A DNA stretch of 42,043 nt. Source: Clostridia bacterium. GTDB lineage: Bacteria > Bacillota > Clostridia > Oscillospirales > CAG-272. The notes under the pieces are model-generated. The model ran no database searches. It was not told the DNA's origin and saw only the letters and a list, made by a program, of their open reading frames with translations. The stretch is taken from positions 1 through 42,043 of the forward strand of contig JAFYOX010000039.1 of NCBI GenBank assembly GCA_017547755.1, read 5' to 3'. Positions 1 through 42,043 of this stretch are shown here, one piece after another; within the stretch, counting starts at the first letter, position 1; every line of letters begins with the position of its first letter. The position numbers and the translations under genes were made by a program.

Positions 1-31
1 AGCTAACTGACTTAATCAAAATCAGTTAGCT
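1..31. repeat. Perfect inverted repeat at window edge
   Basis: AGCTAACTGA at 1-10 pairs with TCAGTTAGCT at 22-31 around an 11-base loop and is followed by CTTTATT. It could be a terminator for a gene lying left of the window or part of the end of an integrated element. Nothing in the window decides between these. Confidence 0.6.
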
Positions 32-52
32 CTTTATTGTTGAATAATGAAG

Positions 53-74
53 TTTTGTTGCCATTTCGTTGCCA
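53..74 (-). other. Tandem 11-bp direct repeats, candidate integrase arm sites
   Basis: TTTTGTTGCCA (53-63) is followed immediately by TTTCGTTGCCA (64-74); on the minus strand this reads as two copies of TGGCAACRAAA. Short tandem repeats of this kind are typical arm-type binding sites of tyrosine integrases. They lie about 60 bases past the guaA stop codon, and the 3' end of guaA is a known integration hotspot. The integrase would lie outside the window, so this is inference. Confidence 0.35.
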
Positions 75-92
75 CGAATGGCTCAAATCCTT

Positions 93-120
93 AAAAAGTC
101 CGGTGATGACTGGGCTTTTT
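93..120 (-). terminator. Likely guaA terminator
   Basis: AAAAAGTCC at 93-101 pairs with GGGCTTTTT at 112-120, one pair being G-U. On the minus strand, the direction of guaA, the hairpin ends in a T run. It lies 13 bases beyond the guaA stop codon and could act in both directions. Confidence 0.55.
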
Positions 121-132
121 AGACCTGTGGGA

Positions 133-1134
133 TCACTCCCATTCAATTGTACCAGTCGGCTTCGGCGTGAGATCCATCAACACGCGGTTGATGCCTTCCA
201 CTTCGTGCGTGATTCTGTCGGTGATCTTGTGCAGAACCGCATACGGGATTTCTTCGATCGTCGCGGTCATCGCGTCTCTCGTGTTTACCGCACGGAGGAT
301 CGCCGGCCAGCCTTCGTAACGGCTGTCGTCCTTTACGCCGACGCTCTTGATGTCCGGGATCACTACGAAATACTGCCATACCTTTTCAGCAAGGCCGCAG
401 AGGTCGAATTCTTCGCGGAGGATCGCGTCTGCTTCACGCAGTGCGTGGAGTCTGTCGCGGGTGATCGCGCCGAGGCAACGTACGCCGAGACCCGGACCCG
501 GGAACGGCTGACGGTATACCATCGCGTGCGGCAGGCCGAGCGCTTCGCCGACAACGCGTACTTCGTCCTTGAACAGGAGCTTGATGGGTTCGACCAGTTC
601 GAACTTCATGTCTTCCGGCAGACCGCCGACGTTGTGGTGGGACTTAACAGCCTTCTTGCCTTCTGCCTGCTTTACGCTTTCCAGAATGTCCGGATAAATC
701 GTGCCCTGTGCAAGGTATTCGATGCCTTCCAGTCTGCGCGCTTCGTCAACAAATACTTCAATGAATTCCTTACCGATGATCTTTCTCTTGCTTTCCGGAT
801 CGGATACGCCCGCAAGAAGATCAAGGAAACGGTCGGTCGCGTCAACGTAGATCAGGTTCGCGTCAAGCTGGTTGCGGAAAATTTCGATAACCTGCTCGGA
901 CTCGCCCTTTCTCATAAGACCGTGGTTGACATGAACGCATACAAGCTGCTTGCCGATCGCCTTGATCAGCAGTGCCGCAACTACCGAAGAGTCAACACCG
1001 CCGGACAGCGCGAGCAGTACCTTCTTGTCGCCGACCTGCGCACGTACTTCCTTTACCTGCTCTTCAATAAAAGCAGCGGCAAGTTCCGGCGTCGTGATGC
1101 GTTCCATCGTTTCGGGACGAACGTTAGTAGACAT
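133..1134 (-). CDS. guaA: GMP synthase, ATP-pyrophosphatase subunit (no amidotransferase domain)
   Basis: Converts XMP to GMP using ATP and ammonia, the last step of guanylate synthesis in the cytosol. The P-loop-like pyrophosphatase motif SGGVDSS lies near residues 44-50. The dimerisation domain carries PFPGPGLGVR, and the protein ends in the conserved PKPTGTIEWE. At 333 residues it matches only the C-terminal two thirds of the usual 510-residue fused enzyme; the N-terminal glutaminase domain is absent, and upstream DNA offers no in-frame remnant. It therefore resembles split archaeal-type GMP synthases, which use a separate GATase subunit; none is in the window. I chose the ATG at 1134 (MSTNVRPE) over one 18 bases upstream because GGAGGG at 1141-1146 is well placed for it. 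Family certain; subunit arrangement inferred. Confidence 0.95.
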   Translation of the reverse strand: MSTNVRPETMERITTPELAAAFIEEQVKEVRAQVGDKKVLLALSGGVDSSVVAALLIKAIGKQLVCVHVNHGLMRKGESEQVIEIFRNQLDANLIYVDATDRFLDLLAGVSDPESKRKIIGKEFIEVFVDEARRLEGIEYLAQGTIYPDILESVKQAEGKKAVKSHHNVGGLPEDMKFELVEPIKLLFKDEVRVVGEALGLPHAMVYRQPFPGPGLGVRCLGAITRDRLHALREADAILREEFDLCGLAEKVWQYFVVIPDIKSVGVKDDSRYEGWPAILRAVNTRDAMTATIEEIPYAVLHKITDRITHEVEGINRVLMDLTPKPTGTIEWE

Positions 1135-1203
1135 AAGATTCCCTCCAAACATAAACTGGCTTTTCGCCGTTCAAATCATTTATTAGTATGTTCCGATGCT
1201 GTT

Positions 1204-1232
1204 ATTGTAACACATTTCCGTCCGTTTTTCAA
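1204..1232 (-). promoter_or_regulatory. Sigma-A promoter of guaA
   Basis: Read on the minus strand, TTGAAA (1232-1227) and TACAAT (1209-1204) are separated by exactly 17 bases. The predicted transcript has a leader of about 65 bases before the guaA ATG. No riboswitch-like fold was recognised in that short leader. Confidence 0.6.
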
Positions 1233-1298
1233 TGAAAACCTTTTTCACGGATGCAGAAATTATAGCAGGATTCCGGGGATTTTTCTGTAAAATTTGCA

Positions 1299-1740
1299 TG
1301 GGGAGGTGGGGAAGGTGCGGATTTTTCGGGAAAGGGGATACGGTCGCTTTCCCGAAAAAAGCTCCGCAAAAACTTCAATCTGTGGCAGCCATCTTTTGCA
1401 GTTGACATGGAATGGCGGAGAAATTTGCAGGAACAAAATTTGATTCGAATTCTGTAGGGGCGATTCACGAATCGCCCGTTTAACGAATTGAATTTCCTGA
1501 ATTTTGTCGATAAATCGTTTGTTTTGGCTGATAAAATATTGTTTTATCCAATTTTACCGACGGGCGATTCGTGAATCGCCCCTACAGATGTACGACATCA
1601 GCGCACAAACCCATCAAAAATCCCTTTTCACAAACCCATATCAGCTGCACAATCCGTCAGCACCGTATAAAAGTTTTTGCGGAGCTTTTTTCAAAAAGCG
1701 ACCGTATCCCCCTTCCCCTAAAACCCGCACAAACTCCCCC
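1299..1740. repeat. Family B repeat copy 1, gutted and interrupted by a family D element
   Basis: The gap between guaA and spoIIE holds the two outer inverted-repeat arms of a family B element and no gene. The left arm (about 1299-1430) contains GATACGGTCGCTTT and CTCCGCAAAAACTTCAATCTG. The right arm (about 1604-1740) is their reverse complement and continues through GCGCACAAACCCATC. The conserved 450-base centre seen in the other B copies is missing; a family D element lies there instead. The right arm ends directly at the spoIIE stop codon (1741). Confidence 0.7.
1453..1586. mobile_element. Family D MITE copy 1 (134 bp)
   Basis: TGTAGGGGCGATTCACGAA begins at 1453 and its inverted partner ends in CCCCTACA at 1586. 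Each arm is itself nearly palindromic (GGGCGATTC and GAATCGCCC around two or so bases). The AT-rich middle carries no ORF. Short flanking sequence (AAAATTTGATTCGA on the left) is shared with copies 2 and 3, so the real element may extend beyond the inverted repeats. No transposase is encoded. Confidence 0.75.
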
Positions 1741-4506
1741 TTACGCACTCATAACCGAGATCACCCCCGCCGTAATGTCGTCCGCCGAACCTCTCCGCGC
1801 CGCCTCCCGTACGATCTTCGCCGCCGCTTCCTTGGGACTGCCACGCAGGATCACCTCGTCAGAGGTCATCATGTCGAGAAGCCACGGGACTTCTTCGTAG
1901 GAACGCGCCGCACCGTCGGAGAGCATGACGACGCGGTCGCCCGGGAGAATGTCGAAGCGGATCATTTCCGCGTCGAGCGCGCGGAGAATGCCGATCGGGA
2001 CCGTCTTCGACTGCAGGCGGAAGATGCTTCCGCCGCGGAGAACGAACGACGGCGCCGCCCCGCTCTTGATGAAGCGCGCCTTTCCCGTCAGAAGATCGAT
2101 CTCCGCAATGTCCACCGTCGCCGAACATTCCCGCTCTCCCGCGCGGATGATGTTGTTCAGCATCTTCAGCGACGTCTCCAGTCCCGCGCCCGCACCGATC
2201 ATGCGCTGCAGGATCGCCGCACAGACCCCCGACGTCAGCGCCGCCTCACGCCCGCTTCCCATGCCGTCGGAGATCAGCATGTAGTACTTGCCTTCCGCCT
2301 CAAACGACGCGATCGCGTCACCGCAGACCCCCGCGTCGTCCGTGTCCGGCATCTCGTCCGTCACATCCACTTCCGGCGGCACCTCCATTTCGTACTCATC
2401 GTACCCTTCATAGCCCTCATGGCCGCCGTGCGCTTCACCGCACGCTTCCATGTCAGTTCCATCACCAGAATATGCCCTCACCTCCTCCGTCCTGCCTCCG
2501 TACCGATCCATGCAGTACGCCGCTTCGTCCCGTCCGTCGCCTTCCGCACGGATCCCGCGTCCACCCGCAGAAATACCAGCCGCACAGAACGCCTGCCCCG
2601 ACAGACACGCGAAAACCGGCACCGCGTGCATCGTCATCGAAAGAACCGGCCCGTCCAGCGTGAATTCCGGCTGCGACAGACGCAGTCCCGCCGTTTTTTC
2701 GAATAACCGCCGGATATCATCTCCTCCCATCCGCGCCGCCGCCGGATCGATGTCCCGTACCAGAATCTGCTTTCGCCTTCCTCCGTACGCCGTCACCGAT
2801 CCCGCTTCAAAATCCTGACAGTGCAGCAGCCGGCGCAGCTTCTTCGATAATTCACCGTCTGTCTGCACGATCCTCTCACCTTCGTCGTGCGCCGTCTTCA
2901 GAAGCTCGCCAGCCAGCCCGAGATCCGCCGCCGTCACCGCCAGCTTGTCACTTCCCTTCCGGTGCGCGATCCGTTCTCCCGCGCACCGGTTGATCTCGTC
3001 AAGGATCCGCCCGATGTTGAAGCAGTGCGACGCCAGATGATTCGGCACCGCCGAAGCCGATACCACACCGTCCCGTACCAGCTCCTTCGTCATCTCTTCC
3101 ATCACCGGCGCCGTCTTCGACGACCGCGCTTCGTGACATTTCGACCGCAGGGCACATCCCCTGCAGTACGCACCGAACGCCGTTTCGCAGATCTCGCGCA
3201 TCTCCGCCTTTCCCGGACGCGACAACCGCTCCGACATCCCCGAAAGGATCGCCGAAACAGACGTCAGACTCTCCGACATCTCCTCCAGACGATGCCCCAT
3301 GTCTTCCCTCGACCGTAGGGCAAGCCCCGCTTCCGCCGCCATGCTCCGTACCGCACCGCCGAACAGATTCTCCGGCAGACGTACCATCCCGCACCGGTAC
3401 AGCGGGATCAGAACCGCGCACGCCGCCGTCACAGGCGGCAGTACTGCCGCGATTCCGTCAAATCCCGCCTGATACGTCGCCCATGCCACCGCCGATACCC
3501 CGGCGGAAAGAAGCCCGAATGTCTGCGAATACCGCCCGAGAAGCCCGCTCAGGACCGCCGATACGGCAAATATCGGCAGAAAACGCAGGTCAAGTACCAT
3601 GCCGCAGCAGATCCCCATCACAGCGCCCCGGTGGATCCCGTATTTCTCCGCCGTCAGCACCGTCACCGCAAAGGCAAACAGGATCCCCATGCCGAACGGC
3701 GTGTTCAGAATTCCTCCGCCCGACAGGGTGGAGGTATGTAAAAAGGTCTGCAGAGAATGCGTCACGATCGCGCAGACCGCGTAGATCCCCGCTTCCCGGA
3801 ACGGCGACGTGCGCATGCTCCGGTCCGCCGCCGCGAACATCAGCCAGGTCAGAAGCGGCGTGAACAGCAGAGAAAAAACAGCACCGAACAGGTCAAAATA
3901 CACATACCCACCCCTGACCACCGACCATGCTCCGGCGAACAGTGCTGCGCAGGCGGAAAACGCCATCCGGATGCCGATGCTTTCCCGGAGCATGGTCCCG
4001 TCCGCGCCTCCGGCGAGAAACATCGCATGGCGGAGCGCCGCGGTATGCGGGGATTCTCCGTCCGGTGAACGCGGATTTCCTGCCCCCGCAATGGCGTCGA
4101 GTTTTCTCCACATCCGGCGCCGCCGTCCGCGCGTCTTCATCCAGTCGGGCAGACGGTCGGACAGGAGCCAGACCGACGTGACCATCCGGACAACGGCAAA
4201 AAGCGTCAGGAGGAGCGCGTGGACGCCTCCGGTCACCGGGATCACCGCCGACCCCAGCAGTCCGCCCGCCAGCACGGGAAGAAGCGCGGATACCCCCGTC
4301 ACCGCCGCGACCGCCGCGATCCCGAAGGGATACGTCCCCGGAAACGCTTCGGCGCCCGCGATGAAGAACGAGACCGCGAAGCAGAGCAGCGCGGCGAGAA
4401 TACGCTTTGCCGCGGATGTGCCGAGCATCGTCCGCAGACGGACGGACGGCTTCGCAGGAACCACCGCGCGCACATTTCCCTGTACGGTTTTCGTTTTGTC
4501 TTTCAT
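1741..4506 (-). CDS. spoIIE: Stage II sporulation protein E, membrane PP2C phosphatase
   Basis: SpoIIE dephosphorylates the anti-anti-sigma factor SpoIIAA in the forespore to activate sigma-F, and takes part in polar septation. The N-terminal half is a run of hydrophobic helices, a cytoplasmic middle region follows, and the C-terminus is a PP2C phosphatase. Visible PP2C motifs are VCGD, ISDGMGSG near residue 747, VMLSDGAARS and ADDITAGVI; their aspartates are the expected metal ligands. At 921 residues it is longer than the Bacillus protein (about 820), partly because of an acidic Gly/Tyr-rich insertion just before VCGD. I chose the ATG at 4506 because ACCTCC on the plus strand at 4518-4523 gives GGAGGT upstream, at a rather long spacing of about 12 bases; the longer reading to 4563 lacks such a site. 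Confidence 0.93.
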   Translation of the reverse strand: MKDKTKTVQGNVRAVVPAKPSVRLRTMLGTSAAKRILAALLCFAVSFFIAGAEAFPGTYPFGIAAVAAVTGVSALLPVLAGGLLGSAVIPVTGGVHALLLTLFAVVRMVTSVWLLSDRLPDWMKTRGRRRRMWRKLDAIAGAGNPRSPDGESPHTAALRHAMFLAGGADGTMLRESIGIRMAFSACAALFAGAWSVVRGGYVYFDLFGAVFSLLFTPLLTWLMFAAADRSMRTSPFREAGIYAVCAIVTHSLQTFLHTSTLSGGGILNTPFGMGILFAFAVTVLTAEKYGIHRGAVMGICCGMVLDLRFLPIFAVSAVLSGLLGRYSQTFGLLSAGVSAVAWATYQAGFDGIAAVLPPVTAACAVLIPLYRCGMVRLPENLFGGAVRSMAAEAGLALRSREDMGHRLEEMSESLTSVSAILSGMSERLSRPGKAEMREICETAFGAYCRGCALRSKCHEARSSKTAPVMEEMTKELVRDGVVSASAVPNHLASHCFNIGRILDEINRCAGERIAHRKGSDKLAVTAADLGLAGELLKTAHDEGERIVQTDGELSKKLRRLLHCQDFEAGSVTAYGGRRKQILVRDIDPAAARMGGDDIRRLFEKTAGLRLSQPEFTLDGPVLSMTMHAVPVFACLSGQAFCAAGISAGGRGIRAEGDGRDEAAYCMDRYGGRTEEVRAYSGDGTDMEACGEAHGGHEGYEGYDEYEMEVPPEVDVTDEMPDTDDAGVCGDAIASFEAEGKYYMLISDGMGSGREAALTSGVCAAILQRMIGAGAGLETSLKMLNNIIRAGERECSATVDIAEIDLLTGKARFIKSGAAPSFVLRGGSIFRLQSKTVPIGILRALDAEMIRFDILPGDRVVMLSDGAARSYEEVPWLLDMMTSDEVILRGSPKEAAAKIVREAARRGSADDITAGVISVMSA

Positions 4507-4563
4507 ATGGATTATGTACCTCCGTTTCAGATGGAATTCTCCGTAAAAAATCCGGAACAGCAA

Positions 4564-4835
4564 TATAAAATTATGGAACAGAAACCCGGTTCAGCTGAAA
4601 CTTTTTGTTCTGTGCCATGATTATACTGCATACGGTATGCAGAAAAACGTCATCCCGCGGAGGCGGAAAACGGTCGCGGAAACGCCCTGCCGGACGGAAA
4701 ATCGGGAAGCACACGGCATCGCGCCATTTCCCTGACGGCAGGAGACGGACGCCGTCGGGAATTCGCGAGGGAAAACGTGTTTTGAATTCCTTCAAATTTG
4801 CGGAAAGATTTTTTGTTGAAATCGTATATTTCCGC
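4564..4835. other. Intergenic region between divergent spoIIE and the ABC-F leader
   Basis: I see no gene here. It contains the candidate spoIIE promoter with a palindrome (4620-4642). The remainder, with weak inverted repeats around 4660-4760, shows no recognisable signal. Confidence 0.5.
4620..4642 (-). promoter_or_regulatory. Candidate spoIIE -10 box abutting a perfect palindrome
   Basis: Read on the minus strand, CTGCATA-CCG-TATGCAG (4642-4626) runs directly into TATAAT (4625-4620). The 17-base palindrome fills the place of the -35/-10 spacer exactly, with only a poor -35 (GTTTTT) before it. This suggests an operator overlapping an activator-dependent promoter. Assignment to spoIIE rests on direction and distance (about 105 bases of leader). 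No clear Spo0A box was found. Confidence 0.4.
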
Positions 4836-4864
4836 TTGACAAACCGGGGAAGCGGTGGTATAAT
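4836..4864 (+). promoter_or_regulatory. Consensus sigma-A promoter for the ABC-F leader
   Basis: TTGACA (4836-4841), a 17-base spacer and TATAAT (4859-4864) match the consensus perfectly. Transcription should start near 4871, leaving a leader of about 305 bases before the ABC-F start codon. Confidence 0.85.
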
Positions 4865-4870
4865 GTAATC

Positions 4871-5177
4871 ACAAAAAGAAAACTCAAGAAAATCAAGGTG
4901 GAAAATGTACAGATAACAATCGTTTGCGAAGATCCGATGCACACGCGCTTTGAAGATGCGTTGCCATGAATTGAGATGGCCAGATATGTGTGACGATGCG
5001 GGGTTTGCGAACGGGAGTTATATACGCTTCCGCCTTTTTTTGTGCATAAAAATACAGCCCTTCTCACCGCAGAGAAGCGCCGTATCCATCCGGAAGAAAA
5101 ACGTATATAACCTCCGCGTTCCGCACCGTACCACCGTACGGTCAGTATCCGTCCCACAGGAACCCGGAGGTTTTTTT
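4871..5177 (+). promoter_or_regulatory. Long leader with candidate attenuator upstream of ABC-F gene
   Basis: The leader holds three notable parts. First, a minimal ORF (ATG at 4905, three sense codons Met-Tyr-Arg, TAA to 4916) follows AAGG with good spacing. Second, a hairpin at 5012-5032 (CGGGAG with CTTCCG, one G-U pair) is followed by a T run, as in an intrinsic terminator. Third, AACCTCCG (5109-5116) and GTTCC (5118-5122) can pair with CGGAGGTT (5165-5172) and GGAAC (5159-5163), burying the GGAGG ribosome-binding site in a stem followed by seven T. An inner hairpin ACCGTA/TACGGT lies between them. ABC-F resistance genes are commonly controlled by ribosome-stalling leaders; the mechanism here is inferred. 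Confidence 0.55.
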
Positions 5178-6719
5178 ATGCTTCAGTTAAATCATATTAC
5201 CATATATCACAGAAAAGACGACCGCACGCTCATCCGAGATTTTTCGTTCACGCCGCACGAAGGCGAGAAAGCGGCGTTCATCGGCGAAGAAGGAAACGGG
5301 AAATCCACCCTTCTCGCGCTCATCCACGACCCATCCCTGATCGAATCCTACGCGGATGTCACCGGAAGCATCAGCAAGGGCGGCTGCATCACCGGCTACC
5401 TTCCCCAGCAGCTTCCGGCGGAATACGCGGACATGACGTTCTGGGAATTCCTTTATTCCGCCGACGATCTGTCCTCTTCCCCGGACGGCCCGTCCATCCC
5501 GCTCGTCAACCGTCTCGCGGCGGAATTCGGTCTTTCCGAACGGATCACGAACGATGAGATCCCGCTCGGAAAAATGTCCGGCGGCGAAAAGATCAAAGTC
5601 CAGCTGATCCGGATCCTCAGCGGGGAGCCGGACGTGCTCCTTCTCGACGAACCGTCGAACGACCTCGACCTCGGGACTCTCGTCTGGCTGGAGGAATTCA
5701 TCCGCGAAACGCCGAAAACCGTCCTGTACATCTCACACGACGAAGTCCTTCTCGAAAATACCGCGGACTGCATCGTCCACATCGAGCAGATCATGCGCCG
5801 GACGGAGCCGAAAGTCACCGTCAGCCGGACGGGATATGCCGAATACGTCGAACGCCGCACGGGGATGCTTGAAAAATCGGAAGTCATCGCCAACAAGGAA
5901 AAAGCGGAGCTGGACAAAAAAATGGAGCGCTACCGCAAGATCTACGACCGCGTCCGCGTCGCACAGCGGAACAATTCCCGACAGGATCCCGCCACCGGAC
6001 GTCTCTTAAAGAAAAAAATGCACTCCGTCAAATCGATGGGGCGCAGATTCGAAAAGGAAAAAGAAAACCTCGCGAAGAAGATCGACAGCGAGGAAGCGAT
6101 CATGATCGATTTTCCGGAGATCAGCGTGCCGCACGGCAAGGTGATCCTCGATCTGAACCTCCCCGTCCTGTACACAGGCGGAAACGAACATCCGGAAAAA
6201 GACGCGGAGATCCTCGCGGAAAACCTCCGCTTCACCCTGTACGGCGGAGACAAACTAGTCATCACGGGCAGAAACGGCTGCGGAAAGACCACGCTCATGC
6301 GCGAGATCGCACGCCGGCTCCTGCCGCGCACCGACCTGCACACCGTCTATATGCCGCAGCATTACGAGGACGAAATGCCGCAGGAAAAAACGCCGGTGGA
6401 ATATCTGTCGGAAACGGGCGACCGGAGCGAGGATATCCGGCACCGGACCTATCTCGGAAGCATCAAGTTCACGGCGGCGGAGATGGAGCATCCGATCGCG
6501 TCGCTGTCGGGCGGACAGCGTGCGAAGCTGTATTTTCTGAAGATGATCCTCTCCGGCGCGGACACGCTCCTGCTCGACGAACCGACGCGCAACCTGTCGC
6601 CGATGTCGAATCCGGTGATCCGCCGGATCCTGCAAAACTACGGCGGCACGGTCATCGCGGTCTCGCACGACCGCAAATTCATCGACGAGGTCGCGGAAAC
6701 GGAATACCAAATGGATTAA
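5178..6719 (+). CDS. ABC-F family ATPase, probable antibiotic-resistance ribosome protection protein
   Basis: ABC-F proteins bind the ribosomal E site and, in the resistance (ARE) subgroup, dislodge drugs such as lincosamides, pleuromutilins or streptogramin A. This 514-residue protein has two ATPase domains and no membrane segment. Domain 1 has Walker A GEEGNGKST near residues 36-44, signature MSGGEK and Walker B DVLLLDEPSNDLD. Domain 2 has GRNGCGKTT, LSGGQRAK and TLLLDEPTRNLS. A long charged linker, rich in Lys and Glu, lies between them. Size and linker resemble the Vga/Lsa/CplR-like resistance group more than housekeeping EttA/Uup, but the drug cannot be told from sequence. I chose the ATG at 5178 behind GGAGG; the frame stays open upstream, but residues before it are leader-derived. 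Its 3' end overlaps the convergent RNase M5-like gene by 41 bases. Confidence 0.88.
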   Translation: MLQLNHITIYHRKDDRTLIRDFSFTPHEGEKAAFIGEEGNGKSTLLALIHDPSLIESYADVTGSISKGGCITGYLPQQLPAEYADMTFWEFLYSADDLSSSPDGPSIPLVNRLAAEFGLSERITNDEIPLGKMSGGEKIKVQLIRILSGEPDVLLLDEPSNDLDLGTLVWLEEFIRETPKTVLYISHDEVLLENTADCIVHIEQIMRRTEPKVTVSRTGYAEYVERRTGMLEKSEVIANKEKAELDKKMERYRKIYDRVRVAQRNNSRQDPATGRLLKKKMHSVKSMGRRFEKEKENLAKKIDSEEAIMIDFPEISVPHGKVILDLNLPVLYTGGNEHPEKDAEILAENLRFTLYGGDKLVITGRNGCGKTTLMREIARRLLPRTDLHTVYMPQHYEDEMPQEKTPVEYLSETGDRSEDIRHRTYLGSIKFTAAEMEHPIASLSGGQRAKLYFLKMILSGADTLLLDEPTRNLSPMSNPVIRRILQNYGGTVIAVSHDRKFIDEVAETEYQMD

Positions 6720-7329
6720 AAGTGCTCTCCGCTTCCCTTTCCGCCGTCAGTTTTTCGACTTCCTCATAATCCGAGATCAGCCCGACCGCCTCGGCGAAAG
6801 CCTTGGCGGACATTCCTGCGGGAAGCCCGAGTTTCCGGCAGACGGTATCGCGGAGCGCGGCGGAGTTGTCGCGGCCGGTAAGGCCGAGCTCGAACATCTG
6901 CACGCCGGTGAGCGGCGTTTTTTCGGACGGCACGCCGTCCATGCCGCAGAGTTCCGGATGGGCTCCGGCGAATTTTTCGAAGATCCCGCGCAGAACGTCG
7001 GCGGGAACGCCTTCGACACCGAGATATCCGGCTTTGGACGGCGCAGCCTTGCGCCGTTCTTTTCCGGCAATCTGGGGGGTATAGAGGTCATACACGGGAA
7101 TTCCGCCGAGGATCCCGCGAAGATGGGAACGGATCACGCGTCCGCCGCCGTCGCTGTCGGAGAGGATGACGACGCCGTTTGCGCCGAGGCGCCGGATGAG
7201 CGCGCGTTTTTCGGCATTATTGAAGACGCCGAAGCCGTCGGTGGAGATGACGGTCGCCGAGACGACGGACTTTACTTTGATTTTATCGTATTTTCCCTCA
7301 ACGATAACCGGGATATTGAGTGTAATCAT
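6679..7329 (-). CDS. rnmV: Toprim-domain protein, RNase M5-like
   Basis: The N-terminal Toprim domain has the catalytic glutamate in PVIVEGKYDK (near residue 11) and the metal-binding DSDGGG pattern in VVILSDSDGGGRVIR. RNase M5 matures 5S rRNA in low-GC Gram-positives. The 216-residue length exceeds the Bacillus enzyme (about 186); the C-terminal part resembles the DUF4093-type extension usual in clostridial homologues. AAGGG upstream of the ATG at 7329 supports the start. Its last 13 codons and stop are antisense to the ABC-F gene. The usual neighbour ksgA is absent. It could also be another small Toprim nuclease, so the gene symbol is a family-level call. Confidence 0.8.
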   Translation of the reverse strand: MITLNIPVIVEGKYDKIKVKSVVSATVISTDGFGVFNNAEKRALIRRLGANGVVILSDSDGGGRVIRSHLRGILGGIPVYDLYTPQIAGKERRKAAPSKAGYLGVEGVPADVLRGIFEKFAGAHPELCGMDGVPSEKTPLTGVQMFELGLTGRDNSAALRDTVCRKLGLPAGMSAKAFAEAVGLISDYEEVEKLTAEREAESTFNPFGIPFPRPRR

Positions 7330-7359
7330 AACGGTTCCCTTTATGGATTTGTATGGATA

Positions 7360-7913
7360 CCAAACTTCACGTTTGGATTGTAAGGAAGAAAAACGACCGT
7401 TGGTCGTTTTTCTTGATTAATGCCCCTGCGCGGGGCAGGCGCATAAAGGGGCTCAAGCGCCGCCCCTTTATGAATACCGGCTGGGAGACCCTGTGGGTCT
7501 CCGGAAGCCCTTCGGGCGGATTGTTATCGTTCTGTTGTGGGGTAGAGAATACGACAAGCCGAACGTACCGTCCGTATGGGAAGTTGATTCTGGCTGACCG
7601 CCGGAGGTTAGGGGGTAACGTTCGCCGCTTTATCTGAAGATAACCTCCACCGCTGTTTCTGCTGAACGTGCGTTTTGGACAAGTCTGCACCCAACTCCGT
7701 AACTTCCAAACGTTTTGCCGCGTGAAAACCGCTGTCTGTCCGAGCGCTCAAGCGCGAGTCACACGTACGCAGGAGAATCCAAGGGGGAACCCCCTTGGTC
7801 GGGGTGATTCACAAGAGGGCGACGACTCGCCCTCTTGTGCGCCGCCACGCGCAGTGGCATTAATCCTGAAAACCGCCGTCAGACGGTTTTCTACCTTCCG
7901 CGGCGAAGCCGCG
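7360..7913. repeat. Family A structured repeat, copy 1
   Basis: This fills the gap between holA and the RNase M5-like gene. Order of visible hairpins: CCAAAC/GTTTGG; a T-rich stem around GACCGTTGGTC; GCCCCTGCGCGGGGC; ATAAAGGGGC/GCCCCTTTAT; GAGACCC/GGGTCTC; GCCCTTCGGGC. A conserved core of about 230 bases follows, from GGTAGAGAATACGAC to GTCTGTCCGAG and including TTATCTGAAGATAA. Then come GCGCTCAAGCGC, CCAAGGGGG/CCCCCTTGG, CACAAGAGGGCG/CGCCCTCTTGTG, AAAACCGCC/GACGGTTTT and CGCGGCGAAGCCGCG. The two ends are imperfect inverted repeats of each other. It ends three bases before the holA stop. Short ORFs inside are not conserved in frame between copies. Confidence 0.8.
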
Positions 7914-7915
7914 CC

Positions 7916-8989
7916 TTACCCGCCGCAGATCAGACGTTCGATCACCTCATAGCCGAGAGGCGTCGACTTGATCTTCCGGTCTGCCTCCGCACACCGCGCC
8001 GCCGCGCGGTCAAAATACACCGCCGGACGGCTCTTCGCCGCCGTCATGTATAACCCCGCCTTGTAGGTGTGCATCTTCATCATCTTCGCAAATTCCGCAC
8101 TGCTGATCCCTTCTTCCAGCGCGTGCGCCGCCGCCGCAAGATCGCAGAATACCCGCGTGATCTGCGAAAGAACAATGATCGGCTCTTCCTTCTTCCGCAT
8201 CTTCACCGCAAGTGCGTCCAGCGCCGCAGGAATGTTTCCCTCGAGAACGCAGTTCGCCAGCCGGAACGCATCGTCTTCGTCCGTCCGCGTCACCGTCGCT
8301 TCCACATCCTCCATCGTCACTTCCGTACGGCCCGATTCCGCCGCATACGCCGCCGTCTTCGCCAGTTCCCCCGACAGACGGTACATCGACCGTCCGCACA
8401 GATTCAGAATCCGCATCGATACCCCCTGCGGGATCGTCAGTCCGTATTCCGCAAAGTGCCGCTCGATCCAGCGCACCAGCCGCGCGTCCGTCTGATAATC
8501 AAACTGCACCGTCTTCATGATCTTCCCCGCGTTCTTCAGAAACGACGACGGACGCTTCGCGTTCCCCGCGTCAAATCCGTCCGCCGCCACACGCAGGATC
8601 ACCACCACCGAATCCGCCACGTTCGCCGCGTCCCCGAACATCGACAGCGCCATGCCGTCGCCTCCGTCGTCGTCAAATGCATCCTCAAGCATTTCAAGCA
8701 GCGCCGTACGCTCCTTTTCGTTCAGGAATTTGTCCAGATTCGACAGCGATATGTCCACGAGCTTCTTCTCCGCCATCACCGGCGGCGCCAGCACCGCTTC
8801 ACGGATCGCTTCCAGATCGTACGAATCGTCCGCAAACCGCGCGTAGTTGAACGCCGCAAAGCCCGGATCCGTCACCACCGCCGCCTTCATCTGCGCGGCA
8901 TAGTGATTCTTCATATAGTCTTCGTCTCCGTAAAAGAAATACATTCCCCGCGGAGCCTTCACTTCGCTCCGAAGTTCGCTTTCCGTCAT
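7916..8989 (-). CDS. holA: DNA polymerase III delta subunit
   Basis: Clamp-loader subunit that opens the beta sliding clamp. The 357-residue protein begins with the family pattern PRGMYFFYGDEDYMK (the degenerate nucleotide-binding region of a delta subunit). It continues with a lid-like middle containing RWIERHFAEYGL and a helical C-terminal collar domain ending EVIERLICGG. The length matches HolA (about 340). AAAGGCGG precedes the ATG at 8989. The gene diverges from the DUF2974 gene at 9111 across 121 bases. Its stop codon abuts family A copy 1, whose first hairpins probably terminate it. Usual neighbours (comEC, rpsT) are not present. Confidence 0.92.
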   Translation of the reverse strand: MTESELRSEVKAPRGMYFFYGDEDYMKNHYAAQMKAAVVTDPGFAAFNYARFADDSYDLEAIREAVLAPPVMAEKKLVDISLSNLDKFLNEKERTALLEMLEDAFDDDGGDGMALSMFGDAANVADSVVVILRVAADGFDAGNAKRPSSFLKNAGKIMKTVQFDYQTDARLVRWIERHFAEYGLTIPQGVSMRILNLCGRSMYRLSGELAKTAAYAAESGRTEVTMEDVEATVTRTDEDDAFRLANCVLEGNIPAALDALAVKMRKKEEPIIVLSQITRVFCDLAAAAHALEEGISSAEFAKMMKMHTYKAGLYMTAAKSRPAVYFDRAAARCAEADRKIKSTPLGYEVIERLICGG

Positions 8990-9110
8990 GTGCAGTCCGC
9001 CTTTCTGTGGTAATTTATGGAAATTAAAGTTCTATTCATAAAGGGCGCGTATATTTTTTCACAATCGGCTGATAAAATGGAGGCAGCAAAAACGTTTTAC
9101 AGGAGTCCCA

Positions 9111-10193
9111 ATGCCCAATATTTTCGATTATCTTCTCTGGCGCGGAGACCTTTCGTTCGCCGCCGCGCCGTTCAATGAGGTGGACAACCTCATTCTTGCC
9201 ATGCTTTCGTTTATTGAATACCGGAACATCGTTCCGTCCGCGCTTCTCGGCACGCCGGTGAAACTGTCGGAATGCCTTCGCCGCTACGAGGAAAACTTCC
9301 CCGGCGGCGAGGATTTCGGCGTGATCGTCCCGCCGGAAACGACGGATCTGTTCCGCTGTGCCGCGTCGTCCGCCCGCTTTTCGGAAATCTACGCCGCGTA
9401 TTATATGAATATCACGGACGAAGAGGAACCGATGCAGTTTGCGGCAGTCACCTATATCCTTCCGGACAATTCGCTGTTCATTGCCTTCCGCGGAACGGAC
9501 GACAGCCTTGCCGGCTGGCGCGAGGACTTCAACCTGAGCTTCACGTGCCCGATCCGTTCGCAGGAACTCGCGGCGGCGTACGTCCGTGACGTCGCATCCG
9601 TCTACCGCGGAGACATCCGTATCGGCGGACACTCGAAAGGCGGAAACCTGTCGGTCTATGCGGCCGCATTCGTGCCGCCGCACGTACAGCAGCGGATCCT
9701 CACGGCATACAGCAACGACGGCCCGGGATTTCTCGCGCCGGTCCTCGAATCGCCGGAATACCGGGAGATCGCGGGCCGGGTCATCACGTTCGTTCCGCAG
9801 TCCTCCGTGATCGGGATGCTTCTCGAACACGACGGGGAGTACCGCGTGATCGAGAGTACGATCCACAACGGTCTGTTCCAGCACGATCCGTTTTCGTGGA
9901 GCGTTGCGGGTCCGCAGTTCATCCATCTGGACAGTCTGTCGAAGCAGGGACAGCGTCACGACCGCGTTCTGCGGTCATGGCTGTCGAAGCTGGACACGGA
10001 CGAACGCCGGAAGTTCACGGAAACGCTGTTCGGCGTTCTCGAATCCACGGGAGCAAAGACGGTGTCCGACCTTACGGAAGGCCGGCTGAACAGCATCGGC
10101 ACGATCCTCCGGACGTTCGGGAATCTGGATCGTGAGACGAAGGATCAGGTTTATAATTTTATCAAACAGCTCGCGGAGTCCGCGGTGGAATAG
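9111..10193 (+). CDS. DUF2974 (Mbeg1-like) alpha/beta-hydrolase protein
   Basis: A 360-residue cytosolic protein of the lipase-like DUF2974 family, common in gut Firmicutes. The alpha/beta-hydrolase core shows the oxyanion-side strand FIAFRGTDDSLAGWREDF and the nucleophile elbow GGHSKGGNLSVYAA, where serine in GHSKG would be the nucleophile. An acid and a histidine are expected downstream, with candidates near SNDGPGF and LLEHDGEYRV. No signal peptide is seen. AGGAG sits seven bases before the ATG at 9111. The true substrate is unknown for the family; lipase activity is only inferred. The stop is five bases before the first hairpin of family A copy 2. Confidence 0.85.
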   Translation: MPNIFDYLLWRGDLSFAAAPFNEVDNLILAMLSFIEYRNIVPSALLGTPVKLSECLRRYEENFPGGEDFGVIVPPETTDLFRCAASSARFSEIYAAYYMNITDEEEPMQFAAVTYILPDNSLFIAFRGTDDSLAGWREDFNLSFTCPIRSQELAAAYVRDVASVYRGDIRIGGHSKGGNLSVYAAAFVPPHVQQRILTAYSNDGPGFLAPVLESPEYREIAGRVITFVPQSSVIGMLLEHDGEYRVIESTIHNGLFQHDPFSWSVAGPQFIHLDSLSKQGQRHDRVLRSWLSKLDTDERRKFTETLFGVLESTGAKTVSDLTEGRLNSIGTILRTFGNLDRETKDQVYNFIKQLAESAVE

Positions 10194-10198
10194 GGTAC

Positions 10199-10744
10199 GC
10201 GGCTTCGCCGCGATAGGTGGAAAAATGACCTGACGGTCATTTTTCTTGATTAATGTCCCTGCGCGGGACGGGCGCCTAAGAGGACCGGTCGCGGTCCTCT
10301 TAGGAATCTCCACGACCAAGGGGGTTCCCCCTTGGATTCTCCGCCATCTTTCAGTCAGAGGGTAGAGAATACGACGGCAACATGACTGCCGTCCGTATGG
10401 GAAGTAGATTCTGGCTAACCGCCGGGGGTTAAGGGTGGCGGTTGCCGCTTTATCTGAAGGTAAATCTGAAGATAACGTCCACCGCTGTTTATAGTGAACG
10501 TACGCTTTGGACAGATCTGCACCCAACTTCGTAACTTCCAAACAGTCTGCCGCATGAAAACCGCTGTCTGTCCGAGCGCTCAAGCGCGAGTCCCCTATAC
10601 GCCGGGGTATCCAAAGGGGTGTCCCCTTTGGTCGAGGTGATTCACAAGAGGGCATCGACATGCCCTCTTGTGCGCCGTCCGCGCAGGACATTATTCCTGA
10701 AAACCGCCTTCAGGCGTTTTTCTTCCTTCCGCGACGCAGTCGCG
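10199..10744. repeat. Family A structured repeat, copy 2
   Basis: It lies between two convergent genes, the DUF2974 gene and the ynbB-like gene, and touches both stop codons within 12 bases. The hairpin order is as in copy 1 but with changed, still paired, stems: GACCTGACGGTC, TAAGAGGACC/GGTCCTCTTA, CCAAGGGGG/CCCCCTTGG, GACGGCA/TGCCGTC, GCGCTCAAGCGC, CAAAGGGG/CCCCTTTG, GAGGGCA/TGCCCTC. The core has a local duplication around TTATCTGAAG (10450-10475). No gene is present. Confidence 0.8.
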
Positions 10745-10755
10745 CCTTCCCTCAC

Positions 10756-12090
10756 TCACTCCTGTGCAGCAGAATTCACCTTGTCGGCGGCAGCCATAAT
10801 GCCCAGTCTGGCACTCTCATACGTCAGACCGCCCTGCATGAACGCCGTGTACGGCGCACGCATCGGCCCGTCCGCGGACAGCTCGATCGACGCACCGCCG
10901 ACAAAAGCACCGGCCGCCATGATGACCGGATCCGCATAGCCCGGCATTTCCCACGGGTACGGCGTAACGTGCGCGTCGATCGGCGATGCCGACTGGATAC
11001 CGCGGCAGAACGCCACCAGCTTTTCCGGCGCGTCGCAGTCCACCGCCTGTACAATGTCGCTCCGGCGGACATCCCATGCCGGATTCACGCGGTAGCCCAT
11101 TTCGCCGAACATATATGCCGCAAGATGCGCCGTCTTCATCGCCTGCGCCACCGTGTGCGGCGCGTAGAATAAACCTTTGATCAGATTGCGGTTCTGTCCG
11201 AGGGATGCACCCACTTCCAGACCGACGCCCGGCGAGGTCAGACGGTAGCCGCAGAGGTCGACCGCCTCTTTGGTACCGACGATGTAGCCGCCGATGTCCG
11301 CCATGCCGCCGCCCGGATTCTTGATGAGCGAACCCGCCATCAGGTCGACGGCACATTCGTCCGCCGCACCGTTCAGCGGCTTTCCGCACGGTTCTTCGAT
11401 CTCGGTGAACTCGCCGTAGCAGTTGTCCACCATGAATACCGGCTTCTTCATGCCGGATTTTTTTGCAAATTCCGCAACTTCGTACGCCGCACGGCGGATC
11501 TCGCGTACCGTCAGCGTCGGACGGTCTGCGTAACCCTTGGAACGCTGGACGTACACCATCTTCACGCGGTCGCCGTATTCGGCGAGGATCGCGCGCATAC
11601 CGTCGAAATCGAACGGCAGACCTTCCGCGTCACGCGGCTGAAGATCGGTCTTCATGAAGGTCACGCCGAAATCGGCGAGGGAGCCGTCGCCGTTCTTGCC
11701 GTTCGGCTGTGCGTTTCCGTCGATGCCGATGACGTCAAGAAGGGTATCGTACGGGGTACCGGAGATGGAGAGCATGATATCGCCCGGACGGAGGATGCCG
11801 AACAGACCGACGGTGAGGGTATGCGTACCGGAGAGAAGCGAGGTACGCATGAATCCTGCTTCCGCACGGAAGATCTTCGCCGCGAGGATATCGATCATAT
11901 CGCGGCCGCGGTCGCCGTAGCCGTAGCCGGTGGACGGCGCGAAGAGGGATTCGGAGACTTCGCACTGCCGGAAGCAGTCGAGGACGTGTTCGGTATTGAA
12001 ACGCGAGATCGCGTCGATGTCGTGATAGATGGCGGACATAGCGGATTCCGCCTGATCCGCGAGGGATCGGATGTTGGGAGAGATATTCAT
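10756..12090 (-). CDS. ynbB: Methionine gamma-lyase family PLP protein (YnbB-like)
   Basis: A 444-residue fold-type I PLP enzyme of the family annotated as methionine gamma-lyase-like or aluminium-resistance protein, found widely in Firmicutes. Visible features are the substrate and cofactor loop SLLSGTHTLTVGLFGILRPGD, the PLP aspartate/asparagine region FMVDNCYGEFTE, and the probable Schiff-base lysine in DLMAGSLIKNPGGGMAD. The length is normal (about 420-440). The ribosome-binding site before the ATG at 12090 is weak. Usual neighbours miaA and hfq are missing. It is flanked on both sides by family A repeats. The physiological substrate of YnbB is not established. Confidence 0.88.
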   Translation of the reverse strand: MNISPNIRSLADQAESAMSAIYHDIDAISRFNTEHVLDCFRQCEVSESLFAPSTGYGYGDRGRDMIDILAAKIFRAEAGFMRTSLLSGTHTLTVGLFGILRPGDIMLSISGTPYDTLLDVIGIDGNAQPNGKNGDGSLADFGVTFMKTDLQPRDAEGLPFDFDGMRAILAEYGDRVKMVYVQRSKGYADRPTLTVREIRRAAYEVAEFAKKSGMKKPVFMVDNCYGEFTEIEEPCGKPLNGAADECAVDLMAGSLIKNPGGGMADIGGYIVGTKEAVDLCGYRLTSPGVGLEVGASLGQNRNLIKGLFYAPHTVAQAMKTAHLAAYMFGEMGYRVNPAWDVRRSDIVQAVDCDAPEKLVAFCRGIQSASPIDAHVTPYPWEMPGYADPVIMAAGAFVGGASIELSADGPMRAPYTAFMQGGLTYESARLGIMAAADKVNSAAQE

Positions 12091-12148
12091 AATCTTACGC
12101 TTTCTGTATTACAAAATTTTGTATTTTCTGAAATTATCGTTTTTTATA

Positions 12149-12704
12149 TGCACCTTCGGTGCAGAAGGAAGAAAAATGACCTTTGGTCATTTTTCTTGGA
12201 TTTATGCCCCAGCGCGGGGCAGGCGCATAAGAGGTCTCCGGCGCGAGACCTCTTATGAATCACCCGCGCTGGGAGACCCATAGGGTCTCCGGAAGCCCTT
12301 CGGGCAGATTGTTATCGTTCAGTTGTGGGGTAGAGAATACGACAAACCGAACGTACCGTCCGTATGGGAAATTGATTCTGGCTGACCGCCGGGGGCTGGG
12401 GGTAACGTTCGCCGCTTTATCTGAAGATAACGTCCACCGCTGTTTCTGCTGAACGTACGCTTTGGACAAATCTGCACCCGACTCCGTAACTTCCAAACGT
12501 TTTGCCGCGTGAAAACCGCTGTCTGTCCGAGGCCCAAAGGCCGAGTCACACGAACATACGGGGTATCCAAAGGGGTGTCCCCTTTGGTTGCGGGTATTCA
12601 CAAAGGGGCGGCAACGGAGCCCCTTTGTGCGCCGTCCGCGCAGGACATTAATCCAAGAAAAACGACCGCCAGGTCGTTTTTCCACCTTCCGCGACGCAGT
12701 CGCG
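12149..12704. repeat. Family A structured repeat, copy 3
   Basis: It lies between mnmG and the ynbB-like gene in the same orientation as copies 1 and 2. The core is over 90 percent identical to copy 1 by eye. Stems differ but stay paired: GCACCTTCGGTGC, GACCTTTGGTC, AAGAGGTCTC/GAGACCTCTT, GAGACCCATAGGGTCTC, GGCCCAAAGGCC (copy 1 has GCGCTCAAGCGC at this place), CCAAAGGGG/CCCCTTTGG and CACAAAGGGGC/GCCCCTTTGTG. It ends 24 bases from the mnmG stop. No gene is present. Confidence 0.8.
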
Positions 12705-12727
12705 CCCTTCCGGACGCTTTGGTATTC

Positions 12728-14614
12728 TTACTTCCCCTGAAGCCAGATCAGCAGCACCGTGATATCCGCAGGATTCACCCCCGATATCCGCGCCGCCTGC
12801 CCGATCGTCGCGGGCTTGACCTTGTCGAGCTTCTGCGCCGCTTCCAGACGGAGTCCGCGGATCTGCGAATAGTCGATGTCCTGCGACAGCCGCGTGTCTT
12901 CCGACTTCTGCTGACGCGCCACTTCTTCCAGCTGATGCCTGATGTATCCTTCGTATTTGATCTCCGTTTCCACGCGTTCCGCGAGGTTTCTCGGAAGTTC
13001 CGGACGGTGCGGGTCAAACCGCGCCGTGGACGCGTAATCCAGCCCCGGACGGCGGATGATGTCGCACAGGTTCGCGCCCGAAGAGATCGGCGTGGTGCCG
13101 CGTTCTTCGAGAAGAGCGTTGATGCCCGACGTCGGGCCGACATTCACGTGCCGCAGACGTTCGATCTCGTCCGTCACCGCCTGCGTCCGCGCGACAGTTT
13201 CCGCGTAGCGTTCGTCGGACAGCAGTCCCGCGTAATGCGCGTACTTCGACAGACGTTCTTCCGCGTTGTCCTGACGGATCAGCAGGCGGTATTCGCTGCG
13301 GCCCGTCATGATGCGGTACGGCTCGTTCGTTCCCTTGGTGACAAGGTCGTCGATGAGCGTGCCGAGATAGGACGAATGGCGCGGCAGGATGATCTGTTCC
13401 ATTCCGCGTACATACAGAGACGCGTTCAGACCTGCGAGAAGTCCCTGTGCCGCCGCTTCTTCGTAGCCGGAGGTTCCGTTGAACTGTCCCGCGCCGAAGA
13501 GTCCGGCGACTTTTTTGAGTTCGAGCGTTCCGTACAGTTCGAGCGGATTGATGCAGTCATATTCGATCGCGTAGGCGTAGCGCATGATCTCCGCGTGTTC
13601 AAAACCTTTCAGCGAGTGGAGCATCTGCACCTGCACGTCCGCCGGAAGGGACGACGAGAAACCCTGCAGGTAGATTTCGTCGGTATTGTCGCCCATCGGC
13701 TCCACGAAGAGCTGATGGCGTTCCTTGTCCGCGAAACGGATGACCTTGTCCTCAATGGACGGGCAGTAACGCGGGCCGGTGCCGTGGATCTGACCGGAAT
13801 ACAGCGGCGAACGGTGGATATTCGCCTTGATGATATTGTGTGTTTCCTCATTGGTATACACGACATGGCACGGTACCTGACGGATCCCGTTCAGCTTCGC
13901 GGGATCGGTGCGGGTGGAGTACGGCGTGATATATTCTTCGCCGTCCTGCTGTTCGAGGACGGAAAAATCGATGGAACGGCGGTGGATGCGCGGCGGCGTA
14001 CCCGTCTTGAAGCGCATGAGTTCCACGCCGAGTGCGGCGAGGCAAGGTGTCAGCCCGCTCGACGGAAGCGAATTATCGGGACCGGAGGACTTCTTCACGG
14101 CGCCGACATGGGTCACGCCGCCGAGGTACGTCCCGGTACAGATGATCGCGGAGGTGCATTCGAAATCGCCGCACGGTTCGGTGCGTACGCCGGTGACGCG
14201 GCGTCTTCCGGAATCGGTTTCTTCGGTAAAGACTTCGGTGACTTCCGCCTGGATGATGCGGAGGTTTTCGGTATGCTCCAGGACCTCCTTCATGAGGTCG
14301 GAATATTTTCTGCGGTCCGCCTGCACGCGCTTCGAACGCACAGCCGCACCCTTGCTCGTATTGAGCGTACGCGACTGCATGGTCACGAGGTCCGCGGCAT
14401 ATCCCATCTCGCCGCCCATGGCGTCGATCTCAAAAACCAAATGTCCCTTTCCCGTTCCGCCGATGGACGGATTGCACGGCATATTCGCCACCGCGTCCAG
14501 CGACAGCGTAAACAGCGCCGTATTCAGCCCGATCCGCGCGCACGCCAGAGCCGCTTCGACCCCCGCATGACCCGCGCCGATCACCGCTACGTCAAATCTC
14601 TCATTATTATACAT
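12728..14614 (-). CDS. mnmG: tRNA uridine-5-carboxymethylaminomethyl(34) synthesis enzyme MnmG
   Basis: FAD-dependent partner of MnmE that installs the carboxymethylaminomethyl (or aminomethyl) group on wobble U34 of several tRNAs. The 628-residue length is normal. The N-terminal dinucleotide-binding motif GAGHAGVEAALACARIG begins near residue 12, followed by the family signature CNPSIGGTGKGHLVFEID. The second signature GQFNGTSGYEEAAAQGL and the C-terminal helical domain that binds MnmE (near SQIRGLRLEA) are present. GGAGG lies ten bases before the ATG at 14614. A consensus promoter sits 43 bases upstream. Its usual partners mnmE and rsmG are not adjacent. Confidence 0.97.
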   Translation of the reverse strand: MYNNERFDVAVIGAGHAGVEAALACARIGLNTALFTLSLDAVANMPCNPSIGGTGKGHLVFEIDAMGGEMGYAADLVTMQSRTLNTSKGAAVRSKRVQADRRKYSDLMKEVLEHTENLRIIQAEVTEVFTEETDSGRRRVTGVRTEPCGDFECTSAIICTGTYLGGVTHVGAVKKSSGPDNSLPSSGLTPCLAALGVELMRFKTGTPPRIHRRSIDFSVLEQQDGEEYITPYSTRTDPAKLNGIRQVPCHVVYTNEETHNIIKANIHRSPLYSGQIHGTGPRYCPSIEDKVIRFADKERHQLFVEPMGDNTDEIYLQGFSSSLPADVQVQMLHSLKGFEHAEIMRYAYAIEYDCINPLELYGTLELKKVAGLFGAGQFNGTSGYEEAAAQGLLAGLNASLYVRGMEQIILPRHSSYLGTLIDDLVTKGTNEPYRIMTGRSEYRLLIRQDNAEERLSKYAHYAGLLSDERYAETVARTQAVTDEIERLRHVNVGPTSGINALLEERGTTPISSGANLCDIIRRPGLDYASTARFDPHRPELPRNLAERVETEIKYEGYIRHQLEEVARQQKSEDTRLSQDIDYSQIRGLRLEAAQKLDKVKPATIGQAARISGVNPADITVLLIWLQGK

Positions 14615-14656
14615 GGAAGTGTTTCCTCCAATTTGTGACTTATATCATAATTTTTT

Positions 14657-14685
14657 ATTATACCACAAAAGTGGGGTGGTGTCAA
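14657..14685 (-). promoter_or_regulatory. Sigma-A promoter of mnmG
   Basis: On the minus strand, TTGACA (14685-14680) and TATAAT (14662-14657) have a 17-base spacer. The spacer contains the short inverted repeat CCAC...GTGG. The leader is about 35 bases. Confidence 0.85.
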
Positions 14686-14699
14686 ATTTTTTCGTTTTT

Positions 14700-15387
14700 G
14701 GGGGATACGGTCGCTTTTTGAAAAAAGCTCCGCAAAAACTTCAATCTGTAGTAGCCGTTTTTTGAAGTTGATATGGGTTTGAAAAGGGATTTTTTGATGG
14801 GTCTGTGCGCTGACATTTGGTTTGTCCCAGCCGACAAAGTGGAGCGATCCAAATTCTAAGAAGTAGTGGAGACGGAAATCAGGGCATTCGCTCCCTGATT
14901 TCCCACGCCGGTTATGGATACGATGATATCGTGCGTCACGTTAGAATTCAGCTACATATTATTGGGTATCCGCACTCCTTGGCTGCCGCCGTTCGTGCTT
15001 TGCGTTTATGCAAACTTTACGTCAGCCGACAGAACAAGCGAAAAGCGCGGACGGCGGTATAGCCAAGCCGCGCGGATGCTGACGCATCCGTAGAAGTATT
15101 TCTATATTCCGCACGATATCACGGTTATCCCATACGGCGTGGGAAGTCATGGGTCTAAGAGACTTTCTTCGAAAGTCTCATGCGGCCCCTGACTTCCGTC
15201 TCCACCCTTCCTCAGAATTTGGATCTCTCCTATTTTGTCAACTGGGACAAACTATATGGCTACGCACAGACCCATCAAAAATTCCCTTTCAAACCCATAT
15301 CAACTACCCAAACCGGCTACACACGAGACACTGCGTGTCTCTGAAAAGTTTTTGCGGAGCTTTTTTCAAAAAGCGACCGTCTCCCCT
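14700..15387. repeat. Family B nested-inverted-repeat element, copy 2 (complete)
   Basis: The whole 870-base gap between mnmG and the antiporter contains this element and no gene. Outer arms of about 110 bases pair (GATACGGTCGCTTTTTG ... CAAAAAGCGACCGT). Inside them pair GGGTCTGTGCG/CGCACAGACCC, TTTGTCCCAG/CTGGGACAAA, GATCCAAATTCT/AGAATTTGGATC, GTGGAGACGG/CCGTCTCCAC and TCCCACGCCG/CGGCGTGGGA. The core has CTTGGCT/AGCCAAG, CCGCCGT/ACGGCGG and the hairpin GGATGC-TGAC-GCATCC. The entire element could fold as one long branched structure. Confidence 0.75.
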
Positions 15388-15415
15388 TTCCCGTACAATT
15401 TGCACCCACTCCCCC

Positions 15416-15443
15416 TTGCAAAATAAAAATAACGTGGTATAAT
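15416..15443 (+). promoter_or_regulatory. Promoter of the antiporter gene
   Basis: TTGCAA (15416-15421) and TATAAT (15438-15443) are 16 bases apart, just outside the right end of family B copy 2. The leader would be about 38 bases. Confidence 0.65.
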
Positions 15444-15487
15444 AGACGGCATATATATTACAGAAAGAAAAAGGAGGATTACTGCAG

Positions 15488-16909
15488 ATGCTGAACTCGC
15501 TGTACGCGGTCATATCGCCGACTGCGGTGGTGATCACGTCGGTGTCGCTGATGCTGTTTCTGGGATTTGCGATGACGCGGGTCACGAAGCGGCTGAAGCT
15601 GCCGAATGTCACGGCGTATATTCTGGTCGGGGTAATGATCAGCCCGTACGTGTTTGACCTGGTGCCGAAGGAAATTATTGAAGGGATGGATTTTCTGTCG
15701 GATATCGCGCTGGCGTTCATCGCGTTTTCGACGGGCGAATTTTTCCGGCTGTCCATTCTGAAGAAGAACGGGCCGCGCGTGATCCTCGTGTCGCTTCTGG
15801 AGTCGGCTGTGACCGCGGGACTGATCTTCTCGGTCATGTTCTTCCTGCTCGGAATGAACCTTGCCCTCTCCATCACGCTGTCCGCCCTTGCCGTCGTCAT
15901 CTCGCCGTCGTCCACCATGATGACCATCCGCCAGACAGGCTCCAAAGGGGACTTCGTCGATACCCTTCTGCAGGTCTCCGCACTTGACGACGTGATCGGT
16001 CTCCTCTTCTTCAGCGTTGCCGTATCCATCGGCGCGGCGTCCGAAGGCACCGGTGTTGCCTTTGCCGATATCGTCCGCCCCGTCCTCGTCAACCTCGCCG
16101 TTATCCTCGTCGGATGCCTCTTCGGCGTGTTCATGAAACTCCTCATGTCCCACCGTTCGCAGGATAACCGCCTCATCGTCTCCGTCGCGCTCCTGTTCGC
16201 TTTCTGCGGCATCTGCGCCGTCTGCGACGTTTCCCCGCTTCTCGGCTGTATGTCCATGGGTACCGTCTATATCAATATCACCAACGACGAAAACCTCTTC
16301 AAACAGCTCAACTACTTCAGCCCGCCGCTTCTCCTTCTCTTCTTCGTCCGCTCCGGCGCCGGCTTCAACCTCGACGCTCTTCTGCATTCCTCCGGCTCCG
16401 TCGGCGCTTTCCCCCTGATCGTCATCAGCGTGGTCTACTTCGCCGTCCGCATCGCCGCAAAGTACGGCGGTGCCTTCACCGGATGCGCCGTCGTGAAAAA
16501 AGCGAAAAACGTCCGCAATTATCTCGGGCTTGCCCTCATTCCGCAGGCAGGCGTCGCCATCGGTCTTTCCGCACTCGGCGCACGTTCGCTCGGCGGCGCG
16601 ACCGGCGATGCCCTCGAAACGATCATCCTGACCTCCAGCATCCTCTACGAATTCGTCGGCCCCGGATGCGCGAAGCTCTCGCTCTACCTCTCCGGCGCCT
16701 ACTCCGATAAGCTCGAAGACCTCACCACCGTCGACGAAAACACCGCCGACGGTGTCCCGAAATCCAATGTCGAAATCCTCATCGAACGCATCCAGAAAAT
16801 CCAGACGGAACTCCCCGCCCACGATGCCATGTCCGAAGAGGAAGCCGCCTTCCTCGAAGGTGCCGAACAGCACTTCGCCGCCATCGGCGCGAGACATCAT
16901 CGGAGATAG
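15488..16909 (+). CDS. Cation:proton antiporter, CPA2/Kef-type membrane protein
   Basis: A 473-residue integral membrane protein with roughly 12-13 hydrophobic segments over residues 1-405, followed by a soluble tail of about 65 residues. The family pattern is visible in LIFSVMFFLLG..LALSITLSALAVVISPSS, the unwound helix with TMMTIRQTG, and the acidic exchange site near SALDDVIGLLFF (Asp-Asp). A TrkA-N domain, present in KefB/KefC, is absent. It probably exchanges Na+ or K+ for protons; the ion is not determined. AAGGAGG lies ten bases before the ATG at 15488. Codon choice changes within the gene near 15850, from CTG/GCG/TCG to CTC/GCC/TCC. Confidence 0.88.
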   Translation: MLNSLYAVISPTAVVITSVSLMLFLGFAMTRVTKRLKLPNVTAYILVGVMISPYVFDLVPKEIIEGMDFLSDIALAFIAFSTGEFFRLSILKKNGPRVILVSLLESAVTAGLIFSVMFFLLGMNLALSITLSALAVVISPSSTMMTIRQTGSKGDFVDTLLQVSALDDVIGLLFFSVAVSIGAASEGTGVAFADIVRPVLVNLAVILVGCLFGVFMKLLMSHRSQDNRLIVSVALLFAFCGICAVCDVSPLLGCMSMGTVYINITNDENLFKQLNYFSPPLLLLFFVRSGAGFNLDALLHSSGSVGAFPLIVISVVYFAVRIAAKYGGAFTGCAVVKKAKNVRNYLGLALIPQAGVAIGLSALGARSLGGATGDALETIILTSSILYEFVGPGCAKLSLYLSGAYSDKLEDLTTVDENTADGVPKSNVEILIERIQKIQTELPAHDAMSEEEAAFLEGAEQHFAAIGARHHRR

Positions 16910-16921
16910 AATTTATTTTTT

Positions 16922-16957
16922 CCGGGGAGAAACTTTTTGAAAAAAGTTTCTCCCCGG
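16922..16957. terminator. Family C hairpin, probable terminator of the antiporter gene
   Basis: CCGGGGAGAAACTTTTT pairs with AAAAAGTTTCTCCCCGG around a GAA-type loop. A conserved tail (CCCCTCTTCAAAAACTTTTACACGAT) follows, and then a second imperfect palindrome starting GACAGAGTACGGTGC (about 16990-17050). Related hairpins plus tails recur near 28534-28655 and 38942-39000. Confidence 0.65.
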
Positions 16958-17060
16958 AACCCCTCTTCAAAAACTTTTACACGATGATAATGACAGAGTA
17001 CGGTGCAAATTGTCTGTTATATATTTGCGCTGTCCGCTCTCTGTCTGAAAGGATACTGCT

Positions 17061-17786
17061 ATGTTACTGTTAAATGACCCGATCGGGAACCTGCTCGGCG
17101 CGTGGTCGACCGCACTGACGGACGCCGCCATCCTCTTCCGGATCGTCCTTGCCATTTTCTTCGCGGCGATCATCGGCTGCGAACGCTCGAGCAAACGGCA
17201 TTCCGCGGGGCTGCGTACGTTCATTCTCGTCGCGTTCGGCTCCACGGTCGCTATGATCCTCGACCTCTTCTTAATCAGCACCTACCACATCGGCTTCCCG
17301 TTCCTCTCCGCCGCAAGCATCCTCAGCGCGGCGATGATCAGCGGAAACTCCATCCTCTTCAGTTCCCGCAGCCAGATCAAGGGGCTGACCACCTCCGCAG
17401 GGCTGTGGACATCCGCCATCTTCGGACTCACCATCGGTGCGGGTCTCTATACCGTGGCGCTGATCGTCTTCATCTCCCTCGTGGCGTGCCTCTCCTTCTT
17501 CCCCGTCCTCGAAAAATACCTCAAGGACCGCTCCAACCACTTCGAAGTCCATCTTGAACTCAAGAACCGCTCCAATCTTCAGGACTTTGTCTCCACCATC
17601 CGCCGTCTCGGTCTCCGCATCGACGACATCGAATCCAACCACGCCTACCTCAACTCCGGTCTCAGCGTCTACTCCATCTCCATGACCATCCAGAGCCCGG
17701 AACTCAAAAAATACAAGGAACACAGCGAGATCATCGAAGCGCTCCGTTCCCTTGAATACGTCTCCCATATCGAGGAAATGAGCTGA
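17061..17786 (+). CDS. MgtC/SapB family membrane protein
   Basis: A 241-residue protein with about four to five transmembrane helices in the first 150 residues and a soluble C-terminal domain. The first half carries family signatures: GCERSSKRHSAGLRTFILVA (arginine-rich cytosolic loop) and the glycine-rich helix GLWTSAIFGLTIGAGLY. The C-terminus (from about residue 160) has an ACT-like alternating pattern, as in MgtC. The family is linked to Mg2+ starvation and to inhibition of F-ATPase in pathogens; the role here is unknown. GAAAGGA precedes the ATG. An intrinsic terminator follows ten bases after the stop. Confidence 0.9.
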   Translation: MLLLNDPIGNLLGAWSTALTDAAILFRIVLAIFFAAIIGCERSSKRHSAGLRTFILVAFGSTVAMILDLFLISTYHIGFPFLSAASILSAAMISGNSILFSSRSQIKGLTTSAGLWTSAIFGLTIGAGLYTVALIVFISLVACLSFFPVLEKYLKDRSNHFEVHLELKNRSNLQDFVSTIRRLGLRIDDIESNHAYLNSGLSVYSISMTIQSPELKKYKEHSEIIEALRSLEYVSHIEEMS

Positions 17787-17795
17787 TTTCCCCAT

Positions 17796-17824
17796 AAAAC
17801 GAACGGCAGAGCCGTTCGTTTTTT
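17796..17824 (+). terminator. Intrinsic terminator after the MgtC-like gene
   Basis: AAAACGAACGGC and GCCGTTCGTTTT form a 12-bp stem with an AGA loop and a T run. It is a textbook Rho-independent terminator. Confidence 0.9.
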
Positions 17825-17849
17825 CATACCGTTAAAATTTCCGCGTTGC

Positions 17850-17878
17850 TTGACAACCCACGGAAATTGTGCTATAGT
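17850..17878 (+). promoter_or_regulatory. Promoter of the solute-binding protein gene
   Basis: TTGACA (17850-17855), 17-base spacer, TATAGT (17873-17878). Transcription should start near 17885, about 44 bases before the ATG. Confidence 0.8.
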
Positions 17879-17928
17879 AGCCTCATAATATGAAATTTAC
17901 CAATAATTATGAACGAAAGGGTATTCTC

Positions 17929-19437
17929 ATGAAAAAGCAGATCCTCGCGCTTCTTCTTGCGCTTCTCATGACCGCACCGGCGTTCGTTTCCTGCTCCGAC
18001 AGCGGCACGAACGAGGAAACCGCGGCGGATAACGCTTCCGCACCCACCGCTTCGGAAGAGATCGCTCCCGAAGAGATCGTTGACGATACCGTGGACGAAA
18101 ACGGCTACCTCAAGGACGAACTCCCGGACGAACTCGACTTCGGCGGTCAGGTCATCAACCTCCTCTACTGGAGCGACGTCGAAAACCAGGAATTCTCCGC
18201 GGAAGAATTCACCGGTGAAATCGTCAACGACGCCATCTACCAGAGAAACATCAACGTGGAAGACGACCTCAACGTCAAGTACAACTGGATCGGTACGCCC
18301 GGCAACGGCGGCAACATCGACGCATACGTCGCAAAGGTCCGCGAAAGCCATACCGCCGGCGACAATGCGTACGATATCTACGCTTCCTACAGCCGTACCA
18401 TCATGGCAAGCGTCATCAACGGCTTCACCACAAACCTCGAAGACGCTCCCTACCTCGATTTCGACAAGCCGTGGTGGCCCGACAACCTCCTGAAGGAATC
18501 CACCATCAACAACCACCTTTACCTCGTCTCCGGCGATATCTCCACGAATGTGCTGCACATGATGTACTGCATGTACTACAACAAGCAGCTCCTCGAAGAC
18601 TATCAGCTGGCGGAACCCACCGACCTCGTCTTTGAAAACAAGTGGACGCTCGACACCCTCGTCACCATGGGCTCCGGCGTTTACGTCGACCTCAACGGCA
18701 ACTCCAAGAAGGATACCGCCGACCAGTTCGGCTTCACCATCACGAACTTCCACAACGACGCGTTCTATACCGGCTCCGACCTCAAGCTCGTCGAACACGA
18801 CGCGGAAAAGATCCTGATCGTTTCCCCCGACTTCTTCGGCGAAAAGGCGATCAGCGTCATCGAAAAGCTCGGTCCGTGGGAAACCTCCAACGACGTATAC
18901 CAGGCAAGCGACTATGAAACTCCCTTCACGGAAGGACGTTCCCTCTTCACCATCAACCGCGCACACTACGCATCCAAGGCGCTCCGTGACTCCGAACTGA
19001 GCTACGGTATCGTCCCGGTGCCGAAGTACGACGAAAATCAGGAAAACTACCGTACCGTCATGGGCAACCCCGTTACCCTGTACTCCATCTCCGTTTCCAC
19101 CCCGTACAAGGATATCTGCGCGGCTGTTCTCGAATGCATGGCATCCAACGGCTACCGCCTCACCACGCCCGCCATCTTCGAAAACAATATGAAGAAGAAG
19201 TACTCCGTGGACGACATCAACACGCAGATGTACGACATCGTGCGTGAATCCGTCAGCTTCGAGCTCGGACGTTTCATGAACAAGTACCTCTCCAACATCA
19301 CCGACATCTTCTTTGCCGCCGTTGAGACCAACGATCCCAAGTGGGGCTCCACCGCCGCAAGATACAATAAGCCTCTCGCAAAGCAGATGGAAAAAGTCGT
19401 CGAAAGCCTTCTCGAAAACGAAGAAAATCTCGGCTGA
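17929..19437 (+). CDS. Extracellular solute-binding lipoprotein, orphan ABC component
   Basis: A 502-residue secreted lipoprotein. The N-terminus has MKKQ, a hydrophobic stretch and the lipobox AFVSC, with the lipidated cysteine near residue 23. A Ser/Thr/Ala/Glu-rich linker of about 35 residues follows. The rest resembles family 1 extracellular solute-binding proteins of carbohydrate or oligosaccharide importers, with a low-charge aromatic patch (WWPDNLL, MMYCMYYNKQ) typical of ligand-binding clefts. No permease or ATPase is adjacent, and the gene has its own promoter and terminator, so it is transcribed alone. Start chosen at 17929 behind GAAAGG; the ATG at 17890 lacks a site and would spoil the signal peptide. 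Ligand unknown. Confidence 0.88.
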   Translation: MKKQILALLLALLMTAPAFVSCSDSGTNEETAADNASAPTASEEIAPEEIVDDTVDENGYLKDELPDELDFGGQVINLLYWSDVENQEFSAEEFTGEIVNDAIYQRNINVEDDLNVKYNWIGTPGNGGNIDAYVAKVRESHTAGDNAYDIYASYSRTIMASVINGFTTNLEDAPYLDFDKPWWPDNLLKESTINNHLYLVSGDISTNVLHMMYCMYYNKQLLEDYQLAEPTDLVFENKWTLDTLVTMGSGVYVDLNGNSKKDTADQFGFTITNFHNDAFYTGSDLKLVEHDAEKILIVSPDFFGEKAISVIEKLGPWETSNDVYQASDYETPFTEGRSLFTINRAHYASKALRDSELSYGIVPVPKYDENQENYRTVMGNPVTLYSISVSTPYKDICAAVLECMASNGYRLTTPAIFENNMKKKYSVDDINTQMYDIVRESVSFELGRFMNKYLSNITDIFFAAVETNDPKWGSTAARYNKPLAKQMEKVVESLLENEENLG

Positions 19438-19456
19438 TGCCCGGATTCCGTATAAG

Positions 19457-19482
19457 AAAAAAGCACCTGACGGTGCTTTTTT
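19457..19482 (+). terminator. Intrinsic terminator after the solute-binding protein
   Basis: AAAAAAGCACC pairs with GGTGCTTTTTT around a four-base loop, 19 bases past the stop codon. The stem resembles that in the partial family A copy near 41847. Confidence 0.9.
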
Positions 19483-19496
19483 CTTCCGCAAACCCC

Positions 19497-19525
19497 TTGC
19501 ATTTTGTTACAGAATTGTGTATAAT
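19497..19525 (+). promoter_or_regulatory. Promoter of xpt
   Basis: TTGCAT (19497-19502), 17-base spacer, TATAAT (19520-19525). The leader is only about 57 bases and shows no purine-riboswitch core. Confidence 0.75.
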
Positions 19526-19588
19526 TCAATCATAATTTGCACAAACATGCGGCATTCTGCCGTAATAACAAAAAGTGGAGACGCGGCC

Positions 19589-20161
19589 ATGAAACTGCTT
19601 GAAGACAGAATCCTGAAAGACGGCAAGATCGGTGCCGGAAACGTCCTGAAAGTGGACTGCTTCCTGAATCATCAGATCGACGTACCTTTTCTTTCTCTCC
19701 TCGGTGAAGAATTCCATCGCCTGTACAAGGACGAAGGCATCACCAAGATCCTCACCATCGAAGCCTCCGGCATCGGCATCGCCTGCCTGGCAGCGGCGCA
19801 TTTCGGCGTTCCGGTGGTATTTGCGAAAAAGACGACCACCAACAACATCGCCGGGGACGTCTACACCGCAGAAGTTTACAGCTATACCCACGAACGCACC
19901 TACAACATCCGTCTGTCGAAGGATTTCCTCAACGCCGACGACCGTGTGCTCATCATTGACGACTTCCTCGCAAAGGGCAGCGCCATGCTCGCTCTCCTGA
20001 AGCTGGTCGAAGACGCGGGCGCATCCGTGGCAGGTGCCGGCATCGTCATCGAAAAGGCATACCAGGACGGCGGAAAGATGCTCCGTGACCGCGGTCTGCG
20101 CATCGAATCCCTCGCAAAAATCGCTTCCATGGATGAAAACGGTATAATCTTCGAAGATTGA
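19589..20161 (+). CDS. xpt: Xanthine phosphoribosyltransferase
   Basis: Joins PRPP and xanthine to form XMP, which GMP synthase then aminates. The 190-residue size matches XPRT of Firmicutes. It begins with the family pattern MKLLEDRILKDGKIGAGNVL. The PRPP-binding loop is VLIIDDFLAKGSA, and the purine-contacting stretch is TIEASGIGIAC. The frame is open upstream, but the ATG at 19589 with GTGGAG before it gives the correct N-terminus. The adjacent BMP/ABC transporter genes point to a purine uptake and salvage cluster. A separate small hairpin (AAACGGGCA/TGTCCGTTT, 20198-20218) lies in the gap after it. Confidence 0.95.
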   Translation: MKLLEDRILKDGKIGAGNVLKVDCFLNHQIDVPFLSLLGEEFHRLYKDEGITKILTIEASGIGIACLAAAHFGVPVVFAKKTTTNNIAGDVYTAEVYSYTHERTYNIRLSKDFLNADDRVLIIDDFLAKGSAMLALLKLVEDAGASVAGAGIVIEKAYQDGGKMLRDRGLRIESLAKIASMDENGIIFED

Positions 20162-20256
20162 GAAAATACTGTCTGCATCCCCTTTTCCCGTGATTTCTAA
20201 ACGGGCAGAATGTCCGTTTGAAATATAAAAATCAAATATTTCGGAGGAACAGACTC

Positions 20257-21546
20257 ATGTTCAAGAAAATCGCTGCAGTCGTTCTCGCAGTGCTGATGAT
20301 GGTTTCCATCGCCACTGTATTCACCGGCTGCTCCGGCGGTGCTTCCGCCGACTTCAAGGTTGGCGTCATCCTCATCGGTGACGAAACCGAAGGCTACTCC
20401 AAGGCACACATCGAAGGCATCAAGGCTGCCGCAAAGAATCTCGGCGTTGCCGAAAACCAGATCATCTGGAAGTACAAAGTAGAAGAAAACTCCACCTGTC
20501 TCGACGCTGCTACCGACCTTGTAGGTCAGGGCTGCGACCTCATCATCGCCAACAGCTACGGTCACCAGACCTACATCGTACAGGCTGCTGAACAGTTCCC
20601 GGACGTTACCTTCGCATCCATGACCGGTGACTTCGCTGCTCTTACCGGTCTCTCCAACCTCAAGAACGGCTTCACCAAGGTATTCCAGTCCCGTTACGTA
20701 TCCGGTGTTGTTGCAGGTATGAAGGTTGCCGAACTCCTTGCAAACGGCACCATCTCCGAATCCGCTACCCCCCAGCACTTCGATAACGGCAATGTAAAGA
20801 TCGGCTACGTCGGCGCGTTCGACTATGCGGAAGTTGTTTCCGGCTACACCGCATTCTTCCTCGGCATCAAGTCCGTCGTTGAAAACGTAACCATGGAAAT
20901 CAACTACACCTCCTCCTGGTTCGACATCGACAAGGAAGCTGCTGCAGCAGAAGCGCTCATCGCCAACGGCTGCGTTATCATCGGTCAGCACGCTGACTCC
21001 ACCGGCGCTCCTTCCGCGACCCAGAAGAGACTCGACGAAGGCAAGATCTGCTACTCCGTCGGCTACAACATCGACATGCTCGCAACCGCTCCTACCGCGG
21101 CTCTGACCTCCCCGACCAACAACTGGTCCGTCTTCTACACCGAACTGATGACCGACGTCATGAACGGCAAGGACTTCCCGGCAGACGTAGCATACGGTTA
21201 TGAAAACAACGGCGTAGGCATCACCACCCTCGGTCCGTCCTGCGCAGCAGGCACCGCAGAAAAGGTTGCTGAAGTAGAAGCTGCTCTCAAGGACGGCTCT
21301 CTCAAGGTATTTGACACCTCCACCTTCACCGTAAGCGCAGATCAGGGCACCTGCACCGTAACCACCGATGCAGACGGTCACGTTACCAGCTGCACCATCG
21401 ACACCTCCTTTATGGACTGGAGCACCATGACTCCCATTTACCAGGGTTCTGTTGTAGAATGCATCAAGGACGGCGCATTTGACGAATCTACCATTCGTTC
21501 CGCTCCGTACTTCTCCATCCGTATCGACGGCATCATCGAAAAATAA
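20257..21546 (+). CDS. BMP-family substrate-binding lipoprotein of nucleoside ABC importer
   Basis: A 429-residue lipoprotein of the PnrA/BmpA (Bmp) family that binds purine nucleosides outside the membrane. The signal peptide runs MFKKIAAVVLAVLMM to lipobox VFTGC (cysteine near residue 24). The periplasmic-binding-fold core follows, with VGVILIGDETEGYSKAHIEG, a recurrent NSYGHQTYIVQAA segment, and ASMTGDF. GGAGG lies before the ATG at 20257; the upstream in-frame ATG lacks one. Codons are strongly biased to GTA, GCT, GTT and GCA, unlike neighbours, as expected for a very abundant protein. It is followed by a hairpin with a T-rich tail that may reduce read-through to the transporter genes. 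Confidence 0.92.
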   Translation: MFKKIAAVVLAVLMMVSIATVFTGCSGGASADFKVGVILIGDETEGYSKAHIEGIKAAAKNLGVAENQIIWKYKVEENSTCLDAATDLVGQGCDLIIANSYGHQTYIVQAAEQFPDVTFASMTGDFAALTGLSNLKNGFTKVFQSRYVSGVVAGMKVAELLANGTISESATPQHFDNGNVKIGYVGAFDYAEVVSGYTAFFLGIKSVVENVTMEINYTSSWFDIDKEAAAAEALIANGCVIIGQHADSTGAPSATQKRLDEGKICYSVGYNIDMLATAPTAALTSPTNNWSVFYTELMTDVMNGKDFPADVAYGYENNGVGITTLGPSCAAGTAEKVAEVEAALKDGSLKVFDTSTFTVSADQGTCTVTTDADGHVTSCTIDTSFMDWSTMTPIYQGSVVECIKDGAFDESTIRSAPYFSIRIDGIIEK

Positions 21547-21577
21547 TTGAAACCCAGGTTTCAGTTCTGACGAATCC

Positions 21578-21617
21578 GAAGGGAAGCTCTTGCACCAAAA
21601 GCTTCCCTTCGTTCTTT
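21578..21617 (+). terminator. Partial terminator within the nucleoside transporter cluster
   Basis: GAAGGGAAGC (21578-21587) pairs with GCTTCCCTTC (21601-21610), followed by GTTCTTTC. A smaller hairpin TGAAACC/GGTTTCA precedes it (21548-21563). The position between the binding protein and its ATPase suggests it sets the ratio between them. Confidence 0.65.
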
Positions 21618-21685
21618 CAATCCATACCAGCCGTTCTGACATAACATGAAGTTTGAACTTCCAAAATTTTTTCGGAGTTTTTTCA

Positions 21686-23245
21686 ATGGAAAATATGCAC
21701 ACCAGCGATGCAATCACCCTGAAGGGGATTACCAAATCCTTCGGGACGAAAGTCATCGCCAATAAAAATATCTCCCTCTCCATCCGCCGCGGCGAGGTCC
21801 TTTCTCTCCTCGGGGAAAACGGCAGCGGGAAAACCACTCTTATGAATATCCTCTCGGGGATCTATTACCCCGATGAAGGTCAGGTCTTCGTCGGAGGCAA
21901 GGAAGTTGCCATCCGTTCCCCCGGCGACTCCTTCGCCCTCGGCATCGGTATGATCCACCAGCACTTCAAGCTCGTCGATGTCTTCACCGCCGCCGAAAAT
22001 ATCGTCCTCGGTCTCAAAGGTCACGGCAAATTCGACCTCAAGGCTGTCGGCGAAAAAGTCCGTGCCATCTGCGAACGCTACGGCTTCGACATCACCCCCG
22101 AACAGAAGGTCTACGATATGACCGTCTCCCAGAAGCAGACGCTCGAGATCGTCAAGGTCCTCTACCGCGGCGCGGATATCCTCATCCTCGACGAACCGAC
22201 CGCCGTGCTGACCCCGCAGGAAACCGAAAAACTCTTCGGCGTCATCCGCGAAATGAAAAAGGACGGCAAGGCCATCGTCATCATCACCCACAAACTCCAC
22301 GAAGTTCTCTCCGTTTCCGACCGCGTCTCCATCCTCCGCAAGGGTGAATACATCGGTACCGTCGATACCAAGGACGCCACCGAGATCTCCCTCACCGAAA
22401 TGATGGTCGGCAAAAAGGTCACGCTCAACATCGACCGCAAGGTTCCCGTCAATCCGAAGAAGCGTCTGTCCGTCCAGAACCTCTCCATCACCGGTGAAGA
22501 CGGCATCAAAGTCCTCGACAATATCACCTTCGACGCGATGGGCGGCGAGATCCTCGGCATCGCGGGCATTTCCGGATGCGGTCAGAAGGAACTTCTCGAA
22601 GCCATCGCCGGTCTGAAGATCGTCGACGCAGGCTCTTCCATCGATTTTATCGAACCCGATACCGACAAGCCGGACTCCCTCATCGGCAAGACGCCCCGTC
22701 AGATCAAGGAAATGGGCATCACCCTTTCCTTCGTTCCCGAAGACCGTCTCGGCATGGGTCTGGTCGCTTCCATGGGCATGACCGACAACATGATGCTCAA
22801 GTCCTACGAACAGGGCAAGTCCTTCTTCGTCGAACGCAAGCAGCCGCATGACCTCGCCGAAGAGATCAAGGGAGACCTCGCGGTCGTTACCCCGTCGATC
22901 AACACTCCCGTCCGCCGTCTGTCCGGCGGCAACGTACAGAAAGTCCTCGTCGGCCGTGAAATCGCGGCAGCTCCGGCGGTACTCATGACGGCGTACGCGG
23001 TACGCGGTCTGGACATCGGTACGTCCTATCAGATCTACAACCTGCTGTCCGAACAGAAGGACAAGGGCGTTGCCGTCATGTACGTCGGCGAAGACCTTGA
23101 CGTTCTGATCGATCTGTGTGACCGGATCCTCGTGCTCTGCGCGGGCAAAATGACCGGCATCATCGACGGACGCACCGCAACGAAGGAGCAGATCGGTCTG
23201 CTCATGACCAAGACGAGCCACGGAGAGGAGAGCGCAAACGTATGA
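21686..23245 (+). CDS. Nucleoside ABC importer ATPase with two ATP-binding domains
   Basis: A 519-residue fused ATPase, as in RbsA/NupO-type transporters. Domain 1 has Walker A GENGSGKTT near residue 48, Q-loop MIHQHFKL, a divergent signature MTVSQKQTL and Walker B ILILDEPTAVLT. Domain 2 has GISGCGQKELLEAIAG in place of Walker A (no lysine-threonine pair), signature RLSGGNVQKVLVGRE, and VLMTAYAVRGLDIG in place of Walker B. This asymmetry is usual for the family, but the second Walker B is poorer than normal. I chose the ATG at 21686 (MENMHTS) behind GGAG; it ends by overlapping the permease start by four bases (ATGA). Confidence 0.92.
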   Translation: MENMHTSDAITLKGITKSFGTKVIANKNISLSIRRGEVLSLLGENGSGKTTLMNILSGIYYPDEGQVFVGGKEVAIRSPGDSFALGIGMIHQHFKLVDVFTAAENIVLGLKGHGKFDLKAVGEKVRAICERYGFDITPEQKVYDMTVSQKQTLEIVKVLYRGADILILDEPTAVLTPQETEKLFGVIREMKKDGKAIVIITHKLHEVLSVSDRVSILRKGEYIGTVDTKDATEISLTEMMVGKKVTLNIDRKVPVNPKKRLSVQNLSITGEDGIKVLDNITFDAMGGEILGIAGISGCGQKELLEAIAGLKIVDAGSSIDFIEPDTDKPDSLIGKTPRQIKEMGITLSFVPEDRLGMGLVASMGMTDNMMLKSYEQGKSFFVERKQPHDLAEEIKGDLAVVTPSINTPVRRLSGGNVQKVLVGREIAAAPAVLMTAYAVRGLDIGTSYQIYNLLSEQKDKGVAVMYVGEDLDVLIDLCDRILVLCAGKMTGIIDGRTATKEQIGLLMTKTSHGEESANV

Positions 23246-24333
23246 ACAAGGCTGAAAATACACACCTCCGCGAGCCTCTCGTAAGACTCGCAAAACAGGA
23301 CGGGGTCCCGGTGAAGAAAAAAGTCGGCATCCGTGCGGCGGCCATCGTGCTTGCCCTCGTGATCGACGCGCTCTTCATCTTCCTTGTCACCAAACTGAAC
23401 CCGATCCAGGTCTACGCGGAAATGTTCAAGGGAACATTTGAGACCTCGCTCCGCTTCATGTGGGCGATGCGCGACATGGTATCCCTTCTCTGCATCGGCA
23501 TTGCGCTGGCACCGGCATTCAAGATGCGCTTCTGGAACATCGGCGCGGAAGGACAGGTGCTGATGGGCGGTTTTGCGACCGCGCTGTGCATGATGTACTG
23601 TCAGAGTCTCCCGACGCCGGTCCTCTTCCTCGTGATGATCCTCACGAGCGTGATCTGCGGCGCGGTCTGGGGTCTGATCCCTGCGGTCTTCAAGGCACGC
23701 TGGAACACGAACGAAACGCTCTTCACGCTGATGATGAACTACGTGGCGATCCAGATCGTCGCGTACGCAACGAACATTCTCCGCGGTCAGGCGTCCTCGC
23801 TCGGCACCATCAACATGGGCACGAAGATCGGCTGGTTCCCGAAGATCGCGGGCCACGACTTCACGCTGAACATCATCATCGTCGCGGTTCTGACCGTTCT
23901 GATGTTCATTTACTTAAAGCACACGAAGCACGGCTATGAAATTTCCGTCGTCGGCGAATCGGAGAACACGGCGCGCTACGCGGGTATTGACGTAGCGAAA
24001 GTCACGCTCCGCACGATGCTGATCTCGGGCGCGATCTGCGGTCTCTGCGGCTTCATCATCGTTGCGGGCAACAAGCACACGATCGCGACGAACACGGCTG
24101 GCGGCAACGGCTTCACGGCGATCATCGTTGCATGGCTGGCGAAGTTCAACACGTTCTACATGGCGCTGATCTCCTTCATGCTGATCTTCCTTGAAAAGGG
24201 TGCGGGACAGATCGCGTCGAGCTTCGGTCTGAACGATTTCATCACAGACATCATCTCGGGGATTATCCTGTTCTGCATTCTCGGCAGCGAATTCTTCATC
24301 AACTACCGGCTGATCTTCCGGCATAAGAAATAA
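23242..24333 (+). CDS. Nucleoside ABC importer permease 1
   Basis: A 363-residue membrane protein of the BPD_transp_2 type. It has about nine to ten hydrophobic segments after a basic cytosolic N-terminus of about 30 residues. The family pattern FWNIGAEGQVLMGG is at residues 95-110 or so, and the coupling region GESENTARYAGIDVAKVTLRT is near residues 237-257. The GFTAIIVAWLAKFN segment is typical of nucleoside and ribose-type permeases. It is translationally coupled to the ATPase (ATGA overlap) and precedes the second permease by 11 bases. Confidence 0.9.
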   Translation: MNKAENTHLREPLVRLAKQDGVPVKKKVGIRAAAIVLALVIDALFIFLVTKLNPIQVYAEMFKGTFETSLRFMWAMRDMVSLLCIGIALAPAFKMRFWNIGAEGQVLMGGFATALCMMYCQSLPTPVLFLVMILTSVICGAVWGLIPAVFKARWNTNETLFTLMMNYVAIQIVAYATNILRGQASSLGTINMGTKIGWFPKIAGHDFTLNIIIVAVLTVLMFIYLKHTKHGYEISVVGESENTARYAGIDVAKVTLRTMLISGAICGLCGFIIVAGNKHTIATNTAGGNGFTAIIVAWLAKFNTFYMALISFMLIFLEKGAGQIASSFGLNDFITDIISGIILFCILGSEFFINYRLIFRHKK

Positions 24334-24344
24334 GGAGATAGAAA

Positions 24345-25340
24345 ATGATTCAAACAAGCATCATTGCATGGATTCTCCGCGCCGTTCAGTTCGGAACGAT
24401 CATCATGTTCGGCTCGATGGGCGAAATCCTTACCGAAAAATCGGGGAACCTGAACCTCGGCGTTCCCGGCATCATGTACCTCGGCGCCTTTTCGGGATTC
24501 GCGTCCGCGTATCTCTACGAAAACGGCACAGACAATCCCATCGGGATTGTCTGCATCCTTCTTGCGCTGATCTCCGCATTCCTTGCGGCGGCGTTCGGCG
24601 GTCTGATCTACAGCTTCCTGACGATCACGCTCCGCGCAAACCAGAACGTGACCGGTCTTGCACTGACGACCTTCGGCATGGGCGTGGCGAACTTCTTCGG
24701 CGCGTACCTCCTTCAGGGCGAAGTCTACACCGCAGCTCCCGCGACCAACGCCGCATTCACGGCGAAGATCCCCGCGCTGTCCTCGATCCCCGTGATCGGC
24801 GAAGCGGTCTTCTCCTACGGCTTCCTCGCCTACGCGGCAATCGCTCTGGCGATCGTCATGCACTGGTTCCTCAACAAGACCCGCACGGGTCTGAACCTGC
24901 GCGCGGTTGGTGAAAACCCCGGTACGGCCGACGCCGCCGGCATCAACGTAACGAAGTACAAGTACCTCGCGACCGTCATCGGTGCAGGTATCTCCGGCAT
25001 CGGCGGTCTCTACTACGTCCTCGACTACAACAACGGCATCTGGGCTACCACCGGTCAGATCGAAGCCCTCGGCTGGCTCGCCGTCGCGCTCGTTATCTTC
25101 ACCACCTGGAAGCCCCTCAGCGCCATCTGGGGTGCCTATCTCTTCGGCCTCCTCTACTGGCTCTACAACTTCCTCCCCAAACTCCTCGGCGCAACCGACG
25201 TCGAACGCACCCAGTCCCTCTACCAGATGATCCCCTACCTCGTTACCATCCTCGTTCTCATCGTCGTAAGCATGCGCCGCAAGCGCGAATCCCAGCCCCC
25301 GGCGTCTCTCGGGCTTGCTTACTTCCGCGAGGAAAGATAA
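24345..25340 (+). CDS. Nucleoside ABC importer permease 2
   Basis: A 331-residue membrane protein, partner of the upstream permease, with about eight to nine hydrophobic segments. The family start LTEKSGNLNLGVPGIMYLGAF is near residues 32-52, and the coupling sequence AVGENPGTADAAGINVTKYK near residues 187-206. AAGGAG lies seven bases before the ATG. This is the last gene of the cluster; a strong hairpin (25368-25400) follows. Codon choice changes from CTG/GCG-rich to CTC/GCC-rich near 24920, inside the gene. Confidence 0.9.
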   Translation: MIQTSIIAWILRAVQFGTIIMFGSMGEILTEKSGNLNLGVPGIMYLGAFSGFASAYLYENGTDNPIGIVCILLALISAFLAAAFGGLIYSFLTITLRANQNVTGLALTTFGMGVANFFGAYLLQGEVYTAAPATNAAFTAKIPALSSIPVIGEAVFSYGFLAYAAIALAIVMHWFLNKTRTGLNLRAVGENPGTADAAGINVTKYKYLATVIGAGISGIGGLYYVLDYNNGIWATTGQIEALGWLAVALVIFTTWKPLSAIWGAYLFGLLYWLYNFLPKLLGATDVERTQSLYQMIPYLVTILVLIVVSMRRKRESQPPASLGLAYFREER

Positions 25341-25367
25341 TCAAATATTGTTTTGCTGAGATTTCTT

Positions 25368-25400
25368 GAGGGGAACCTTTTCAGAGGAAAGGTTCCCCTC
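25368..25400 (+). terminator. Terminator-like hairpin after the nucleoside transporter operon
   Basis: GAGGGGAACCTTT pairs with AAAGGTTCCCCTC around a seven-base loop. The following tail is not T-rich, so it may act as a stabilising 3' hairpin. Its form resembles family C. Confidence 0.6.
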
Positions 25401-25463
25401 AAACTCCCTTCCAAACCTCTTTATACGGTTACAGGTCGCTTGATTGTGCAAACCGAAGGTTGG

Positions 25464-26040
25464 AGGGGAGTTTTTTATGGGTCTGTGCGCTGACATTTAG
25501 GTTGTCCCAGTTGACAGGAGTGGAGCGATCCAAAGCCTATGGAGTAGTGGAGACGGAAGTCAGGGGCCACCGAGACCCTGACTTCCCACGCCGTGAAGCG
25601 ATTTGGAGATACAGTGCGTTATGTTAGAATTCAGCTACATTTTATTGGATATCCGCACTCCTTGGCTGCCGCCGTTCGTGCTTTGCGTTTGTGCAATCGA
25701 TACGTCAGCTGACAGAACGAGCGAAAAGCGCGGACGGCGGTCTAGCCAAGCCGCGCGGATGCTGACGCATCCGTAGAAGGATAACTATATTATGCACAAA
25801 ATCCCGGTTATCCCATACGGCGTGGGAAATCAGGGTCTCGGCGGCCCCTGATTTCCGTCTCCACCCTTCCTCAGGCTTTGGATCGCTCCACTCCTGTCAA
25901 CTGGGACAAACTATATGGCTACGCACAAACCCATCAAAAATTCTTTTTCCTCTCCCATATCAACTACACAGTCCGGCTACAACAGATTGAAGTTTTTGCG
26001 GAGCTTTTTTCAAAAAGCGACCGTATCCCCCGTATCCCCT
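25464..26040. repeat. Family B nested-inverted-repeat element, copy 3
   Basis: It occupies most of the 750-base gap after the transporter operon; no gene is present. The inner part is complete: GTCCCAGTTGACAGGAGTGG pairs perfectly with its inverse near 25880-25910, continuing through CGATCCAAAGCC/GGCTTTGGATCG. The core shares CCTTGGCTGCCGCCGTTCGTG, GGATGCTGACGCATCC and TTATCCCATACGGCGTGG with copy 2. The left outer arm is missing beyond TTTTTTATGGG, while the right outer arm is present. It ends about 48 bases from the alr stop. Confidence 0.75.
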
Positions 26041-26087
26041 TTCCTCCACCCCCGCACCCAACAAAAAAACAGCGGCAAAACCGCTGT

Positions 26088-27239
26088 TCATTTTACAGTA
26101 ATCCTCCGAACCCGCCTGGATACCTTGCAGAGGACTTCGTAGTTGATGGTATGGGAGGCGGAAGCGAGGGTCTCGATGAGTTCGCCGTCGTCGCCGCCGA
26201 AGAGGGTGACTTCCTGACCGACACCGATCTCATATTCGTGACCGGTGATGTCGACCATGAACTGGTCCATGCAGATGCGGCCGACCGATCTGTATTTTCT
26301 GCCGCCGATGATGACCGGACAGCCGATGTAGGAGCGTTCGTAGCCGTCCGCGTAGCCGGCAGCGATGACCGCGATCACGCGCTCCGTTTCCGCCGTGTAG
26401 GTGCCGCCGTAGCTGACTTTATCCCCTGCGGGAACCTTGTGTATGTGCGTTACACCCGCGCAGAACTTCATTACGGGCCGCAGACCGGCGTTCAGAGCCT
26501 CCGTGCGGTCTCCCGAAGGAGAAAGCCCGTACAGAATGATCCCCGCGCGTACCGCGTCAAAATGCGCCTCCGGAAGCCCGAGCAGCGCCGCGCTGTTCGC
26601 CGCATGACGGATCCCCGGGTCTACCCCAGCTTCTTCCAGAGCGGCGATCGTTTTCCGGTAGCGCTCCAGCTGCATCGCCGTGTAGCCGGTGTCCTCTCCC
26701 GTCAGATCCGTGTCCGCACAGGAGAAGTGCGTAAAGATCCCGCCCAGCGTCAGATTTTTGAATCCCGCGATCGCCGCGATGTGCTCCACGGTCTTTGCGC
26801 GGTTCGCGTCGTCCGCCGGAAATCCGACACGGTTCATCCCCGTGTCCAGCTTTATGTGGATCGTCAGCTTCTTCGGACTTCCCGCCATCACGCGGTCCAG
26901 AAGTACAGCGTTGTCGTACGATACCGCCGTGCAGATGATGTCGTTCTCCGCCATCTCCCATGCGTTCTCCGGCATGATGTGCCCGAGAATGATGATCGAC
27001 GGGTGACGCCCGTTCTCCGCCTCCAGACGGCGCAGCTCCGCCGCTTCCTCTTCCGAGGAAACCGCGAAAAATCCGCATCCCGCTTCGCCGAGAACCGACG
27101 CCGCACACGCCATTCCGTGACCGTATGCGTCCGCCTTCACCACGGCGATCACCTGCGCGCCGGAGGCTCTCTCCGTGATCACACGGTAATTCTCCGCCAG
27201 CGCGGCCGTATCAATGTACGCAGCATTCTTGTACTTCAT
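26088..27239 (-). CDS. alr: Alanine racemase
   Basis: PLP enzyme interconverting L- and D-alanine for peptidoglycan. The 383-residue length is normal. The Schiff-base lysine is in IAVVKADAYGHG (near residue 33). The catalytic tyrosine of the C-terminal beta domain is in KVSYGGTYTAE, and the metal or carbamate-site segment RICMDQFMVDI follows. I chose the ATG at 27239 (MKYKNAAYID), which lines up with family N-termini and has GGGAGT upstream at long spacing; a TTG at 27257 is the alternative. It lies 21 bases downstream of the small lipoprotein gene, probably as one transcript. The gap downstream contains a short GCGG...CCGC hairpin near 26070-26090 that may terminate it. Confidence 0.95.
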   Translation of the reverse strand: MKYKNAAYIDTAALAENYRVITERASGAQVIAVVKADAYGHGMACAASVLGEAGCGFFAVSSEEEAAELRRLEAENGRHPSIIILGHIMPENAWEMAENDIICTAVSYDNAVLLDRVMAGSPKKLTIHIKLDTGMNRVGFPADDANRAKTVEHIAAIAGFKNLTLGGIFTHFSCADTDLTGEDTGYTAMQLERYRKTIAALEEAGVDPGIRHAANSAALLGLPEAHFDAVRAGIILYGLSPSGDRTEALNAGLRPVMKFCAGVTHIHKVPAGDKVSYGGTYTAETERVIAVIAAGYADGYERSYIGCPVIIGGRKYRSVGRICMDQFMVDITGHEYEIGVGQEVTLFGGDDGELIETLASASHTINYEVLCKVSRRVRRITVK

Positions 27240-27260
27240 AGCTTTGAATACTCCCAAAAA

Positions 27261-27773
27261 TCACTGTATCTTAAAATTTTCGATCCGGATGATCCGTTCC
27301 CCGAATACCACTTCCGATGGAACGCCGTCCGCTGTGAGCGTCACGCTTCCCTCGTCAAAGGTCAGGATCGTCTCTTCCCCGTCCGCGGATTTTGACGGGA
27401 TCACGCCGCTCCCCGGTTCCGCCGGACGTGCCAGAAGATCAAAGATCCCCGTCAGCCCCGACGCCGTCTCCGGCGACAGAAGCACCGACATCTCACCCGA
27501 CGCCAGACTGCACGATATCCCGTCGTACGTCACCGTGATCCCGCACAGATGCTCCGGCGATACCATCCGCATCACGGTCGTCCCGCCGGAACGCACGCAT
27601 TCCGCCGTCCCGGCATCCGGAAATTCCGCCGTATAGGAAACATCCGCTGCAGCGTACCGCGTCAGTCCGCCGGATATCCCGTCTCGCGCCGCGCATCCGG
27701 CGATGAAAAATGCACTCAAAGGAATGCAGACCGCAAATCGGACTGCGGTCTGCATAGTTTTTCGATATATCAT
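27261..27773 (-). CDS. Small predicted lipoprotein, function unknown
   Basis: A 170-residue protein I do not recognise. It has a basic start, a hydrophobic segment and lipobox FIAGC, with the cysteine near residue 27. The rest is predicted beta-rich, with repeated short strands such as ITVTYDGIS and SVTLTADGVPSEVVFGE. GGGGAG lies just before the ATG at 27773. Within the signal-peptide codons, a perfect 10-bp inverted repeat (GCAGACCGCA/TGCGGTCTGC, 27726-27753) could affect translation. Linkage to alr suggests, but does not prove, a role at the cell envelope. Confidence 0.7.
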   Translation of the reverse strand: MIYRKTMQTAVRFAVCIPLSAFFIAGCAARDGISGGLTRYAAADVSYTAEFPDAGTAECVRSGGTTVMRMVSPEHLCGITVTYDGISCSLASGEMSVLLSPETASGLTGIFDLLARPAEPGSGVIPSKSADGEETILTFDEGSVTLTADGVPSEVVFGERIIRIENFKIQ

Positions 27774-27849
27774 GGGCTCCCCTCACAATCCGCACAGGAA
27801 TACTTCATTCTATGCGGGAGGATCCCGGATGATGCAGACGTTTCTGCAA

Positions 27850-28386
27850 TCAATATCTCATCGTGGTCACTACCGTCGCCTTCGCGTTGTAGAACTTCAT
27901 GACCTTGAGCATCTTGTTGATGGCTTCAAAGTATACCACGGTGCTCACGCCGTCCTTTTCGAGACGTGCAAAGTAGCCGTCTTCGGTCTTCTTGCTGCTG
28001 CGGTAGTCAAGGATCTTGTCCGCCTTTTCCCACTGTTCCCTGTATTCGTCGGTCAGGGGGGCGATGACGGAGAATTCGCTGACGAAGCATTCGAATACCG
28101 TTACCTGCTTCTTTCTGCCGTAGATCTCGGATACGCGGAACTTCGCGTTTGCCACTTCATACTTGTGTTCCAGCTGCGCATATCGCCACGTGAACCCGTG
28201 AAGAATGTACGTCAGCAGCGGAATGATCGCGCCGACCGGCCACAGCTTCAGTACACCGACAAACAGTGCCATGCCGCCGCCGCAGAAAATGATGTACAGC
28301 AGGATCAGCAGAGTCCGCTTTCTCTTGTGGGCGCCTTCGGATTTCTGTTCCACGGTATATTCCGCATAGTTTACAGAATCTTCCAT
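27850..28386 (-). CDS. DUF6106-like small membrane protein
   Basis: A 178-residue protein resembling the DUF6106 family of Clostridia, assigned from memory of the family. A charged N-terminus of about 25 residues is followed by two hydrophobic helices (LLILLYIIFCGGGMALFVGV and VGAIIPLLTYILHGF). A soluble part then holds a basic and aromatic motif, RKKQVTVFECFVSEF, and the C-terminus KVMKFYNAKATVVTTMRY. GGAGGT precedes the ATG at 28386. The function of the family is unknown. The 5' side carries family C palindromes. Confidence 0.7.
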   Translation of the reverse strand: MEDSVNYAEYTVEQKSEGAHKRKRTLLILLYIIFCGGGMALFVGVLKLWPVGAIIPLLTYILHGFTWRYAQLEHKYEVANAKFRVSEIYGRKKQVTVFECFVSEFSVIAPLTDEYREQWEKADKILDYRSSKKTEDGYFARLEKDGVSTVVYFEAINKMLKVMKFYNAKATVVTTMRY

Positions 28387-28533
28387 TTTATACCTCCGTT
28401 AAAACAATCTGCACGGGAAGGAAAAAAATCCGCGCCCGCACGATACCATTTTAGTTTACCATACGTCCGCAGAAATTTCAAGAGTTTTAGGGAAATAGAG
28501 TTTTTTTTCAAAAAACTTTATACGATATAAAAA

Positions 28534-28655
28534 GACAGAGTGCAGTGCAGATTCAAACATAAAATCCGCACTGTACTCTGTCCTATATATTCGTCTGAAA
28601 GTTTTTGAAGATGGGGTCCGGGGAAGGGACTTTTTTTAAAAAGTCCCTTCCCCGG
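28534..28655. repeat. Family C palindrome pair
   Basis: Two hairpins lie in the gap between the metallophosphoesterase and DUF6106 genes. The first is GACAGAGTGCAGTGC...GCACTGTACTCTGTC (28534-28582, one mismatch). The second is CCGGGGAAGGGACTTTTT with its inverse (28618-28655). The flanks CAAAAAACTTTATACGAT and TCGTCTGAAAG match those near 16975-17055, where the stem sequences differ but still pair. The second hairpin is seven bases from the metallophosphoesterase stop and may end its transcript. Confidence 0.65.
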
Positions 28656-28661
28656 AAAACC

Positions 28662-30344
28662 TTATTTCTTATAAGAAGTCAGCATCTGTACATTGTCGAT
28701 GGAAACGCTGCCGTCACAGGTGAAGGAATAGCCGGCGACGGGGGTATCCTGGTTGATGTCGATGACGCCGCCCTTGAATGCGCCGGTGTTGACGGCGATG
28801 AGACCGCGGAATCCGGCGGGGAGTTCGCCGGTATTTTTCATCTTCTGCCATTCGGTTTCACCGTCCGGGAGGCACTGGATCTCGGTTTCCAGCAGATTTA
28901 CCGTGTAGGTATCACCGCTGCTTGCCACGATCGATACGCCGGCGAGAGAGCTTCCCGCAGGAACGTCCGCCCAGAAGCGCATGAAGCGTCCGCTGCCGAG
29001 ACGGAGAGGAGCTGTCAGGGTCACGCCGCCGTTACCGGAGACCGTGATCGCCTTGGAGCCGTCCGCACCGTTATCGGATGCCTGTGCATTTTCCGTTACG
29101 GTGAAGGCTTCCGCCTTTTCGAAATCGGTTGTCACATCCGTGGAATTCTGAAGATTCTTCAGATTCACGCCGCTGACGTAGGACATATAGGTCTCGATCT
29201 TGTCCGGGTTCTTTTCCTTGATGACGAATACACGGCCGCCCATCATCGCTTCGTCACGGTAGGTGTCGTAGCCGATGTTGGAGGCGTAGCAGAGCTTGAT
29301 GCCGCAGAATTCGCCCGCGTAGTCGTTGATGTGGTCATGACCGCAGACGACCGCCTTGATGTCGTCACGTTCGATCATCGCGGTGAACATACCGGAATTG
29401 AGCGGTCCGGCGCAGACAGGATCCTGCTTCGTCCCCTGCGTACCGGTCTGTTCCTGGTTCAGCCAGATTTCATAGAATTCCTGCAGCGGGATGTGGAAGA
29501 ACATCATCCCGGGAACCTGATGTCCGGCATAGGCTTCGATCTCTTCGGAGGTGTTGTAGTACCAGCGGATCTGCGTGAACGGCATGTACGCGTAGGTACT
29601 GCCTCTCTGCCCCTGATACATCGTGTTGTCCAGCGTCGCCTGACGGCCTGCAAGACCCTTGTCGGTGACATATCCGCCGGAGTCCAGACCCCAGACGGAG
29701 AAAATGGGATCGGTGCGGCTTTCATCGGAAGAATATACGGGAATGACGTAGTTGCCGACACCCTTGATGTCTTCCGGACCTGCCTGCGACATGCAGTAGG
29801 GGAATTCTTCGTAAACGACCTGCTGCTTTGCACGGGACAGAGCACCTTCGTCGTCATGGTTGCCGTAGACGTGCGCCCACGGGATCTGATTTTCTTCGAG
29901 ATAACCGGTCATCGCGGTAATATAATTGCGGAGAACGGTCTGCGTCGTGCAGGAAAGGGAGTTGTCCCCGGCAAAGAGAACGAGGTCGGGGTCTTCGCGG
30001 GCAACGATCAGTTCAATGGCGTCGAGGGTGCGCTTCTGCGGTGCCGGAGGGCCTGCCTGCACGTCGCCGAAGACAAGAACGCGGAATTCGCCGTTTTCGT
30101 CAAAGCGGAGGGTATGCTTCTGGTTCTGCAGAGCCACGGGAACGGCGTTTTCGTCCGCGGAAGATTCTTCGGAAACAGCTTCCTCTTCCGCGGGAACTTC
30201 TTCCGCGGAAATTTCTTCCGCCGCGGAAGCGGCTGCGGGTTCGGGTGCCGGAATTTCTTCGGGCAGGGTCTCGGGCTTTTCGGAACCGCAGGCGGAAAGA
30301 AGGACAGCGGCAAGGAAAATTGCCGCGATTTTTTTCAGTTTCAT
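28662..30344 (-). CDS. Secreted calcineurin-like metallophosphoesterase lipoprotein
   Basis: A 560-residue surface protein. The signal peptide MKLKKIAAIFLAAVLLSAC ends in a lipobox, with the cysteine at about residue 19. A linker of about 50 residues rich in Glu, Ala and Pro follows. The phosphoesterase domain has the metal motifs RVLVFGDVQAG, LVLFAGDNS, VYGNHDDEG and VVCGHDHINDY (the D-x-H, GD, GNH and GH-x-H positions; the first reads GDVQ rather than GDxH). The C-terminal 150 residues are beta-rich. The substrate is unknown. GAGG lies ten bases before the ATG at 30344; the longer frame lacks a signal peptide. Probably on the same transcript as the upstream PH-domain gene (32-base gap). Confidence 0.88.
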   Translation of the reverse strand: MKLKKIAAIFLAAVLLSACGSEKPETLPEEIPAPEPAAASAAEEISAEEVPAEEEAVSEESSADENAVPVALQNQKHTLRFDENGEFRVLVFGDVQAGPPAPQKRTLDAIELIVAREDPDLVLFAGDNSLSCTTQTVLRNYITAMTGYLEENQIPWAHVYGNHDDEGALSRAKQQVVYEEFPYCMSQAGPEDIKGVGNYVIPVYSSDESRTDPIFSVWGLDSGGYVTDKGLAGRQATLDNTMYQGQRGSTYAYMPFTQIRWYYNTSEEIEAYAGHQVPGMMFFHIPLQEFYEIWLNQEQTGTQGTKQDPVCAGPLNSGMFTAMIERDDIKAVVCGHDHINDYAGEFCGIKLCYASNIGYDTYRDEAMMGGRVFVIKEKNPDKIETYMSYVSGVNLKNLQNSTDVTTDFEKAEAFTVTENAQASDNGADGSKAITVSGNGGVTLTAPLRLGSGRFMRFWADVPAGSSLAGVSIVASSGDTYTVNLLETEIQCLPDGETEWQKMKNTGELPAGFRGLIAVNTGAFKGGVIDINQDTPVAGYSFTCDGSVSIDNVQMLTSYKK

Positions 30345-30375
30345 GTAAAAATACCTCAAATTCTGAGTGGATCCG

Positions 30376-30759
30376 TCATCCGTGGACATCATTGTTTGTT
30401 TCGTCCTCGTCCATATATTCGCGGATGCCGACGTAACGGGAAGCACGTTCTTCTTCGACGCGGTCGGAGAGAAGGGTACGCACTTCGCGCGGATTTTTGA
30501 TATGGAGCACGTCGATTTCGGGGGAAGACTTATCGGCGGTACAGAGGTGGAGCGTACCGAGGTTGAAGAGGCGTTCCCAGAACGACCGTTTCAGGGTAAC
30601 GTCGAGGATACGGTAAAGGCGGATCTCGTCCTCGCTGGTATTGAAGACGCCGGATTTGACGATGAGCCGGTCATCCGTGAGGGTATACACCGTGAACGTC
30701 CACGGCAGGCCGAAGAAGATGCGTTTTCTGTCCTGCCAGAGATAGCCTGTGTTATTCAT
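30376..30759 (-). CDS. PH-domain (bPH2/YdbS-like) protein
   Basis: A 127-residue protein. Its first half reads like a bacterial PH domain: WTFTVYTLTDDRLIVKSGVF, then EDEIRLYRILDVTLKRSFWER, then LGTLHLCTADKSSPEIDVLHI. The C-terminus is acidic (EYMDEDETNND). No membrane helices are visible, unlike YdbS. I chose the ATG at 30759 (MNNTGYLW) with GAGG about 13 bases upstream; an upstream frame extension begins inside the adjacent repeat and is unlikely to be coding. Function unknown. Confidence 0.75.
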   Translation of the reverse strand: MNNTGYLWQDRKRIFFGLPWTFTVYTLTDDRLIVKSGVFNTSEDEIRLYRILDVTLKRSFWERLFNLGTLHLCTADKSSPEIDVLHIKNPREVRTLLSDRVEEERASRYVGIREYMDEDETNNDVHG

Positions 30760-30793
30760 TTTGATAACGTACCTCTTTATAAAATGTGGAATA

Positions 30794-30910
30794 CCTAACT
30801 TTACGTTTGGGTTTATAAGGAAGAAAAATGACCTGTCGGTCATTTTTCAATTTTATGCCCCTGCGCGGGGCGGCGCACAAGAGGTCCTCGCGCGGGACCT
30901 CTTGTGAATC
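30794..30910. repeat. Family A partial copy (one end only)
   Basis: It contains the first hairpins of a family A end: CCTAAC/GTTTGG (imperfect), ATGACCTGTCGGTCAT with T run, GCCCCTGCGCGGGGC, and CACAAGAGGTCC/GGACCTCTTGTG. The core and the other end are missing. It lies 40 bases past the stop of the PHP gene. Confidence 0.75.
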
Positions 30911-30949
30911 TCCCGCGCCGGAGGTCGGCTCCCAAAACCGGAAGTTTTC

Positions 30950-32311
30950 TTACTTTACGGTTTTAAAGTATTTCGCAAACATCGCGTCGGACTTCTTCTT
31001 CATAACGGCAAGTTCACACGCGCACGCGTCGCCTACATAGTATTCACGCATGATTTCGCCGTCAACCGCTGCAAGACGGTCGTGTACCGGGTACCAGTTT
31101 TCCATCAGGAAGCTTGCATACTTCTGATAACGGAATTCGCCGACAAGACGGTATTCCTTCGAAATGGTGTCAACCGCTACGGAGTACTTGTCCTTGATGG
31201 ACGCAATGATGTCCGCGCGTTCGTTCGCGTGTGCGAATACGATCGTGGAGCAGATGTCGCCGTTGCGGTTGTGTTCGGTGGAACCGTGGCTGTCCGTGGA
31301 ACCGACGATCGGAAGTACGTTGCCTTCCTTGTATTCTTCGTAATATGCCGCGGTCTGGAAGCCGTTCTGTTCGTAGTAGTTTTCACCGCCGAGAACTTCG
31401 AACGCGTCAAACGGATGCGTGCTCAGCATGTACTTGTTGAACGGTTCCGGAACATGCCACATATCGGCGATCCAGTACGGATGCGCGTAGATCGCAAGAC
31501 CGCCTGCTTCGCGGATGCGGTCGAATGCCCAGCAGCATACTGCGTACCAGGTCTTGTCCACGTTTTCCGGGCAGTCCTTGCAGAGGTCGGACGCCGCGAG
31601 TTCCGCGATCATCTTGTCGTACGCTTCGCGGGACATGGTTGCGGGTGCGTTTCCGTCGAGGGATCTGCCTTCGATGGAGCCGTTGGTTTCGGTGTAGTTC
31701 GGGGAGGTTTCGATCAGACCGTTGACGGAGAAGGTACCGCCGGCGTTGACGATGTGTACGCTGGTCAGCGGAACGTGAACTTCTTCACCGGGAACGATGT
31801 TGAGGGTGATGTCCGCATCCTTGTAGGTGTTGATCGCTTCAAGGGACGGATAGTAGCGGTTGTGGTCGGTAACAACGATGAAGTCGTAGCCGATCTTACG
31901 GTAGTTCGCGCAGACAGTCGCGGGGTCTTCACGTCCGTCGGAACGGCAGGTGTGCATGTGCAGGTCGCCGCGCAGCGGGATACGGCATGCGAGGTCTTCC
32001 GCGAGAGCATAGACGGGGAGCTGGAGGATGCGCTTGTCATCCTTGTAAACGCGGACGAAATGTTCGCATTCCACGTCTGCGGTATAGGTGAAGCGGAGCG
32101 CGCCGTCTTCACAGGGAGTTACGTCGTAGTCGGTGTGATTCCACTTTGCGAAATCGTAGCCGAGGCTGCCCGCGTCGAGACGCTGAACAACGATGCGGTA
32201 GCTGCCGGAGAATGCGGAATGCTTGCCGAGGGGCTTGACGGTGATTTCAGTCGCTTCGCCGACCGGGAATACCATCGGGAAAATGTCGTAATTGTAGAGT
32301 TCCTGCTTCAT
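30950..32311 (-). CDS. PHP-domain phosphoesterase-like protein
   Basis: A 453-residue protein. About 110 residues at the N-terminus form a beta-rich domain. Then comes a PHP domain with metal motifs RGDLHMHTCRSDGRED (near residues 114-129), VVTDHNRYYPS and IVPGEEVHV; further ligands are likely in IYAHPYW and GSTDSHGS. PHP domains hydrolyse phosphate esters in a trinuclear metal site; the substrate here is unknown. No signal peptide is visible. GGAGG lies close before the ATG at 32311. It is 43 bases downstream of the unrecognised gene at 32355, probably cotranscribed. Confidence 0.88.
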   Translation of the reverse strand: MKQELYNYDIFPMVFPVGEATEITVKPLGKHSAFSGSYRIVVQRLDAGSLGYDFAKWNHTDYDVTPCEDGALRFTYTADVECEHFVRVYKDDKRILQLPVYALAEDLACRIPLRGDLHMHTCRSDGREDPATVCANYRKIGYDFIVVTDHNRYYPSLEAINTYKDADITLNIVPGEEVHVPLTSVHIVNAGGTFSVNGLIETSPNYTETNGSIEGRSLDGNAPATMSREAYDKMIAELAASDLCKDCPENVDKTWYAVCCWAFDRIREAGGLAIYAHPYWIADMWHVPEPFNKYMLSTHPFDAFEVLGGENYYEQNGFQTAAYYEEYKEGNVLPIVGSTDSHGSTEHNRNGDICSTIVFAHANERADIIASIKDKYSVAVDTISKEYRLVGEFRYQKYASFLMENWYPVHDRLAAVDGEIMREYYVGDACACELAVMKKKSDAMFAKYFKTVK

Positions 32312-32354
32312 ATGTACCTCCGAAGAGAAAATTATTTTAATTTATTTTAATATG

Positions 32355-33626
32355 TTATCGGATCGTTACGCTCATTCTTGCGGTCTTGCCGTCGCGCTTG
32401 ACGGTGATTTCCGCCGCGCCGTGGCCGCAGGCACGGATGGTGCCGCAGTCCGCACAGTATGCGATATTTCCGGTAATTCCGGTATATACATCCGCGTCGA
32501 ACGGACGGACTTCCCGGGTCGCGCCGGAACGGTATTTCAGCGTGAATACCGGCTTGAGTTCGTCGCCGGACTTCACCGTCACCGCTTCGGGTGCGATGAC
32601 TTCCGAAACATAGTCGAGTTCTGCGAAATAGTCCCACCAGCTGTTCGAATAGCCGTCTTCCGTCACGCCTTTCACGTGAGGCATGCAGCCGAACCACCAG
32701 CGGTGATGCAGACGGCAGGCGTGAAGTTCGCCGATGCCGAGCGGAATGTACGCGTAGCAGTCGGTCAGTTCCGCTTCGCCGGTCAGATTCGGGTAATTGT
32801 TGCGCCAGTCACGCCAGGTGGACATGACCTTCGTGGTGTTGCGCCAGTCGTAGTCGCAGACGGAATTCGGGGAGAAATGCACGTTGCCGCATCCGGCCGG
32901 ACCGTCCTTGTAGTTACGGTCGCAGAGAACGAAGCGGTTCCAGAGATTCATCTTTTCGACCGGAATGCCGTTGAATTCGCCGTCGCAGTAGCCGGATTCC
33001 TCGGTGGAATCGCAGAAAACATGACCCATGATCATTTCCATCATGTGACCGAAGCATTCGAAATTCGCGTCGCGGCGGCTGACGGAGACGTTCATTACCG
33101 CCGTCATCGGGCAGTCGGCTTCGATCGGCAGACCGTTGATCCAGTACGCATTGCGGCCGATCATGCAGGCTTCATAGGAGTATACGGGGTCGATGTTGAC
33201 AAGCATGATCATGTCGAATTCGCCCTTGTTCCGGCGTTCGACGATGTTGTGCTTTTCCATCATGTACGCATAGTCATAGGAGAAGCCGGCGTCTTCGGGG
33301 CAGATCTCCTTGTTGAACCAGTCGCTGTTCCACCAGCCGTACCAGCCGTTTTCGAAGAGTTTCTTCACGGTCGCGGAGTCAAGGGTATTGGATTCACCCG
33401 ATTCCAGCCGGAACTTGCAGGTGTGGCGCGGGAATTCGTCCACGGTTTCCCAGCCGACGATCTCGCAGTCCACGAGACCGTGCGAGGAGAACTTCACGTC
33501 GTCCATGAGCTCTTCCACCGCCGGACGGATCTTGTCGGTCATATTCACCAGCTCGGACGCACGTCTTCCGTCGTCGAGCAGCGGATTGTGTTCGATAATA
33601 AGAAGTTTGAGAGTGTAGTGATTCAT
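32355..33626 (-). CDS. Unrecognised protein with a C-terminal Ig-like domain
   Basis: I do not recognise this 423-residue protein. The first 340 residues are rich in Trp, Tyr, Cys, Asp and His, with segments such as GWYGWWNSDWFNKE, CFGHMMEMIMGHVF and CRLHHRWWFGCMP, suggesting a metal- or sugar-related fold. The H-x3-E-x3-GH spacing invites comparison with metallo-hydrolases, but no known motif fits. The last 80 residues resemble a bacterial Ig-like (Big2-type) domain (VTVKSGDELKPVFTLKYRSG, GHGAAEITVKRDGKTA). No signal peptide is seen despite that domain. I chose the ATG at 33626 behind AGGA; the longer frame has no site. It is coupled to the PHP gene. Confidence 0.75.
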   Translation of the reverse strand: MNHYTLKLLIIEHNPLLDDGRRASELVNMTDKIRPAVEELMDDVKFSSHGLVDCEIVGWETVDEFPRHTCKFRLESGESNTLDSATVKKLFENGWYGWWNSDWFNKEICPEDAGFSYDYAYMMEKHNIVERRNKGEFDMIMLVNIDPVYSYEACMIGRNAYWINGLPIEADCPMTAVMNVSVSRRDANFECFGHMMEMIMGHVFCDSTEESGYCDGEFNGIPVEKMNLWNRFVLCDRNYKDGPAGCGNVHFSPNSVCDYDWRNTTKVMSTWRDWRNNYPNLTGEAELTDCYAYIPLGIGELHACRLHHRWWFGCMPHVKGVTEDGYSNSWWDYFAELDYVSEVIAPEAVTVKSGDELKPVFTLKYRSGATREVRPFDADVYTGITGNIAYCADCGTIRACGHGAAEITVKRDGKTARMSVTIR

Positions 33627-33731
33627 TCTGTGATGTCCTGAATTATCTGAAAATTTAAACTGAATTTTATTAACCTCGTCCGATAACCTGTCCTGCAGCA
33701 AATCCGGATGAACAAAATTTGATTCGATTCC

Positions 33732-33970
33732 TGTAGGGGCGATTCACGAATCGCCCGTCTGACAATTTGAAATTCCTGAATTTTGTAAGCAGATCCTTCA
33801 TTTACAGTTATCAGAATATAGTTTTGTCCAATGATACAGATGCCGATATCCCGGATCCTCTGCATAACGCAGCGAATGGGCAGAGTTTTGTAAGCAAATC
33901 CTTCGTTTTGACTGCTGAAATAAGGTTCCGTCTGATTTTACAGACGGGCGATTCGTGAATCGCCCCTACA
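33732..33970. mobile_element. Family D MITE copy 2 (239 bp), internally expanded
   Basis: It begins TGTAGGGGCGATTCACGAATC and ends with the inverse at 33970. The middle contains a direct duplication: TTTTGTAAGCAGATCCTTC (33781 on) recurs as TTTTGTAAGCAAATCCTTC (33887 on), explaining its greater length than copy 1. The left flank AAAATTTGATTCGATT matches that of copy 1. Confidence 0.75.
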
Positions 33971-34083
33971 GGTATACGACAAATTCCAGTCTGTATAAGG
34001 TTATCGGACAGATCTGTTTGAGCTGCCCCCTTCCCGGTCCAAAGGTTGTTGGAAGGGTACGGTTCCGACTTGCAAGCAAGTCA

Positions 34084-34114
34084 GGGAAACCTTTTTCCTG
34101 AAAAAAGGTTTCCC
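34084..34114 (-). terminator. Terminator-like hairpin after pepC
   Basis: GGGAAACCTTTTT pairs with AAAAAGGTTTCCC about 22 bases beyond the pepC stop. It belongs to the family C hairpin type. The rest of the 500-base gap is family D copy 2 and unremarkable sequence. Confidence 0.6.
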
Positions 34115-34135
34115 CGAAAAACTTTATTTTATTAC

Positions 34136-35491
34136 TTAGTCAGCAAGGCTTCCCATCGGGTCCCAGGGTTCGAGTTCGAGCTTGGCTTCGTCGAGGAGCG
34201 CCGCCTTGTCGCCGAGGTACTTCTTATGTACGACTGCCTGATATACGTACAGGTCGAACCATGCGTCGGATGCCATGTGGTAGCCGGACTGTGCGCCGCC
34301 GGTGCCCCAGCTGTTTTCGATCTTCCAGCGGTTCGGCTTGCCGGTCGCTTCGTCGATGTTCACGCCGGTGATGCACATTGCGTGGTTCATCTGGCTGGTG
34401 TGGTAGTTGAGCATATCTTCCTTGGTCATCTTCGCGTCGAGACCGGTGAGCGCGAGTTCGTCGTACTGTTCCACATCCCAGCACGCCTTTGCGCCGTCGT
34501 TGTACTTGCCGCAGTCGGAGCCGAACCATACGATCTCGCCCTTGCCGTCTTCGCCGTCGGTCAGCTGCTTTACAACGAGTTCCTTGAATTCATCCATTTC
34601 AAGGTTGAGGTAGCATACGTCCGCGCCGCCGACCACGTTGCCGAGGTACTTGACGGTGTACGCCTTGTTGAAGGGCTTGTCTTCCGTCGGAGCGTGGATG
34701 ATGCTGACGTAATTGTCAAGGTAATCGCCGATGTAGGTTTCGAAGAACTTCAGAGGAGTCATGTCACGGATGACGATGACCTTGCCGTCCTTGTCCTTGT
34801 ATTCGAAGTCGAATTCCTGCGGCGGAACGTCGTAGCACGCGCACATGAAGGAATAGGTCTTTTCAAGCATTTCCGCACGGAGAGCGGCGAGAGCTTCGGT
34901 TTCCCCTGCTGCAGCGAGCTTGCGGAGTTCGGGAGTCTTTGCGCGGAGGTAGTTGTTGATGTGCTTGTTTACGTTGCCGGTGTTGGAGGACTGGAAGGTT
35001 TCCGGATAGCATACCTTCGGGAGGATACCGTACTTCTTCACGATATTCACGAACATATCCCACTGACCGCCGTCGTGTACGCCGGTGCCGACGATGTGGT
35101 CAACTACACGGGAGTTGTACGCTTCGTCTGCGGTGTCGATCACGCTTGCGATGTAGTAGTTGATGCGTTCGAACTTGTCAAAGAACGCCAGATAGGACTG
35201 GGAAAGTTCGAAATTATCCACGTTCAGCTTCTTCGCGATGATTTCGCGGAGAACGTTGGTTGCCGCAAAGAGCCAGCAGCGGCCGCTGCCCATCTGGTTG
35301 GTCGCGGACATGGTCTTGAGGTCGGTGGAGAAGAAGAACTGATTCTTCTTCGCGGTTCTGGTGGTGAACGCCATGTCGTTCATGTTGGTCTTCGAGAAAA
35401 CGCCGGTAAGAGCACGTCTTACGGTGTCGTTTTCGTGATATCGTTCGTAACGGTCGATATCATAACGGGTGATGGATACTGCGTTTTTCAT
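34136..35491 (-). CDS. pepC: C1-family aminopeptidase C (bleomycin hydrolase type)
   Basis: A cytosolic papain-fold aminopeptidase that degrades peptides. The 451-residue length is typical. The oxyanion glutamine and catalytic cysteine are in NQMGSGRCWLFAATN (near residues 65-79). The catalytic histidine is in MNHAMCITGV and the asparagine in WKIENSWG. The C-terminus DPMGSLAD would guard the active-site channel, as in family members; the penultimate extension here may shift trimming behaviour. AAGGAG lies before the ATG at 35491. No signal peptide. Transcribed alone or at the end of the kinase operon, after a 73-base gap. Confidence 0.93.
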   Translation of the reverse strand: MKNAVSITRYDIDRYERYHENDTVRRALTGVFSKTNMNDMAFTTRTAKKNQFFFSTDLKTMSATNQMGSGRCWLFAATNVLREIIAKKLNVDNFELSQSYLAFFDKFERINYYIASVIDTADEAYNSRVVDHIVGTGVHDGGQWDMFVNIVKKYGILPKVCYPETFQSSNTGNVNKHINNYLRAKTPELRKLAAAGETEALAALRAEMLEKTYSFMCACYDVPPQEFDFEYKDKDGKVIVIRDMTPLKFFETYIGDYLDNYVSIIHAPTEDKPFNKAYTVKYLGNVVGGADVCYLNLEMDEFKELVVKQLTDGEDGKGEIVWFGSDCGKYNDGAKACWDVEQYDELALTGLDAKMTKEDMLNYHTSQMNHAMCITGVNIDEATGKPNRWKIENSWGTGGAQSGYHMASDAWFDLYVYQAVVHKKYLGDKAALLDEAKLELEPWDPMGSLAD

Positions 35492-35564
35492 TTTGGGTTT
35501 CTCCTTATGGAATATGGAAAGGCTGTACAGCCTAAAAGTGCAATTTCTGCCGTGTCCCTGCGGT

Positions 35565-35993
35565 TTATCCGTTCGCCTTTTCGCGCTTTCTTACAACGAG
35601 GTAATCCTCAAGGATCAGTCTTGCGGAGAGCGTGTCGACGGTCGCCTTGCGCTTCTTGCCGCGGACGTTGTTTTCGTTCAGGATCTTGTGCGCCGCAACG
35701 GTCGTCAGGCGTTCGTCGTACATGACCGACGGGATGCCCGTCAGTTCCGACAGTTCGCGCGCGAATGCCTTGCATTTTTCGCTTCTCGAACCCTGCGAGC
35801 CGTCCATGTTGATCGGATTTCCGACCACGATCAGCTCCGCTTTCAGTTCCTTTACGCGATCCCCAACGGCGGTGAGCGCTTTTTTATAGGAATCGGCCGC
35901 AACGCATCCCGCGTCGCTTGCCATCATTTCAAATTTATCGCATACGGCGATGCCGGTTCTGGCGTCGCCGAAGTCAATGCCGACAATGATCAT
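35565..35993 (-). CDS. ruvX: Putative Holliday junction resolvase / pre-16S rRNA nuclease
   Basis: YqgF/RuvX family, 142 residues, RNase H fold. Metal-binding acids are in VGIDFGDARTGIAV (near residues 4-17), VVGNPINMDGSQG and MYDERLTTVAA, with a final Asp in ATVDTLSARLILEDYL. The family processes the 5' end of pre-16S rRNA in E. coli and resolves branched DNA in other reports. Its start overlaps the ribokinase stop by four bases (ATGA), so the two are translationally coupled. The usual neighbours alaS and DUF965 are absent. Confidence 0.93.
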   Translation of the reverse strand: MIIVGIDFGDARTGIAVCDKFEMMASDAGCVAADSYKKALTAVGDRVKELKAELIVVGNPINMDGSQGSRSEKCKAFARELSELTGIPSVMYDERLTTVAAHKILNENNVRGKKRKATVDTLSARLILEDYLVVRKREKANG

Positions 35994-37003
35994 ATTTCGT
36001 TCATCTCCTCGTCGCCGGACGTTTCTTCCGGCTTCTCTTCGGATACAGTTTCGCCGGCTTCTTCCGCCTTCTTCTTTCTTGCGTACGCGATGACTTCCGC
36101 ACGGGTCGGGATGGACGACGATGCGCCCGGTCTGGTCACGGAGATCGCCGCCGCGCAGGTCGCATACTTGACTGCGGAGAGGATATTGCCGTTCTGGAGG
36201 TAGACGTAGACCATCGCTGCGGTGAAGACGTCGCCTGCCGCGGTGGTATCGACCGCTTCGACCTGTTCCGCGGGAACGACGAAGTATTCCTTGCCGTTCA
36301 CGTCGTAGATGAACGCACCGCGTTCGCCGAGCTTGATGACGATGTACTTCGCATCCACGAGGGTGGAGAGACGGATGGCGGCACGGAGGCAGTTTTCTTC
36401 ATTGTTCGGCGCGATGCCGGTAAAAATGCGGGTCTCGCTTTCGTTCGGGGAGAAGATTTCGACGCGTCCGAGTTCGCCGAGCGGGAAATCGAGACGTGCA
36501 GGGCCGGCGTCGATGAAGACGGGAATGTTCGCTTCATGTGCACGGCGTGCGGCTTCGAGAATGGCTTCGTCCGGGATCTCGAGCTGCATATAGACCGCTT
36601 CGGGGTAGCAGGTGAAGGGCTCTTCGATCTCGGCGGCGGTCATGGTCATGTTCGCGCCAGGATAAACGATGATGCGGTTCTTGCCGTTTTCTTCGACGAG
36701 AATGGAGGCAAGGCCGGTAGGAACTTCGGGGTCTTCAAGCGCATAGCGGATGTCGATGCCTTCGTTCCGGTAGATGGAAAGAAGACGCTTTGCGTTGGAG
36801 TCGCGTCCGAGCTTGCAGGTAAAGACGCAGTCCGCGCCGAGTCTGGCAAAGGTGATTGCGCTGTTGGCACCCTTGCCGCCGGGGATGTAGGAATAGCCGA
36901 TATCGTTTTCGACGACGGTTTCTCCGGCGTAGGGGATACGGCGCATCCGCTGTACAAAGTCAATATTCGCGCTGCTGATAACTAAGATTCTCTGGTTTTT
37001 CAT
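35990..37003 (-). CDS. rbsK: Ribokinase, PfkB family
   Basis: Phosphorylates ribose (or a related sugar or nucleoside) with ATP. The 337-residue protein has the substrate motif GGKGANSA near residues 43-50 and the catalytic motif DTTAAGDVF near residue 250; AAGD rather than GAGD matches ribokinase. The C-terminal 30 residues are an unusual acidic tail (EETSGDEEMNEI) beyond the normal 305-residue length. GGAGG lies ten bases before the ATG. Next to it is ruvX; the link is operonic rather than functional. With nucleoside uptake encoded nearby, ribose from nucleosides is a plausible substrate, but other PfkB sugars are possible. Confidence 0.88.
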   Translation of the reverse strand: MKNQRILVISSANIDFVQRMRRIPYAGETVVENDIGYSYIPGGKGANSAITFARLGADCVFTCKLGRDSNAKRLLSIYRNEGIDIRYALEDPEVPTGLASILVEENGKNRIIVYPGANMTMTAAEIEEPFTCYPEAVYMQLEIPDEAILEAARRAHEANIPVFIDAGPARLDFPLGELGRVEIFSPNESETRIFTGIAPNNEENCLRAAIRLSTLVDAKYIVIKLGERGAFIYDVNGKEYFVVPAEQVEAVDTTAAGDVFTAAMVYVYLQNGNILSAVKYATCAAAISVTRPGASSSIPTRAEVIAYARKKKAEEAGETVSEEKPEETSGDEEMNEI

Positions 37004-37071
37004 CTATATAATTCCTCCGTTTGAAATAAGCAAGGAATAAAGTTCGGGGAAAGAATATTCTGCCGCACATC

Positions 37072-37248
37072 TGTAGGGGCGATTCACGAATCGCCCGTCT
37101 GTAAAATCGGGCAAAACCTCATTTTAACAGGATATAAAACACAGGAAAAAGCTGAGGCATTCAAAAAATACAGAAAAAACGACAGATTCATTTGCAAAAT
37201 ACAGGAAATTCAAATTGTCAGACGGGCGATTCGTGAATCGCCCCTACA
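37072..37248. mobile_element. Family D MITE copy 3 (177 bp), opposite orientation
   Basis: It begins TGTAGGGGCGATTCACGAATC (37072) and ends with its inverse (37248). The flanks (CACAT on the left; GATCAAATCAAATTTCGTTC on the right) match the opposite flanks of copies 1 and 2, so this copy is inverted. The centre is AT-rich and unlike copies 1 and 2. It lies between nrdG and rbsK. Confidence 0.75.
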
Positions 37249-37280
37249 AAGATCAAATCAAATTTCGTTCAGTGTTCCTT

Positions 37281-37841
37281 TCAGGACCACTTGGTGCATA
37301 CGGCGTTCTTCGAGTTCGGGTAACACGTTACATCCAGGATCCGCTGGTTGGAGCTTCCGCGGTATTTGAGCGTCAGATCCCGCTTTTCCTCTTCAAAACG
37401 TCCGTCCACAAGGTAATTCGTTACGGTGAGCAGTCTCCGGACGGCGGGATCCCTCTCCGCCATTTCAAGCACCTGCTCGTAGGTATAGCCGGTATACGTC
37501 ATGACATCCAGCCCCTTTTCGGCGGCGGCTTTCCCGATCTCGGCAAGCTCGTCCGCCCAGAGGAAGGGTTCTCCGCCGGAGAAGGTCACGCCGGTGAGGA
37601 GAGGATCGCGGCGGATCTCGTTCCAGAGTTCGAGCGTGGAGGACATGGTGCCTCCGCGGAGGTCATGGCTGCCGGGATTGTGACAGCCGGGGCAGTGATG
37701 GGGGCATCCCTGCACAAAGATCACGAAGCGGACGCCGGGGCCGTCCACGATGGATTCGGATGCGGTTCCGAACAGCCGGATGGGTTTGTCTTCAAGCAGA
37801 TTATAGGTACGTCTTCGCGTGGGAACATGGAGTTTCGTCAT
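37281..37841 (-). CDS. nrdG: Anaerobic ribonucleotide reductase activating protein
   Basis: Radical SAM enzyme that generates the glycyl radical on NrdD. The 4Fe-4S motif is in FVQGCPHHCPGCHNPG (C-x3-C-x2-C) near residues 46-60. SAM-contacting GVTFSGGEPF follows near residue 84, and the substrate-side start GPGVRFVIF is typical of NrdG. At 186 residues the size is usual. No good ribosome-binding site precedes the ATG at 37841. It follows mnmA by 46 bases. nrdD is not adjacent, though these genes are often paired; related glycyl-radical activases (PflA) are longer. Confidence 0.92.
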   Translation of the reverse strand: MTKLHVPTRRRTYNLLEDKPIRLFGTASESIVDGPGVRFVIFVQGCPHHCPGCHNPGSHDLRGGTMSSTLELWNEIRRDPLLTGVTFSGGEPFLWADELAEIGKAAAEKGLDVMTYTGYTYEQVLEMAERDPAVRRLLTVTNYLVDGRFEEEKRDLTLKYRGSSNQRILDVTCYPNSKNAVCTKWS

Positions 37842-37887
37842 GATGGAATGTGCTTCGCTTTCTTCGTTGTTGTCTTCCGGGATTTTT

Positions 37888-38928
37888 TCATGCGATCACG
37901 CCCGCGCAGACCACAGTATCTCCGTCGTAGACGACGGCAAACTGTCCCGGAGTCGGTGCACGCTGGGGTTCGTCAAAGGTGAGGACCGCGGTATCTCCGG
38001 TGACGGTCAGTTTTGCCGGCGCCGGACGGTGCGCGTAACGCAGCTTCGCGGTATAGATTCTGTCCGGATCGGGAGTATGTCCGGAAATAAAGCTGAGACC
38101 GGTCACGGTGACATCGGTGCGGAAGAGTCCGTCTTCATCGCCGAGGGTGACGCGGTTCTGTTCCGCGTCCTTGTCAAGCACAAAAACGTGCTTTCCCATC
38201 GAAATGCCGAGACCCTTTCTCTGTCCGATGGTGTACTGCCACTGACCCTTATGCTTTCCGAGGATCTTTCCGGTCCCGTCGATGTAGTCGCCGGGCTGAT
38301 CGGTGATGCCGCAGCGCTTTTTGAGGAACGCGGCGTAATCGCCGTCCGGAATGAAGCAGATGTCCTGGCTGTCGCTCCGGCTGGCGGAAGCAAAACCGTG
38401 CGAAGAGGCAAGTTCGCGTACTTCCGGCTTGGTCATCCCGCCGAGCGGAAAATCCGCGGCGGCAAGCTGTTCCTGCGTCAGCATCGCAAGGACATAGGAC
38501 TGATCCTTGCGCGCGTCGGCGGCACGGCGCAGGTATGCGGTGCCGTTCACGGTTTCCGTGACGGCGTAATGCCCGGTAACGATCCGGTCAAAGCCGTGTT
38601 CCTTCGCCCAGTCATACAGCAGACCGAACTTGATCTCCCGGTTGCAGACGACGCACGGGTTCGGCGTACGTCCGCGGAAATATTCCGCCGTGAAATAATC
38701 GATCACGGCGTTCTCAAACTGCGCGCGCGCATCCACGGATACGTGCGGCACGCCGAGACGTTCACAGACATCCTTCGCGTCGGCGCAGTTCTTTTCGTCG
38801 GCCTCATGATCCGCCGACAGACAGAGCGTAACGCCGCATACGGCATCACGCCCGTACTTTTCCATAGCAAGAAGCATCGCGGCGCTGGAATCCACGCCGC
38901 CGCTCATGGCAACAAGTGTTTTGGGCAA
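37888..38928 (-). CDS. mnmA: tRNA-specific 2-thiouridylase MnmA
   Basis: Adds sulphur at C2 of wobble U34 in tRNA-Lys, -Glu and -Gln, using ATP and a sulphur carrier. The 346-residue length is normal. The pyrophosphatase loop AMSGGVDSS is at residues 8-16. Catalytic cysteines are in TPNPCVVCNREIKFG and SQDICFIPDGDY. The C-terminal beta-barrel is complete. The start is TTG at 38928 (read as Met), because the only nearby ATG (38907-38905) would remove the first beta-strand. A weak GAG element lies upstream, so initiation may be inefficient. With MnmG this window encodes both C2 and C5 U34 modifications. Confidence 0.95.
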   Translation of the reverse strand: MPKTLVAMSGGVDSSAAMLLAMEKYGRDAVCGVTLCLSADHEADEKNCADAKDVCERLGVPHVSVDARAQFENAVIDYFTAEYFRGRTPNPCVVCNREIKFGLLYDWAKEHGFDRIVTGHYAVTETVNGTAYLRRAADARKDQSYVLAMLTQEQLAAADFPLGGMTKPEVRELASSHGFASASRSDSQDICFIPDGDYAAFLKKRCGITDQPGDYIDGTGKILGKHKGQWQYTIGQRKGLGISMGKHVFVLDKDAEQNRVTLGDEDGLFRTDVTVTGLSFISGHTPDPDRIYTAKLRYAHRPAPAKLTVTGDTAVLTFDEPQRAPTPGQFAVVYDGDTVVCAGVIA

Positions 38929-38941
38929 TTTATGTGTTCTC

Positions 38942-38973
38942 GGGGAAAAACTTTTTGAGAAAAGTTTTTCCCC
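38942..38973 (-). terminator. Family C hairpin after the polysaccharide deacetylase gene
   Basis: GGGGAAAAACTTTT pairs with AAAAGTTTTTCCCC around a short loop. The tail (CCCCTTTTCAAAAACTTTTATACGATAA) matches other family C members. It lies 90 bases beyond the deacetylase stop and just before mnmA. Confidence 0.6.
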
Positions 38974-39061
38974 AAACCCCTTTTCAAAAACTTTTATACG
39001 ATAAAGAATGAGTTTCGTTTGTGCAGATCCGCAGAACCGGATTCAGACGCCCTCTGAAAAC

Positions 39062-40189
39062 TCATCCGTTGTTCTGCGCCTGTGCTTCGGAGATGTCGAT
39101 GTCGCAGAGGGGGAGGATCTCGTAGCCCTGACCACGGATCCAGTCGATGAGCTGACCGAGGACGGCGGCATTGGTGCTGGAGACGGCGTGGAGAAGGTAT
39201 ACGCATCCGGGATGGAGACCGCCCTTGAGATTTTCGAGCGCGGTATAGTGGTCGAGCTGATTGTTCGGGTCATAGTCCTTGTAGGTATAGGACCAGAGGG
39301 TCGTGCGGACGCCGAGTTTGTCCGCGAGCTTGAGCGCCCATTCGCTCGTCGCACCTTCCGGCGGACGGTAGTAGCGGATCGGCTGGGAATCCGGGTACAG
39401 CTTCTTCACCATATCTTCCAGACCGGTGATCTCATTGATGAACGTCTGCGCGTCCGTCAGCGCCATATTGATGTGGTTGACCGTGTGATTGCCGAGGATA
39501 TGTCCTTCGTCGATCATCCGTCCGATCAGTTCGGGTGCCTGTTCCACGTAGTCGCCGGTAATAAAGAACGTGCCGGATACCCCTTTTTCCTTCAGGGTAT
39601 CCATGATCTTTCCCGTGTAGCCGTTTTCGTAGCCGCAGTCAAAGGTAAGATAGCAGACTTTGCGGGAAGTGTCGCCGCGGTAGATGCCGCCGTAGTTGGC
39701 GATCGCCGCCAGCGTGGATTCGGAGCGGTCCTTGCCCCATGTGAAAATGATCTCCCCGGTCGCCGGATCCACGGAGGTCGGCGCGAAATACCAGGTACCG
39801 CCCGTGTCGCTCGGATTGATGTCGTCAAAAAAGGCGCGGGAAGTATTGTTCACATCGGAAAGATCGGACAGCGTGCTGCGGTCGGGCTGCGGGAAGGTGT
39901 AGGTGTATTTTTTGTTCTCATAGCTCCACGAAACGCCGCTTCCGGAAGAGACCGGTTCGTCTTTTCCTTCCAGCGGAGGCTGTTCGTCAGCGACGGGGAT
40001 CACCCCGTCGGGAAGGATCTCATTTCGTTCCGCATCCGCAAGGATCTTCTCCGCGGCCCGGCTGACGCCCACCGTCTTCGACGGTTCGGCAACGATCGTT
40101 TCTATGGTACAGGAAGCCAGCTGCAGAGGCACGAGCAGCAGCGCCGCAAGACGCCGGAGAGATGCGAAAAAAGTGTTTTTATGTTTCAT
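39062..40189 (-). CDS. Polysaccharide deacetylase, PdaA-like, predicted lipoprotein
   Basis: CE4-type deacetylase acting at the cell envelope; PdaA-like enzymes deacetylate N-acetylmuramic acid in spore-cortex peptidoglycan. The 375-residue protein has a signal sequence with lipobox PLQLASC (cysteine near residue 27). A low-complexity linker follows, and the NodB domain begins about residue 175. Motifs are LTFDCGYENGYT (the catalytic Asp), ILGNHTVNHINM (metal histidines), RYYRPPEGATS and LLHAVSS. This TFDxGYENG form is typical of the PdaA branch. The start is the ATG at 40189 with a weak GGATG site. A consensus promoter lies about 68 bases upstream. Cortex role is inferred from family. Confidence 0.92.
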   Translation of the reverse strand: MKHKNTFFASLRRLAALLLVPLQLASCTIETIVAEPSKTVGVSRAAEKILADAERNEILPDGVIPVADEQPPLEGKDEPVSSGSGVSWSYENKKYTYTFPQPDRSTLSDLSDVNNTSRAFFDDINPSDTGGTWYFAPTSVDPATGEIIFTWGKDRSESTLAAIANYGGIYRGDTSRKVCYLTFDCGYENGYTGKIMDTLKEKGVSGTFFITGDYVEQAPELIGRMIDEGHILGNHTVNHINMALTDAQTFINEITGLEDMVKKLYPDSQPIRYYRPPEGATSEWALKLADKLGVRTTLWSYTYKDYDPNNQLDHYTALENLKGGLHPGCVYLLHAVSSTNAAVLGQLIDWIRGQGYEILPLCDIDISEAQAQNNG

Positions 40190-40256
40190 TATTATGCATC
40201 CGTTGTTTTACTGTTAAAAATCTTTATCAAATTCCTGGATATTTTCAGTCAAAATA

Positions 40257-40285
40257 ATTGTACCACACCCGCGTGGGATTGTCAA
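40257..40285 (-). promoter_or_regulatory. Sigma-A-type promoter of the deacetylase gene
   Basis: On the minus strand TTGACA (40285-40280) and TACAAT (40262-40257) have a 17-base spacer containing the inverted repeat CCCACGCGGGTG. The sequence fits sigma-A rather than a sporulation sigma factor. Confidence 0.75.
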
Positions 40286-40338
40286 TGGAAGTCAACCGCC
40301 GGAAGAAAAAAACCTTTTTCCATCCGGGCAAATTCTCC

Positions 40339-40367
40339 TTTACATTTTCCCCTTCCCGCGGTATAAT
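40339..40367 (+). promoter_or_regulatory. Promoter of the class IV aminotransferase gene
   Basis: TTTACA (40339-40344), 17-base spacer, TATAAT (40362-40367), diverging from the deacetylase promoter. The leader is about 30 bases. Confidence 0.75.
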
Positions 40368-40403
40368 AAACACCGGAAAGATACCCCAACAACGGAGGAA
40401 ATC

Positions 40404-41267
40404 ATGAAAAATCTCGGTTATTATAACGGCAGGATCGATCTCATCGAAAATATCACCGTTCCGATGAACGACCGTGCCACCTGCTTCGGCGACGGCTGCT
40501 ACGATGCCCTGTACTGCCGGAACTACATCATCTACTGCCTCGAAGAACACCTCGACCGCCTGTACAACTCCGCAGCTCTGCTGGGCATCAACCCGCCCTG
40601 CACGAAAGCGGAAATGGGCGCGCTGCTCTGCGACCTCGTGAAGAAGGTCGATGACCACGAACAGTTCATCTACATCCAGTTTTCCCGCGGCACCGCGCCG
40701 CGCAACCACGCGCACGGCGGACATATGACCGCAAACCTCTGGATCACGCTGACGCCCGGCCCGGTGCAGGACACCTACGAACCCACGACCTGCATCACCG
40801 TTCCGGACACGCGCTTCTACCACTGCAACATCAAGACGCTGAACCTTCTCCCGAACGTCATGGCGTCGGAAAAGGCACATCAGGCAGGCTGCCACGAAGC
40901 GATCTTCTACCGTCCGGCGTACGAAGGCGCGGAAAACGGCATCGTCACGGAATGCGCGCACAGCAACGTCCACGCGATCATTGACGGCGTACTGCGCACG
41001 CACGCGACGGACAACCTGATCCTGCCGGGCATCGCGCGGATGAACATTCTGAAGATGTGCCGCAAGCTCGGGATCCCGTACGCGGAAATCCCGTTCACGA
41101 AAGCGGATCTGTTCACCGCAGACGAAGTCATGATCTCGTCGAGCGGCTCGTTCTGCATTCCGGTGAAGGAGATCGACGGCAGACCGGTCGGCGGCCGTGC
41201 GGGAGAAATGCTGAAGACCCTGCAGGACGCGCTGGTAAACGACTGGCTGGACGTAACCGGCAGATAA
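40404..41267 (+). CDS. dat: Aminotransferase class IV, probable D-amino acid transaminase
   Basis: Fold-type IV PLP enzyme, 287 residues. It begins GYYNGRI...VPMNDRATCFGDGCYDA, the usual start of D-amino acid transaminases. The Schiff-base lysine is in NIKTLNLLPNVMASEKAHQAG. The phosphate-binding segment VTECAHSNVHAI follows and then the second-half motif MISSSGSFCIPV. D-amino acid transaminase makes D-glutamate for peptidoglycan from D-alanine; alanine racemase is encoded at 26088. Branched-chain aminotransferase and aminodeoxychorismate lyase are alternatives within the same fold. GGAGG lies seven bases before the ATG. A YgjV-like gene follows after 23 bases. Confidence 0.85.
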   Translation: MKNLGYYNGRIDLIENITVPMNDRATCFGDGCYDALYCRNYIIYCLEEHLDRLYNSAALLGINPPCTKAEMGALLCDLVKKVDDHEQFIYIQFSRGTAPRNHAHGGHMTANLWITLTPGPVQDTYEPTTCITVPDTRFYHCNIKTLNLLPNVMASEKAHQAGCHEAIFYRPAYEGAENGIVTECAHSNVHAIIDGVLRTHATDNLILPGIARMNILKMCRKLGIPYAEIPFTKADLFTADEVMISSSGSFCIPVKEIDGRPVGGRAGEMLKTLQDALVNDWLDVTGR

Positions 41268-41290
41268 GCGGCAAAGTGAGGTAAAAAATT

Positions 41291-41803
41291 ATGACAGAAC
41301 TTATCGGACAGATCCTCGGGATCCTCGCGCTGATCGTAACGATCATCTGCTATCAGCTGAATTCACAGAAAAAAATGCTTGCCGCACAGATGCTCGCGGC
41401 GACGCTGTTCACGGTCAATCTCGCCCTGCTCGGCGGTCTGTCGGGCGCTCTTCTGAACATCCACGGCATCTGCCGCTGCCTGACGTTCTACCAGCGCGGA
41501 CGCCACAAATGGGCGGATCACACGACGTTCTGGGTATGGTTCTACAGCATCGCGGCAGTGGTCTGCGTTGCGCTGACCTATCAGTCTCCGCTGGACATTC
41601 TGCCTCTGGTCGGACAGATCTTCACGACGATCTCGTTTGCGCAGAAGGATGCGTCGAAGGTTCGCCTGTTCACGCTTCCCTCTCCGCCGTGCTGGTTCGT
41701 CTACCATCTCTCGACGGGAAATATCGGCGGCACGCTGAACGAGATCTTCGTTATCACGTCGATCATCGTAGGTATGTTCCGTCTTGACCGCAAGAAGAAG
41801 TGA
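41291..41803 (+). CDS. YgjV-like inner membrane protein
   Basis: A 170-residue membrane protein with about five hydrophobic helices. Visible segments are IGQILGILALIVTIICYQLNS, the conserved polar turn NSQKKMLAAQMLAATLF, and LLGGLSGALLNIHGICRCLTF, followed by two helices and FISIIV-like C-terminal strands. This matches the YgjV family (DUF), whose function is unknown. GAGG precedes the ATG at 41291. Likely co-transcribed with the aminotransferase. Its stop is about six bases before a partial family A end. Confidence 0.85.
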   Translation: MTELIGQILGILALIVTIICYQLNSQKKMLAAQMLAATLFTVNLALLGGLSGALLNIHGICRCLTFYQRGRHKWADHTTFWVWFYSIAAVVCVALTYQSPLDILPLVGQIFTTISFAQKDASKVRLFTLPSPPCWFVYHLSTGNIGGTLNEIFVITSIIVGMFRLDRKKK

Positions 41804-41808
41804 GGAGC

Positions 41809-41906
41809 CGACCTTTGGTCGGTTCCGACCGAAGGTCGGGAGGAAGAAAAAAGCACCTGAAGGTGCTTTTTTCAATTAATGCCCCTGCGCGGGGCGGCGC
41901 ACAAGG
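41809..41906. repeat. Family A partial copy, interrupted
   Basis: Hairpins CCGACCTTTGGTCGG and CCGACCGAAGGTCGG are followed by AAAAAAGCACC/GGTGCTTTTTT with T run and GCCCCTGCGCGGGGC, as in a family A end. The next hairpin starts (CACAAGGGG) but is cut by the element beginning at 41907. The first three hairpins would terminate the YgjV-like gene. Confidence 0.7.
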
Positions 41907-42043
41907 GGCTGTCGCAAATTAGGAAATCGTAACCAATTCATCGGCAACATACACAAGAAATCATTTGATTTCGAAAGATTAACACTTGATTTTTTGTATA
42001 TGTTACTGAACAATTGGAAACTTTACCCTAATTTGCGACAGCC
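41907..42043. mobile_element. 137-bp MITE with 17-bp perfect terminal inverted repeats
   Basis: GGCTGTCGCAAATTAGG at 41907-41923 is exactly inverted as CCTAATTTGCGACAGCC at 42027-42043. The centre is AT-rich and has no ORF. The ends recall IS1182- or IS5-like transposases, from memory only. It interrupts a family A hairpin, and the window ends exactly at its right terminus, so it may be a non-autonomous element or an assembly break within a repeat. Confidence 0.75.

What the first reader, a model, noticed from the sequence alone, without database searches (positions are those of the whole stretch)
7360..12704. Three full copies of a 550-bp structured repeat with compensatory stem changes
Family A copies at 7360-7913, 10199-10744 and 12149-12704 share a conserved core, while flanking hairpins change on both sides of the stem: GCGCTCAAGCGC versus GGCCCAAAGGCC, GAGGGCG/CGCCCTC versus GAGGGCA/TGCCCTC versus GGGGC/GCCCC, GACCGTTGGTC versus GACCTGACGGTC. 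Pairing is kept but sequence is not, the hallmark of a structure under selection as RNA or single-stranded DNA. The conserved hairpin TTATC-TGAA-GATAA sits inside the core. No family I know fits. It could be a mobile noncoding RNA element, a target for a trans-acting transposase, or a large terminator-borne RNA.
Basis: partly seen in the sequence, partly recalled or inferred. Interest (0 to 1): 0.75.

Follow-up and report, generated by a model that had tools for sequence, protein, structure and literature searches.

The report
Dispersed palindromic-armed repeats with genome-specific cores
The three copies belong to a family of some 40 noncoding DNA repeats scattered between genes of a bacterium; sister species carry many of them at the same places, yet each species has its own version of the middle part, so the middles are apparently copied from site to site while the hairpin-rich ends stay put.

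Summary
The repeats are real: three of at least 38 dispersed elements in this incomplete genome. Each has two inverted arms of stacked palindromes (H1 resembles a two-way terminator) around a core of about 230 nt. Arm pairing is conserved far beyond chance (96.2% of cells, 235 two-sided changes). But one-sided standard changes are almost absent (2 cells) and four H1 stems carry both loop orientations. That fits DNA-level upkeep of palindromes, such as template switching, at least as well as selection on RNA. In this genome the core shows no significant RNA fold.

Two sister species carry such elements at the same sites (27 site pairs with both flanks matching). Flanks and arms keep site-specific similarity. 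Cores do not: alike within a genome, no more alike at orthologous sites than elsewhere. Arms of this design with other cores also occur in another family of the order.

I read it as a BIME-like, long-lived repeat class whose cores are homogenised between sites, perhaps kept as two-way terminators. It is not in Rfam, and the REP transposase found sits beside another repeat. Function and mechanism are inferred.

The parts
7360..7913 (.). Element copy A1, whole (between the RNase M5-like gene and holA)
   Evidence: covariance-model arm hits 7383-7475 (+) and 7807-7896 (-)
10198..10744 (.). Element copy A2, whole (between the Mbeg1-like gene and the methionine gamma-lyase-like gene, which converge on it)
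   Evidence: arm hits 10215-10307 (+) and 10640-10727 (-)
12150..12704 (.). Element copy A3, whole (between the methionine gamma-lyase-like gene and mnmG)
   Evidence: arm hits 12166-12260 (+) and 12596-12687 (-)
7360..7376 (+). A1 outer hairpin H0 (left)
   Evidence: read
7389..7411 (+). A1 hairpin H1 (left): A5-stem-T5, terminator-like in both directions
   Evidence: read; family
7422..7436 (+). A1 hairpin H2 (left), loop TGCGC
   Evidence: read; family
7443..7471 (+). A1 hairpin H3 (left)
   Evidence: read; family
7484..7502 (+). A1 hairpin H4 (left)
   Evidence: read
7520..7740 (+). A1 core, genome-specific, alike between copies; no significant RNA fold in this genome (limits approximate)
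7744..7755 (+). A1 hairpin GCGC-TCAA-GCGC at the right edge of the core (GGCC-CAAA-GGCC in A3)
7779..7798 (-). A1 hairpin H4' (right)
   Evidence: read
7810..7839 (-). A1 hairpin H3' (right)
   Evidence: read; family
7844..7858 (-). A1 hairpin H2' (right)
   Evidence: read; family
7869..7890 (-). A1 hairpin H1' (right), terminator-like
   Evidence: read; family
7899..7913 (-). A1 outer hairpin H0' (right)
   Evidence: read
30818..30909 (+). Solo arm (H1-H2-H3) without visible core or second arm
41848..41915 (+). Start of an arm (H1-H2) that runs into an IS-like inverted repeat at the contig end
   Evidence: (family D8)

Best explanation
This is a long-lived family of dispersed intergenic DNA elements that works like a bacterial interspersed mosaic element and is not a distinct RNA gene. 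SHOWN: (1) full copies are two inverted arms of stacked palindromes around a core; (2) the arms' palindromes stay paired while their letters change, almost always on both sides at once; (3) many copies sit at the same gene boundaries in sister species, with flank and arm similarity that is site-specific; (4) the cores are alike within a genome and carry no site-specific signal between genomes. INFERRED: (a) cores are kept alike by copying from one site to another, most simply RecA-type gene conversion within the repeat family; (b) palindromes are kept perfect, and loops flipped, by template switching on extruded hairpins in replication, plus swapping of hairpin modules between copies; (c) H1 at each end stops transcription arriving from either side, so the element acts as a two-way terminator/insulator between neighbouring genes, which would explain why it is kept. 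Step (c) is the least certain.
For: Copies: 113 distinct elements over 170 bp (38 G000, 36 G004, 39 G013). Same sites: 40 consistent flank pairs, 27 with both flanks. Orthologous outer flanks beat shuffled pairs (0/300 in all three comparisons), arms too (0/300, 5/300, 2/300); cores do not (97.6 v 96.5, 26.5 v 24.8, 17.1 v 17.7; 10, 6 and 7 pairs), although cores within a genome score 278, 235 and 202 (up to 20 elements each). Right half of the core, 63 of the 74 G000 and G004 elements: one split separates all 28 G000 from all 35 G004 (support 0.944); identity 0.888 and 0.874 within, 0.775 between, 0.779 for 10 orthologous-site pairs; 1 of 63 has its nearest neighbour in the other genome. Pairing and lack of one-sided changes. 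Loop inversions. An A-run/T-run motif of the H1 type lies at element ends whatever the neighbour: 81 of 99 ends facing a called gene's 3' end, 79 of 96 facing a 5' end. Arms in 17 of 25 genomes of the genus. Same arm design with another genome-specific core in another family of the order: G605, 5 of 6 fetched stretches share a core at 82-92% identity.
Against: No expression, recombination or termination data. The terminator scan called 11 sites (5.4 expected), 5 of them inside the three copies, but only one overlaps an H1 (A2, right). Some G000 H1 alleles are broken at two pairs. The strict arm set is motif-selected (122 of 226); the looser parse shows more G-U and A-C, partly misplacement. 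H3's wobble-type cells are all A-C and none G-U read from outside inwards (32 v 0; 10 alleles, 3 positions), i.e. G-U in an RNA read from the core outwards, which would favour RNA. The G013 core folds better than shuffled, with covariation (z -7.0). 19 further flank pairs were inconsistent in orientation, some unexplained. The motif used for H1 had no chance control. Misjoined MAG contigs at repeats are possible.
Confidence: 0.55

Rival explanations
1. A MITE-like non-autonomous mobile element with long inverted ends, moved by an unidentified transposase with a strong preference for the same intergenic sites; each species' core reflects a recent burst of its own active version.
For: Long inverted arms, dispersed copies, a solo arm at 30818-30909, patchy presence outside the genus (8 other genomes of the 295 of an order sample; at least one of these looked spurious).
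Against: Arms at orthologous sites carry site-specific similarity, which independent insertion would not give unless the arms were the pre-existing target. I saw no longer copy with a gene inside among the listed matches in G000, but did not search for transposases other than the Y1 type. The RAYT-like gene of G000 sits by another repeat. No target duplication was seen; the one empty site found in a close relative (G004 at A3) may be a deletion.
Confidence: 0.2
2. A structured noncoding RNA (or a divergent pair) transcribed from the core and ended by the H1 hairpins.
For: Two-sided stem changes; terminator-like ends; H3's odd pairs are of the kind tolerated in an RNA read outwards; G013 core fold z -7.0 with covariation.
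Against: No significant fold for the core in G000; very few G-U pairs in H1/H2 of the strict arm set against 8.6% in 5 tRNAs, though the looser parse is less clean; neither of the two promoter-like sites of the region lies in a copy (2 found, 2.5 expected); no Rfam match at gathering score.
Confidence: 0.17
3. A REP/REPIN family served by the genome's RAYT transposase.
For: G000 and G004 each encode a RAYT-like protein.
Against: The G000 RAYT-like gene lies beside two inverted GTAG-tagged REPs of another sequence, a repeat also seen in the window at 1546, 33930 and 37208. The arms lack such a tag. No Y1 transposase match in G013 or G016, which have the arms (73% and 91% complete).
Confidence: 0.03

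Closest known systems
BIME / REP (bacterial interspersed mosaic elements)
   Same: Intergenic mosaics of palindromic units in opposite orientation in many copies; roles in termination and mRNA stability proposed (PMC3733652, passages). Gene conversion was proposed for REP evolution (Higgins 1988, seen only as a reference title there).
   Different: No GTAG/CGTC tag, about 430-550 bp instead of 20-40 bp units, several unlike hairpins in fixed order, a long genome-specific core.
REPIN-RAYT system (PMC3116915: search listing and start of abstract only)
   Same: Inverted pair of palindromes (recalled); vertical persistence of populations (PMC8049555, start of abstract only).
   Different: Much larger; the RAYT-like gene here sits by another repeat.
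Bacterial MITEs (ERIC, RUP, NEMIS, Bcr1; PMC3733652 passages)
   Same: Noncoding, inverted ends, often next to genes.
   Different: 70-300 bp with 15-30 bp inverted ends there; here arms of about 110-130 bp made of hairpins, many sites shared across species, core turnover.
Template-switch upkeep of hairpins (PMC8794818, passages)
   Same: Predicts instant two-sided changes, several compensating changes at once, and inverted loops.
   Different: Described there for RNA genes, where a compensating change with loop inversion was extremely rare and the evidence for stem maintenance is called circumstantial; here a dispersed DNA repeat.

Membership tests
REP / BIME | GTAG or CGTC unpaired tag at the hairpin foot | tested here: not met
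   consensus and invariant columns of 66 arms show no such tag at the hairpin feet; the genome's GTAG REPs look different
REPIN-RAYT | RAYT gene flanked by copies of the repeat | tested here: not met
   the G000 RAYT-like locus L139 (2.3 kb) holds GTAG REPs; no match of this element was listed on that contig
MITE | terminal inverted repeats, no coding capacity | tested here: met
   arms; no Pfam family in the three ORFs crossing the copies (proteins 6-8)
MITE | target-site duplication and mobilisation by a transposase with matching ends | tested here: inconclusive
   no duplication seen at the one empty site in a close relative; no autonomous copy seen among listed matches in G000
Known structured RNA (Rfam) | match at or above gathering score | tested here: not met
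   0 of 4227 families over the whole window; best sub-threshold match for A1 20.3 of 40 bits
Intrinsic terminator (H1) | stem followed by a T run, readable in both directions | tested here: met
   by sequence in 122 parsed arms, which were selected for A and T runs; the generic scan called only one site overlapping an H1
Intrinsic terminator (H1) | stops transcription | not testable with these tools
   needs a reporter or RNA 3'-end data

The most novel reading that the evidence does not exclude
The core is an exchangeable, self-propagating cassette that homes into resident palindromic arms: the arms are fixed docking sites inherited with the locus, while cores sweep through all sites of a genome and differ between species, a bacterial counterpart of fast-evolving satellite DNA, present in at least two families of the order.
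Probability: 0.2. Interest if true: 0.85.

Novelty: new variant of a known kind. Interest (0 to 1): 0.6.

Why it matters
It gives a clear bacterial case where a dispersed repeat is split into a part inherited by locus and a part homogenised across tens of loci, so copying between dispersed repeats could be measured directly. It also warns that two-sided stem changes in palindromic repeats need not mean a selected RNA: counts of one-sided (G-U) states and of inverted loops offer a simple test.

Tried and rejected
Tailored terminators: I first thought H1 marks ends facing gene 3' ends; the count refuted it (81 of 99 v 79 of 96; genes called by a codon-usage score trained on five window genes). 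Core replacement by unrelated DNA between species: withdrawn, since the G000 and G013 consensus cores still align in the same orientation (score 164, 1 of 500 shuffles as high) and 4-fold sites are only 52-67% identical, so fast divergence under homogenisation suffices; part of the G004 left core resembles an inverted copy of its right end. Phage or plasmid origin: no match in 50,697 phage or 72,556 plasmid records and 0 matches for one core and one arm pattern in viral contigs. Coding: no Pfam hit for three overlapping ORFs. A class-wide search with the H2-H3 model found 0 of 390 other genomes, but only 14 candidates per genome were scored and the answer does not show whether genus mates were in the sample. 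Notebook errors: entry 1 says G013 has arms at all three window sites; one search shows none at A1. Entry 2 calls the core covariation term 'unfavourable'; I misread its sign, and with shuffles replaces it. Literature: eight searches listed no report that I recognised as this element; I read passages of two papers (PMC3733652, PMC8794818) and only listings of the others.
Full report
WHAT IS THERE. Each runs outer hairpin H0 - AAGG or alike - H1 (A5 / T5 hairpin) - H2 (loop TGCGC or near) - H3 - H4 - core - H4' - H3' - H2' - H1' - H0'; the two arms are inverted copies in design, not letter by letter. The neighbouring genes match DUF4093 (which I take as RNase M5-like, recalled), DNA polymerase III delta, Mbeg1-like, methionine gamma-lyase and GidA/MnmG families; the three ORFs over the copies match nothing in Pfam.

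HOW MANY. A whole-genome search with copy A1 gave 75 matching stretches in the 3.05 Mb, 117-contig, 75% complete genome (40 of 68 candidates scored). From fetched stretches I kept 113 distinct elements over 170 bp in three genomes of one genus: 38 in G000 (this genome), 36 in G004, 39 in G013. Shorter pieces and repeats of the same stretch were dropped; some kept elements are halves or are cut by contig ends. G004 corresponds to an Oscillospiraceae MAG, isolate SIG618 (contig lengths agree).

PAIRING. For 66 arms, 22 per genome out of 122 parsed ones, 96.2% of 1621 cells pair; sliding gives 39-56%; 16 of 25 pairs change on both sides; the covariation score is reached by 0 of 500 shuffles, while further pair types do not exceed the shuffles (478 of 500). 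Half-way states are rare: 2 one-sided standard cells against 235 two-sided, with 61 cells unpaired. Over the 122 motif-selected arms (of 226 possible), H1 has 562 Watson-Crick of 586 cells, 1 G-U, 1 A-C, 22 other; H2 487 of 488, 1 A-C; H3 1256 Watson-Crick of 1342, 0 G-U, 32 A-C, 54 other, 52 of them at the innermost position. A looser parse without full motif selection gave, for H1 (164 arms), H2 (210) and H3 (80) together, 29 G-U and 72 A-C of 2289 cells. For H2, 41 of its 210 arms were imperfect; 35 of these have two or fewer Watson-Crick pairs and look like misplaced hits by eye, and some of them belong to arms whose H2 is perfect in the strict parse. Five tRNAs in the fetched DNA have 9 G-U in 105 pairs (a small control). 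Four H1 stems occur with the loop in both orientations among 58 hairpins; shuffled loops give 0.86 on average and at most 2.5 in 500 trials; H3 shows none among 46. Template switching in replication predicts instant double changes and inverted loops (PMC8794818, passages); that paper found such inversions rare and calls its evidence for stem maintenance circumstantial. So the pattern favours DNA-level upkeep but does not prove it.

CORE. In G000 the core is conserved in sequence, but its alignment (20 copies) folds no better than shuffled columns (z +0.46 and -1.65), while the arms reach -16.7 and -6.5. G004 cores (25) fold better than shuffled (-3.9, -5.9) without more covariation, apparently because the left end resembles an inverted copy of the right end; G013 cores (26) fold well with covariation (-7.0, -3.9).

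SAME SITES, OWN CORES. Matching the flanks (up to 1.1 kb) of all elements between genomes gave 40 consistent pairs, 27 with both flanks, and 19 pairs with inconsistent orientation, some because neighbouring elements share a gene, others unexplained. For 15 of 38 G000 elements both flanks lead to an element in G004 or G013. This is a lower bound: the genomes are incomplete and only elements were compared. At the window's sites, A2 is filled in all three genomes, A3 in G000 and G013 and empty in G004, A1 in G000 and G004 but not G013; G016 has a divergent element at A3, and I saw none at A3 in the seven other genus members fetched (by eye). Orthologous outer flanks and arms are more alike than shuffled pairs; cores are not. 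A tree of the right half of the core, for 63 of 74 elements, separates G000 from G004 completely, and orthologous-site cores are as far apart as any others. Elements at shared sites should be as old as the species split; that they are nonetheless alike within each genome means their cores were homogenised. Gene conversion is the simplest agent; this is inference. One G000 element (L004) leads by its two flanks to two different G013 elements, as recombination between copies, or a misassembly, would give.

HOW FAR IT REACHES. A covariance model of the arm finds it in 17 of 25 genomes of the genus (101 units in G013, 87 in G004, 77 in G000; 150 candidates scored per genome) and weakly in 8 others of the 295 genomes of an order sample (14 candidates per genome). 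Of the two order-level loci I printed first, one (G605) was real and one (G614) looked spurious. In G605, five of six fetched stretches carry the arm motif around a core of their own, 82-92% alike; in G639 four fetched stretches share a different stretch running from the arm inwards at about 70-84%; between the two genomes only arm-sized pieces match, apart from one pair that shares gene flanks (only one of the four G639 stretches was looked at by eye). A second model found none in 390 other genomes of a class sample, with shallow scoring.

TRANSPOSASE. A Y1 transposase search matched 8 of 25 genus genomes. The G000 protein resembles REP-associated tyrosine transposase (68.9 bits, under the cut-off of 80) and lies beside two inverted GTAG-tagged REPs, a repeat also in the window. 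It is therefore not the natural partner of this element. Other transposase types were not searched.

FUNCTION. An A-run/T-run motif of the H1 type was found at 160 of 195 element ends next to a called gene, irrespective of that gene's direction (loose motif, heuristic gene calls, no chance control). Of 82 elements with both neighbours called, 59 lie between genes of the same direction, 13 between convergent and 10 between divergent genes. Two-way termination between neighbours is my best guess for what keeps the arms; it is untested, and the generic terminator scan called only one site overlapping an H1.

NOVELTY. It works like BIMEs and MITEs but fails the tested defining features of REP and REPIN, and the MITE test is inconclusive. 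Eight literature searches listed no description that I recognised as this element; most subscription papers are not held.

Noticed in passing
window 14720-15417, 25466-26061, 1354-1742, 33700-33981: Other repeat families (parts D2, D4, D7, D10-D12, D16-D18), 74-90% alike between copies, apparently one larger mosaic repeat unrelated to the finding.
   Followed up: no
window 1546-1586, 33930-33970, 37208-37248; L139:786-952: GTAG-tagged REP palindromes, with an inverted pair directly beside a RAYT-like gene elsewhere in the genome: it looks like an ordinary REPIN-RAYT system.
   Followed up: partly
window 41907-42043: 57-nt imperfect inverted repeat at the contig end, IS-like, inserted into or joined to an arm of the element.
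   Followed up: no
window 16910-16985 and 38927-39002: Another long palindromic terminator-like repeat (D14); similar ones lie next to some G004 half elements.
   Followed up: no
L017, L020, L022, L025, L027 (G000); L042, L050 (G004); L077 (G013): A variant arm in which one side of H3 is replaced by a self-contained palindrome (GGAGTTCACTTCGTGAACTCC type) whose stem differs between species.
   Followed up: partly
L003, L014, L017, L021, L022, L025 cores: A unit of roughly 12-25 nt around TTTATCTGAAGATAAC is repeated in some cores.
   Followed up: no
L140:275-1528: The G004 RAYT-like reading frame carries inserts that, by eye, look like in-frame palindromic repeats.
   Followed up: no
L321: In G605 two elements lie head to tail.
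   Followed up: no
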